Below are positions 1-64,000 of a stretch of 64,000 nucleotides of DNA, piece by piece. The stretch is from Liolophura sinensis. Lineage: Eukaryota > Mollusca > Polyplacophora > Chitonida > Chitonidae. Under the pieces are notes generated by a model, which saw only the letters and a list, made by a program, of their open reading frames with translations, ran no database searches and was not told where the DNA came from. The translations under genes and the position numbers were made by a program. The number at the start of each line of letters is the position of its first letter. The first letter of the stretch is position 1. Location of the stretch: positions 40,351,385 to 40,415,384 of the forward strand of contig NC_088295.1 in the NCBI RefSeq assembly GCF_032854445.1, written 5' to 3'.

Positions 1-2347
1 AATATGATCCATGTTGATGTTTAATGCATTTGTTAGATGAAAAGAACAAATTCTAGTGCAAAAATATTTATTAAACCAATGATACATCCTCATTTATGAC
101 ATTATTAAACAAAGACTATAAATACCTAAAGGTGATCCCAAATACCCACCATACAAAAATTATTTTCAAATGTTGTTTGAATAATGAAGACCATAAGTCA
201 CATTTAACACAAATGTACCTGTCACATCAAATGCAAGTCAAACTTCCCCAACCATCATTTTCGATATTACAAGCTTGCCTCACTCGTCATCATTCCGGAA
301 AAAGATGAACTTGTAGAACAATTGGATTGAAGATCACACCATTAAAAGGACAACTGACAATTTGTTTAGGAGTTCAACATTAATTTTTGTTTTAATAATG
401 AACAAAACAAAGAAGTTCAAAGAAAATGATCTCAATTTTCGAAAGAGCAGAGTTCACCCTTGCAACACAGTCATGCGATTCAAAAATGGCAGCTACCAAA
501 GTTCGGATGCTGTCCAAGTGGATGCCTTGGTGATTATGTTAATTGCAACCTTATGGTCTTCATAATTCCCCCATAATGAGGTGATATGAATTTTAAAATT
601 ACTATAAGATAATGTGGAAACCTCATTTGTTTGCATAGAGCTTTATCACCCTGAGGACAGCAGAGGCAACAGGACTGAGCTCCAGGATGCTGGATGTAGC
701 AATATAGAGCGTTTAATGTGCAAGCTAAACTGGGAACATGGTCATCCAATCTCAGAGCTAAACTTTTACATGTTAGACGATTTACAATGAAGATTCCTGC
801 TAAAGTCATGACCTATACATGTAAATGAAGTCAGTAAAACACTACATCTTTACCAACAGATAACAGGTTAGAGCTAGGTAAAGTACAGGTATAATAGTGA
901 TTTCACCTATATATTTGATATATATTCCCAACTAATAACTTTGAACACGCTGGCCAAACAACTGTCATGTGTGAGAAGCACAGGTGCTCAGAAGGGGTCT
1001 AGTTACCTACAGGTAGATTACATGAGCATTCCTCATGTACGAACATTAAAGTGACATGGTTGCCCAAATACTAGATATTTCAGCGTTATTACAGAATGAC
1101 AGGGATATCGGGTACTTTTCTCAAAAAGTAAAAGTCACAAGCTTTTCGTTAATCCCACCCAGCACTGTAAGTGAACGTTTTAAAAATAACAAAAAAAAAA
1201 CCTGCAAACTGAAAATTCTGCCAGAATATTTAAATGAGGCGCTGTCAATTTAGTGGAAATGGAGCATGGGCACTTCATATGTAAACAAACACGTGACTGA
1301 TTAGTTTATGCATAAACTTTAAAACTTTGTTAAGACTTCATTAAAAATCCAAATTTTGGGCGACCATGTCAATTCAATACACAAAAGTATACTCTCATAT
1401 TTTTCTATTCCTTAGGCACTAAATATGTATACAATATATCATTTTATGCATAATGAAAGCTTTTAGGATCTATAATTTTGCTTTCATGGGTCACGCCTAA
1501 CTCAACAGAATGAAAAAGCACTTTCACAATATAACAGCTGTTCAAAATAGTAGATTTTGATGAGACAAATAGTAGATTTTGATGAGACAAATGGTAGATT
1601 TTGATGAGACAAATCCAAGTTTTTGACGAGACAATCCAAGAAATAATCTAAACAATGATCTGTGTACTTGTGTCTATCATGTCTGTGGGACGGGAAAACT
1701 GATTGTCTGAAGGGGTAACACTGTCCTATCAGATCCGACACATAACCTATGAACTATCAGGTTCATTGTAAGCAGGCGCTTGATCACATTAATCTCCACT
1801 CGTCTACTGACAGAAATTTATCCTCAGTATTCATAACAGTTTTCCTCCTCTAATTGTGGTGAGTAAAATGTGTGTTGTGGAAAGTCAAGGCTTTTTCCAT
1901 GATCAATTTCTTCAAAACAAAAGACTCAAACCAAATGATACAAAGCAAAACAAAACATAAAAGGACTCACCGCCCAATTTTTACACGAGGTTCTTGAGAG
2001 AGAACACGGACCAGTAATCTCTTTATGTGCACATCATTTTTTTATGCAGACACACTGATATCAAGATTACACGTTACAGAATTATACACATAGTATCTCT
2101 AAAAATACGCCTTGGTATGTGGAACAGCAGATACAACTTTTGATGAATTCTGAGTCATTCTCTCCCAAATGGTGTTGGGAGACCTTCACCATGCCAAACA
2201 CAATATGTTTCCCTACATAACACATCTGCCTATACTGTTAAAATGTACGATTCTGCCTAGTTGAATGAATGAATGATTATGACTTCACGACACACTGGCA
2301 ATATTTCAGCCATACCGTGGCAATTCTCCCTAGTTGAAGGTAGTGTC
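1..2347. other. 3' flank of ADAP, no supported gene
   Basis: AT-rich, with one small tandem repeat (1546-1640). Possible ADAP 3' UTR or a last small exon; I could not identify one. Open frames here have no recognisable content. Confidence 0.5.
1546..1640. repeat. 21-bp tandem repeat, 4-5 units
   Basis: The unit GTAGATTTTGATGAGACAAA recurs, the last unit decayed. It lies in the 3' flank of ADAP, with no coding evidence. Confidence 0.8.
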
Positions 2348-5300
2348 CTACACCCCTGGATGTTGTGATGATGTATACTTACATCTACTGTCCTGAGGCG
2401 TTAGAGGCATCTCCATAACCTTTTGTAAGCTGTCTATCCACTTGTCCATGTCTTCTTTGCTCTCTGCACTAAGGTAGAACACCCGATTAGGTGTGGTGAG
2501 GGTGAAACCAAACCCTGGGGCGTCCTTTCCGTCGGGCACACCTGCCTCCACAGAGTACCCACCACTGTCTTTATGACCAATGAATAACTCACCAAGGGCA
2601 AAGGCATTCTGGGAAAGGAAGAAATCATCTGAGAAATGGTAGATCAGGGACACCTGTCAAATGCCCTGCTTTTTTTTTTTTACTGATGTCAAACTTTCAT
2701 TGGTGACATCATCATAATGACATCATGTCCAACACACTGCGACATTTCAATGAAAGGTGATACATTGTAGACATTATCCTACAATCCATTTTCAACGTAA
2801 CAATGACTCAAGGTCCTGCTTTACACATCCCACCTCACGGGATTAAAAAATATGCTGCCTTCCCATTGCTCGATGTTGTATTTATTTATTTATTTGATTG
2901 GTGTTTTACGCCGTACTCAAGAATATTTCACTTATACGACGACGACCAGCATTATGGTGGGTGGAAACCGGGCACAGCCCGGGGGGAAACCCACAACCAT
3001 CCACAGGTTGCTGCAAGACCTTTCCCACTTACGGCCGGAGAGGAAGCCAGCATGAGCTGGACTTGAACTCACAGTGACTGCACTCGATATTGTACAATCA
3101 TGACAAAATAATATGTGAAAGATTACTACTACATATTTTGATACAAGCAGTCTGTGCACCTATATATATGTGTGTGCAATAAGCTGTACTGGACTGTCAC
3201 AAAATCTTGTGAAAGCCACAGGATCTGCATGTAAGGATAGAAGGTTTCAGGAAGGCCTGACACTTCACACTCAATTTCCATGGATGATAGTTGTACTGTC
3301 TGATTATCAATTACTTTGATACCGATTTATTATTGCCATCTATCATTAAAAAAAGCATACAGAAGGAACAGAGATGATTCTTCTTCCAGTATCAGATCAT
3401 ATCTCGCAAGTACATTCGTATTAAACCTGAAAAATGCAGAGTATAGTGGCAGGCCTGCTTGCAATAACCCCTATCCACAAAATCCTTCCATGGATTTATT
3501 TACTTGACTGATGTTATACACCATACTCAAGAATATTTTACTTATAAAAAATATAGTACGGCCTGGTGGGAGCAAACCAGGCAGAGTGAACGGGAATCTC
3601 ATGACAATCCACATGGTGTTGGGAGACCTTCTCAAGTAAAACCGGAAATGAAGCCAGCAAAGAGCTGGACTTAAACTCCACAGTGATCCGAATTGCGAGA
3701 GGCTTTGGTGACAAAATTTCTATGGAGGCCAAATATTGCTTATTCCGCAATATTTCCTTATTTTTGCACTGTTAAATAGTAAAAATGGCATGAACTTACA
3801 ATTTACCTCTCTCAACAAATTGCATATGATTTCATGGTATATTTAGACAAGTGCCCACATGATAAGCGTTAAGCGATATTCTTTAAATTTAACTATGTGA
3901 TTGTTGTTAAATGCCACACCCAAGAATTTTTCACTTATACAATGGTGGTCAGTTGTATAGGTGGAGATGCACTAGTAGATTTCTAAATTTGTCTCCTTCT
4001 ATCAAAAATACTTAAGTGAGTTTAATTCACATTTTGCCAACTGACCAGTGGGTCCTCGGTATACATGAGCTTCCTGCGATCCAGAGTAAACCATCGTCTT
4101 CTGTAGGGCTCATTGTTTGGGCCCATTTTACTCAACCAACCTTCCATAAGGAAGTCATGTGTTAAGTCTTCTGCCATCTGAAACATATGTAATATTCCAT
4201 ATGATCTTATGTGTAAGATTTTGTTATGCACAAAAAAAAAACATACATCTGTAGATTTTAACTGGCTAGTCATATCTTACTTCCGTTGATAAAACCAGGA
4301 TTTTTGCATTTTTCTCAATCTAAAGTTTAAATTCTGTCAACAAATTTATGTAAATCTACATTCGCCTCTGATTGAGATAAAAAAAAAATATGAATTGTTT
4401 GTCAACAAGTTGTTTACATAACAAGCTGAGGCTCATACACATGTTCTTAAGCTCTGAAATAATTAATGCACAGTTATCAGTAACCTAAGCTCTCTGAAGT
4501 TTGACTTTCTTGGTAGTTACAATGTATGCTTGGCTTTCTTGGTAGTTACAATGTATGCTTGACTTTCTAGGTAGTTACAATGTATGCTTGACTTTCTAGG
4601 TAGTTACAATGTATGCTTGACTTTTGAACTTACCTCATTTGCATCTCTGTCTGGGAAAGCGATCTGTTTTCTACTTAATTTAGCAGCTCGAATACAATGA
4701 AACCAATCTACTATTTCCTGGAAAAAAAGTCAAGTAGATTAATTTATCATACAGTTAGCATGAAAATTTATAAAATATTTAAGGTAACAAAATTAATATT
4801 CTTACATGATGTCTGTACTTAATATGCAAGACACAAGCAATATTATTTATTTATTTATTTATTTGATTGATGTTTTACGCCGTATATTTCATTTATATGA
4901 TGGCATCCAGCATTTTGGAGGCAAGAAACTGAGCACAGCCCTTGGGAAACCCAAGCAACAAAACAAGCTGGAAAAACAAGCAATATTAATTGAACTACAT
5001 GTTTTAGCACTGAAGCTCAAGAACTTACCTTAGGGTCATTGGCATACACAAACACATTCCGTGTTGAACCATTCTCATCAAACATTAACTGTAAAGCGCA
5101 TGGGTTTCCTGTTTTCTCAGGTACAAATACTGCATTAAGTGTATCCAAATTTATAGATGCTTTTGGCGTTCGTGCCTGCAGAGAAGATGTCTTCATTAAA
5201 ATTTTCATCAGAACATATATCCAATACATGATGAATGCTTCTACTTGGAGTCTTTATGTTAATATAAAAAAAGAAAAGAGGCACATGGAAAGAGCTACAT

Positions 5301-8300
5301 TTATACAGCTGCTTCTGACTCAAGTCAAAATCAAACACATGGATAAAAAATATGCTGGATACGTATGAAAGTACACGCAGGAAAAGATCACCTAACTGTA
5401 TTGAAACTTTATTTCACCTTCAGTTCTTTAATGAAAATTTTAAAAACATACGTTCTGAAGTGTGGAAATACCCTGTATTAAGAAGTTATATATAAAAAAA
5501 TTCATTTGATTGTTGCTCAACATGCTCAAGACTTTTTTATTATGTTCCTTGTATGATGGCAGACAGTTTTATAGGTAGGATAAAGTACTAGAATTAAACC
5601 ACAAACCACTGGCCAGTTACTGGAGATATATTTATTTATTTATTTGATTGCTGTTTTACACTGTATTCAAGAATATTTCACTTATACGACAGCGGACAGC
5701 ATTGTGGTGGGAGGAAAAAGGGCAGGCTGCGGGGGAAACCCACGACCATCCGCAAGCTGCTGGCAGACTTTCCCACATATCGCTGGGGAGGAAGCCAGCA
5801 TGAGCTGGACTTAAGCTCACAGTGACTGCATTAGGGTGAGGCTCCTGGGTCATTGCGCCGTGCCAACCCCTCAACTACTATATGATACATAGGTCATATT
5901 GGTGGATGGCATCACCTTCATGTAAACCCACACAAGAGAAAACCCTGACTACTTACTGTCACCAAAGCCTTGTGAAAAACAGAAGTAGGGGAATCTGTAA
6001 AATTCTGTCTGACATATATGACTCACCATTTCTTTATTGTAGTAGCTCAGTGTATTATTCTGAGTGGAGAGAGCTAATTTATGGGACTCGCCATTTTTTT
6101 TATTGTAGTAGCTGAGCATATTATTCTGAGTGGAGAGAGCAAATTTATGCGACTCACCACTTCTTTATTGAAGTAGCTCAGTGTATTATTCTGAGTGGAG
6201 AGAGCAAATTTACGAGGGTAATACTTCTTGTCATCTCTGCCTCGTTTGTACAAGGTGCCTTCCCTGTAGTTTGTGGTGTAAGCCGCCTGCCGTTCTGGGT
6301 CCTGAAACTCAGCCCTCTCGTATTTGGCATGGATCCACTGTTCTCTCAGCACACTAAATACAGATAAGAAGCCTGAGCAGGGACAAAGCCATTATGGTGC
6401 ACTTTCATGTACATCTGCTATCACACAAACCATTGACCTGGCTGAAGTCATGGAAAATCTGCAGGGAATCTGTAACCTCTCTGACTGACTGATCTAATAA
6501 GCTTTCAGTATGGTTAAGTAGTATCAAACATCATTTTTTGATTTTCACTATATATGCAGTTAAAACAAGCACTTAAACATAAAGAACAAAATCATGCAAT
6601 GGTCTTCTTCTTGGGGTGTAAAAAGAGCTTTAAATTACAGTTTTTCTATTGCCCTGTCGGTCAGTCTGGAAATTAGGTAGCTTGCCACTGGTGAAATATC
6701 TCTGTGGAGGGGAAAGTCCATAATCTTTATGAGTGGTTTCACATTAATCTGCTTTTTATTCAGAATCACACATTCCTAATTCACTATCTGGTGCCTTTTA
6801 CATTTATAGCCTGCTGCCTGATCCTTTATCAAAGTTATGCATTACTGAATTATCTCCCTTCAAGTCACTCCCTCATATAAATGTTGCTTTTTACACAAAT
6901 CCACTAAATCCACTATCGATGTTAGTGATTCAAAATAGGCATTTTCCTGTGATGTAACATTACGGGGAACAATGCCTATGCTGTCTGTTACTAGGGAGAT
7001 CAAGTGTTCTCCAGCTTTCATTCCATTTTACAGAATATGCAACATGTGTGAAAGGGAAAGGAGAAATCACTTACAGTGGATCTGTACTCTTTGGACGTCT
7101 GTAGAAAGCTGGAACAAATTGTTCATAGTTACTCTTTGCCTTTTCATTCCCCATGGCTGCCATAAGCTGCAAAAGACAAGCAGTAAAACAAATAATACTC
7201 ACACAATATGAAGGTATCAATTTAAATGACTAGGATTTACATAACATTACTTTATACACGTTTTACTTCTCATACAAATACAGAAATATTTTATAATGTA
7301 CCAGGTAACACAAACTTATGTTGATTTACAGTTAAATGATTTTAAGGCTATGCCCTAAAGCAAATTTCTATCCAAAAAGAAACAGCAGTTGAGAAATCAT
7401 TTCCCTTGCTAATGATACAGCATGAATCAACAATTCATCCAAGTCGATTGAAACATATCACAAAATTAGGCTGCAGGAAAATAGCGACAGTCAGGAGTCC
7501 TGTTATTTTTGTACCCTTCTAAACTGCAGGTTAGGGTTAACAACAACAGGGTGTCAACCTGTACTAGAGAGACAATTTTTCCAAGCGACAGGTAAAAACA
7601 AAGGTCACCTGCAACAGGTGTATTTTGGCATACCACTTGAGGAGATGTCTGAAATATTTTGGGGGTCAAAATTCAGCTAAATAAAACCAGTCTTAGCACT
7701 TTTAAGACTAGTCAGCCACAGTCTTATATTTGTGTTAAAGGAACATGAAGTTTTATATGTAGAAATACAACCACAAATATGCAATAGCTACAATATCCTG
7801 CGTCCAGAATTTTGTGTCACCTTACACCTAGGTCTCATTTTAAGTGAATGGACAATGTTAAAAATATGGAAATTCACATGTCAAATATTTGACCCACCAA
7901 CAGAAAGATGACCATCCTCTCTCACTTGAGATCAAGCTAAAGATGCTTTGTGACCTCTAATCCTGAACAAATATCCCACTTTTAGGTCTGAGTTTCAGTC
8001 CTGTACAGAATAATCTATAACTCTTGAGCCTACGGATGGACTGAGTGTCTTTCCTACCTCTAACTGACTATTCTCCCAGTTGTCTAGTTTTATGGACTTG
8101 ATTTTGCTGATGTGTGTGCCCATACTACGATGTATCCCTGCACAGTCCTGACAAAGAAACACACCAATGTTGTACGAAGCCCATTCTGGATCTGAAATAG
8201 AGTCAAGCACAGAAATAATTAATACAGGGTCTTTTTGTTAAAAATTACCTGCAGTGTAATTCCTTCTATAATATCAAGCTTGACCTGCATACACATGTGT

Positions 8301-11300
8301 GTAGTATGTCAGGTGTACACGTATGTGAAGTCTTTTACATTTGACATCCATCTAAAAATCACAAGTACACAAATCAGATGTGATAACTTACATTTTTCTC
8401 GGTGATTTTGGTACAGAAAAGATTGTCGTGCTACTTACATGTATGTATATATATACATATATATATATAAATATATTTTCTATCAACAGAATTCTATCCT
8501 TGAGAGAACTGGTTTAAAAGTTCACATTGGACATAAGTATCACTTTTCCCCCTCACAAAACATTGTATTTCATTGTCTACTCAAGAGTGGTTTAGGTATG
8601 CATTCAAACCTTGTAGCTAACTGGTATGAAATGTTGTATCTGCAAGTGCAGCTATTCCACTACAATGCAGATGAATGAACATCTTGCTTGTAATTCCATT
8701 TTATAATCCTGCTTAAACTGTATGCAGACCATGTGTTATTTGTTGTATTAATGTGTCTGTAAATAAAGATATGGCAATATGTACATTGGACTGTGAAAGG
8801 ACAGCTTAGAAGATCATAACAGGAAGTATAAAGTGTGTGTATGTCATGTAGATTGACATATTTTTGCAGCATAACTTTATCAGTCTGTATCAGTGATGAT
8901 ATAAATAAACCCATTGTTCCTTAGTAAGCTTACATCTACACAGTACATATGTACATGAGTTTGACTTCTTTCAGAAATTCATTAATGTTAAACACATACA
9001 AATGTACATATGATTTGATAAAACAACTGATTACTGGCAGTATTTCACTTGTAATGATGAATGATTTCAGTCCGGGGGAATCCCCAAATCTCCACCCATG
9101 CCTCTCACATGTTCTATATTAAAGGACAAGACAGAATGTGGCTGAAACATATTTCAATCGAAAGCAAAATACTCAAATTTTACACAAAGTATCACACTTT
9201 ATTATTTTAAAGAGATTTCACCCAATAACATGTAGAACAAAATGACAATGCTGCACAAATGGCTGGTGTGAGTCGAGGCAGCCATCTTGAGAATATTATC
9301 CAATCAAACACGTTGCTCCATGGAGTGACAAATGATAACACAAAACTACTGCATAAGACATCATTCAAGCATTGTTTACAACGATTTACTTGCATGTAGC
9401 TGAAAAGCCATTTCACAAAGTTGTGGGGCAGGTCTGTATCACTTGCAGACCACCACAGGCATAAAATCAATTGATTTACAAGCCGTGTGATATTCAATGA
9501 TGGTATCACAAAGTACATGTATGTCAGTCAGTAACATATCGTCTCAGCCCAAACCTTTGTTGTTCATTTTAGCATTTAGTCCACAGTTTGTAAATAACAA
9601 ATATCAGCATCAGTGCCAAATTCATTAGGGATGCCGAAGGTTTATGAGAATGAGAAGATGGTATCTCACTCAAAATTAATTTTAAAAATCTTATGATATA
9701 ATTTTATTTTCTCTGAATTTCTTCCAAGTGAAGAGTTTATATTTGCTTGTCTTTCTAGCATACAAGACATGTATGTATGTTATAAAACACACGAAAATGA
9801 TTGAAATGCCATGTTCAAGCCGAGGCGCTTTTTCTGACATCTGTGATAACTAGGTCGGTACTGCTCTCATTTTAGAAGCCCCAAGCGCTACAAAATTGAA
9901 GCATAAAATCCAGCGACAGTCGAATGCCTAGATCAGCCTCAGTGGTACTTAAATTTGTTTTCATTTGTTTCAGAATTGAGCACAAATGTAGTTGTGCAAC
10001 GATCCTTTTGTAATTTTGTAAACATTTACTTGGGGTCAAAAATCACCAGCACAACCCCTCCGGAGACTACAACCTGAACCAGGAATACCCCAGCCGTGAA
10101 TCTGCAGCTGGGCTATTGAAACAGGGTTGCTGGAGTCCCTTGTAGTAGGCCTGCTGTATCAACAGTTCAAGCAGTGGACGAAATTCTTCCAGAGTATACT
10201 GCTTAGACTTTTTTTACGTAAAATACCTTCGTCACTAGAAAGCTAGTGTAAATGTTACGTCACCTTGCCATTGATGATGGAAACATGCTGAAGCTGTGTC
10301 AAGATGAAGTTTCACTAAACCTCTACTGGACTGAACAAAAATCTAAAAAAATATTGAATGCCGGATTAAAATAGTTTGAATGGTAATCTTTCAGTCCGTA
10401 TAAACATTAGTCAGGTGTTGTCTTTCCCTTTAAAGCAGAGACAGACATGTATGACTGTATTATGGTATGATATCACAATGTTGTTAAAACTTATCTAAAT
10501 AAGAAATTGTCACTTAAGTGCATTACATCAGTATATTCAGCCATTATTGCACATATATTTTTTGCTTCTGATGAAGTGATGGTAAGATCATGCAAAGTTT
10601 GCACATTTTTTCCCATTTTTTTTTAGCAATACTATAGTCATCATTGAACACCTCGGCAGTATTACATGGTGAAAGATTTTCAATCAGTCTGCGAGTTAGT
10701 AGAAACAAATCACAGTAAACTTTGGTGTTAACTGTGGTGCTAACTGATAGCAATTCAACATGCTGAGTAACTCTTATACCTTTCTTTTATCTCAGCTTAT
10801 TTGTTTGATTAAAGTTCAACACTGTGCTCCAGAAATTTTTGCTTGATGATGGCTGTCTGTTTCATGAGTGCAGGAAACTGGAGTGCCTGGAAAAAAACAT
10901 CCACTTTCGACAAGCATTTGATAAACTTCCTGACAGCAAAACAACAGGATATTTCTTTATTTTTTTTTTTTACTAACAATTAGGCCTATTCATACCATAA
11001 CAACCTATTAAATATAGCTGAATTTCTCCTTAAAAGGAAGCATCAACTCTCTAAAGTAAAAACATTGTTGCACAGAAGAGCTCAATCTCCCCCTTTTTTT
11101 GCATTTATTTTTTTCAGTATTTATTTAATTTTGTTTATTTACAATTGTTTCCATATTTCTTCAATGAGCTTTGCAGTAACTGTTTTTTCATGTATTAAAC
11201 CGTTGCTATAAGGCAACAAAATAATAAATCTAAAATTCCAAAACTTAATGAGAGTCTATCATTATCAGCATTAACATTTATCATTTTATAGTTCTCATTT

Positions 11301-11791
11301 TAGCATTATGTGATAAACACATGCAGTGCCAATCTTGATCTGAAAATCTCATTCTGACAATCCGCTGAGGACCGGGTATTAGGTCATTCACAAATTACAT
11401 ACGAGATACACTTATTCAATTGGCTACAATTAAATGAAACATTCAAGAATTATGGTTCCAACATTATGATGATCGTCTGGCATAAATTACTGTGATCTGC
11501 CAGCTTGTCTGAGGGCAGCACAGAATTTGGGACACTTAGACTGAGTTAGAGGGGGAGGGGTACATGCATGGCAGGGAGTCTGAAAAGTTGAAGCAGGCAA
11601 GACTGGGACCCCCCTCCGAACTGACAACTTACACGTGAAAAAGGTTGTTTTACAATAATTCGATCTGTCAGTACTATTTAAGTTAACATGTCGTCAAACA
11701 TAAACCTACCTTTGGCACCACAGTCGACACACACGTCATTTCCTGACTTTTGCTGTAAGTCTAGCAAGAAGTTCTTACTTCTTTCCGCCAT
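2348..11791 (-). CDS. ADAP: ArfGAP with dual PH domains (ADAP / centaurin-alpha), 8 coding exons
   Basis: Coding exons in transcript order: 11791-11710, 8191-8058, 7166-7075, 6353-6158, 5175-5029, 4717-4634, 4177-4046 and 2608-2348. All phases join, giving about 375 aa; human ADAP1 has 374. The start is ATG at 11791 (MAERSKNF). The ArfGAP zinc finger is visible as CVDC, 16 residues, then CQDC, followed by the catalytic-arginine context GIHRSMG. PH1 begins near residue 130 (REGTLYKRGRDDKKYYPRKF) and ends with the EIVDWF helix of exon 6. PH2 runs from about residue 253 (EGWLSKMGP) to MDKWIDSLQKV. By family knowledge the protein stimulates GTP hydrolysis on Arf6-class GTPases and is recruited to membranes by phosphoinositides. 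The 3' end is uncertain: a consensus donor (GAT|GTAAGT, exon end 2383) precedes the in-frame stop, so the last residues may come from an exon to the left. Paralogue (ADAP1 or ADAP2) not resolved. Confidence 0.93.
2874..3092 (-). mobile_element. SINE-A, 5'-truncated, ADAP intron 7 flank side
   Basis: On the plus strand it reads from TTATTTATTTATTTGATTGG through GGTGGGTGGAAACCGGGCAC to CTTGAACTCACAGTGACTGC; the tRNA head is missing. Confidence 0.9.
3494..3690 (-). mobile_element. Old diverged SINE-A-like element
   Basis: ACTTGACTGATGTTATACAC, then ACTCAAGAATATTTTACTTA and AGAGCTGGACTTAAACTC preserve the order of SINE-A blocks, with a diverged middle. Confidence 0.6.
3893..3992 (-). mobile_element. 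SINE-B 3' fragment
   Basis: GATTGTTGTTAAATGCCACA, TTTCACTTATACAATGGTGG, TCAGTTGTATAGGTGG in the SINE-B order. Confidence 0.65.
4503..4626. repeat. 29-bp tandem repeat, 4 units, ADAP intron 6
   Basis: The unit GACTTTCTAGGTAGTTACAA followed by TGTATGCTT repeats four times, ending just before exon 6 (4634). It therefore abuts the donor side of that exon. Confidence 0.85.
4839..4972 (-). mobile_element. SINE-A 3' fragment
   Basis: TTTATTTATTTGATTGATGT, TTTACGCCGTATATTTCATT, then GGGAAACCCAAGCAAC, where similarity ends. Confidence 0.8.
5503..5627 (-). mobile_element. SINE-B-like diverged fragment
   Basis: CATTTGATTGTTGCTCAACA and GACAGTTTTATAGGTAGG; adjacent to the SINE-A at 5628. Confidence 0.5.
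5628..5884 (-). mobile_element. SINE-A, nearly full length, ADAP intron 4
   Basis: Complete order of blocks from the ATTT-rich tail to the B-box complement (GACTTAAGCTCACAG) and part of the A-box region (CCAACCCCTCAACTA). Moderately diverged. Confidence 0.88.
6020..6213 (-). repeat. 65-bp triplication of the ADAP exon 4 3' end with splice donor
   Basis: Three tandem copies start at 6020, 6085 and 6151. The right one is the true exon 4 end (LSYFNKEV, donor GTG|GTGAGT at 6158/6157). The left copy keeps an intact donor-like GTGAGT, the middle one has GCGAGT. Each contains the coding segment for LSY(F/Y)NK. Readthrough from the true copy meets a stop at 6074. Confidence 0.85.
8192..11709 (-). 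other. Intron 1 of ADAP
   Basis: 3.5 kb of AT-rich intron, with an (AT)n tract at 8440-8480. No SINE or repeat with clear boundaries was recognised. Confidence 0.7.
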
Positions 11792-12102
11792 TTTGTCGTC
11801 TACAATGACCGCCGCAGTGAATCACTTCCTCGTCACCCAAATGACAGAGGGGGACACCCACCTGTGACGTCACCAGATAAATTTTAGGTTACTGGGTCAA
11901 AGGGAATTCCTACTGACAGGCGCCCCTTAACTCTTCAGTCGGATTGCATGTAGCCACCAGCGATTTTGCGGTTTACAATAATTTTAGCCGATCCAGTACA
12001 CCATGTACTTGTTACAGTGTAAGCATATTCTTTACATAAGCTGTTAAACGGCTTGTGGCAGCCTTTTCCTTGCTATAACCACGGCTATTGGTACAGACTG
12101 TC

Positions 12103-12230
12103 CACAGGCACTTCGAACCGACCAATAGAGCAAAATAAAATACTACAGTATATAATACGTATCCTAAAATACAGTACCATATATTGGAGTATTTAATTTT
12201 GCTCTATTGGTCGGTTCCAAATGCCTGTGA
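12103..12230. mobile_element. MITE-like palindrome (128 bp)
   Basis: The left arm CACAGGCACTTCGAACCGAC and right arm (reverse complement) CACAGGCATTTGGAACCGAC pair, continuing through CAATAGAGCAAAATAAA on both sides. About 40-bp arms surround a 45-bp AT-rich loop. It lies 0.3 kb upstream of the ADAP start. Confidence 0.8.
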
Positions 12231-12743
12231 GATTGTCTTTCTCATACAACTAAAAGAAAAACGAAACAAACATTTTCTTTGAAATGGAAGAAGTTTATTT
12301 CACAGGTTTATTGTATAGCATATCCCTTTTTCTGCATAATGATGACCTATCAACACAAATATCATATTGGATATGACTTGTACAGTACATGTTTATAACC
12401 TGATTTAAATTGTACGCATGTCTCTCACCACTAATTACACTGAATGGCCACATATATAACCATTTCACCAGATATTTTACCATAGACTCATTCATATAAT
12501 TCATATACATGTAATATTCACACAATGTATATATATATGTAGTATATTCAATAACATATGTTGCAGAGGCCTAGCTATTACAGGATAAGATTAACATCAC
12601 ATTCAAGAAGGTGCCAAATAATTACACAATAAAATTAACAACTGTTTCAAGAAGGTGCCAAATAATTACACAATGAGATTAGTATCACTTTCAAGAGGGT
12701 GCCAAAAAATTACACATTATGGTTAACAATTCTTTAAATGAGG

Positions 12744-12993
12744 TGGGGGGCCTCCATGGCTCAGTTGGTTAGCGCACTAGCGCAGCATAATGACCCAGGA
12801 GCCTCTCACCAATGCGGTTGCTGTGAGTTCCAGTCCAGCTCATGAGGGCCGTACGTGGGAAGGTTTGCCAGCAGCCTGCAGATGGCTGTGGGTTTCCCCC
12901 GGTTTCCACCCGTCATAAAGCTGGCCGCGGTCGTATAAGTGAAATATTCTTGAGTACGGCCGTAAAACACCTATCAAATAAATAAGTAAATTA
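12744..12993 (+). mobile_element. SINE-A, nearly full length
   Basis: Begins GGGGGGCCTCCATGGCTCAG with A and B boxes and ends ATCAAATAAATAAGTAAA. It has a small body deletion after CTCATG. It sits between ADAP and CCZ1. Confidence 0.92.
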
Positions 12994-13266
12994 AACAAGG
13001 TGAAAAAAACTACTTTTCACAGTATGTTTACATATAGGTCTACATAGGCCAACATGTAAAAGCATACCCTAAATGACCCTAAATTTCATGCATGGTTAAC
13101 TTGCCCACTTTTCCTGATTGAGAGGTCTGTTGATTTTAGAAACATGTTCTGAGGTTTGCTCGGAACACAGGATAATATTCGGCTGGAAAATTGTAAGTTT
13201 CACAACCAAAAAAAGTATTTTGTGACAATATATTTGCCTCTAGAAATGCACTTTTGTTGGCGAAAT

Positions 13267-13350
13267 TTTATTTATTTATTTGATTGGTGTTTTACTCTGT
13301 ACTCAGGATTGACGGTGCTCAGTATCATGGTGGGAGGAAACAAGGGGTGA
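13267..13350 (-). mobile_element. SINE-A 3' fragment
   Basis: TTTATTTATTTATTTGATTG, GTGTTTTACTCTGTACTCAG, then GGTGGGAGGAAAC; truncated. Confidence 0.75.
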
Positions 13351-15854
13351 AATTTTAGGTCATGTAGGCTAGTTCTGTAACAGTTTCCATGTGAATGTAC
13401 ACAACCAAATTAATTTCCTTAAAATATTGTAAATAATAGGAGCTCTCACGCTTATCTAGATGCATTTCCGTTCTGTTACTCCCAAGGAACAATGTTATAT
13501 GCAAATACATAAATGAGTAGGCTTTTGACTGATGTACACTGAGGTATGCATGTTTAATTTATGGTTCTTCCGTTACAGTTTTTGATCAGTCATGCCACAT
13601 AATGAACTAGTTTCAACATCATACAATTTGCATAACACAAACGTTAGAGGTTAGACAGAATACATGTACATTTATCACTTCAAACTTGTTAACCAGGGTT
13701 GCATGTTTCATACACTGTATATTGATTTGTGCAATTTTACTGTCCTTCCTTTAGTTAGCTGCAGCATAGTAATAATGAATTGCTAAAAACAAAGCATTTC
13801 TACAAGTCCCATCTCAGGTCTACACCAGTGTGATATTCATGATCACATGGAATCACACACGCACCTGTCTTTATGTAGGCATGGGTCAACAAAGAAGTCT
13901 TTGTATGTCCAAATATAATCAGATTACCCTAAATTTGGAAAATAGCCTAACAATTGTAAAACTTATTTTCTCTACCTGGCTTAGTACTTGTCAATCATAT
14001 TTTTTACTACTGTAGTTTTTCCACGGCTGAAAAATTACTCCTAATTTATAATAATGATCAGCAATAAATTATTGAATATACCCCATGCAGAGATAATGAT
14101 TCTGTCATTCTGCACATTTGCAAAGAATGAGAACACCTGACACCTGTGCACAGGGATAGAGGGGTGGGGTGTTACAGAGCGCACCTCACTACCCCACTGT
14201 TCTACTCCCAGTGACATGAACTTTCCAAGTTTGGAGAACAGTAAGTTTGTTCACAAAACAGAACAACGTTCAGCTAATTAAAAATCTCTTAATACATGAG
14301 TTATTGTAAAAGCATTTGAGCATGTTCATTGTATACATCGAATATTCAGACACTTCCTACACATCTGTTCAAGAATTCTGCTGTGTACATAACTGGTCAT
14401 GGCTTCACAAAGTAGCCAGTACTTTTATTATGATAAATATCATAATTTACTTTCCCAAGTTCACAGAATAAATACATAAAAACAGGTTTTGATTGTGAAA
14501 TCCAATTAAGCATTTACACCATATTGATTTTAACATCACAAATATATGGATCACAACTTCTATTTATTCAGTGAGCAACATTTGGTATAGGTACTAATAC
14601 CATTATCAAGCATCATATGACAAATGTCATGGTGTGTGAAGAACAAATGGAACACAGCTCAACACAACTCTACTAATAAATGTAATCAGCTGGACATGTA
14701 CAACATGGTCAGGAAACGCCATCCCACTGTACAATCTAACAATTCCATCTGCGTTAGCACTCAAGCAGAATTTGGTTCCATTACTTAGCAGTGTTCATTA
14801 TTCTTTACAAAGGGAAACATTTTCTGCCTAAACAAGTCAGTTTCATGCTGCATAAAAACTCATCATTTTTTGCAGCAGTGCTTGTGAACTACAGTGCACA
14901 TCTTTGCTTTAGCATCAAAACTACACAGAAACAGTGACGAATTACAGAAAAAAACCACACTGTTCACTGCTTGGACTGACTTCTTTCAGGTGGATTATGT
15001 TCATCATTCGGCCCAAAGCAGCTGTAGTCCACCTATAGGGCTATGCATTATAGCACACTGGTCACTGCACGTACTTGAAACCCCTACTTCATTATTTATA
15101 TTTGCATCCATAGATTACCGGGCTCATATTTATTAGGCAACTTAACTCATAAATTGCAAGTACTTAAACAACCACACTCAGGCCTGGAAAGAACTCAAAT
15201 TGTGGTTGATGGTTCATTGTTCTACAGTGAAGAATCAGTGTACAAATTTTAAACTTCCTTAAGTAAATCATTTTAATAGTAGCTCTGTTTGAATTTTGAG
15301 TGAAGTGTTAACATGTTTGTTGATATGTCAACACTAAGATGCCATTCCATGTCCACAGGTGGTCTAGCTCTGAAACAGTGGAGCCAGTGAAGGCTAGATT
15401 GGCAAATAAAACATACTTGACACAACCATTTTTGAGGTGGCACTAGTTTCTCACATGTGATAATGCAAAGCTTTTGTACTACCCAGATTTTTATGGGCAC
15501 AAGCATCAAATGAAAAAATGAACTGCTCAATCCTGAGACAACTGTTTTGTATGTAGTGGTGGGGCTCATTAGCACTGATTGAAAATCTTCCACTTTCTCT
15601 TCTTTTCCACTAAATGAGTACATGTACTAATATTATCAGGCAAACAGCTGACTGTGTCAATGACTTTCCTGGAAAAACACTTATGGTGCCAGCTGGGCAC
15701 CTGCTGTTAATATTTGTATGTTACTACCTATTGAGTAAAAAGGTTGCATCTAGAAGTATTTCTTGCCTCACACTGAAATTTTAAAATGCTGGCCTAGTTG
15801 TAAACATTCAAATCACAGATATTGAAATCCTTCCAACAAGAAACACAGGTTGTA

Positions 15855-18800
15855 TCACTCTAAGAAAAATATACTGTTGAAATGTGTTGCACAAAGTCGC
15901 TTAACTTCCTCTGAAAAAAAGAAGGAAATAAAATATGCAGAATTATCATAAATTTCAATCAAGTAACATTTTTAGGTTTTAACTTCTTTTTTTTACTCTG
16001 TAGCATATATCAGGTGAAGGACTCATCACAAGAGCAATTTTAAAAACATGAAGACAGTATTGTGGCAATATAGACTAGGATACTCAACAATGCTTGAAGG
16101 TGTGCACTGACATAATGGTCAGTCATGTTTTCTTAAATACTGAACAAGAATACATACATGTATGTTTTTTGTTTTTTTTTACAGAACAGTTTACTTCTAC
16201 AAACTGGAGTTAACACCAATACTTAGGTTACCTAAATTACCCTCTGCAGATTACTACTCTGTACGATTGGCAGCTCTACCAACTCACAACTACCATGGTG
16301 GCGTGTGGCCTACAGTACTGATTGCTGTGGTAATTAAGTGAACGTAACGTTAAAGAGTGCTTTGTGAAACTGGGCCCACAGGAAAACCCATAACCATCTG
16401 CAGACTGCTGGCAGACCTTCTCTCATACAGAGGAATCTGCATGAGCAGTGGCTAACCACCTTGGCCACAGAGGCACCCTCAGTTTCTGCAAGATACTCAT
16501 TTGTTTTACTGTTTCCTCTATGTATCACTATGAAGTTGACTTGAACTCCTGCACAACACTGCCATCATTTACATTAAAATTTACAAACCATGGATTTCTA
16601 CAGGACTGACAACAGTTAGCTTTTAAAAGATAGTCTTTTTCATTCTTTACTATGTAATGGACTTCCACAACTCCTGTGTGACACTGTACTAAGTTTACAT
16701 ACCATTGATTTCTATAAGATTGGCATTTTTCTGATTGAGCACAACATAAAACTCCCTCTGGTCAGACTTCTTGCCAACCACCCAACAGTCCGTCAGCGTC
16801 TTCATTACTGTCTCTCCATTCTCATCATTCCTACAACAATCAAATCCCGCCTACAGCAATCTCCATTTCTTCAGTTTTAAAAATAAAAATACTGACGAAA
16901 TAAATAAAGGTTGAAGACATTTAAATACATGATTGGAAAGCTTTGAAAAACTGGAAAATCATGAAAACAAACAACATCTGACAAAACCAAAAGTTGGATT
17001 TTAGGCTTTATGTTTATTTCGTTCTTAGATTTTTTAGTGTCAGCTAACTCGTAAGACACAAAATAAAGTTGGTGTCGCGTAATTGTCTTTAAAACAAATG
17101 AGTGACAGCCAGGAAATCTAAGATTGCATAAACCTACAAACCATGTAAGGTCAGAGTTGATATCGCCGAGCAGTTTCAGTGTCTCAGGGGGTATGTGGAT
17201 GTTGGCAGACTTCTTGCTGTCCGTGTGGACGGTGGTTTTTTGTGCCAGATTCATGTGGTTAAAGTATATGTACCTGTACTGAGGCTCTGCCAGGTTGCTG
17301 TCAACACAAAACAGAACAGAAGTGAAGTCTCTTTCCTAAGTCAACTATATACCTGTACTGAAGCTCTGCAAGGTTGCTGTCAACACAAAACAGAATAGAA
17401 GTGAAGTCTCTTTCCTAAGTCAACTATATACCTGTGCTGAAGCTCTGCCAGGTTGCTGTCAACACAAAACAGAATAGAAGAGAAGTCTCTTTCCTAATTC
17501 AACTATATACCTGTACTGAAGCTCTGACAGGTTGCTGTCAACACAAAATAGAACAGAAGTGAGGTCTCTTTCCTAAGTCAACTATATACCTGTACTGATG
17601 CTCTGCCAGGTTGCTGTCAACACAAAACAGAATAGAAGTGAAGTCTCTTTCCTTAGTCAACTATATACCTGTGCTGAAGCTCTGACAGGTTGCTGTCAAC
17701 ACAAAACAGAATAGAAGTGAAGTCTCTTTCCTAAGTCAACTATATACCTGTGCTGATGCTCTGCCAGGCTGCTGTCAACACAAAACAGAATAGAAGTGAA
17801 GTCTCTTTCCTTAGTCAACTATATACCTGTACTGAAGCTCTGACAGGTTGCTGTCAACACAAAACAGAATAGAAGTGAAGTCTCTTTCCTAAGTCAACTA
17901 TATACCTGTACTGAGGCTCTGCCAGGTTGCTGTCAACACAAAACAGAATAGAAGGGAAGTTTCTTTCCTAAGTCAACTATATACCTGTACTGAAGCTCTG
18001 CCAGGTTGCTGTTAACACAAAACAGAACAGAAGTGAAGTCTCTTTCCTAAGTCAACTATATACCTGTACTGAAGCTCTGCCAGGTGGCTGTCAACACAAA
18101 ACAGAGTAGAAGGGAAGTCTCTTTCCTAAGTCAACTATATACCTGTGCTGAAGCTCTGCCAAGTGGCTGTCAACACAAAACAGAATAGAAGAGAAGTCTC
18201 TTTCATAAGTCAACTATATACCTGAAGTGAAGCTCTGACAGGCTGCTGTCAACACAAAACAGAATAGAAGTGAAGTCTCTTTCCTAAGTCAACTATATAC
18301 CTGAAGTGAAGCTCTGACAGGTTGCTGTCAACACAAAACAGAATAGAAGAGAAGTCTCTTTCCTAAGTCAACTATATACCTGTACTGAAGCTCTGACAGG
18401 TTGCTGTCAACACACACAGAATAAAAGTGAAGTCTCTTTCCTAAGTCAACTATATACCTGTGCTGAAGCTCTGACAGGTTGCTGTCAACACAAAACAGAA
18501 TAGAAGAGAAGTCTCTTTCGTAAGTCAACTATATACCTGTACTGAAGCTCTGCCAGGTTGCTGTCAACACAAAACAGAATAGAAGTGAAGTCTCTTTCCT
18601 AAGTCAACTATATACCTGAAGTAAAGCTCTGCCAGGTTGCTGTTAACACAAAACAGAATAGAAGAGAAGTCTCTTTCCTAAGTCAACTATATACCTGTAC
18701 TGAAGCTCTGCCAGGTGGCTGTCAACACAAAACAGAGTAGAAGGGAAGTCTCTTTCCTAAGTCAACTATATACCTGTACTGAAGCTCTGCCAAGTGGCTG

Positions 18801-21800
18801 TCAACACAAAACAGAATAGAAGAGAAGTCTCTTTCCTAAGTCAACTATATACCTGAAGTGAAGCTCTGACAGGCTGCTGTCAACACAAAACAGAATAGAA
18901 GAGAAGTCTCTTTCCTAAGTCAACTATATACCTGAAGTAAAGCTCTGCCAGGTTGCTGTCAACACAAAACAGAATAGAAGGGAAGTCTCTTTCCTAAGTG
19001 AATGTTACACATATATCAGGGCAGTAGGTTTCATGGGTGAGGATATCAGTGTGCCTTAAGTAAATCAAAGATTTAATTCGGCGAATTTCCCCTCAAGTCA
19101 CCGTAAAAGGCAAAACTGTCTTCAGCAATCTTCATGTAAGAGCATATGCTTTGTGACATTGTGTGTAGACATGATGGCAAAATACATCAACTAAAGATGA
19201 CTTTGAGACAAATGAATTTTTGCAACACTCCAAATTAACATCAGTGCTTATATTGTCAAATTTAAAACTTTACCGAATATTTCAATTAGTAAATAAAAAC
19301 CGGCCTGCTCTGAATTACCTTCCTTGTTACCTGACAGTGACTATGACATAATGTGAGACTAGTTTTTGAGGCCTTAAACCAGCACAAACGGCGTGGGACA
19401 AGCATCGTGCATTATGTAGGTTATTTCACTACAGTGACAAATATTTTCTAGGCAACGAACATGATATCAGCCATTGGGAGTTGCAGAAATGTTGAGAGAT
19501 CTTAAATGGAGTCAATGATTTTCAGCCTAGATAGAATATACGTATCTGACAGAGTTCGCTGAAGCTATCAACCCCTATTATATTTAATGAGGGCCGAGAT
19601 TTTTAAATAACCTTCAAATGGATTTTAAAGAATACATGGCTGTTTATCCTGGGCTTTCCAAATTAGCTTACAAAATAAAATCTATTTTAAAGCTAAGTCT
19701 TCAACTAGCTTGTGCCTCTGTCACTCCAAACTTGCCTTTGGCGATTTTCTGAAGTCTCACCTAACCACAGCTTACTCCTAAAAACGCACCTTTTGAATGG
19801 GAGAGTGACCTCCAGAAAGTAATTCAAAGAGGCCCTATGGCAGGATGAAGCCCTGAGTATCTGTGCGGGCTGCCACAGAAGCCACAACAAGATTAATGTG
19901 AATTCTGGTTGATCTTACCCCAGTCCAGTTCTCTTGGAGTATTGTTCCCCAATATCTGAGGCCAGGGCTGTCAGCTGAGGGCCCAGGAAAGTGTCCAACT
20001 TCTGACACAGGTCAAAGGTTGGAGGGTTGGATGCTACAAACACATTGCAAATATTGCAAAATACATTAGGGCATGTACATGTAACCTTTGTAGTTATAGA
20101 ATATAGCTGTCAAATGAGCCTAGGCCATTGGCCTGCTTCACATTCAGTGGCTTTTTTGTCTAGTTATCATGCACCCTGTGGCCTGCAGTTTTAAGTGTTG
20201 TTGGCCCAAGAGTTAAGTGTTGTTATTGAAAAGTTACATGAAAACTCAACTGGTTTAAACTCAACAGGTGCCAACCATCAGTGACCTGTTAGGGATACAT
20301 CATCACCATGGTTAATAATGCAAGACACTGACACTGGTAATCTTGTAAACAATAGAAGACATTGACACTGGGAGCCTGGTAAACAATGGTTACCAGTGTC
20401 CATGTCTTCCATTGTCAATCTTGTAGACAATGGAACACACAATGGCATCAATAACCATGTAGATAATGGAACACACCACTGCAACAATAACCTTATAGAT
20501 AATGGAACACACCACTGCAACAATAACCGTGTAGATAATGGAACACACCACTGCAACAATAACCTCATAGATAATGGAACACACCACTGCAACAATAACC
20601 GTGTAGATAATGGAACACACCACTGCAACAATAACCGTGTAGATAATGGAACACACCACTGTAACAATAACCTCATAGATAATGGAACACACCACTGCAA
20701 CCTGCAACAATAGCCTTATAGATAATGGAACACACCACTGCAACCTGCAACAATAGCCTTATAGATAATGGAACACACCACTGCAACAATAACCTCATAG
20801 ATAATGGAACACACCACTGCAACCTGCAACAATAGCCTTATAGATAATGGAACACACCACTGCAACAATAACCTTGTAGATAATGGAACACACCACTGCA
20901 ACAATAATGGCAGACAGTGATTCGGATGTACTGATGTGTGTTTGGACACTCAGGCTCTTGTAGAAACAGTCACCACACAAACTCACCTCTAATGAACAGA
21001 CACACACTAGCACTGAGAGCCTTGTAGACCAACAATAAAGTGTCTTCATTTGGTCTTTCTGTATTCACATAAACTCTTGGGATTTTCCCCATCTTTTCCG
21101 TGTCTTTCATGTTTGGAGGGCCAGTAATAAACCTTTAGGGAAAAGTGAACAAAATAAATTTCAGTGTTGATTATACTGTAATTCTTCAACCATTTCGCAT
21201 ATTTGCAAGGTGTTTATTCAAGCATATTCTGAAGGCATTATTCTGTGCAGACTGACAAAATTATAAATTATAAACTTACAAATGTGCATAAATTGCCCAT
21301 GAAAGTTGCTCTTTCATATGCGAAAGTTGAGGAATTAGGGAAAGTACATTTAAAAGTCACTTTTCCAATATCAAACACAAAAAGCATGTTGAGAACATTT
21401 TGACTTTACTCTGACTATCATTCTGACCCATGAGTAACGCTGTTCTTTTGAGTACTCCTGTTATGATTTTCAAACAGATCTTTCATGACATTAAGGTTAA
21501 AAGTGAATACCATGCTGGTGATGCCACAGGAACATCTAGTGGCTGCTAGTTTTATTACGCTTGTACATACATTTTATTTACAACGAATGAAGGTTTGTGG
21601 GACATTCAAAGAGGTTCAGTTACAGAAAATTTATTCTAAAGGTGACACTTACTTGCCATAGTGCGCGCTGACTCCCAGTAAAGGGATCGCTGGCTTGGTC
21701 GAGTTGCCAACAGCAGCATGTAGCTCCTGCTCCATATAATTTGGGAACAGACTTGTCGTCAAGTATCGATAAATTATTCTCATATCATCTTGCTCCAAGC

Positions 21801-24800
21801 CACTCCTAGAAAAAACAAGGGTGATGAGAAACCCGATACCTCGCTGGTAATAGCTTCAATTCAAATGGCAGCCTAGGTTTCATGATGATATGTAGAAAAG
21901 TGATAACAGCTTAATCAAACATGAAACCTTACACTAAGGCTACATATACACCTGTGAAGTGAATGTGAACACAACAAGTCTAAAGAATGGTACCAAAACA
22001 AAAAAATGAAGTGTAATGTCCACATGTCAAGCATGTTTATCAAGCCTAAACAAAAAAGCTTACTTCTCATGGCGAGCTAAAAATGTAAATATTCCTAATT
22101 ATTCGAAATGAGTAAATCTCCAAATCCTGTTCATCATTCCCACCAAGTTTCATAAAGATAATATGAAAAAAATTAGAATATCTGACACAGACATAAAACC
22201 TCATCCTGGCCAACAAAACTAAATACTACTGGCGATGATAAAATGGCAAATTCAAAAATCGGATAATTTGAATAAAAATGCAAATATACCTAATTATTTA
22301 AAATTATTTCTTTCATGAAGTCTTCAAAGCAAGACCAGCATGCCTACAAAGTTTCAGCAAGAAGGTGTAAAAACTGCGGCAACATCTGACCCAAACAAAA
22401 AGCCTTACCCTGGCCTACTATAGTACTGGTTTTTGTCCAAAATCTGATAATTTGAATGAAAATGCAAACATCCTTAATTTATAATCAAAATGAGTAAACG
22501 TCCAAATCATGTTCATCATTTCCACCAAGTTTCATGAAGTTGATGTGAAAACTGTGAGACAAGCAGACCCAAGCATAACTCCTTACTCAACTGATCCAAA
22601 CAAAAAAGGCTAACTTGGACACCCAGACCGACACTGACACCGAAACCGGCACCTAAACTAACACCACTTTTCCCCCACACTCACAACACCTCGCCTTACT
22701 TCCTAACATCGAGCTAAAAATGTGTCACAGGTAAACCAGTGCATTTACACATGGATCATTGATAAATCCTGTGAGAAATATAAGACACAGCAGTATATAT
22801 AATGAAACATTATATATACTCTTTTTTCATATATACATTGCCAAAAGCGTGTTATTTATCTGACTGGCATTTTACACATTCCTCAAGAATATTTTGTATA
22901 GGTGATGAAACCGGGGTAGAGGCCAGGACAGGCCACCACCCTTCTCCATGTACCTTGCCTTCACATCTTAGAATGGATCTTAGCGGACACGATTGTACAA
23001 AGAGATCGCAGCTACAATTGATTGAGTTTACCAAAAATTATGCCACTTGTACAAAGAAATTGTGAAAAAGATGATTGTAACTTTTCATAGTCAAGACCAT
23101 GATCATAGGCCAACACCAACTTTGACTCCTACATAGTGGTGGTTGGTATATATGGAAAATGTACCAGTCAATAACTTTTTCTTGCTTTCATTTTTAAAAG
23201 AGTTTCTCATCATAATGATTCAGCAGCTGACAAGAACATCTGAAAAACTTGCAACATCTCTTTTTTTGAGACTTAATTTTGAAGCGATTGTAAATAGTCA
23301 AACAGGGTTGACCTAACTGTAATTTTTAAGTTGTAAGTTTGTGCAAGAGTGTGTCGTTTGTAAGTTAGAGCTTTGTGCACAAGGAGAAGAAGCTCCAGCA
23401 ATAATCAAACAATTGAGAATATTGAAAAATAAACGGACAAATGGCATAAAATCAACAGAATATCCTTCCAATGCCTTGCATATGACTATAATCATGCCAT
23501 ATGGATCACCACTCTACAAAAAAAAATAAACATACATGCCAGTAATAAATTCAGGGACCCTGTGTCGAGAAATGAAGTACTTCCAATAATCAGCTTTACA
23601 TAAAACAAAAATGTTAGACCAAAATCCAACAGCTTAATTTTCACTTCACATTTTGAAATTTTTTAATCCATCATGAACACTGCTTGTGTGGAAGTGTCAT
23701 CAACACTGCACTGTACAAACCAAATCAGGACATGACTGTGTGACTTACCAGACTAGCTGATCACTATACAGAAATGTTGTGTACTTGACAGTGGGGAAAT
23801 TAGCTTCTAGCTGATTAATAAAACACTGAATCCTGAGGTAAGTATTCTTGTCCAGAGGCAGGAAGTGGATCCCATTAAACACATCTAATATATCACTCTG
23901 CTCCACCTTCAAGGTTAACAAATACTGAAAGAAAAAAAAAGTGTTTTACTCATTAAAAAAATTAAACGGTTGCATCCTAGTGAAAATCAGAAATCCATAC
24001 ACATATACAGCATATTTCACTCTAGGTTTAAGAATAGCTCAAGAATGCACTTCTACCATATCTTGTTCACCTCTCCCAATTTTACCTAGCTTTTCTTACA
24101 AACTACAATATCAAGTCATCTGTTCTCTAATGCAACCACAATTAGCTACACATACATGTAGATAATCATAAATATCTCAGTTACCTATTCTACCTATCCT
24201 TCACACAGAAACACCTCCGATACAAACGAAGACTGATAAATATCTTGAAACTGGTTTGCAATGTGGGATAGCATCTCTTTCGTAAGAGTTGCTACTATAC
24301 TATGTATAGGTCATCCATGGGAACGTCAGTACACATAGGGAAATGTGTGGTTGTTGCAGCAGTGAAACATCATTTAATACTCAAAATCCATCAGACTCAA
24401 ACACACTTGAGGTACACATTTTCTTTTACTTAATCTGCTGGCTTAGAGCAAATTTCTACATCATTCTCAAACGTCTAAAACAATCTGTGTTTGTATGAAT
24501 AAAACTGGGCCACAGTAATCTGGGCTTACCCTGGAGAAAAAGTGATCCAGTCTTTGCTGTAGTCCATTTACATCAGTTCTGGACAAAATACTTGTGAATG
24601 TTCCATTGAAAAGCTGTAAAATAATAAAAAAAAGAAAGGTAGAGCTAACAGTATTAATGGGTTGAATACAACAAGAATGAATAGTAGATTAAGAAGGAGA
24701 GGAGGGGCAGTGAAGAGGTGGAAGGTGGTGCCTTCAGGCCAATTAAACTTGATTCCTCAGTTCTTGTTGAAGTATTTTGGAATATGTGTACCAGCAGCAG

Positions 24801-27800
24801 GACAACTTTTCATTATCATTATTTCTACCCTCCTTTGTCATTTGCCTTTTGTGACAATTTTTTTAGCCAAAGAAAAAAACATATATTGTGTGGGTAAAAT
24901 GGTGTGCAGGCCTAGTCCAGGAACTAGGAATCTAGTGTGATAGACTTAAAAGGAATCGCTCGCATAAATATTCTCCTGATAAATGCATTAGTACGGTAAG
25001 TAGTAAACAAAAAGTGTAAAAAAAGTTGTAAACAAAAAGTGTAAAAAGTTGCCAGTGCCCAAAACAATTAAATGTGCATAAAATTAGCTTTCGTTCATAT
25101 TAAATACATTACTGTGCAAATGTTTAGAGTATGGGCAACTGTAAATGTCGGTTTCAAAAGAATTTCATGAAAAATCATGATACTGTACACATGCCAAAAC
25201 TGTCAACTATAACACTTGTCAGTTTCACAACTCTTTTCTTGCAACTGCAGGACGAGTAGACCATGTATAAATACATGCCATGTATCCGTCACAAGGACAC
25301 CAAAATATTGAAGATTCAATTGTTACATTCCAAAATTTGTTAGCTGGCGCAAAAAAAAAAAAAAAAAAATTGCTGGTAACTATGTTTGCACATAGATATA
25401 ATAGGTGTGGGAAGCACACAAGCATAAAGTGGCGGATGGACGGATACCTCTTACTCCTAAATGCTTTCATTTGGGACAAGTGAAAACCACGGAGTGGCAT
25501 TTGTGTAATATTCGGGTGTACACTTGGGGACGATATTACATGTGTTGTAATGAACATACATGCAAGAGAGTGATTTTTTTTCCTAAAGCATAACATACGA
25601 CAAACTGCCCAGCCTACACTTGTTAACAGGAAACGTTTGTAACAAAATGTTTTTTTCCAGCATCTCCCTCAATCCTATTTGAGACCACAGACTTCCAGGC
25701 ATTTGTCTTTTTGCTTTTACATCATGCATACTCGCTCACACACGGCAGTGAAAACACTGTCTAAGTAACACGGGAGTTAATACAACACTCATAAGTTCAA
25801 AACCAGGTTTTGTTGACGTTCACATTTTATATATGCAGTGCACATCATCATTGTTATGTTGTCTTACATGCTATAATTTCTGGTTATTATCATCCATACT
25901 TCTCTGAATATCATCCAATGTTGTTCATTTCCCTATAAAATCCCATGTTACCTTTCACCTCGCCGAGTGAAGTGCCCTGTCTCGAAAGCATTTCATCTTT
26001 ACATAAGTAACAACAAATCAACTTTCATAATACATATAGTTATCAAAACACCTGAGATACTTGACACAGACTTACTGTGAACATCCTGTAGGATTGCCTT
26101 AACACAGCCTCAAACACTGAATCCTGCACATCCTCCTCGTGGTATTCATTATATGTGATCCCATCTTTACTAACCTTCTCTGTGACAGGAATACTCACCG
26201 TCTGCAAACAACACATAAACATTGTAACTACAACTTTTCAGTGTCAGTTCCCATTCGTATTGACAACGTTCAATGTATGTATGTATGCTTGGGACTGTAC
26301 ATCAAACTGAACAATTTGTTGGTTACGTGATGATGAGAAGTCAACAGGTGTGTTTACGTATACTGTATCTTCTTGTGGCAGGGCGAGTCCATGCCGTCAA
26401 ACTGTTGCCACCACTGAAGTGTCATTCTGAAGACACCCCACCCAGTCACATTATACTGACACCAGGCCAACCAGTCCCGTTTCCTTGCTCTAACCTCTCA
26501 GTGGTGAGTGCCAAGCATGGCACCAACAAGTACCATTTTCAAAGTCTTTGGTATGACCCATACAGGGTTTGATCCCGCGTTTCCAGACTTTGAGGCAAAC
26601 ACTCTAACCATTAGGCCACCAAAGCAGTCAAACACCATTCTATTGTGTGATATAAATAACCCTCTCTAATATATGTGAGAATACCTGCTGTCTGCAAACA
26701 ATACATCCCGGTACATCAGCATCATAAATCATCTGAGCTAGCCAAGCCCCATAACTAATGAACTCTAAAATTACATGCAGTTTACATCCAACAGTCATGA
26801 AGATAAAATTAAATTATTATTTTGTTAACTATTTTGAACCGTAAGTTGGATGCCATAGCAGAATCCATATCATCATACCCTTATTCAACTTTTAAGGCTT
26901 TTCTTCAAGAAAGGTTAATCGTCAAATTAAAAACGTGAGTACATGTATGTACTAACAGCAGCGATCGAAACAACCTGGTAAGCTCACCATAATGACCCAA
27001 AAATCTTTTTCAGCCTCCAAAAACAGCTGTCGAGTTTTCATTGTATGTAAACTTTCACAGGGTTTGTCAGAAAATGTTCTGAAATAAAAGAAAAAATAAA
27101 ATAATAATGCATACTATACTGTCTCTGGAGTGAGCTGGTCATGTATATATATAGGGAAAAATTTTAAATATCCTGTTCATCTACAGCCAGCAATTTAAAT
27201 TATAAAGTACAGTAAATGACATAAGCTCATGACGTTTTAGAACATCATGTTGAAGACTTACATGTTTTTACAAGGACAATAGGCATTAATCAAAATGAAA
27301 GAATATAAACTAATCTGCCTAATGAACTATGTCAGTCTAACACGCCAACATGACAGTATGAGGTACACAGACATGGCAGAAGTACTTTCTGAAATCCTAC
27401 TACAGTTGTTTAAAACTATCACCAATAACCAATTCACTTACTCAGCAAATTTGATAAGAGCCTCACAAAGTCCAACATTTTTTATCTTTGAATCGATGTC
27501 TGTGTCTTTGGGGAAGTAAAACATAATCTTCTTTTCCTCCTAAAAAGTAGAATGTCTTAGATATAATCATCCACATGTATTTTATGTATTTAATCATTTG
27601 AGTGTCGTTAAGTGCCCTACTCAAGAAATTTCCTCTCATTAAACGACGGTCAATTTCATGGGTGGAAATGGGAGTACCACAAACTTTTGATAAGTTACTG
27701 ACTAACTTTCTCACAATATGATAATGTGATCTACAGATAAGCACACCATCTTGGTAGCAGACAAGGCCGGGTTTAACCCAGCAGTTTGTATGTCCTAGAG

Positions 27801-28331
27801 ATTCATTTATCTTTTATGTTAGACAACACAAAGAGGCAAACTGAGATACATGTACATTACACAACACTAGTGGACTTACACCCTGCTGATTGGTATGTGT
27901 ATTTTATCATTATTAATTATCAAGAGTGAGAAAAATAAGATAGATGCTGCACTGGTAGTTCAAACAGAATTAAATTTTCACTGGCCTTTCATCATACATG
28001 AACTGATCTTTTCCTTCATTGAGGACATGCCTATTTATGCAATATCTGGATAATATGAAGACACTATAACAAATGACACACAACCTACAGCATATAATCG
28101 GAGGGAACTGCATTGTTCACATGTGTGTCACGACGACGTAAAGGTGTAGTTTGCGTATTTTTCAAACGACATGTAGGCCTACAATAATCTAGGCATATGT
28201 ACAGCGTATAAATGTTGTGTTCCAAGTGAATAAAACTGTTGTTGAACTTCACTCACTTCGCCTTCTCTCGGTCCATATTCGGAATTAAATATAAAAAAAT
28301 TAACTAGATTAATAAGTGTCTTCGAACCCAT
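15855..28331 (-). CDS. CCZ1: Vacuolar fusion protein CCZ1, 12 coding exons, complete
   Basis: Exons in transcript order: 28331-28257, 27539-27442, 27078-26988, 26201-26076, 24613-24530, 23924-23749, 21805-21653, 21132-20987, 20033-19919, 17297-17142, 16830-16703 and 15910-15855. They total 1404 nt, 467 aa plus stop (human CCZ1 482 aa), with every junction GT-AG and in phase. Diagnostic stretches are FNSEYGPREGE near the N-terminus, WSGLEQDDMR in exon 7, YFNHMNLAQK in exon 10, GDINSDLT, CWVVGKKSDQREFYVVLNQ in exon 11, and the C-terminus LCATHFNSIFFLE. By family knowledge CCZ1 pairs with MON1 as the exchange factor that loads Rab7 on late endosomes and lysosomes, through longin-type domains. 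Intron 9 contains a 79-bp array derived from exon 10, and intron 8 a 36-bp array. The exon 10 donor (TG|GTTTGT) is weak but is the only one that keeps frame. ADAP lies about 4 kb downstream on the same strand. Confidence 0.96.
17273..18999 (-). repeat. 79-bp tandem array derived from the CCZ1 exon 10 acceptor region, about 22 units
   Basis: About 22 head-to-tail units of 79 bp fill most of CCZ1 intron 9, and the unit nearest the exon is the real 5' end of exon 10. On the coding strand each unit has a pyrimidine-rich TTTTGTGTTGACAG acceptor, a 24-nt segment translating NLAELQY or a variant (NLSELQY, SLSELHF, HLAELQY), then CAG|GTATAT, a donor-like site. 55 nt then separate it from the next acceptor. 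Units 10-13 and 18-21 share the same series of variants 632 bp apart, which shows a higher-order duplication of eight units. Confidence 0.95.
20412..20912. repeat. 36-bp minisatellite in CCZ1 intron 8, about 13-14 units
   Basis: The unit is GATAATGGAACACACCAC plus a variable half (AATAACCGTGTA, AATAACCTCATA or AATAGCCTTATA). Some units are 45 bp because of an extra CTGCAACCTG-type stretch. Because 36 is a multiple of 3, long frames without stops appear on both strands; these are artefacts. More degenerate units extend left to about 20330. Confidence 0.9.
21990..22640. repeat. Dispersed repeat with about three internal units, CCZ1 intron 6
   Basis: Three successive segments share CACCAAGTTTCATGAAG-like cores, GACCCAAACAAAAA, and AATTTGAATAAAAATGCAAA. 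The CCAAGTTTCATGAAG core is typical of interspersed repeats I know from molluscan genomes. No coding frame. Confidence 0.6.
22848..22965 (-). mobile_element. Old SINE-like fragment
   Basis: TTATTTATCTGACTGGCATT followed by CCTCAAGAATATTTTGTATA matches the SINE-A 3' end loosely. Confidence 0.5.
26290..26632 (-). mobile_element. SINE-C, third tRNA-derived family, CCZ1 intron 3
   Basis: On the minus strand a tRNA-like head reads TGGCCTAATGGTTAGAGTG (A box) and GCGGGATCAAACCC (B box). The body includes GACTGGTTGGCCTGGTGTCA and TATAATGTGACTGGGTGGGG, and resembles 35262-35600. It is not a functional tRNA: the acceptor arm is not closed. Confidence 0.7.
27583..27800 (-). mobile_element. SINE-B copy, CCZ1 intron 1
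   Basis: ATTTAATCATTTGAGTGTCG, TTTCATGGGTGGAAATGGGA, then GGCCGGGTTTAACCCAGC (B-box complement region). It lies just upstream, in transcript order, of CCZ1 exon 2. Confidence 0.65.
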
Positions 28332-29387
28332 CTTCACTCAGGATGGGTGCAGCTGTCATCAAATACAACAAGGTTTTTTTTTGTATTGTTGACATCTCCT
28401 ATGTGTTTATCTTCTTTCGCCTCCCATGATTGACTCGTACTACAGTCGTACCTTTCTTCAATACTAGCCAGTGGCGCCATCTAGAATGGTCTGCGATTCT
28501 CTCCCTTGGATGTAGAAGTTGTTGACTAGATTTTGAAGAGTAAGGTAGTTATGCACTTATTTCCCGGGTTAGCTAGACGTTGTCACCTGTGGTAGTTGTT
28601 CAGATAGTGATGTAAAGTTGAAATGTAAGACGGTGAAAGCTGAGGCCATTATCAAAAGCATTGTTCATTCGTCTGTGCTAAAGTTCCACAAAAGTAACTT
28701 GTCAAAACTCAGAACTAGTAAAGGTACTTGCAAGCTGTGGGAATGGTCTAATGAAGAGATAATGTTACAGGCCCCTATTTGTTAGTGGCAGCCGAAAAAC
28801 TGAAAATCATCCTAAAATTGTAAAACAAAGAATCTGTGGATAGTGGAATTTAAATGTGGCTATTTACGCCTACGCCTGTCTTAATAGTTTATTTTATGTT
28901 GTCCATTGGCCATGATAATGGAGTTTCAAACTAATTTTAATGTTTCATTGTGATGGAGGTAACCTACATAGGAGTAGAAAACAGGCAAAAATAATTAATA
29001 ATTATTGGCTTAGTTCCAGATAAGATATTGGGTTAAATCTTCCAGCTTTGGTCACATTACAATATCGGTACTGGTGCTTGTACCCTACTAAAAGTTAGCT
29101 GTCAGTATGCTTACTTGTGTCTTCTGCAGCAACCAGTCATCAAAAATTTTGTATCCCTTTAAATCAAGAAGGTTTTGACAGATTTTCTTAAGGTTAAGTA
29201 CATCTCCTGCATCTCTAGTAAGGTTTTAAAAGTGTAATTATTGACCATCCAGCAGCTGAATTACTAGTCACCTGCCTACTGACTCTGGACCATTTTGAAT
29301 TCTTTTACAACCCTTTGCATCAATTTACTGCACTGTATTTAAACAGTAATAGTTTGCATTAATTAATTTGTTCTTTTGTTTACAGAC
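28332..29387. promoter_or_regulatory. Divergent intergenic region between CCZ1 and the plus-strand genes
   Basis: About 1 kb separates the CCZ1 start codon from the microprotein ORF. The first 300 bases should hold the CCZ1 promoter and 5' UTR, and the rest a possible noncoding exon and intron of the plus-strand transcript (donor-like GTAAAGGTACTTG near 28720, acceptor at 29385). No TATA box stands out. Confidence 0.35.
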
Positions 29388-29522
29388 ATGCCGATTCCAC
29401 ATCTCCATCATTTGGTTCAGGCATTCCCTCTGCTGATAATCATCTTTCTGCTATTGGCTGTAGCTGCTTTCATCCTGTACAGATACAATCTCCTGCAGAG
29501 TGTCCAGCAAAAACTGCAGTGA
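29388..29522 (+). CDS. Candidate 44-aa single-pass membrane microprotein
   Basis: The ORF begins MPIPHLHHLVQAFP, continues with a hydrophobic stretch of about 18 residues (LLIIIFLLLAVAAFILY), and ends RYNLLQSVQQKLQ and a TGA stop. A good acceptor (TTTGTTTACAG) ends two bases before the ATG, suggesting a coding exon after a noncoding 5' exon near the divergent CCZ1 promoter. AATAAA starts at 29523, overlapping the last base of the stop codon, so this would be a terminal exon. The topology would be a short polar N-terminus, one helix and a basic/polar tail. I do not recognise the family. It could instead be a chance ORF, but the combination of acceptor, start, membrane helix, stop and poly(A) signal within 150 bases is unusual for random sequence. 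Confidence 0.5.
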   Translation: MPIPHLHHLVQAFPLLIIIFLLLAVAAFILYRYNLLQSVQQKLQ

Positions 29523-30133
29523 AATAAAACAGATTAAAGATAGGTGTAAACCAGTAAACAAAGGTATTTACCCAGGTTGAAGAATACCATTTTCAATATT
29601 CATTGTTTGTGTGTATTTTATTTTATGTTTGAGACTGATCGAAAAATGAACAGTACAGGTGTACATATGACATATACCTCCAGGTTCTGCTTTCAACAAA
29701 TGTCAACTTCCCTAGAAGTCTTTGGCACTCAGGGTCACATACAGCTTAGACTAAGACTTCATAAGTCCTGTGTCAGACTGAGGCTGGACGGTCCTTGTAG
29801 ACCAATGAAACATTTATCTCGCCTGTAATGCCGCCTCGTCAAAATGGTGCAAATGTTTTTTTATGCAAATCATTTCTTCTAGAAGGCACCATACAAAAAA
29901 AAAAAGTAAAAAAACAAAGATGATATGGTGCCTGTTCCACAAAACCATTTCTGACTGAATTTGAGATAAGATTTTAGAGGTTATTTTTGAGCTCTAGGAA
30001 TTAAACTGAAACCACCTCCTAGGTATTACCTTCAGATAACAACTTCCATCTAACACATCATGTGCATGAAACATTGATCTGAATTTAAGTTCAGTTTTCT
30101 GGTTTCAGAAGTTCGCTTCAGAGCTTCCTTGCC

Positions 30134-33100
30134 ATGGACTGTGATGACGTTGAAGCTTGTCCAGGACTGAACTTTAAGCATGGGTTTCTGCACAGTATAA
30201 ACCACAGACTGATGCTGTCACATGACAACATGATACAAGAACAGCAGATTACACAGGAGAAGGTCAACATGAAAGACAACGTTAACAAGGCCGAGCAAAG
30301 GAAGCCTAGAAGGCCAACAGTTGAATTGTATAGTATTCCAGGTGGGACTTAAGTTAATTGACAGTTTAAGTTAATTGACAGTTTAAGTTAATTGACAGTT
30401 TAAGTTTGAAACTAAAAAATATCTGATGTGAATTTGTACGTAGATGTATGCAAGTGCAGATTAAGAAAAAATGTTTCTGATAAACCCAAGTTTGCTGCAC
30501 TACTTTGTACATTGCAGTTGAAGCCATGGGCTAGCATTGAACAAAACATGTAAGTTCTTATCACTGATTATATCTGGCTAAAGTTATGTCCTACTAGGAT
30601 CCGTTTGATCAAGGTTATCCACAGCATGTACCTGAGTTAGGGCATTACTTGTAGGAGATTTCTGTTGAACCACCAATGTGTGTCTTTTCATTTTTTTTTT
30701 CTATTTTTCACAATTTCTATGCTTTTTCATTATGATAACTAGAAGTACGTTGAGTACTAAGGAGCACACCTGGAAACTGGTACAGTGTACACTGAAGCTG
30801 AGTGTAAACTTGCATTTCAGCTCGGAGGAAGGGAGGTGACCCTCATGGTCAGCTTATGGCTGTATTTGGGACAAGAGGCTCCTGTACTGCCTCAGACTGT
30901 GTGAGGGACCCAGGCAGAGAGTTGAAGAAGGATCTGAAGATAAATGGTAAAAGTCAAGGAAATGTGAAAGGGTGAACGGTACAAAGATCCTCTTCAAGTT
31001 TGTCGATTTTTCTTAGTCTGCAAACCAATTTGGTATTTCTTTGCATATGTATTTTATAAGCCTCAGCTCTGAAATACTTTACCTGCAACTCTCATGCCCT
31101 GGACAGTTATAGTGAAATTATTATGGGTTTACTTGTGAAGTGGATGCTTTGTGCTGTCACCAAAAGATTCCAAATATGACTAGAAGCAAGATTATTGAAA
31201 CAGAAAGTGGAAAGGGTAGAACTCTATCGTCAGACCAACTGAACTTGAGGTGATCAGGTAATGCATGTGTTACATACATCACTATCTCCTGGTTAGGAAA
31301 AGTACACTTAGGTATTCAGAACTTTTGGTGGGAATCTACTCAAAAACCTTTACTCTGAAACATTTCCTCAAAGCATTGCTGTGAAACATTCATCCTAACC
31401 ATTATTGTGAATATTCATCAAAACATTGCCATGAAACATTCATCAAAGCATTGCTGTAAATATTCATCAAAACATTGCCATGAAACATTCATCAAAACAT
31501 TGCTATGAAACATTTCATCAAAGCATTGCTGTGAAACATTCATCCTAACCATTATTGTGAATATTCATCAAAACATTGCCATGAAACATTCATCAAAGCA
31601 TTGCTGTAAATATTCATCAAAACATTGCCATGAAACATTCATCAAAACATTGCTATGAAACATTTCATCAAAGCATTGCTGTGAAACATTCATCCCAACC
31701 ATTATTGTGAATATTCATCAAAACATTGCCATGAAACCTTCATCAAAGCATTGCTGTAAATATTCATCAAAACATTGCCATGAAACGTTCATCGAAACAT
31801 TGCTCACACACAGCAATGCTTGTCAGTTGAAATCATTTTGTTGTGAAGCATTTATCTGAACAATTGTTTTGAGCCATCCATAATATCCTTTTTCTGGTGA
31901 AGCATGCATCATTACGTTGTGAACCTTTCATCAGAACCATGGTTGTAAAGTTACTGTTGTGAGACATTCATCCAACAACTGATGGATTGAAACGTGCATC
32001 AAAACAGAATGACTGTGAAACATTCATCCATGTTGTCATTATCAGCTTCAAGCAATGTTGGCACGTGTGACCCAGCTGTTGTGACAGAGAACAATTGTTC
32101 ATGTACAGTAGGAAGGACAGATTTCCTGGAGTTCAGCGGACGTGAAGTACAAGAATCAGGAGTCAGACAGGGTAACTATGAAGACGGTCCACATATAAGA
32201 CAATTACAATGACTTCTTGCAAAGTGATGGGATTTATTTATTTAAGTGATTTAGTACTATGCTCAGGAATTGTTAATTTCTAATGACTTCTACAGTGTTT
32301 GTGTGTGGAGGAAGCCGGGTATACTGGATTACAGGCTGTGTCATCATCAGTCATGGTCAGTCAGCTGCCATGAGAGCCAGCTTCCTCTATACCCATGCTG
32401 CAAAGTGTTTGTGTGTGGAGGAAGCCAGGTGTACTGGATTCCAGGCTGTATCTTTATCCGTCATGGTCAGTCACCTGCCATGAGAGCCAGCTTCCTCTAT
32501 ACCCATGCTGCAAAGTGTTTGTGTGTGGAGGAAGCCAGGTGTACTGGATTCCAGGCTGTATCTTTATCCGTCATGGTCAGTCAGCTGCCATGAGAGCCAG
32601 CTTCCTCTATACCCATGCTGCAAAGTGTTGGTGTGTGGAGGAAGCCAGGTGTACTGGATTCCAGGCTGTGTCATCATCAGTCATGGTCAGTCAGCTGCCA
32701 TGAGAGCCAGCTTCCTCTATACCCATGCTGCAAAGTGTTTGTGTGTGGAGGAAGCCAGGTGTACTGGATTCCAGGCTGTATCTTTATCCGTCATGGTCAG
32801 TCACCTGCCATGAGAGCCAGCTTCCTCTATACCCATGCTGCAAAGTGTTTGTGTGTGGAGGAAGCCAGGTATACTGGATTACAGGCTGTGTCATCATCAG
32901 TCATGGTCAGTCAGCTGCCATGAGAGCCAGCTTCCTCTATACCCATGCTGCAAGTCTCACCACGCTCATATTAATCAAAAATTCATAGATGTGGCTTTAG
33001 TCAGTAGTCAGAGCAAATTAAAGAATAGATGAATGAATGAATGAATTTATAACAGTCAGAAAAGTTTATAGTTACGGAGGAAAATTATGAGTATTCTGTT

Positions 33101-36100
33101 TCATGTGTCTACACTTTGTGTCATCAGAGACACAGGGTATGTCGAGTGTAGAGTACAGAAGTGCAGAGGCTCCTGCTAGACCTGGCATACAGTCCAGGGC
33201 GAAGGAGCATAATATGAGGGTATTACCCTTACCAGATGTAAAGTCAGGTACAGCGTTTTGTTTGTGGATTGGAATATTAAGATACAATGAATAAAAATGT
33301 ATCCACTGTAGATAAAATTTGAACTCACCATGAGTTTAAATCAGTGTGGTCGGTTTAAGCTCATCTGTCCCTTGTACAAGTGTAGCTTAAGCGTCTGATA
33401 AAAATTAAAGCAATGTTAAGGTAATCGGAAAGCTGGTGTATCAAGGAGCACTTCATGTATTGAGCTCAGGTTTGCTATATATCATTGTATAAAGCACAGT
33501 ATTAAACAAGAGGGTGACGGCCTATCTTTGTAGCTGTGCAAGTGTATTAATTACATACAGGACCATATCGCCTTGTGTATTAGAATATTTGTTAATATTT
33601 GATAAATGTTTTGTTTCATGTATTGAGCTGGTGTGTTTGTCTTAAAGTTGAGCAATTTGAATGCGCTGTGACCAAATATATTTTCTATTTTACTTTATGC
33701 GTTCGGAGCTGAGATTTTACATTTTTTGTTTTTTTATCAGACAAGCTCTTTGGTAGCCTTGATACATGTAAGCCTACCAACTCTGTGTTTGGATTCAGTG
33801 GAGAGCTGAATTATACTAGTCCGCTCAGAGTCAGCACCACTATCCATCAAAAACCTGAGAGGACATGTGATGATAGTTCAGGAAGTGTTGCTGAGCGCAC
33901 ACTTAGGAAACTGTTAAGGAAGAAGCCAAAAGAGGGTCATGCACTGTATATTAAAACATTGAATCCAGGTACAGTATACATGTGCCTTGTGCATATACAT
34001 TTTGAAGATTTTTAAATCCTATGGCACCCTGGTTTATATTTTTGATAAAAGGTCTTTTGGGGTAGTCTTTAAATAGGTACCAACCATTTGTGCAACTGTG
34101 TGTATATCTGTCCCACTTTTCAGAGCTGTATATACAATCTGGTATGCATACAAACATGACAAAGCTGAAACTTGTTGTCATAGCTAGCTTATATACACAC
34201 ATTCTATGGTGTCATAGTCTACATTTTATAAAATTTCACAAAATCTTCGTCTTCCCATCTGCTTAATCAGTAACCTTTTGCATATTATGAGATGAAAGCT
34301 TTCAGGACTTGCCCCCAATTCAGAGATTATCAGCAATTTAATATTTTAAAATCTTGAGTTACAATGACCTAAAATTTACTAAAATCTGAAATTGGCCAAA
34401 TTATATGCAAAATTTATAAAATTTTCATTTTCATTTTCCTTTTTTTTTTTCCTTGGCCATTTCCACATATTTAACAGTTCTCTGCTTTAAATTGTGTATA
34501 TGGGACTACATGTAGTTATGTTCACAGGTGTGCAGGTAGAAGGCCCCACACTGCTTTCACAAGGAGTCTCAGATCTAGTGATAGAAGCTCTTCAAGGTAA
34601 TCCCTTACCACAACTTGACATGTGAACTAGTGAAGGGTGTGCCCAAAATACCAAATCGTACATGGGAAGGTCTGCCAGGGACCTGCAGATGGTCGTGGGT
34701 TTCCAGAGCCTGATTTCCTCTCACCATAATGTTGGCTGCTGCCATACAAGTGAAATGTTGGCCGCTGCCATACAAGTGAAATGTTGGTCGCTGCCATACA
34801 AGTGAAATGTTGGCCGCTGCCATACAAGTGAAATGTTGGCCGCTGCCATACAAGTGAAATGTTGGCCGCTGCCATACAAGTGAAATGTTGGCCGCTGCCA
34901 TACAAGTGAAATGTTGTTGGGTACAACATAAAACACTAATCAAATAAATTAATCATAATACAAAGAGACCATTGAAACAAGCCATTCAAACACTTAACAG
35001 TTTTCACTGAGTTGAACTTGAGAGCAAAATTATTCATTTATTCACATGGACTTGGTGTTAAGATCAACAGATTTGAACGTTTTTGGTATCCTCCAGATAT
35101 CAGAAATGTGTATATAAATCTTTGATCTGCTCACATTTAGACCATAAACTAGAACAGATGGCATAATGCCCAAGTTAGAGTAATCCCTTCTTAAGATTAT
35201 CGATCAAATCCTGACATACTTTGGGCCCTTTCTTGTGTAGTTGCAGCTTGAAATTAGACTGATTGTCCAGAGCCTGGCAAGGTGTTGCAGTTACCCTGAA
35301 GATCAAAACCGCGTTAGATCATAACAAAGACTTCAAAATGGTACTTTCTGCTGCCTTGCTTGGTGTGAGATTAAAGGAAGGAAACAGGACTAGTTGGATT
35401 GATGTCAGTATAATGTGGCTGGGCGTGGTGTCCTTGGCACGATAGGTCAGTGGGAACAGCACTTTGGCGGCATGGACTCACCCTGCCACCAAAAGATACA
35501 GTAAATGTACATACACTTAATGACACCTCATCATCATGTGACTGAAAAATTGTTTATAAGCACAACATGAAACCCTAGGCATACATTCATACGCTTTCCG
35601 TCATTTATAAAGCTGCTGACTGCCATCAGTGTAAATTTGACATTAAGTGTCATTTATGAAGTCATCTCTTCAGAACTGAATCAGAACTGATTAAACAGTC
35701 ACTCTGCTGAGTTGGATGTACCTGCATCTAGATGAGTAAGGTGCGTGACACCTAACCATCAGTAACATATGGTGTGGATTCAGTCCCCACCTTGGACAGA
35801 ATTTGTAGATTCCCACTCGCTCACTGTGCTTTGGAACCTTGGTGACAATAAGCAGACACTGCTTATAGGGCTTTGCCCAGTCTTACATTTGTTTTAAAAC
35901 CAGTTGTCTTCCAGCAATGTGGAATGCAAGTTTGTACATGGGAAAGTTTGCGAGTAACTTGCCAAAGGTTGATGGTTTATCCTGGCCACTCTGGTTTTCT
36001 CCAACCATGAAACTTTCCAGTCGTCATATAAGTGTCTTCTGCAGAACAATAATCAATCTGTCTATCAATCTGTATAATGATTTCAGTATTCAGCTTTTAA

Positions 36101-39100
36101 TAGTTCGCTGAATGTGTTTCAGATACCACTCGTGTGTCCAACACTCAACTACAGAGAATAGCTGAGGTGTTGGTCGCCAACTCCTCCATATCTGAACTGT
36201 TTTCCTACAGGATGAGATACATTGTCATGTTTATACTTCAGGTATGGTACTGTAGACAAGCATTTCGTCAGACACTAAGATATGTTTTGAGTAAAGACCT
36301 GATTTATTAACATTTTCCTGTGTTATTGTGATATTGGTACAAGTTAGAATTTTTGCACTTTTTTCTTTAGGATTAATTTTATGAGATATGTAATGTTGGT
36401 GTTGTAATTTCTAGACTCCCCAAAATAAGCTTGAAAATCATATTTGAATTTTGACTTTTGTCAGAAATGGTTTTGTGGAATAAGCCTCTAATGGAGAATT
36501 TATACCAGTACTGTCTGAAGAGAATAAATGCATTTTGTAATTTTTCAGAAAGAAAAACAAATTACAAAACCAGGTGCTGATGGGAGGTTTGTGAATGCTC
36601 TTTTGGAAGCCTGCCAGAATGGGAAAGGGAAAAACAAGAATGTTTCTGTGACGACTGGCTTGCCTTTCCTCAACTTTGTCACAGTGATGTACTGCTGTAA
36701 CGTGTTTCACGAGTCAGCGCGTCTAATGTGTGCAGAACTCATCTACAACCACATTTATGCGTTCATTAAGGTGTCATCAGATGCTCTGCAGGTATGTCAT
36801 GTATAGTCTAGATGTAAAATTTGTCTGATGTTTGAAAATGTCCAGTATTTGTATAAAGACAAAATTTGTTTTATAGTTGAAAATGTATTTGTTAAAAGCA
36901 ATATTTGGCCTCTAGCAAGGAAACAAACAAATTTTGAGATTTTGTGCAACTCTTCTTGGTGCTTAAGAATCAACTACATGTACCAGGTCCTGTTGTATAT
37001 GCATATTGTACTATATCGAGGTGAAATTGATTCCAGACTGATGTTACTCGTGTAGGTAAGAGCTTTATATTTGCCCCTGAGAAGTCATGCTTATTTGTTG
37101 TTGTGTGAGTCTCTGAACAGCTGCTTGTACACCAGAACATTGAAAACTGACTTGTATCAACAAGTAGTAAGTTTTCTCAAGAAATCCTGAAACATCCAGT
37201 AATATCATCCCACAAGGCACACTGATGACAAAATGAATATCCCCCGTTTTTGCGACTCTGGTATCCTACTTCTTAGAGTGCTTTTAAAATGCAAGATGTT
37301 ACATACCTTCACCTGTCTGCTGCTAATTACACATTTGCTGCAAGTGTTGGTTTTCCATTATGTACTAGAATAATATTATTTTTGTAAAGTTTTTTTCTAA
37401 GACTTTCCGCATATTGCAAAGTGCCATGTATGTTATCAAAAGCATCACCTTTGTTGCTGTGTCTTTGTATGGCCTGTGGTTTTGGTGTGCTTTCTCACTG
37501 CTTTCTCTCAATTCTTTGACTTCCATATACAGTGCACATGTGTAATGTACACACATCTATAGGGTAGTATACATCAAATATTTCTCGATCATACATGTAC
37601 ATGTAGTCCTAGTCATACCTTATACAGCAATCTTTTTCTCATGATCCATTCTGGAGAGAAGGTTAAGTTGCTAAAAAAAAATGCATTGTGCAGAACATTT
37701 GTAACAGAGATTTCAAAATGTCAACTTATGATCTCTATGTCTCTCTGAGACTCTGGCTGTTGAATGCATCTCTCTTGAGCGCGTTAAGTGTGTACTTGAT
37801 ATGATCGTGTGAGAGTGATGTATTCCTACAGAGAGTTTTTGTTTGCATGAAGTGAGCTCAAGTGCTGTGCTTTGCAAAGCTTCAATTGGTTGGTTTCTGT
37901 GTGAGTTGGATTTGTTGTTTATACTTCAGAACAAATGCAGCAATAACCAAGTAAGATGGGTAGATGGATGCATTATTTAAGCAATCAAGTGCTTTGTGCT
38001 GTTAACATTTGCCAAGACAGACAAGTGTGAACTGTGGCTAAAAAAGTTGTATTTGTTTTTTAGATTTTTTTTAGGATGATCAAATGCTGTGAAAGTAGCT
38101 GGTGTTGAGGTACTCAAACATCACAAAGTTTTTCCCACTCTAATTACAGGTTTTCTTAGTAACTTTTATCCACAAATAAAATACTAGTCTAATAATGTTC
38201 TTAAAAGTTTCACCATTCACTTGAATGCGAATAAAAAATGTGATATACACATGTATGTACGAGTGCCTTGCCACTGTCAGTATGCTCCATAAAGCCGAGC
38301 TTGAAATTCAAACATTTGAATTTTTTGAATTCCATTTTAAAAAGTCCAAAAATATAAGTGAAAGTTTTTTAATCTGATGTACTTATAGTTTTTAAAAGTT
38401 TATCTGGCAAAGTGTATGCCACTTTATGTTTTTCCTTCCAGGATAGAAATAACTTGTCAACCAATTCTGTATAACCAGCTGTGCATTAAGACTTTATCAT
38501 TAATGTAACGTCAATCTTCTGGACTTGATGCAATAGCACTATAACAGCTCTGATACTGAGTTAACTTCTGCTTTCTTAAATGTAAATAACATGCTTTTCT
38601 TTAACCCAAAGTGTGCTGGACTTACATCCTTACAAAATGAAACAGTTGTTTCCAGACTTTACTGCATTAAATGACATCATATGTATCATTATCCTGCATC
38701 AAAAACAAATGCCCCGGTTTTCATTGGACAGCAATGGTCTGGTGGGGGGGACGTGTATCCCCATGGCGTGCGTCAGCTGATGTATATGCCTGTTGATTGG
38801 GTTATCTCCCTTTATTCAGTGTGACAAACATGAGGTTGCTGAAGCGATTCACCTGTACATCAGCCTTCGGGCTGAATTCATTGGTCTTTTGCAAGATAAA
38901 TATGTTACTCAGTGAGAGGATACAGAAATGTATGGTGTTGGTAATCCTCATGGTGCTTTGCCCAATATGAGGATTAGTGACGCGACATATTTCCATATTG
39001 CCTGAGTAACCCTGTGACTAACCATGTCAAGTTTGAACAATTTTCCACTGTGCCATATTCAGTTAAGACTCAGGATTCTTAAATGCTGAGGTTTGTTCAA

Positions 39101-39735
39101 AGGATTAAGAGCAACAACCAAATAAAGTCAAAACTACCCTTTTATTGGTGAGAAAGATGGTGGCATTTTAACCTGATGATTAAAATGAATTTGTGACCAT
39201 TCCTGGCTCTGTTTGGCAAAAGTAGTGATATTGATGCAACCAATCAGTCTCTGTGACAAATGCGATCACACACTCTTGCCAGTTTGAATGCATTTGTTAG
39301 TCGAGAGGTTTGCCAAATACCTTCAAGGGACATTCGTTTGCTTTAAATAAACCAATAAACCTGACCGCCATTATATAAGAGGAGAATTCCCGAACTCCGT
39401 TACACCATACAAATAGATAAATAAATACCAGTAAATGGAATGATTTCTGACAGTAGTGCTGTTTCCTATGTGTTCTGGCACGTGATGTTGTAAAAAAGTA
39501 CCTTTAACATGTTAACACAATTTGAATCCTTATATTTATTTATTCCCAGGCGGAGCAAATCTTCTACCTTCTGAAAAAGGTGGGACCTTTGCTGGAGATC
39601 GATGTTCCTTCCCAGATGTACCAGCTTTATATTACGGTCAAAGAAAAGTTCCTCTCCAGTAAAACAAGTGAAATGGTCAAGGATGTTTTACTGGACATCA
39701 TAGAGGCTAGGGCAGCTGGCTGGAAAACTGTGTAG
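30134..39735 (+). CDS. MIF4G-domain protein, MIF4GD/CTIF-like, 9 coding exons
   Basis: Exons: 30134-30341, 30821-30946, 32046-32171, 33128-33247, 33741-33968, 34528-34596, 36123-36241, 36549-36791 and 39550-39735. They sum to 1425 nt, 474 aa plus stop, all GT-AG and phase-consistent. The first half is basic and low in hydrophobics (KAEQRKPRRPTVE, RTLRKLLRKKPKE), like a disordered adaptor tail. From about residue 280 it is alpha-helical (LLSQGVSDLVIEALQ, LPFLNFVTVMYCCNVFHESA) and ends LLDIIEARAAGWKTV, closely matching the end of the MIF4GD domain (EIIEFRAAGWKT). By family knowledge such proteins are adaptors between mRNA-bound factors (SLBP or the cap-binding complex) and eIF4G/eIF3. It is longer than vertebrate MIF4GD (about 220 aa) and nearer PAIP1 in length. 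The ATG is the first in an exon that follows a good acceptor; the frame stays open upstream to that acceptor, so an additional 5' coding exon is possible. ATTAAA occurs near 40031. Confidence 0.85.
30342..30404. repeat. 17-bp tandem repeat directly after the first exon donor of the MIF4G gene
   Basis: TTAAGTTAATTGACAGT repeats about three and a half times. Each unit contains a CAG acceptor-like triplet but no pyrimidine tract of note. Confidence 0.7.
31355..31830. repeat. Minisatellite with 150-bp higher-order period, MIF4G gene intron 2
   Basis: Short units of about 22-25 bp built from GAAACATTCATCAAAACATT and AATATTCATC are arranged in a block that recurs at 150 bp three times, the last copy with point changes. 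Degenerate relatives extend to about 32030, just before exon 3 (32046). Confidence 0.85.
32294..32953. repeat. 110-bp minisatellite, six units, MIF4G gene intron 3
   Basis: Units begin AGTGTTTGTGTGTGGAGGAA at 32294, 32404, 32514, 32624, 32734 and 32844. Two variant types alternate (TGTCATCATCAGT and TATCTTTATCCGT). Since 110 is not a multiple of 3, the overlapping open frames rotate and are not genes. Confidence 0.95.
34650..34958 (+). mobile_element. SINE-A with an internal 26-bp expansion
   Basis: The SINE body (TACATGGGAAGGTCTGCCAG, GGTCGTGGGTTTCC) is followed by seven units of the segment TTGGCCGCTGCCATACAAGT plus GAAATG (about 34731-34915). The normal 3' end AACACTAATCAAATAAATT follows. 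A single-copy SINE motif has become a minisatellite. Confidence 0.88.
35262..35600 (+). mobile_element. SINE-C, diverged copy, MIF4G gene intron 6
   Basis: GGAAACAGGACTAGTTGGAT, GTCAGTATAATGTGGCTGGG and CATGGACTCACCCTGCCACC match the body of the element at 26290 in opposite orientation. The tRNA head is worn (GATCAAAACCGCG). Confidence 0.65.
35735..36080 (+). mobile_element. SINE-B copy, diverged, MIF4G gene intron 6
   Basis: TTCAGTCCCCACCTTGGACA, TGGAACCTTGGTGACAATAA and TGGTTTTCTCCAACCATGAA follow the SINE-B order with a degraded tRNA head. Confidence 0.65.
36792..39549 (+). other. Last intron of the MIF4G gene
   Basis: 2.76 kb of AT-rich sequence between exons 8 and 9. I see no repeat with clear boundaries and no extra exon that keeps phase. 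Confidence 0.6.
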
Positions 39736-40437
39736 AAGAAGATGGTGGTGGGCAGATATTGGTGGTCATTATGCTTATGTATAGCTAGTCATGCAGTCTT
39801 ATTTCTATGTATGGCATAAAGATTTCTACAAAAAGGAAATATAAACCATAAACTAATTTGGTCTTTTGTTAACTTTTGTTAGAATCAGTAAATTGTGTCT
39901 TTTGTGTCGTAGGATTAATAACTATGTTTTTTTAGCTATTTAGTTCTGAGATATTAGTGTTTAAAGAGGAAATATTGATACTTAGATAAAGCACCAGTAT
40001 GGTTTATGATATACATTTATGTTATATTTCATTAAAGATATGATGGATTAATTTGGAGATCTTGCTTTACAGTGATATATTTGTTGTTAATATATGTGAG
40101 TGAATATACTTTATTTAGTGTACACAACACCTGCATTATTAGAACAGCTACATGACAATTTTTGATAGATTAAATATCGACCAAATCATTGAGTTAGTGA
40201 AGAAAATACATGAGAAATTTGTGGCCACGAACCTTACAACAGAAAGAATTGTTTAGTTGCTGTGGAGCAATACCAGAATCATCGTAAAGCGAAGATGCAT
40301 CAGGGTCTTTTTGATTTGTAACATACATGTATATTTAAACCAAAAAAGTACTGTGAATATAAAGATTGGTTTGCCTACCCAAAGAACAGATTGTATAACA
40401 GAGTTTAAAGACAGATTGCACTGTGTAACAGAATAAT

Positions 40438-40511
40438 GAATGAGTGATCCCGTAGTGAAGGTCTCATCCTGTAGTGAAGGTCTCATCCCATAGTGAAGGT
40501 CTCATCCCGTA
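40438..40511. repeat. 21-bp tandem repeat, about 3 units
   Basis: TAGTGAAGGTCTCATCCC recurs with short spacers, 0.7 kb after the MIF4G gene stop. Confidence 0.7.
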
Positions 40512-40783
40512 CTTGAAGTACAGTACTTGAAAGCAACACTTTGGCTAATCAGGTTGTTATGTTGTATAAAGGCATAAATATAGATACAAAATTGATCATA
40601 TTTTGAGTCAAGTTGTATATCGCCTTTATACAGGTAATACCTAGTGCATCTGAACTGACATCTGCATTGTGGAACAGTGATAATTAACCCATGATTTGAA
40701 AACATAATAGAGCACATTATGTGATGTAGATCAACATTAGCATCATCTAAAAAGAAGAAAGTGTTTAGTGACCAGAATAATAT

Positions 40784-40842
40784 GGATCGTATCAGTGAAA
40801 TATTCTTGAGTATGGCGTAAAACACCAATCAAATAAATAAAT
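40784..40842 (+). mobile_element. SINE-A 3' end fragment
   Basis: GTGAAATATTCTTGAGTATG, GCGTAAAACACCAATC, AAATAAATAAAT. Confidence 0.8.
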
Positions 40843-41039
40843 CATGCAGGATTTCAGTTTGCACTGACTAGTACTGTTTTAAGGTAAATGTCTTTCATCA
40901 TGTTGTTTTGTAGTGCTAGCGACAATGTTGTACATACTGAAGGCAAAGTTCTGCTAATGGCCTTTTATTCAGTTTGGCCATGCTGTGTTGTCCATATTAA
41001 ATGTAAGGTAATAGGTATTGTGCCTTGTGGCTATCTCAT

Positions 41040-42452
41040 ATTGTCCAGACTGAATGTAAGGTACTGCTGTTTCCCATGTCTTGTGACTATGTCATGTTGT
41101 CCAGACTGAATGTAAGGTACTGCTGTTTCCTTTGCCTTGTGACTATGTCATGTTGTCCAGACTGAATGTACGGCACTGCTGTTTCCTTTGCCTTGTGACT
41201 ATGTCATGTTGTCCAGACTGAATGTACGGCACTGCTGTTTCCTTTGCCTTGTGACTGTGTCATGTTGTCCAGACTGAATGTAAGGCACTGCTGTTTCCTT
41301 TGCCTTGTGACTGTGTCATGTTGTCCAGACTGAATGTAAGGGACTGCTGTTTCCTTGCCTTGTGACTATGTCATGTTGTCCAGACTGAATGTACGGCACT
41401 GCTGTTTCCTTTGCCTTGTGACTGTGTCATGTTTTCCAGACTGAATGTACGGCACTGCTGTTTCCTTTGCCTTGTGACTGTGTCATGTTGTCCAGACTGA
41501 ATGTAAGGGACTGCTGTTTCCTTTGCCTTGTGACTATGTCATGTTGTCCAGACTGAATGTACGGCACTGCTGTTTCCTTTGCCTTGTGACTGTGTCATGT
41601 TGTCCAGACTGAATGTAAGGCACTGCTGTTTCCTTGCCTTGTGACTATGTCATGTTGTCCAGACTGAATGTAAGGTACTGCTGTTTCCTTGCCTTGTGAC
41701 TATGTCATGTTGTCCAGACTGAATGTAAGGTACTGCTGTTTCCTTTGCCTTGTGACTATGTCATGTTGTCCAGACTGAATGTAAGGTACTGCTGTTTCCT
41801 TTGCCTTGTGACTATGTCATGTTGTCCAGACTGAATGTACGGCACTGCTGTTTCCTTTGCCTTGTGACTATGTCATGTTGCCCAGACTGAATGTGAGGTA
41901 CTGTTGTTCCTATGTCTTCTGACTATGTCACATTGTCCAGACTGAATGTACGGCACTGCTGTTTCCTTTGCCTTGTGGCTATGTCACATTGTCCAGACTG
42001 AATGTAAGATACTACTGTTTCCTGTGTCTTGTGGTTATGTCACATTGTCCAGACTGAATGTAAGATACTGCTGTTTCCTTTGCCTTGTGACTATGTCACA
42101 TTGTCCAGACTGAATGTAAGATACTACTGTTTCCTGTGTCTTGTGGTTATGTCACATTGTCCAGACTGAATGTAAGATACTGCTGTTTCCTTTGCCTTGT
42201 GACTATGTCACATTGTCCAGACTGAATGTAAGATACTACTGTTTCCTGTGTCTTGTGGTTATGTCACATTGTCCAGACTGAATGTAAGATACTGCTGTTT
42301 CCTTTGCCTTGTGACTATGTCACATTGTCCAGACTGAATGTAAGATACTGCTGTTTCCTTTGCCTTGTGACTATGTCACATTGTCCAGACTGAATGTAAG
42401 GTACTGCTGTTTGGCTATGACTTGTGGCTATGTTATGCTGTCCAAATTGACC
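41040..42452. repeat. 56-57-bp minisatellite, about 25 units
   Basis: The unit contains TGTCCAGACTGAATGTA, then GGCACTGCTGTTTCC and CTTGTGACTATGTCA. The right third alternates two variants (TTTGCCTTGTGAC and TGTGTCTTGTGGT) as a two-unit higher-order repeat. Decayed units extend left to about 40920. It is intergenic. Confidence 0.95.
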
Positions 42453-45310
42453 GTATGGTACTGTATAAAACTAGTCATGTCTATATACTGTACCCATTTC
42501 ATGTACATGTATGGTGGATATGTTTTTAATCTTTGTTGCTTGTGCAGAATTAGTGTTGTATAAATACAGAGCCTTTTTAATTCATTTTTAATGTTCACTA
42601 TATCAAGACCATTCCCAGTTTTAAAGTTTTGGAACTGTGTTGTCATTATGGTTACATGAGCGTCTTTTTGCTTGAATCTGACATGGTGTTATAGGCCAAA
42701 AATGTGAGAAAAGTAGGGTATGATTTTACTGATCAGGTCATACTTCTGCTGACAGTGCAGTTAAAAGTCCGTGATAAAGTTGATGGATGTTCTACATAGC
42801 CCTGATGCTGTATTTACTGTGCTCTACAGTAGGAACCAGTGTGTTGATTACATTTCTGTTACGTGGCATTTCACATTATTTGGATTGATTCACATTAATA
42901 TCTGCTCCTCTGCACATTTGTATTTGGGCTTTTAGATATTGAAGGATTGGACTTGCTCACTTCATATTACCTGGCTTCACTTTTCTGAAGGTCTTAGATG
43001 ATGATTTCTCTTGTTGTAATATTTTTATCTTGCATTCCCTTTTTACTCACATGGCTTTCTTAGCTCACCATCCAAGATGTGTTTTTATGTGAAACATATG
43101 CCCAGTGTATGGGCGTATCTCAAATAATCATTGTTGCAATCATGTCTTGTCTTTATTTTATTTTCAAGTTTTAAAACCGGCTTTATTTATGTACTAGTAT
43201 ACACCACTCATAATGTCAGTATTTTTCCTGTTAAATCTTACGCCAATAGCAGCCTTTCAGCCTTTGCAGTTTTTTTTTTCTTTTTTCTTTTTTTTAATGT
43301 TTTTTTATTTTTATTATGCCTTGTCGAAAACAGACCGAACTGCATCCAGCTGTGTGTCCAGCTTGAGTAACATCATGCTTAAATTGTCTCAGAATGTCTG
43401 AACTTTTTCATACATAGTTTGTGCTATATGTTCTGCTGGTAACTGGTTGGAAAAGTTTTTGTAGGGACCTTTTAATTCCACCAGCTAATCGGTCATGTGT
43501 ATATAAGTCATGTGTATTCTTGTTGTACAGAAATAAATGATCGTTTGCACCGGGTGTGTTCTCCTAAGGCTACATACAGGCATCTAGAAATAATCATTAT
43601 GGAAGACACAAGCGATAGTTTTCAGAGTTTTTTTGTGTATTCTTGTTGTACAGAAATAAATGATCGTTTGCACCGGGTGTGTTCTCCTAAGGCTACATAC
43701 AGGCATCTAGAAATAATCATTATGGAAGACACAAGCGATAGTTTTCAGAGATAGGCTGTGTCACTACAGTTGTCCTCGCTTAAACACAGCAGGGTAGGAT
43801 TAATTCACACCACCAGATTCCAGGTCACTTTTCCAAGGCTTCCTTAATGTTGGGGACAGGTCGTGGCCTTGCCTATGAGATCCATTGGACAGGGAATTGT
43901 AGACTACCCCTTCAGTGTAGGCATACGTGGTGACAAGAAACGGACGATGACGCTCGTGAAACGTTGGAGAACACCTTCACTTAAGCCCCGTCCAGACTAT
44001 CCAACATTGTTCAACTTTTGTTGACTCAACAGTAAGTTAAATGCTGTTGAGGTAAGTTGAGTGCCCCGTCCACACAATAATAAATCTGAGGAGGAGATAA
44101 TGAACCTTACTGTGACGATATAAAGGAATGTCTCAGCACACACAAGTACACACACACACACACCCAAGAATATGTATTTTCATGTATAAGCAATCTGATA
44201 TTACATTTATCAACGAAATGCGGAAGCAGATAAGTTAAATCTCTGTACAGGCCAGGAGGTGTGAGAGCTTATTGGCTCTGAGCCTGGTTGCGCCTGCTTG
44301 CAGCGAGTGTATAAGGCCTTTGACTTATGAGGTCATGTGTTCAAATCCCCCTTCGCTGTTGCTTTCGCGGCTTTAAGTTTGTTATTCACCTTGCGAAGGT
44401 GGGCAGTTTAGACCCGCCACATTCGTTCCTCCATCCAAAAATGACTGCTGTCCTTTAAATTAAAAATTCTGGAGCAATGCGTTTTAAAGGACCAGTCAAT
44501 TACGACTGTGTCAAATTGTCTGAATAATTAATTCATAATTAATAAAAAAATAAGTACAATTCTAAGAAGAATGAACCCTCGATCTTCCGCATACGTATAC
44601 TACGAATATATACACTTTTTTTTTACTATAAATAATCAAACATTTGGCCTAAATTCGACCTAAATGCACGGCCCCTAACCATCCAAACTGCCAATGGGCA
44701 AGATATTGCTGTATATACTGAACTGGTTCGGTTCCAGATGATGGTGTTTACTAACTCTGGTGGACGACAGAATCTTTGCTAAGCCTGTAGTTTATAAACG
44801 TCAGCCAAAACGTCTTTCCGGAGTCTAGTTTATAAACGTCGGTCAAGACAGTAAAACACAAAGGTGATGTCATTTTCTTGAACAAGGATAACTATGGAAC
44901 CTTCATATAGATATTATGCGCTTATAGGTATATTTGATCTAAATGCATTAATCTGTAACTATCACCCAAGCGCCCATGGCAAGATGTTGCATAGCATTCA
45001 GGAATCATAAATTACGGTGGCCGTGTGTATTGTACTCTTCCGGATTAAGGGGACAGTTTGGAACCACGCTGCAGGTAAGCCTATAACACTCGCTATACGC
45101 TACACTCTATTGGCCGTTTAAGTATGAAAACATATACATGATTACAGAACCATTTCTCTTCCCCCGCGGCTAAAACCGTTAGGATTCTCCAAAGGCAGAA
45201 AATCAAACTTACAAGGCTATTAAGTGCAAAACCTTTCAGGGGTCTTAAGGCCTATAATGGTTATACCTGGTTACTCCAGTGGAAATTTTCATTCTTCAAG
45301 CAGATACCGC
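42453..45310. other. Intergenic, no supported gene
   Basis: Holds the 123-bp duplication (43511), a (CA)n tract at 44147-44164, and a short direct repeat containing AGTTTATAAACGTC near 44790 and 44827. The remainder is AT-rich and unremarkable. Confidence 0.5.
43511..43756 (+). repeat. 123-bp in-frame tandem duplication, exon-like
   Basis: Two copies, 123 bp apart, are identical over about 117 bp. Each starts with a pyrimidine-rich stretch and TTGTTGTACAG, an acceptor-like site, then an open frame EINDRLHRVCSPKATYRHLE continuing to MEDTSDSFQ. As 123 is a multiple of three the frame passes through both copies. No flanking exon or family was recognised, so this may be a noncoding duplication. 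Confidence 0.75.
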
Positions 45311-45695
45311 GGGAACGGGCTGTGTCCTAGTGGTTAAAGGTGCTTGCTTTTCAATCGCAAGGGTACATGAAGTGCGAGTTCAAACCCGGCCTTGGACAAT
45401 GAGTCTAAATTCCACCGCTCTCCTTGCTTGTGGGGCCTTGGTGACAATGAGTGGTCGGCGACGGTCGTGAGGCCCTTTCCGCAGTCTAACGTTCGTTGAA
45501 GACCAATCGTCATCCACCAATATGGTCTGTATGTATGTACGTCCCATGCGTTTAAGTTCATCAGAAACTTGCTAAAGTTCGGTGGTACAGCCCGGGCGCT
45601 CCGGTTTCCTCCACCCATAAAACTGACCACCGTTGCATAGGTGAAATTTGATTGAGCATGGCGTTAAGCAATATAATCAAATAAATTAATTAATC
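45311..45695 (+). mobile_element. SINE-B, second tRNA-derived family, full length
   Basis: A box TCCTAGTGGTTAAAGGTG and B box GAGTTCAAACCCGG are spaced as in tRNA. The body has CCTTGGTGACAATGAGTG and CGGTTTCCTCCACCCATAAA, and the 3' end is GCGTTAAGCAATATAATCAA then ATAAATTAATTA. The tail resembles that of SINE-A, suggesting shared LINE machinery, but head and body differ. Confidence 0.85.
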
Positions 45696-45845
45696 GAGCT
45701 GACGAAATTAGTTTATAGGATAATGAGGAGGAAACTTATTGTTGTGATTGTGGTCTTGTCATTGTCAATGATAGCCCAAAACTTAATTCGAGTGATCAAT
45801 TCAAGTCCGTGTATTGATCAAGCAGAGATTTTAAATTTCAATGGC

Positions 45846-46071
45846 GGGGTAATGACCCAGGGGTCTCTCACCAATGCGGTCGCTGTGAGTTCAAGTCCAG
45901 CTCATGCTGGCTTCTTCTCCGGCAGTATGTGGGAAGGTCTGTCAGCAACCTGCGGATGGTCATGGGTTTCCCCCGGGCTGTGCCCGGTTTCCACCCACCA
46001 TAATGCTGGCCGCCATCGTATAAATGAAATATTCTTGAGTACGGCGTAAAACACCAATCAGATAAATAATT
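45846..46071 (+). mobile_element. SINE-A lacking the A-box end
   Basis: Starts at GGTAATGACCCAGGGGTCTC, has the B box (GAGTTCAAGTCC), full body and tail CAATCAGATAAATAAT. Confidence 0.9.
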
Positions 46072-46131
46072 GTGTTTTAAGGAATTTATCATGTGTCGAG
46101 TTGGTTCCTCCCCAAGTTCCTCCTGGCGTCC

Positions 46132-46202
46132 TTCCTCGTATCAGCGAAATATTTTTGAATACGGGGTAAAACACCAACCAAATTTATAAATAAATAAATG
46201 AA
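46132..46202 (+). mobile_element. SINE-A 3' end fragment
   Basis: ATCAGCGAAATATTTTTGAA, GGGGTAAAACACCAACC and an AAAT-rich tail, 60 bases after the previous copy. Confidence 0.7.
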
Positions 46203-46260
46203 TTACGAATAGAGTTTTTCAGTACACTGTATGCTGTGTCCCTATTGTCCATTTCACATT

Positions 46261-46529
46261 GGGGGCCTCCGTGGCTCAGTCGGTTAAAGCGCTAGCGCAG
46301 CGTAATGACCCAGGAGTCTCTCACCAATGCGGTCGCTGTGAGTTCAAGTCCAGCTCATGCTGGCTTCCTCTCGGGCCGTACGTGAGAAGGTCTTCCAGCA
46401 ACCTGCGGATGGTCGTGGGTTTTCCCCGGGCTGTGCCCGGTTTCCACCCACCATAATGCTGGCCGACGTCGTATAAGTGAAATATTCTTGAGTACGGCGT
46501 AAAACACCAATCAAAAAAAAAAAAAAAAA
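46261..46529 (+). mobile_element. SINE-A, full length with target-site duplication
   Basis: tRNA-derived head with A box (TGGCTCAGTCGGTTAAAGCG) and B box (GAGTTCAAGTCC), conserved body, 3' end GTAAAACACCAATC and an A-tail. The 13-bp target-site duplication TCCATTTCACATT lies at 46248-46260 and 46530-46542, showing a recent insertion by target-primed reverse transcription. It is the reference copy for the family in this window. Confidence 0.95.
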
Positions 46530-47429
46530 TCCATTTCACATTGTATTCGGAATCCCTGCATTGCTTGGATTGCTGATCTCAAAACAGATAACGAGCAACC
46601 CAAAATGCAGTTTAAAGATATTTTTTGGACATGTTAAAATCTTCCAGGACCCTGCATCTTAGTACATGTAGACCCCAAGAAAGAAAGAAATGTATTATCT
46701 ATGTACTGTAAAGTTCGAATCTATTTAACTGTATGCACATGTTCTAAATTTGCCATTGCTATGTGATCTGGGTTGTTCTCTTAAACGCCTACTCTTACAA
46801 TCAAGATTATACTTGTCAGTCATGCCCGCGCGTGACAAGTACTTTTATCTCCTTTTGTGGTCTCAACCTATGTACAGGCCTGCAGAAGTATCCTATAACC
46901 AAGGTCACATCATCTTCAGTAAATCAACTCAGACATTACGTATATCTTTACGGGTTAATGGTAGAGAAAGATAAGATATATATGCTAAGTGCCTGACACA
47001 TTTGGAATGATGAACAAGCTCGTGATCGCGTAGGCAGAGTCAGTAAGCTTGTACATTTCTGATTCTCTCGTTTACTTGGAATCCAACAGCACCACTGATA
47101 CTCTTATTTGCAATTTCGTTATCATTTTGTATATACTGAATAAATATAAAGGCTACAATGTACGCTCGACCCATTTGATTCCCCTCTAGCGGTTTAAGCA
47201 ACCATATCTGACCCAATACTTACTAGTGAGTGTTTCGTTATTAACACATATGTAGGGGAAACGTATGGAAGATGGATGCGCGAGTCGAGAACACGAGAAT
47301 GCGAGATTAGTGAAACCGCGCGATATATTATTGCTAATCTCGAGCAGATTGTTACATACCGCGCAGGAGTAACTACAAAAATCGCTTGGTTTTTGGAACT
47401 CCCGTGTTGTTGATCCGCGGGTTTTGTGA

Positions 47430-47596
47430 CGGGACACGCGAGTCGAAAACTCCAGAATGTGAGATTAGCGAATACTAGGCGATTTTTAAGCTATTCTCGC
47501 TGAAAAACAAATTTTTGACAAACTGCGCGAGATTAGCAATAAAATCGCACGGTTTATCTAATTTCGCATTCTCGATTTCTCGACTTGTGTGTCCCG
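47430..47596. mobile_element. MITE-like element with CGGGACAC termini (167 bp)
   Basis: Left CGGGACACGCGAGTCGA and right (reverse complement) CGGGACACACAAGTCGA form termini of about 55 bp with mismatches. Related CG-rich half-elements (GCGAGTCGAGAACACGAGAA at 47280 and GAGTCGAGATTAGGC near 47612) surround it, so several nested copies are likely between 47270 and 47690. Confidence 0.65.
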
Positions 47597-47725
47597 TTAT
47601 AAAACCCAGGAGTCGAGATTAGGCAAAACCGCGTGATTTTTTGCGCGAGGTTTTTGTTATTCTCCACTCTCGAGTTTTCGACTGCTTGTATTAAAAGACG
47701 CGGCTCCAAACGTAACTGGCGCAAT

Positions 47726-47860
47726 CCAGGGGCGGCTTGCACAAAGCCATCGAAGGTTAAGTCGACTGTAACTACCATAGCGGCACATGTTTAAAATATA
47801 CGTTGCCATGGTAATTACTATCAACTCATCCTACGATCGCTTTGTGCAAGAGGTCCCTGG
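47726..47860. mobile_element. MITE-like palindrome with CCAGGG termini (135 bp)
   Basis: Left CTTGCACAAAGCCATCGAAG pairs with right CTACGATCGCTTTGTGCAAG, and the ends CCAGGGGC and GTCCCTGG are inverted. Arms of about 50 bp surround a 30-bp centre. Confidence 0.8.
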
Positions 47861-48177
47861 CCATCAAATTTACAGTGTGGTGCATTTAAGCTCTATCTGT
47901 ACTAAACTCTTCGGGCAATTAAGTTGTGTGGACACGAGCTTATTTCAAATGAGATTGGTTTAAACATGCTCCTCGCGCCCCTATTACTAAAACGTTGTAT
48001 CGCTTAACTGCAATATCTGTCGAATAAATTGAAGTATAAAACAAATTGCTGAATATGTGACCAGACCATGAGAACTCGTGGTTACGACATGCATTTTTGA
48101 CGCAGCGAAAACGAAGATGTGTGCTAAATTGAACTGTTTATACATAAGGCCATATGCCATTTTGTACGTTTTTTCCT

Positions 48178-48330
48178 CTGCGGCCGTACGTGGGAAGGTC
48201 TTTCAGCAACCTGCGGATGGTTGTGAGTTTAACCCAGTCTCTGCCCGGTTTCCTCCCACAATAATGCTGGACGGCGTTGTGTAAGTGCAATATTCTTGAG
48301 TTCGGTGTAAAAAAAAAAAAAAAAAAAATG
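48178..48330 (+). mobile_element. SINE-A, 5'-truncated
   Basis: GGCCGTACGTGGGAAGGTCT through AATATTCTTGAGTTCGGTGT, ending in an A-tail of about 20 bases. Confidence 0.88.
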
Positions 48331-49004
48331 AATTAATTTTGTACGTTTTCTACCTGCGTACCCAATATGACTTAAAATTTCAAAAGTGCAGTTTTAGAGG
48401 CAAATAAATGTCACAAAATATTATTTTTGGTGCTGAAACTTTTATTTTCCAATAGAATATCATCCCATGTTCCAAGCAAATCTCAAAAGACCTGTCTAAA
48501 CCCTGTATAATACTCAGAATCGGGGGAAAAAAGAGCAAGATAGTCATGAACGAAATTTATGATCATCTAGGATACTTCGCGAGAAGATCAACAAAACTTT
48601 ACACATTATTTAAATCATTATTTCAGTTATTCAAGACGGGTGACATGTAAATTACCTCCATTAAATCAGTCGCCGGCTACTTGTCGCATATGGCAACTAT
48701 CACTGCAATGCCGCCGCTGATCTGGTTTTATTTTCTACATGTTGTAGTCTTTCGAAATGTAGGCCCAGACATCAAGTTTGACTATAAAATCAGATGTGGT
48801 ATCATGGAAAGGGGTTTATTTCAGATTTATATTAAGTGTGAAAGTCGGTAAAGGCCATCGAGCGATCAAATAAGGCGCTAGGAAGATTGCCTTAGACGGC
48901 TTCCATACATAGGCAAAATCAGTGCAGTCAGCGGCACGTATATCGCCGGAACGCAAGTCATTGTTAATTTAAAAGCTTGTTGAACGAAATATAGTTACTC
49001 TCGA

Positions 49005-49290
49005 ATGTTTCACTGACACAATGGCGCTCAGCTTCATGGGTGGAGGAAACCAGAATACACGACGTAAACCATGGACCTTTCGTAAGTTACTGACGAACTT
49101 TTCCACGTCACGCGCAGACACGCACACAATAGGCCCTATTGGTGGGAGACAAGTTGTCTGCATGTAGCGATAGGCCGCTCTAAAGGCAAACTCATTGTCG
49201 CCAGTTCCCCGCGGGCAGTGAGAGGGAGAGAATTTATAAATTCCCTGCCCAAGGTCGGATTTCAACCAGCACTCTAACTCTAACGTCATT
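49005..49290 (-). mobile_element. SINE-B copy
   Basis: CTTCATGGGTGGAGGAAACC, CGTAAGTTACTGACGAAC, CTCATTGTCGCCAGTTCCCC and CAAGGTCGGATTTCAACC (B-box complement) in order. Confidence 0.7.
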
Positions 49291-50048
49291 GTGAAATAAC
49301 ACCCAATAACAATTTCAGCAGGTTTTATCCAACAACTAATTTGAGTGTACCGCCTCAATGGTGTTTGAAACAGTGGTTTATGGCCTCGGACCCCCATTAA
49401 TTTTCCATAAGCGACAATGTTAACGTCTAGCGCTGTAGCTCAGTCCCAAACATTCCGTGGCCATTAAGCTTTGGTGCATACCTTGCCCAGCCTGTGAGAA
49501 AGAAGCCATAAAAATCTTGACATAGGTTGACCGTCAAAATCTGGACCTTTCCATGCCGGCAGCTGGGAGGCGTGCCTAGCAACGCCAAGGGGACGTCACT
49601 CGCAGCCTCATCACTACCTCACACCTTGTGTCTTCTCGCCCAGAATTTCAATCTTTCATCAATAAAGCTCATACCTCCTCAAAGTTTAGACAGTTTCCAG
49701 CATTTTAATACCAAGCATGCACCTGTGCACCAAAAATGGACGCCTGAGAGCAAAAAAAGACTTTATACCCTAAAATTCACAGAACTACAATCGTCCCTAC
49801 CAGAAAACGGAAGTTGTAATGGGGGTCTGTGTCCTTATATGGTTGGCCTACTGGCCTACATATTTATTTACATATGATTCCGACAGATATACCTTAAACT
49901 TTTTATTCATGAATGTTGAATGTAAGTACACGTAGTAACATTATTATACTAGTTGCGAGGCTAGCCGCAAAAAGTGAATGTGTGCCGAACGGCAGTGGCA
50001 GTGATCTAACACCCTGGAGCGCTGAGGGCAGTATGGAGAATATAGGTC

Positions 50049-50261
50049 TTGAATGAATCGACCAATACTTCACTATCCTTTCGAAATCAGGAGCAGTACA
50101 CATCCAGTGAATATAGTTTTGACTTATCTAAGACTAGTTCCACACGTAGGCCTACACGTAACACTGGAGGAAACCTACGTTTACCTGTAGAGGATACAAG
50201 GCGTCCCATTCTGTGGGTAAGTGATGATGAACTATACCTGTCAATATTGGACAGCACATAG
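50049..50261 (+). other. Upstream ORF or leader exon of the 309-aa gene, copy 1
   Basis: A 70-codon frame (MNESTNTSLSFRNQ to LYLSILDST) ends 63 bases before the main ATG, in the same frame but separated by stops. It includes a perfect donor-like site (TGTGG|GTAAGTG, intron start 50217), so it is more likely part of a spliced 5' leader than a protein. Its left edge is the start of the duplicated unit, so the exon may be cut by the duplication breakpoint. Confidence 0.3.
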
Positions 50262-50324
50262 AGCCCTGTCACGTAGAGAAAATACTTTATATTCCTAAGA
50301 GCTGCCTGTGGTCCAAAAAACAAC

Positions 50325-51254
50325 ATGGCTTCCGATCGAGTGGATATTGAGAAAATAGCGGTCAACCTGTATGAAATATTAGATCTCAATGAAGAGGCCG
50401 TGAGAGAATTAACGAAAGAAGAGCAAGATACTGTGATTGAAAAAGCTTACGAAAGACTTAATACAGTCTGTCCATGTGATGAGAATGGTGACTCTTTGGA
50501 CCCAGTTCGGCTTGCCTATGACATTTTGAAGGTCAGAAAGAAAAGGGCCAGTCATAATAATTTGCTGGATTTCAATCATGGATTCTATAGACGTTGGAAG
50601 TCTATCTTCTGTCCTGAATGTGAAGGCAAATCTCGAATATTCGTTTGTCTTCAACAGGTCATTAAACTATTATGGAATATCGGCAAATCCATAATTGTGA
50701 CCTTGCCTGGCAAAGCCTTCAATAAACTCGCTATTCCTGTCACAATTATATTTGTAATCAAAGAAGGGGTGAACTCTGTCGAGGAAGCAAAGCGGGACTT
50801 CCTTTCCCAGATACGTGTATCGTTAGGAGACGATGTGCCCAGACTGTACCTTCTTTCAACGGCTGAGGTTGAATGTCCTGAAACTGAACCAAGGGATAAG
50901 TTCCGATTGAAGTGCGTATCTGATGGGCCCTGGCTATCCAGAATGGTAGTATCTTACAGCTTCTTGGACACACAGATGAGACAGATTGCATCCGGCAGTG
51001 GGGCTAGTGTGACGCTCCCAGGTGATTGTAGGAATATCCAAGTTCACTTTGAGATCCTGAGGTTCCCGTTTGTCTGGTGTGACCTGAAGAGATGGAACCG
51101 ATTCCATCAGGAGTGGGAAGAAGCTGGTGAAGCACACGTGTTTGAGTATGCGGAACCTTCAGGTGACAGAACCTTCACAATTGGAGGATCGCTGTATTTT
51201 GAAAAGGTTCTCAGGGTCACCGATAAAATGAATGATGATGTGGACGACATGTAA
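50325..51254 (+). CDS. 309-aa protein with degenerate J-like N-terminus and unrecognised C-terminal domain, copy 1
   Basis: Single uninterrupted ORF, ATG in context AACAACATGG. Residues about 13-80 have the layout of a J domain: helix I NLYEILDLN, helix II TVIEKAYERLN, helix III VRLAYDILKVRKKRASHN. The HPD tripeptide position reads CPCD (49-52), so classical stimulation of Hsp70 would not be expected. A CPEC pair lies at 96-99 and a moderately hydrophobic region at about 119-146. The C-terminal 110 residues (from WLSRMVVSY) look like a beta-rich domain with the core FPFVWCDLKRWNRFHQEWE, and the tail is acidic (NDDVDD). I do not recognise this C-terminal domain. The gene lies in the first copy of a 6-kb tandem duplication and shares its last domain with the paralogue at 53820. 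A strong donor-like GTAAGTG at 50217 in the leader suggests the 5' UTR may be spliced. Confidence 0.75.
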   Translation: MASDRVDIEKIAVNLYEILDLNEEAVRELTKEEQDTVIEKAYERLNTVCPCDENGDSLDPVRLAYDILKVRKKRASHNNLLDFNHGFYRRWKSIFCPECEGKSRIFVCLQQVIKLLWNIGKSIIVTLPGKAFNKLAIPVTIIFVIKEGVNSVEEAKRDFLSQIRVSLGDDVPRLYLLSTAEVECPETEPRDKFRLKCVSDGPWLSRMVVSYSFLDTQMRQIASGSGASVTLPGDCRNIQVHFEILRFPFVWCDLKRWNRFHQEWEEAGEAHVFEYAEPSGDRTFTIGGSLYFEKVLRVTDKMNDDVDDM

Positions 51255-52311
51255 TCCGAAAATATTATACACATGACTTACTATAAAGAAAAGAAAATTC
51301 GAATAGAGCTACATTTGAATCGACCTACGTACACCCACTTTGCATCATGTCGTTTTGTACCTTTACAAAATGGGTCTGTGAAAAAAACCTGCGGCAGTGC
51401 CTATACACCTCCTATCTTATGTAACTACACGTACTTACTGGCTGTACATTTACAGTTATAGGAGAGCTATTTATATAAATGAGAATAGAGTGTAGCCCAA
51501 ACTACCACCAAATTGTATATACTATGTTCTTTATCTCCGATTTTCTGAATTATCTAACTATTAATATATACACTTGTCAAAACCTCCAGTGGAGCAAATG
51601 TTTAATAAAATGTGGAAGCTTTCTTTGCTGCAAAAATCCCCTAATTAATCACGGACAAGAAAAACTTTTCACTTGATCATGTTCCCTCATGGTGTACACA
51701 CACAATCTAACCACCCACTTCTTCCTATGATGTAGCCCCCACTGGTTGCAGTGGTATGGAATTTATATATCACGGAATGTCTTCACGCCATAATGTGATC
51801 TACACAAGTTGGGATAGATTTCTTTACAAATTAATGGTCCATATGTTTAAACTGAATTTTGACTGTTTATATTTGAGAAATCTATCTAGTAAATATCTTA
51901 CATTTAACTTAAAACAAGCATTTATGTAGGCCTGTTAGATTATTTCTTCATGTACAGGCTGAGATTAGCGCGATTGTATGCGATCACCCAGCAATACCGC
52001 CATAACCATGCATATCACCAAACAGGTTTTCACGGTGAAAATAGCTATGATCTAAACAGAATGTGCATCCATATATGGCAATATAAATCGTTATACTAGG
52101 AAATGAAGACAGCTTCTTATCTCACTTTATATCAACCAGTACGACTGAAATACTATTGGCCTACATGTACATACCATGTCCATTACTGAGAAGAGGAAAG
52201 ATCTGTTCTAATGTCGAAAAGTTCTCCTCTTTTCAAAGGTATGAGCATGTTATATTAGTCATCACTGTAATATAGTTTGAGCTGATGTTCAAATGCGTTG
52301 ACATTTCCTTC
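51255..52311 (+). other. 3' flank of the 309-aa gene, copy 1 (copy 2: 57582-58631)
   Basis: AT-rich and almost identical in both copies. It holds the likely 3' UTR (AATAAA at about 51604). Frames here are conserved only because of the recent duplication. Confidence 0.5.
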
Positions 52312-52572
52312 ATTTATTTATTTATTTGATTGGTGTTTTACGCCGTACTCAAGAATATTTCACTTATATGACGGCATTATGGTGGGTGGAAACCGGGCAC
52401 AGCCCGGGGGAAACCCACGACCATCCACAGGTTGCTGCCAGACCTTCCCACGTACGGCCGGAGAGGAAGCCAGCATGAGCTGGACTTGAACTCACAGCGA
52501 CCGCATTGGTGAGAGACTCCTGTGTCATCACGCTGCGCTAGCGCGCAAAGCAACTGAGCCACGGAGGCCCCC
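52312..52572 (-). mobile_element. SINE-A in duplication copy 1
   Basis: Nearly full length with both boxes in complement (GACTTGAACTCACAG and AAGCAACTGAGCCACGGAGG). It lacks a few bases at GACGGCATTATGG. Imperfect flanking repeats resembling TGACATTTC suggest its target-site duplication. Confidence 0.92.
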
Positions 52573-53029
52573 TGGCATTTGTTTTAGTAGCATACAAGTA
52601 TAGTATACACGCCTACTCTTACATTCAGGGTTAAAGGCTTATCACTTTTGTAGTATGATCTCCTCCTATACAGGCATGATACAAAGGTCCTTTCAGAAAG
52701 TAGAATACATTTAGAACGATGAAAAAACGTCGTGGTCAGTTGGACAGATTCAGAATGTTTTATATGTGTGATTCACTCCTTTACTTGGGATCGAGGACAT
52801 TTTCTAACCATACCGGACTGCGTCTATTTTCAATTTCTGTAATGGTTTATATATAATGAAAAAATGCATACATTTTACACTAGCTCCAAGTATTGTGTGT
52901 CTAAGTATAATTCACAGTTAAACACCTGTGTAAACTCGTGCAATCCACACCGTCAAGTTTACAGTTAAGTGATGAGTTTACACTCTACTGGTACTAAAAT
53001 CTGCACGTCGCCTTTATTATTAATTATTT

Positions 53030-53190
53030 AGATATTTAGTTCATTTTTTTAACACCATATGTGGTCAAATAATTTTTTCATATGCGATGGGCGGACAGTC
53101 TCAGGGGTGGAGGCATAAAAAACCAAACACTACATTACTGGAAGACAAGTTGTCGAGAAACGTCGTTAACGGCTTATTGTCATCAAAAAC
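53030..53190 (-). mobile_element. SINE-B-like fragment, duplication copy 1
   Basis: AGTTCATTTTTTTAACACCA and GACAGTCTCAGGGGTGGAGG suggest a diverged SINE-B. Confidence 0.4.
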
Positions 53191-53290
53191 ACACAATCAG
53201 TGAGACCTGTTTTTAGTTCTACAACAGTGTGACATTTGTCAAACGAACGCAATCCATTTATGCCAGAGGTTAATAGGATTTCAAGTGCAT

Positions 53291-53422
53291 CATGTATCTT
53301 ATTAGCCAAGTTGAACCTGAGGACCATTTATCAGAGGTTGTGGAAAAGTGGTGCAAAACGTATGGATTAAAACATCACTTTCAAGGATATAATGGTAGTT
53401 CCGAAATAGAGACATATTTATA
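53291..53422 (+). other. Short ORF shared by both duplicate units (42-43 aa), doubtful
   Basis: A frame starting MYLISQVEPEDHLSEVVEKW and ending SSEIETYL with TAA is present here and, with one visible change (Q to K), at about 60614 in copy 2. It is soluble and helical-looking. Because the duplication is recent, conservation says little. It could be an exon of the short paralogue, but the phases I tried do not join to the acceptor at 53775. Confidence 0.2.
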
Positions 53423-53552
53423 AATGTGTGTATTTCCAGAGACCGTCCACTGATTGCACAAGATTGGTTTTCTTGGAGGATTGACGGAGAGTCCAACATT
53501 AGTAATAATAGTAAGGTCGTATTGCAGTTGAGCAGTCGATGGACGAGACAGT

Positions 53553-53678
53553 AGAGACCTTTAGTTAGAAATTACAAGTTGTAATTTGTAACTTCTAACT
53601 GTAAACTACAATTTTACCTATTCTAGTTTGAAGTTACAAGTTACAAATTGAACTTGTAACTTCTGGCTAAAGGTCTCT
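53553..53678. mobile_element. MITE-like palindrome (126 bp), duplication copy 1
   Basis: AGAGACCTTTAGTTAGAA at the left matches the reverse complement of the right end, CTGGCTAAAGGTCTCT, with further pairing through ACTTGTAATTTGTAACTTC-like arms. Confidence 0.8.
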
Positions 53679-53819
53679 ATTAGGAACAGTCAAGACGTCC
53701 AGGCCCCGTCGAGACCAGGTGTTAGCACTGTAATGACAATGAGCCAGAGTTGAGAGTTACACATTTTCTTATAGACATTTTTTGAAAATGAATTTGACGA
53801 TTTTGTAAAGTTCGGATTT

Positions 53820-54251
53820 ATGGCGTTAAAAGAGGATGTTGGTGAATTGTTGGATCTGCCATCTCGCAGAAGAGTGGGTGACCTTGACGGGCCATCGAGT
53901 AATCGGATCCGTATTGCGTACATATCCGCCGGGCCTTCGGTATCCAGAATGGTGGTGTCTTACAAATTCCTAAGTTCACAAATGACGGTGACAGCATCAG
54001 GCAGCTGGGAAAGTGTGGCTCCTCCACGGGTTTCGAATATACGAGTTCACTTTGAGATCCCGAGGTTCCCGTTTGTCTGGTGTGACCTGAAGAGATGGAA
54101 CCGATTTCATCAGGAGTGGGAAGAAACTGGGGAACCACACGTGTTTGAGTATGCGGAACCTTCAGGTGACAGATTCATCACGATTGGATCGCAGTATTTT
54201 GAAAAAGATCTCGGGGTCGCTAATAAAATGCAAGACGACGTGGACGAGTAA
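53820..54251 (+). CDS. Short paralogue carrying only the C-terminal domain of the 309-aa protein (143 aa)
   Basis: The ORF from MALKEDVGELLDL to DDVDE and stop covers only the C-terminal domain (SRMVVSYKFL, then HFEIPRFPFVWCDLKRW, then the acidic tail). The frame stays open 5' of the ATG back to an acceptor-like TTTTCTTATAG at 53775, adding TFFENEFDDFVKFGF. It may therefore be the last exon of a spliced gene and not a 143-aa protein. No J-like region was found upstream. About 130 bp (54045-54173) are nearly identical to the 309-aa gene while the flanks are diverged, which points to gene conversion. Function unknown. Confidence 0.6.
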   Translation: MALKEDVGELLDLPSRRRVGDLDGPSSNRIRIAYISAGPSVSRMVVSYKFLSSQMTVTASGSWESVAPPRVSNIRVHFEIPRFPFVWCDLKRWNRFHQEWEETGEPHVFEYAEPSGDRFITIGSQYFEKDLGVANKMQDDVDE

Positions 54252-54605
54252 ACATACTGTACAGATGACACACTGTTTCGAAGAGAAAAGCCACATCAGG
54301 ATGAATGTTTTGACAGGATAATGAAATGTGTGTATTGGTTTGGTCCTACGTGGTCCTAAGACACACTACCCATTCGGCCACTGAAGCGGTCCGTAAAGAC
54401 ATGTGTGAATGGCTGAATGAATGTAGGCTGCTGTGAACGAAGGAAGTAATGTTCAGCACCCACTGATTAAGGGGTTGCTTTGAACAAAGGAAGTAATGTT
54501 TAGCCCCCACTAATCATAATTCTGGCCGCCGTCGTATATGTACTTATACTAATTTGTTGGATCGGAGGGCTAAAGCACCGGCTGGCTGCGATCATCAGGC
54601 CCTTG

Positions 54606-55310
54606 ACCAATAATGCCTCATTTTCGCTATGGTGTAACAAAGGCCCACGAGCCTCTAACCACATGTTGCTTATTCGCTATGGTATAACCTAGGTCCACGA
54701 ACCTCTAACCCATGATGCGGCGTGTTCGCTCTGGTATAACCTAGGCCCACGAGCCTCTAATCAATGAAGCAGCGTGTTCGCTATGGTATAACCTAGACCC
54801 ACGAACCTCTAACCAAATGATGCGGCGTGTTCGCTCTGGTATAACCTAGGCCCACGAGCCTCTAATCAATGAAGCAGCGTGTTCGCTATGGTATAACCTA
54901 GACCCACGAACCTCTAACCAATGATGCAGCGAGTTCGCTATGGTATAACCTAGACCCACGAACCTCTAACCAATGATGCCGCGTGTTTGCTATGGTGTAA
55001 CCTCGGCTCACGAGCCTCTAACCAATGATGCAGCGTGTTCGCTATGGTATAACCTAGACCCACGAATCTCTAGCCAGTTACACTGTGTGTTCGCTATGGT
55101 ATAACCTAGCCTCTAACCAATGACACCCCGTGTTCGCTATGGATGACCTAGGCCCACGAGCCTCTAACCAATGACCGCGTGTTCTCTATGGTATAACCTA
55201 GACCCACGAGCCTCTAACCAATGACACCCCGTTTTCGCTATGGTATAACCTATACCCACGAGCCTCTATCAATGACATCACGTCCCACGAGCCTCTAACC
55301 ACTAATGTCG
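54606..55310. repeat. Minisatellite of about 52 bp, 13 units (duplication copy 1)
   Basis: Units carry TTCGCTATGGTATAACCTAG, then CCCACGAGCCTCTAACCAATGA. Several units are shortened. It lies 0.35 kb after the short paralogue. Confidence 0.92.
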
Positions 55311-55435
55311 AAGTGGGCGTTGTTTGCTTCAGGCTAGATTCACCCTGTTTTCTCCATCCATAAATCTGACCACATGCCGTAAAATTCTTACACTGTGTAC
55401 AGCCTCAATCAAGTTATGTAAACTCTAACGCATAT

Positions 55436-55613
55436 GATGCTGGCTTTCTGTCCGGCCGTACGTGGGAAGATCAGCCAGCAACTTGTGGATGGTCGTGGGT
55501 TTTCCGCAAGCTCTTCCCGGTTTCCTCCCACCATAATCCTGGCCGCCGACGTATCAGTGAAATATTCGGCGTAAAACATCAATGAAATAAATAAATAAAT
55601 AAATAAATAAATC
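55436..55613 (+). mobile_element. SINE-A, 5'-truncated, copy 1
   Basis: GATGCTGGCTTTCTGTCCGG through AATATTCGGCGTAAAACATC and a tail of AAAT repeats. Confidence 0.85.
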
Positions 55614-56005
55614 TAACGCATGCCTTAGTAAATTTGCTCAGGGTTTTTTCAGAATTTGGATGATAGTCAAGAAATAAGTTTGAGATTAATGTCTAAACTG
55701 TCCGTCAGGCATAGTGTGCAATATATTACGCCCTTTTTTCTCTCGAACAGGTCTTATACATGTAACAAGAAAATATGTCCTTTCTTGACCCCCAGAAATC
55801 TACATATATACAGAAAAATTATACAAAGGAACAAAAGCTAGCTTAGCATGGTTAGAGATCAGTACACAACAGGTGAAGTGTGTTTCTTATTAGATCATGT
55901 AGATACCGTATTCCATTTGTTATAACATCGACAGAGCATAAAGAGACATGCATAAGACTCAGATATCAGTTGTGTACAGACAAACACGCTTCAAGTAATT
56001 GGTCA

Positions 56006-56377
56006 GTAATTTTTTTTTTCATAAAAATCAGTGGTTTAAGCCCTATAGTGGGGAGAAAATCAGCTGAATCACCCTGTTGTGCAATACATCCGGTTAAATG
56101 CCAACTAGGTCGCCTCATATCAATGTGTGTGTGTAGGCGAGACTTGTAAATAAGCGTGTATGCCTTGGCTGGGGAGGCGCCTAAGGGGGAGGGGGGTTAT
56201 GGGGGAGCTGGGAACGGGGGGTCTATTTGTTATGTGGAGGGCCCCAAGGGGAGGGTATGCCAGAACCTATAGTGTGTATACTAGAACTTCTGGACCTCGC
56301 CGGGAATAGGGGCTGGGGGCCTCTATTTACCAAGGGGAGGGTGTGCCAGAACCCCTATTCCCCCTACTACTACTCTC
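56006..56377. other. Unique spacer at the junction of the tandem duplication, G-rich
   Basis: Contains runs GGGGGAGGGGGG and GGGGGG near 56180-56221. An approximately 110-bp internal direct repeat carries CCAAGGGGAGGGTATGCCAG at 56233 and CCAAGGGGAGGGTGTGCCAG at 56331. Confidence 0.7.
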
Positions 56378-56588
56378 GAATGAATCGACCAACAATTCAC
56401 TATCCTTTCGATATCAGGAGCAGTACACATCCAGTGAATATAGTTTTGACTTATCTAAGACTAGTTCCACACGTAGGCCTACACGTAACACTGGAGGAAA
56501 CCTACGTTTACCTGTAGAGGATACAAGGCGTCCCATTCTGTGGGTAAGTGCTGATGAACTATACCTGTCAATATTGGACAGCACATAG
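56376..56588 (+). other. Upstream ORF or leader exon of the 309-aa gene, copy 2
   Basis: Counterpart of the leader frame at 50049. In this copy the frame is open further 5', into the unique spacer (to 56343). The GTAAGTG donor-like site is preserved near 56544. Differences from copy 1 are few and include amino-acid changes, so no coding constraint is evident. Confidence 0.3.
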
Positions 56589-56651
56589 AGCCCTGTCACG
56601 TAGAGAAAATACTTTATATTCCTAAGAGCTGCCTGTGGTTCAAAAAACAAC

Positions 56652-57581
56652 ATGGCTTCCGATCGAGTGGATATGGAGAAAATAGCGGTGAACCTGTATG
56701 AAATATTAGATCTCAATGAAGAGGCCGTGAGAGAATTAACGAAAGAAGAGCAAGCTACTGTGATTGAAAAAGCTTACGAAAGACTTAATACAGTCTGTCC
56801 ATGTGATGAGAATGGTGACTCTTTGGTCCCAGTTCGGCTTGCCTATGACATTTTGAAGGTCAGAAAGAAAAGGGCCAGTCATAATAATTTGCTGGATTTT
56901 AATCATGGATTCTGTAGACGTTGGAAGTCTATCCTCTGCCCTGAATGTGAAGGCAAATCTCGAATATTCGTTTGTCTTCAACAGGTCATTAAACTATTAT
57001 GGAATATCGGCAAACCCATAATTGTGACCTTGCCTGGCAAAGCCTTCAATAAACTCGCTATTCCTGTCACAATTATATTTGTAATCAAAGAAGGGGTGAA
57101 CTCTGTCGAGGAAGCAAAGCGGGACTTCCTTTCCCAGATACGTGTATCGTTAGGAGACGATGTGCCCAGACTGTACCTTCTTTCAACGGCTGAGGTTGAA
57201 TGTCCTGAAACTGAACCAAGGGATAAGTTCCGCTTGAAGTGCGTATCTGATGGGCCCTGGCTATCCAGAATGGTAGTATCTTACAGCTTCTTGGACACAC
57301 AGATGAGACAGATTGCATCCGGCAGTGGGGCTAGTGTGACGCTCCCAGGTGATTGTAGGAATATCCAAGTTCACTTTGAGATCCTGAGGTTCCCGTTTGT
57401 CTGGTGTGACCTGAAGAGATGGAACCGATTCCATCAAGAGTGGGAAGAAGCTGGTGAACCACACGTGTTTGAGTATGCGGAACCTTCAGGTGACAGAACC
57501 TTCACAATTGGAGGATCGCTGTATTTTGAAAAGGTTCTCAGGGTCACCGATAAAATGAATGATGATGTGGACGACATGTAA
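56652..57581 (+). CDS. 309-aa J-like protein, copy 2
   Basis: Second copy of the gene at 50325, offset by 6327 bases, with the reading frame intact and length unchanged. By eye there are seven amino-acid differences from copy 1: I8M, D35A, D59V, Y88C, F95L, S122P and A270P. There are about five synonymous differences. The divergent J-like helices, the CPCD in place of HPD, the CPEC pair and the C-terminal FPFVWCDLKRW core are all retained. Both copies keep the same leader, including the short upstream ORF and the GTAAGTG donor-like site, so both could be expressed from duplicated promoters. Function is unknown. Confidence 0.75.
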   Translation: MASDRVDMEKIAVNLYEILDLNEEAVRELTKEEQATVIEKAYERLNTVCPCDENGDSLVPVRLAYDILKVRKKRASHNNLLDFNHGFCRRWKSILCPECEGKSRIFVCLQQVIKLLWNIGKPIIVTLPGKAFNKLAIPVTIIFVIKEGVNSVEEAKRDFLSQIRVSLGDDVPRLYLLSTAEVECPETEPRDKFRLKCVSDGPWLSRMVVSYSFLDTQMRQIASGSGASVTLPGDCRNIQVHFEILRFPFVWCDLKRWNRFHQEWEEAGEPHVFEYAEPSGDRTFTIGGSLYFEKVLRVTDKMNDDVDDM

Positions 57582-58631
57582 TCCGAAAATATTATACACA
57601 TGACTTACTATAAAGAAAAGAAAATTCGAATAGAGCTACATTTGAATCGACCTACGTACACCCACTTTGCATCATGTCGTTTTGTACCTTTACAAAATGG
57701 GTCTGTGAAAAAAACCTGCGGCAGTGCCTATACACCTCCTATCTTATGTAACTACACGTACTTACTGGCTGTACATTTACAGTTATAGGAGAGCTATTTA
57801 TATAAATGAGAATAGAGTGTAGCCCAAACTACCACCAAATTGTATATACTATGTTCTTTATCTCCGATTTTCTGAATTATCTAACTATTAATATATACAC
57901 TTGTCAAAACCTCCAGTGGAGCAAATGTTTAATAAAATGTGGAAGCTTTCTTTGCTGCAAAAATCCCCTAATTAATCACGGACAAGAAAAACTTTTCACT
58001 TGATCATGTTCCCTCATGGTGTACACACACAATCTAACCACCCACTTCTTCCTATGATGTAGCCCCCACTGGTTGCAATGGTATGGAATTTATATCACGG
58101 AATGTCTTCACGCCATAGTATGATCTACACAAGTTGGGATAGATTTGTTTACAAATCAATGGCCCATATGTTTAAATTGAATTTTGACTGTTTATATTTG
58201 AGAAATCTATCTAGTAAATATCTTACATTTAACTTAAAACAAGCATTTATGTAGGCCTGTTAGATTATTTCTTCATGTACAGGCTGAGATTAGCGCGATT
58301 GTATGCGATCACCCAGCAATACCGCCATAACCATGCATATCACCAAACAGGTTTTCACGGTGAAAATAGCTATGATCTAAACAGAATGTGCATCCATATA
58401 TGGCAATATAAATCGTTATACTAGGAAATGAAGACAGCTTCTTATCTCACTTTATATCAACCAGTACGACTGAAATACTATTGGCCTACATGTACATACC
58501 ATGTCCATTACTGAGAAGAGGAAAGATCTGTTCTAATGTCGAAAAGTTCTCCTCTTTTCAAAGGTATGAGCATGTTATATTAGTCATCACTGTAATATAG
58601 TTTGAGCTGATGTTCAAATGCTTTGACATTT

Positions 58632-58884
58632 CCTTCATTTATTTATTTATTTGATTGGTGTTTTACGCCGTACTCAAGAATATTTCACTTATATGACGGC
58701 ATCCAGCATTATGGTGGGTGGAAACCCACGACCATCCACAGGTTGCTGCCAGACCTTCCCACGTACGGCCGGAGAGGAAGCCACCATGAGCTGGACTTGA
58801 ACTCACAGCGACCGCATTGGTGAGAGACTCCTGTGTCATCACGCTGCGCTAGCGCGCCAAGCAACTGAGCCACGGAGGCCCCCT
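58632..58884 (-). mobile_element. SINE-A in duplication copy 2
   Basis: The same insertion as at 52312. It keeps GACGGCATCCAGCATTATGG but has lost the CGGGCACAGCCCGGGGGAAA region, so the two copies suffered different short deletions after duplication. The solo LTR inserted 18 bases beyond it. Confidence 0.92.
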
Positions 58885-58902
58885 GACATTTCTTTTAGTA
58901 GC

Positions 58903-59910
58903 TGTTATGTATGACTATTTAACGTTTTCATGTACTGTTAGTCTGCGGACCTTTGTGTTGTATGTTATAAGCATAACAGGCCCTGTTATATATGTACAGT
59001 GCGGACCTGGCCGAAAGCACCTCGTTCAATGCTCTGTTTATTTAACTGGATGTTCATTGGCTTTTAATTCTGTGTCTAAGAATAGTTGAATCCACCTGGA
59101 CCGTATATAAGCCGTGTTTTCTGTGCAGAGTGGAGGTATTTTTGCTGCATCCACTGGGAGCCAGGAGAGTGTGAGACGCTCTCGTATCGAGCCCATTATT
59201 TTGATATGAGCTGGTGATGCAAGTTTCATTTGGGAGGACAGTTTTTTATGCCGGCACCGTTTGTGTACCACAGTAGTACTGATGTCTGATTTATGTGAAT
59301 TTCTGCGGAAGTCACGTTTATTGGTGTTCGGATCTTTATTATGATTATACAGTGTGGACTGTGTAATTTGTTTAACACGCTGACCTCACCTGACCGACAA
59401 GGTCGTCAAGGACTCTAAACTGAAGTTTTCAGTTTTGCAAAGGACGTTCGTTCTGCCACAAGGTGACATTACTCTACGTCTCTGAACGGCTCGTTTGTGA
59501 GCTTCTGCGGGAGCTGTGACTGATCTGAAGTGGACTATACCTCCATGCCTGTATTTACCCTGTGTTGTGCTCTGCGGGTGTGACGTCATTCAAAGGCTTG
59601 ACTGTTCCAGTTCTGTGTAACCTGTGTTCGTGTTCGCTAACCTGGCGAAGTACCTGTCTAGGACAATTTGTGACTTGTGTGAATTGTGTGTTTATCCCAT
59701 GGTCTTTACGTTGGATTTCCTGGAATACATTCCTTGGGATGCAAAGGTGAACTGGAAACTTGTAAAGACCGGTAATACTGATGTGTATGTTGTTGTTGTT
59801 GTTGAACTGTCTGTAAAACAGTACATCTCATTTTATATATAAAGCATTGTTTACATTGTAATATTGAGTCACTGAGTCTGTTTTCTGTTGCCGTTTTCTA
59901 TACCGTAACA
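58903..59910 (+). mobile_element. Solo LTR of a retrotransposon (1008 bp)
   Basis: The insertion is present only in duplication copy 2 and begins TGTTATGTATGAC and ends TACCGTAACA, the TG...CA termini of LTRs. It is flanked by TAGC on both sides (58899-58902 and 59911-59914), while copy 1 has the empty site TAGTAGCATAC. Inside is a TATATAA box at 59104, with a transcript-start-like region after it and an A/T-rich TATATAAAG near 59836 that could serve 3' processing. No internal gag/pol is present, as expected after LTR-LTR recombination. It could alternatively be another element type with TG/CA ends. Strand is assigned from the TATA box. Confidence 0.8.
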
Positions 59911-60349
59911 TAGCATACAAGTATAGTATACACGCCTACTCTTACATTCAGGGTTAAAGGCTTATCACTTTTGTAGTATGATCTCCTCCTATACAGGCAT
60001 GATACAAAGGTCCTTTCAGAAAGTAGAATACATTTAGAACGATGAAAAAACGTCGTGGTCAGTTGGACAGATTCAGAATGTTTTATATGTGTGATTCACT
60101 CCTTTACCTGGGATCGAGGACATTTTCTAACCATACCGGACTGCGTCTATTTTCAATTTCTGTAATGGTTTATATATAATGAAAAAATGTATACATTTTA
60201 CACTAGCTCCAAGTATTGTGTGTCTAAGTATAATTCACATTTAAACACCTGTGTAAACTCGTGCAATCCACACCGCCAAGTTTACAGTTAAGTGATGAGT
60301 TTACACTCTACTGGTACTAAAATCTGCTCGTCGCCTTTATTATTAATTA

Positions 60350-60510
60350 TTTAGATATTTAGTTCATTTTTTTAACACCATATGTGGTCAAATAATTTTT
60401 TCATATGCGATGGGCGGACAGTCTCAGGGGTGGAGGCATAAAAAACCAAACACTACATTACTGGAAGACAAGTTGTCGAGAAACATCGTTAACGGCTTAT
60501 TGTCATCAAA
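60350..60510 (-). mobile_element. SINE-B-like fragment, duplication copy 2
   Basis: Duplicate of 53030-53190 with the same blocks. Confidence 0.4.
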
Positions 60511-60875
60511 AACACACAATCAGTGAGACCTGTTTTTAGTTCTACAACAGTGTGACATTTGTCAGACGAACGCAATCCATTTATGCCAGAGGTTAATAGG
60601 ATTTCAAGTGCATCATGTATCTTATTAGCCAAGTTGAACCTGAGGACCATTTATCAGAGGTTGTGGAAAAGTGGTGCAAAACGTATGGATTAAAACATCA
60701 CTTTAAAGGATATAATGGTAGTTCTGAAATAGAGACATATTTATAAATGTGTGTATTTCCAGAGACCGTCCACTGATTGCACAAGATTGGTTTTCTTGGA
60801 CGATTGACGGAGAGTCCAACATTAGTAATAATAGTAAGGTCGTATTGCAGTTGAGCAGTCGATGGACGAGACAGT

Positions 60876-61001
60876 AGAGACCTTTAGTTAGAAATTACAA
60901 GTTGTAATTTGTAACTTCTAACTGTAAACTACAATTTTACCTATTCTAGTTTGAAGTTACAAGTTACAAATTGAACTTGTAACTTCTGGCTAAAGATCTC
61001 T
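60876..61001. mobile_element. MITE-like palindrome (126 bp), duplication copy 2
   Basis: Same element as at 53553, carried by the segmental duplication; one base of the right terminus differs (AAGATCTCT). Confidence 0.8.
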
Positions 61002-61142
61002 ATTAAGAACAGTCAAGACGTCCAGGCCCCGTCGAGACCAGGTGTTAGCACTGTAATGGCAATGAGCCAGAGTTGAGAGTTACACATTTTCTTATAGACA
61101 TTTTTTGAAAATGAATTTGACGATTTTGTAAAGTTCGGATTT

Positions 61143-61547
61143 ATGGCGTTAAAAGAGGATGTTGGTGAACTGTTGGATCTGCCATCTCGCAGAAGAGTGG
61201 GTGACCTTGACGGGCCATCGAGTAATCGGATCCGTATTGCGTACTTATCCGCCGGACCTTCGGTATCCAGAATGGTGGTGTCTTACAAATTCCTAAGTTC
61301 ACAAATGACGGTGACAGTATCAGGCAGCTGGGAAAGTGTGGCTCCTCCACGGGTTTCGAATATACGAGTTCACTTTGAGATCCCGAGGTTCCCGTTTGTC
61401 TGGTGTGACCTGAAGAGATGGAACCGATTTCATCAGGAGTGGGAAGAAACTGGGGAACCACACGTGTTTGAGTATGCGGAACCTTCAGGTGACAGATTCA
61501 TCTCGATTGGATCGCAGTATTTTGAAAAAGATTCTCGGGGTCGCTGA
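61143..61547 (+). pseudogene. Frameshifted second copy of the short C-terminal-domain paralogue
   Basis: This is the copy-2 counterpart of the ORF at 53820. The two are almost identical until about 61530, where copy 2 has one extra T (GATTCTCGGGG against GATCTCGGGG). Translation leaves frame and stops after FEKDSRGR at 134 aa, losing the acidic DDVDE tail. The original stop is also changed (GACGAGAAAAC against GACGAGTAAAC), so restoring frame would run past the old terminus. The conserved domain core is intact, so a slightly shortened product is still conceivable; pseudogene is the simpler reading. The same acceptor-like site lies upstream near 61098. Confidence 0.6.
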
Positions 61548-61925
61548 TAAAATGCAAGACGACGTGGACGAGAAAACACACTGTACAGATGACACACTGT
61601 TTCAAAGAGAAAAGCCACTTCAGGATGAATGTTTTGACAGGATAATGAAATGTGTGTATTGGTTTGGTCCTAAGTGGTCCTAAGACACACTACCCATTCG
61701 GCCACTGAAGCGGTCCGTAAAGACATGTGTGAATGGCTGAATGAATGTAGGCTGCTGTGAACGAAGGAAGTAATGTTCAGCACCCACTGATTAAGGGGTT
61801 GCTTTGAACAAAGGAAGTAATGTTTAGCCCCCACTGATCATAATTCTGGCCGCCGTCGTATATGTACTTATGCTAATTTGTTGGATCGGAGGGTTAAAGC
61901 ACCGGCTGGCTGCGATCATCAGGCC

Positions 61926-62581
61926 CTTGACCAATAATGCCTCATTTTCGCTATGGTGTAACAAAGGCCCACGAGCCTCTAACCACATGCCGCTTATTCG
62001 CTATGGTATAACCTAGGTCCACGAACCTCTAACCCATGATGCGGCGTGTTCGCTCTGGTATAACCTAGGCCCACGAGCCTCTAATCAATGATGCAGCGTG
62101 TTCGCTATAGTATAACCTAGACCCACGAACCTCTAACCAATGATGCAGCGAGTTCGCTATGGTATAACCTAGACCCACGAACCTCTAACCAATGATGCAG
62201 CGAGTTCGCTATGGTATAACCTAGACCCACGAACCTCTAACCAATGATGCCGCGTGTTTGCTATGGTGTAACCTCGGCTCACGAGCCTCTAACCAATGAT
62301 GCAGCATGTTCGCTATGGTATAACCTAGACCCACGAATCTCTAGCCAGTTACACTGTGTGTTCGCTATGGTATAACCTAGCCTCTAACCAATGACACCCC
62401 GTGTTCGCTATGGATGACCTAGGCCCACGAGCCTCTAACCAATGACCGCGTGTTCTCTATGGTATAACCTAGACCCACGAGCCTCTAACCAATGACACCC
62501 CGTTTTCGCTATGGTATAACCTATACCCACGAGCCTCTATCAATGACATCACGTCCCACGAGCCTCTAACCACTAATGTCG
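61926..62581. repeat. Minisatellite of about 52 bp, 12 units (duplication copy 2)
   Basis: Same array as in copy 1 with one unit fewer near the left, consistent with the 52-base change of offset between the duplicates. Confidence 0.92.
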
Positions 62582-62704
62582 AAGTGGGCGTTGTTTGCTT
62601 CAGGCTAGATTCACCCTGTTTTCTCCATCCATAAATCTGACCACATGCCGTAAAATTCTTACACTGTGTACAGCCTCAATCAAGTTATGTAAACTCTAAC
62701 GCAT

Positions 62705-62884
62705 ATGATGCTGGCTTTCTGTCCGGCCGTACGTGGGAAGGTCAGCCGGCAACTTGTGGATGGTCGTGGGTTTTCCGCAAGCTCTTCCCGGTTTCCTCCC
62801 ACCATAATCCTGGCCGCCGACGTATCAGTGAAATATTCGGCGTAAAACATCAATGAAATAAATAAATAAATAAATAAATAAATC
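62705..62884 (+). mobile_element. SINE-A, 5'-truncated, copy 2
   Basis: Duplicate of the element at 55436, with the same internal changes and the same AAAT-repeat tail. Confidence 0.85.
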
Positions 62885-63394
62885 TAACGCATGCCTTAGT
62901 AAATTTGCTCAGGGGTTTTTCAGAATGTGGATGATAGTCAAGAAATAAGTTTGAGATTAATGTCTAAACTGTCCGTCAGGCATAGTGTGCAATATATTAC
63001 GCCTTTTTTTCTCTCGAACAGGTCTTATACATGTAACAAGAAAATAGCCTCTTTCTTAACCCCCAAAAATCTACATATATACAGAAAAATTATACAAAGG
63101 AACAAAAGCTAGCTTAACATGGTTAGAGATCAATACACAACAGGTGAAAAGTGTGTTTCTTATTAGATCATGTAGATACCGTATTCCATTTGTTATAGCA
63201 TCGACAGAGCATAAAGAGACATGCATGAGACTCAGATATCAGCTGTGTACAGACAAACACGCTTCAAGTAATTGGTCACGCAATCCATGAACACGAAGAA
63301 ATATGCACAGGTGGCATGCAGAACGATCATGTTCTACTTCGTGTAAAACTGAATGGCCTCAAAGGCGAGGTACATAGTGTTACTTTTCTCTAAC

Positions 63395-64000
63395 ATAAAC
63401 CACCGATCGGCTCCAATACTAGTAATCTAAACACTGACAGTAATCTGGACTCTGACTAATCTGGACACCGGAAGTAAGCTGGTATTTGGTTGTAATCTAT
63501 ACACTGACAGTTTAATCGGGACACTGACAGTGATCTGGATACTGGTAATAATCTGGACACTGACATTGATCTGGACTCGGAGAGTAATCTAAACTCTGGT
63601 AATAATCAGGACACTGACAGCAATCTGGACACTGACAGTATTCTTAACACTGACTGTAATCTGGACATTTATATCGTCTCTTACAGTAATCTCGATAACG
63701 ACATAAGCCTGTTCACTGACAGTGCAATGGAAACGGATAATAATCTAAACACTGATCTGGACACTGAAGATAATCTGGATTCTAACAGCAATCTGGACAC
63801 TGACAGTAATCTTGAGACTGGCAGCAATCAGGACAATAATAGTAATGTAAATAGTGACTGTAATCTGGACACTGATACCGGTGCCGCTATCGTCTCTTAC
63901 ATCTCCATAATGACACTAACCTGTTTACTGGTAGTACTCTCGACACTGACAGCACTCTGGACACTGACGGTAATCCTGACACTGACAGTACTCTGGACAC
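63395..64000. repeat. Degenerate 18-bp repeat reaching the window end
   Basis: CACTGACAGTAATCTGGA-like units recur with many substitutions and indels. The frame AGT-AAT-CTG-GAC-ACT-GAC would read SNLDTD, but stops and shifts break it (for example a TAA near 63457). The array continues beyond the window. Confidence 0.8.

Follow-up and report, generated by a model that had tools for sequence, protein, structure and literature searches.

Intron 9 of the CCZ1 gene of the chiton Liolophura sinensis, which lies on the minus strand of the 64,000-nucleotide stretch of genomic DNA analysed here (the window; contig NC_088295.1, positions 40,351,385 to 40,415,384), contains a tandem array that we judge from the DNA alone, with a probability of roughly 0.85, to be a mirage minisatellite whose copies are kept neutrally while the normal acceptor at 17297 is used. 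The evidence extends to the anatomy and phase of the array, the strengths of its splice sites, the frequency of such arrays in a junction sample and the absence of detectable coding constraint.

Anatomy of the CCZ1 array

TRF reported a tandem array at 17267-18999 with a period of 79, 21.9 copies, 93% matches and a score of 2983. On the minus strand there were 22 acceptors, namely those of 21 copies (18955 down to 17376) and that of the real exon 10 at 17297. The tandem array announced in a preliminary description of this DNA is thus real, its count of about 22 units resolving into 21 copies and the true exon 10, and the unit table bore out its figure of about 21 decoy acceptors ahead of the real one. 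The ACAG motif was intact at 22/22 acceptors, and every copy (21/21) contained a 24-nt segment free of stop codons and closed by CAG/GTATAT (the slash marks a splice junction), just as had been described; the spacers between acceptor units, earlier given as putative introns of 55 nt, had that length in 20 of 21 cases and measured 54 nt in the remaining one. The exonic part of the unit derives from real exon 10, as proposed, but the unit also includes the end of the intron and so was not copied from the exon start only. The exon also contains the internal CAG/GTACAT noted earlier. Exon 9 ends in ...CTGGG/GTAAGA at 19919, so that GG/C or AG/C joins preserve the frame whatever the number of units, in agreement with the earlier frame arithmetic by which 24-nt units respect the phase of the exon 9/10 junction. 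Feature coordinates are collected in Table 1, in which exon numbering follows the preliminary description.

Table 1. Features of the CCZ1 array and of a second array in the window (positions are those of the window)
Feature	Position	Strand	Details and basis
CCZ1 exon 9	19919..20033	-	Donor GGG/GTAAGA placed; acceptor by eye from sequence; protein match
CCZ1 intron 9	17298..19918	-	2621 nt, about two-thirds of it array
Probable mirage minisatellite in CCZ1	17267..18999	-	21 x 79-bp unit (55-nt intron end + 24-nt exon start), running into real exon 10; TRF and unit table
21 decoy acceptors, each followed by 24-nt stop-free segment and CAG/GTATAT	17353..18955	-	Unit table, site scores
Decoy first exon-like bases, part 1	18955, 18876, 18797, 18718, 18639, 18560, 18481, 18403, 18324, 18245, 18166	-	
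Decoy first exon-like bases, part 2	18087, 18008, 17929, 17850, 17771, 17692, 17613, 17534, 17455, 17376	-	
Real CCZ1 exon 10	17142..17297	-	156 nt, begins NLAEPQYRYIYFNHMNLAQ...; weak donor ATG/GTTTGT; protein match, human CCZ1 alignment
Second mirage in window	6020..6212	-	65/66-bp unit, 3 copies, over donor of ADAP (centaurin-alpha) exon ending 6158; TRF, unit listing, PDB match 3feh

The first array copy deviated at five upstream columns that were uniform in the remaining 21 rows of the unit table, the edge copy thereby escaping the homogenisation of the inner copies as in mirage minisatellites. In the single haplotype represented, a genome search with 161 array bases returned 21 matches, all at the CCZ1 array, although only one candidate place was scored and absence elsewhere is not implied. 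When the rest of the genome was searched for CCZ1, the 10 candidates scored gave just 3 matches, all of them exons of this gene, and none was a CCZ1 retrocopy that might have served as a witness of spliced units.

Variation among the copies

Copies 2-21 and the real unit, taken together, had a diversity of 0.117 in the 24-nt part versus 0.040 in the spacer, and the 11 changes observed in the 24-nt part comprised 2 synonymous, 9 nonsynonymous and 0 stop changes, compared with an expectation of 17:51:4 from the 72 possible single changes; neither the diversity relative to the spacer nor the 2:9:0 distribution gave any sign of coding constraint on the exonic 24 nt. The proline of an E-P-Q motif common to human CCZ1 was replaced by L in 18 copies and by H in 2, and was retained as P in 1 of the 21. 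Diversifying selection as the source of the extra variability of the 24-nt part was considered and rejected, the column counts (10/24 versus 13/55) not differing significantly (P = 0.12), and the longest invariant column run in the unit (15, over the donor) was likewise not significant (P = 0.086).

The segments were also small relative to introns and exons measured in this genome. Among 50 confident introns, a small and biased sample, the shortest was 186 nt versus spacers of 55 nt, and among 59 exons, obtained by a sample design that misses very small ones, the shortest was 85 nt versus segments of 24 nt.

Strength of the decoy splice sites

The 21 decoy acceptors scored 9.9-12.0, compared with 12.55 for the real exon 10 acceptor. 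Relative to sampled sites, the decoy acceptors fell at the 38th-75th percentile and the decoy donors (CAG/GTATAT) at the 11th percentile, these being percentiles among fairly strong sites because the training set of the splice matrices consisted of junctions scoring at least 3 on a consensus matrix. The donor of the real exon 10 scored under all 83 sampled donors, and is so weak that the real acceptor may gain little advantage from exon definition. Were a decoy acceptor used but not the donor paired with it, a stop would follow within 37-151 nt in 21/21 copies. Of the 19 arrays examined, CCZ1 alone had in each copy an acceptor as well as a donor reaching at least the 5th percentile of sampled sites, at a constant 3n spacing.

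Arrays at other splice junctions

Of 376 splice junctions sampled, 16 had close tandem copies, which belonged to 14 arrays and lay at donors and acceptors alike, with the qualifications that a simple score decided where junctions were placed, that five of the 16 positives scored below 3 (L025 acceptor, 0.7; L035, 2.7; L047, 1.5; L054, 2.9; L071, 2.3), that the L006 acceptor at 407 is doubtful, and that L025 accounts for three positives from one array. The 376 junctions were drawn from 216 of the 263 listed exon matches to the Pfam families kinesin, TCP1 and myosin, 154 from stretches chosen for dense exons and 62 from short stretches around single exons. Outside the 16 positives, the TRF list alone yielded three arrays abutting exon matches (L013, L018 and L028), and that of L018, which contains 42 acceptors of adequate score, runs into a myosin exon.

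In the first junction sample, repeats rose from 0-1.4% in the exon at a distance of at least 45 nt from the junction, through 4/138 acceptors and 9/130 donors at the junction itself, to approximately 10-12% at intron depths of 240-285 nt, and the second sample showed the same exon-to-intron rise. TRF arrays of period at least 10 made up 13.4% of the 189,636 sampled bases. Seeding of arrays at splice sites was discarded as an explanation since the profile had no peak at the junction in either sample; with no excess at junctions over the intron interior, it seems that arrays merely extend across them.

Conservation of splice dinucleotides in the copies

An initial count across arrays had given 107/112 copies with intact core dinucleotides and a core identity of 0.978 versus 0.901, and was dropped because comparison with the real junction counted shared differences repeatedly. 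Copies were instead compared with their own consensus in 12 arrays, including that of ADAP (one usable copy), leaving out copies of less than 75% identity (for example, 3/24 in L025 and 1/21 in CCZ1). Against random columns, 3/24 core columns were polymorphic versus 6.0 expected (P = 0.12, 12 arrays), while with other occurrences of the dinucleotide in the unit as reference the junction mean was 0.89 versus 0.87 in the 12 arrays with ADAP included, its single copy alone having lowered the junction mean; with ADAP left out, the values were 0.97 versus 0.90 expected (P = 0.027, 11 arrays), a comparison in which distant dinucleotides lose more to misalignment because copies were aligned ungapped outward from the junction. 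When the same dinucleotide was taken within 12 nt (nine arrays), the junction was better kept in three, worse in two and equal in four. Within CCZ1, the 13-position set of donor plus acceptor was invariant (P = 0.007) and the four AG and GT bases alone gave P = 0.24, both values assuming independent columns, which the shared ancestry of the copies violates. We read the comparisons across arrays as no more than a hint of better-than-chance preservation of splice dinucleotides in the copies, and they slightly lowered our confidence in the neutral reading.

Interpretation of the array

The anatomy of the array is best explained if a 79-bp stretch across the CCZ1 intron 9 acceptor (55 nt of intron end and 24 nt of exon 10) was tandemly duplicated, presumably by local slippage or unequal crossing-over, and the duplicated unit then expanded to 21 copies. 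The copies would hold splice signals and an in-phase 24 nt because the copied stretch contained them, and not through selection. In the pre-mRNA they would act as 21 decoy acceptors upstream of the real one, normal CCZ1 mRNA requiring that exon 9 be joined to the acceptor at 17297, and would mostly be ignored, plausibly because 24-nt exon-like and 55-nt intron-like segments are too short to be defined. The alternative offered in the preliminary description, an ordinary minisatellite that caught an acceptor, was in our judgement the right one and fits mirage anatomy.

The headline of that description, that the units are potential microexons each adding an 8-residue repeat, found no positive support. 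A working cassette of this kind would splice in a variable number of 24-nt units and add octapeptides to the linker that precedes the third longin-like domain of CCZ1, and the phase compatibility of the segments, the whole AG and GT in 21/21 copies, the percentiles of donors (11th) and acceptors (38th-75th) and the hint of preserved splice dinucleotides among array copies generally are all compatible with it, as is the insertion point, which by our own count is residue 38 of the fragment, just ahead of the Intu_longin_3 match at 42-138. A fungal Ccz1 aligned with CCZ1 also has extra residues in the same loop. We nevertheless regard such a cassette as very improbable, given that the copies show no sign of coding constraint and a 24-nt part not less variable than the spacer, that 20/21 have lost the proline shared with human CCZ1, that putative introns and exons are smaller than those sampled (minimum 186, n = 50, and 85, n = 59, with very small exons missed by construction), and that other junctions carry comparable arrays without the 24-nt cassette geometry. 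Were it true, 0 to 21 in-frame microexons could be included, and minisatellite length and splicing choice would together set the protein repeat number.

Frequent use of the decoys might instead lower CCZ1 output through a stop and presumably mRNA decay, so that array length would tune expression. The closeness of decoy to real acceptor scores and the stop met on read-through from every copy would agree with this, but amphioxus mirages are reported to have regular mRNA (PMC3087553, PMC3902484), and the 42 adequate acceptors at the L018 myosin exon show that such arrays exist at other genes; we consider this outcome unlikely. That the array is an assembly artefact is extremely improbable. Long tandem arrays can be mis-assembled, and artefacts do occur in this assembly, in which COX1 appears seven times on contig C99 in steps of ~15.5 kb, probably as a mitochondrial concatemer; against this, copies 2-22 include one identical pair only (units 4 and 12), the assembly is described as based on PacBio HiFi reads (PMC11068029), and other genes carry similar arrays.

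On the mirage reading, such arrays are extended to a mollusc, and the junction sample suggests that roughly one splice junction in 25 is tandemly copied in this chiton, often with intact signals (16/376, three gene families). This raises the questions of how dozens of decoys almost equal to a neighbouring real site escape the spliceosome, and whether new introns or exons arise from such copies. The CCZ1 array is well suited to studying them, since a copy, if used, would give an in-frame product with the partner donor or else a stop.

Comparison with known systems

Intron gain through tandem duplication of an AGGT proto-splice site has been proposed (PMC2891723; mirage model, PMC3087553). As in that model, the tandem CCZ1 copies bring AG/GT-type signals able to define new introns; unlike it, they sit within the existing intron 9, and no new intron interrupting the CCZ1 coding sequence was found, all copies lying inside intron 9.

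The closest parallel is with the amphioxus mirages, minisatellites across an exon-intron boundary described for Adh3 and the globins BflGb6 and BflGb9, with PGBD5 and troponin C also named, with units spanning 10-72 bp in Adh3 and 150-160 bp in the globins and with mRNA reported not to be disturbed (PMC3087553, PMC3902484). Our literature search, to which most subscription papers were out of reach, met no mirage reports from molluscs. As in amphioxus, the CCZ1 unit spans an exon-intron boundary and its copies carry AG and GT signals; amphioxus mirages likewise include many copies with AG and GT, and either the 3' or the 5' boundary may be copied. The host differs, a mollusc (chiton) rather than a cephalochordate, as does copy number, which is 21 in CCZ1 versus 6 and 3 in two BflGb6 haplotypes. 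The chiton junction frequency of 16/376 has no counterpart in the amphioxus passages, and, unlike the mirages described in them, each CCZ1 copy doubles as a 24-nt AG...GT cassette that is neutral in phase.

Anatomy of the CCZ1 array

The joined exons of the minus-strand gene matched 9l0d_B (CCZ1 homolog B), which we take to be human CCZ1, with E = 3.1e-55. Weaker matches (E ~2e-10) were to two chains, presumably fungal, that bear the name 'Caffeine, calcium, zinc sensitivity 1'. About two thirds of intron 9 consists of 79-bp tandem units that run into the start of exon 10, each composed of an intron-end spacer (55 nt in 20 of the 21 spacers, 54 nt in the other) and a 24-nt exon-start part. In the direction of the gene there are 22 acceptors, namely that of the real exon 10 and those of the 21 copies; ACAG is kept in all 22, CAG/GTATAT ends all 21 copies, and stop codons are absent from every 24-nt segment. 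When the genome (632 contigs, 609,464,459 bases) was searched with a 161-base array query, 21 matches were obtained, all at the CCZ1 place, the single candidate place scored, with others possible. For Liolophura japonica, the portion of the assembly paper available describes PacBio HiFi and Omni-C data (PMC11068029). Translated with the invertebrate mitochondrial code, the COX1 protein of the assembly looks molluscan, and the genome is taken to be that of a chiton.

Arrays at splice junctions in the window and in sampled genome stretches (L numbers)
Feature	Location	Strand	Unit or size	Remarks
CCZ1 intron with array	between exon end 19919 and exon start 17297	minus	2621 nt	
Tandem array in CCZ1	17267-18999	minus	79 bp	TRF: 21.9 copies, 93% matches
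TCP1-family donor array	L006		66 bp	clear case, read by eye
Myosin acceptor array	L038		95 bp	exon opens with bases for NPLLEAFGNAKT; clear case, by eye
Kinesin acceptor array	L071		64 bp	exon bases for EAMSINKSL; clear case, by eye
Array running up to myosin exon	L018:1646-3006		32 bp	~43 copies, TTTGTAG/GTTTGAGCG
Array over ADAP (centaurin-alpha) exon donor	window 6020-6212		65/66 bp	three copies; second boundary-spanning minisatellite of the window

Assessment of the copies as microexons

The preliminary description had proposed that the 24-nt units form an array of potential microexons, any number of which could be spliced in. Its in-frame arithmetic is correct, as a C following either the end of exon 9 (GG) or the end of a copy (AG) preserves the frame. 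Insertion would occur at residue 38 (our count), in the linker preceding the Pfam domain Intu_longin_3, which matched residues 42-138 of the joined exons. Because both 'Caffeine, calcium, zinc sensitivity 1' chains have extra residues in the same linker, this loop might tolerate inserts, which leaves room for the microexon reading.

Coding constraint on the exon-like part left no sign in diversity, substitution classes or the proline position. Diversity, computed over copies 2-21 together with the real unit, was 0.117 in the 24-nt part versus 0.040 in the spacer, which is not the direction of constraint, and the proportions of polymorphic columns (10/24 versus 13/55) did not differ significantly (P = 0.12). 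Eleven changes within the 24 nt comprised 9 nonsynonymous and 2 synonymous, as against 51 nonsynonymous, 17 synonymous and 4 stop expected from the 72 random single changes to the consensus; the zero stops observed are uninformative, since only 4/72 random changes give one. The proline of the exon 10 E-P-Q motif, common to human CCZ1, is replaced by leucine in 18 of the 21 copies and by histidine in 2, and is kept in 1.

The matrices used to score splice sites were trained on fairly strong sites from this genome (83 donors, 97 acceptors). Decoy acceptors scored 9.9-12.0 (38th-75th percentile) and the real exon 10 acceptor 12.55; the decoy donor scored 7.68 (11th percentile) and the exon 9 donor 7.89 (13th percentile), while the internal CAG/GTACAT of exon 10 (5.2) and the exon 10 donor (1.76) each fell below every sampled donor. 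Use of a decoy acceptor without its donor would lead to a stop 37-151 nt downstream in 21/21 copies (73 nt in 17). Sizes speak against unit splicing: no confidently placed intron (n = 50) was shorter than 186 nt and no exon (n = 59) shorter than 85 nt, both samples being small and the exons coming from a protein-domain search that misses very small ones. With no sign of constraint and adverse sizes, the microexon proposal is unsupported and regarded as unlikely.

Comparison with other arrays at junctions

Sample 1 covered 36 stretches (189,636 bases) with 154 exon matches to kinesin, TCP1 or myosin domains, and sample 2 comprised 62 exons in 60 short stretches (77,935 bases). A junction was counted as positive if the 30 bases centred on it had a near copy (25/30) within 400 bases, which held for 9/130 donors and 4/138 acceptors in sample 1 and for 2/53 donors and 1/55 acceptors in sample 2, or 16/376 junctions in 14 arrays, with 5 of the 16 scoring <3 and some boundaries uncertain. 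The L038 and L071 exon motifs look typical of myosin and kinesin, respectively. The L018 array, absent from these positives, carries 42 acceptors of adequate score. In the window, the ADAP exon matched 3feh (E = 5.7e-18), and in its array copies there is also a CTCAG followed, after 33 or 34 nt, by GTGAGT or GCGAGT.

A preference of arrays for junctions was rejected, as the near-copy share keeps rising beyond the junction: in sample 1 it was 0-1.4% inside exons (>=45 nt from the junction), 6.9% at donors and 2.9% at acceptors, and ~10-12% inside the intron, 240-285 nt from the junction, and sample 2 showed a similar exon-to-intron rise. In sample 1, arrays of period >=10 accounted for 13.4% of the bases. 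These observations are most simply explained by a minisatellite-rich genome in which some arrays have one end lying over a junction and so duplicate it.

Nineteen arrays were examined for acceptor-donor pairs in which each site reached at least the 5th percentile of the sampled sites; CCZ1 was the only one with both sites in every copy at a constant spacing that is a multiple of three (24 nt). In 7 copies of the L006 array acceptor and donor lay 32 nt apart, which is not a multiple of three; two further arrays had scattered pairs, some at such multiples, and L047 had one pair (52 nt). Since one in three spacings is a multiple of three, a single such case is unsurprising.

There is a hint that splice dinucleotides of the copies are preferentially kept. 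Core dinucleotide columns were polymorphic in 3/24 cases versus 6.0 expected from random columns (12 arrays, P = 0.12). Junction dinucleotides were kept at 0.97 versus 0.90 for identical dinucleotides at other positions of the unit (11 arrays, ADAP being omitted for its single usable copy; P = 0.027), a test tilted because copies were aligned ungapped outward from the junction; when the comparison was limited to identical dinucleotides no more than 12 nt away (9 arrays), the junction was better in 3, equal in 4 and worse in 2. For CCZ1, AG/GT invariance has a chance expectation of one in four, and invariance of its 13 donor and acceptor positions gave P = 0.007 assuming independent columns, which they are not.

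Other repeats of the window and assembly

A 29-bp array (4501-4624), on the lower-coordinate side of the ADAP array in the window, ends within ~10 nt of a donor-like site on the minus strand, GGTAAGTTCAAAAG. A perfect 123-bp tandem duplication (43511-43750, 100% match) starts like an acceptor, TTGTTGTACAG, and, on visual reading, contains an open frame closed by a stop after the second copy; it is perhaps a very recent exon-boundary duplication. In a 56-bp array (41021-42463, 25.8 copies), not linked to a known exon, many copies carry TTGTCCAG followed 12 nt later by a GTACTG-like end. Two 52-bp arrays ~7.3 kb apart (54623-55612 and 61930-62883), with very similar TRF consensus units and an AAAT run after each, probably represent a segmental duplication. 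Contig C99 (108,685 bases), with seven COX1 occurrences at ~15.5-kb steps, is probably a mitochondrial concatemer, an assembly artefact.

Relation to known mirages

The CCZ1 array is a repeat of an ordinary type at an unusual site, and such placement is frequent in this genome. The literature searched, of partial coverage, yielded no report in molluscs of a mirage (a minisatellite spanning an exon-intron boundary), and within it the lineage, copy number, phase-neutral cassette geometry and rough frequency are new. In the parts of the amphioxus papers available, mirages are described in the Adh3 and globin genes, with splicing undisturbed as indicated by RT-PCR and somatic instability reported for Adh3, and are proposed as a source of new introns (PMC3087553; PMC3902484). 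As far as those parts describe them, the CCZ1 array resembles the amphioxus mirages in its boundary-spanning unit, its copies with splice signals and an edge copy that escapes homogenisation.
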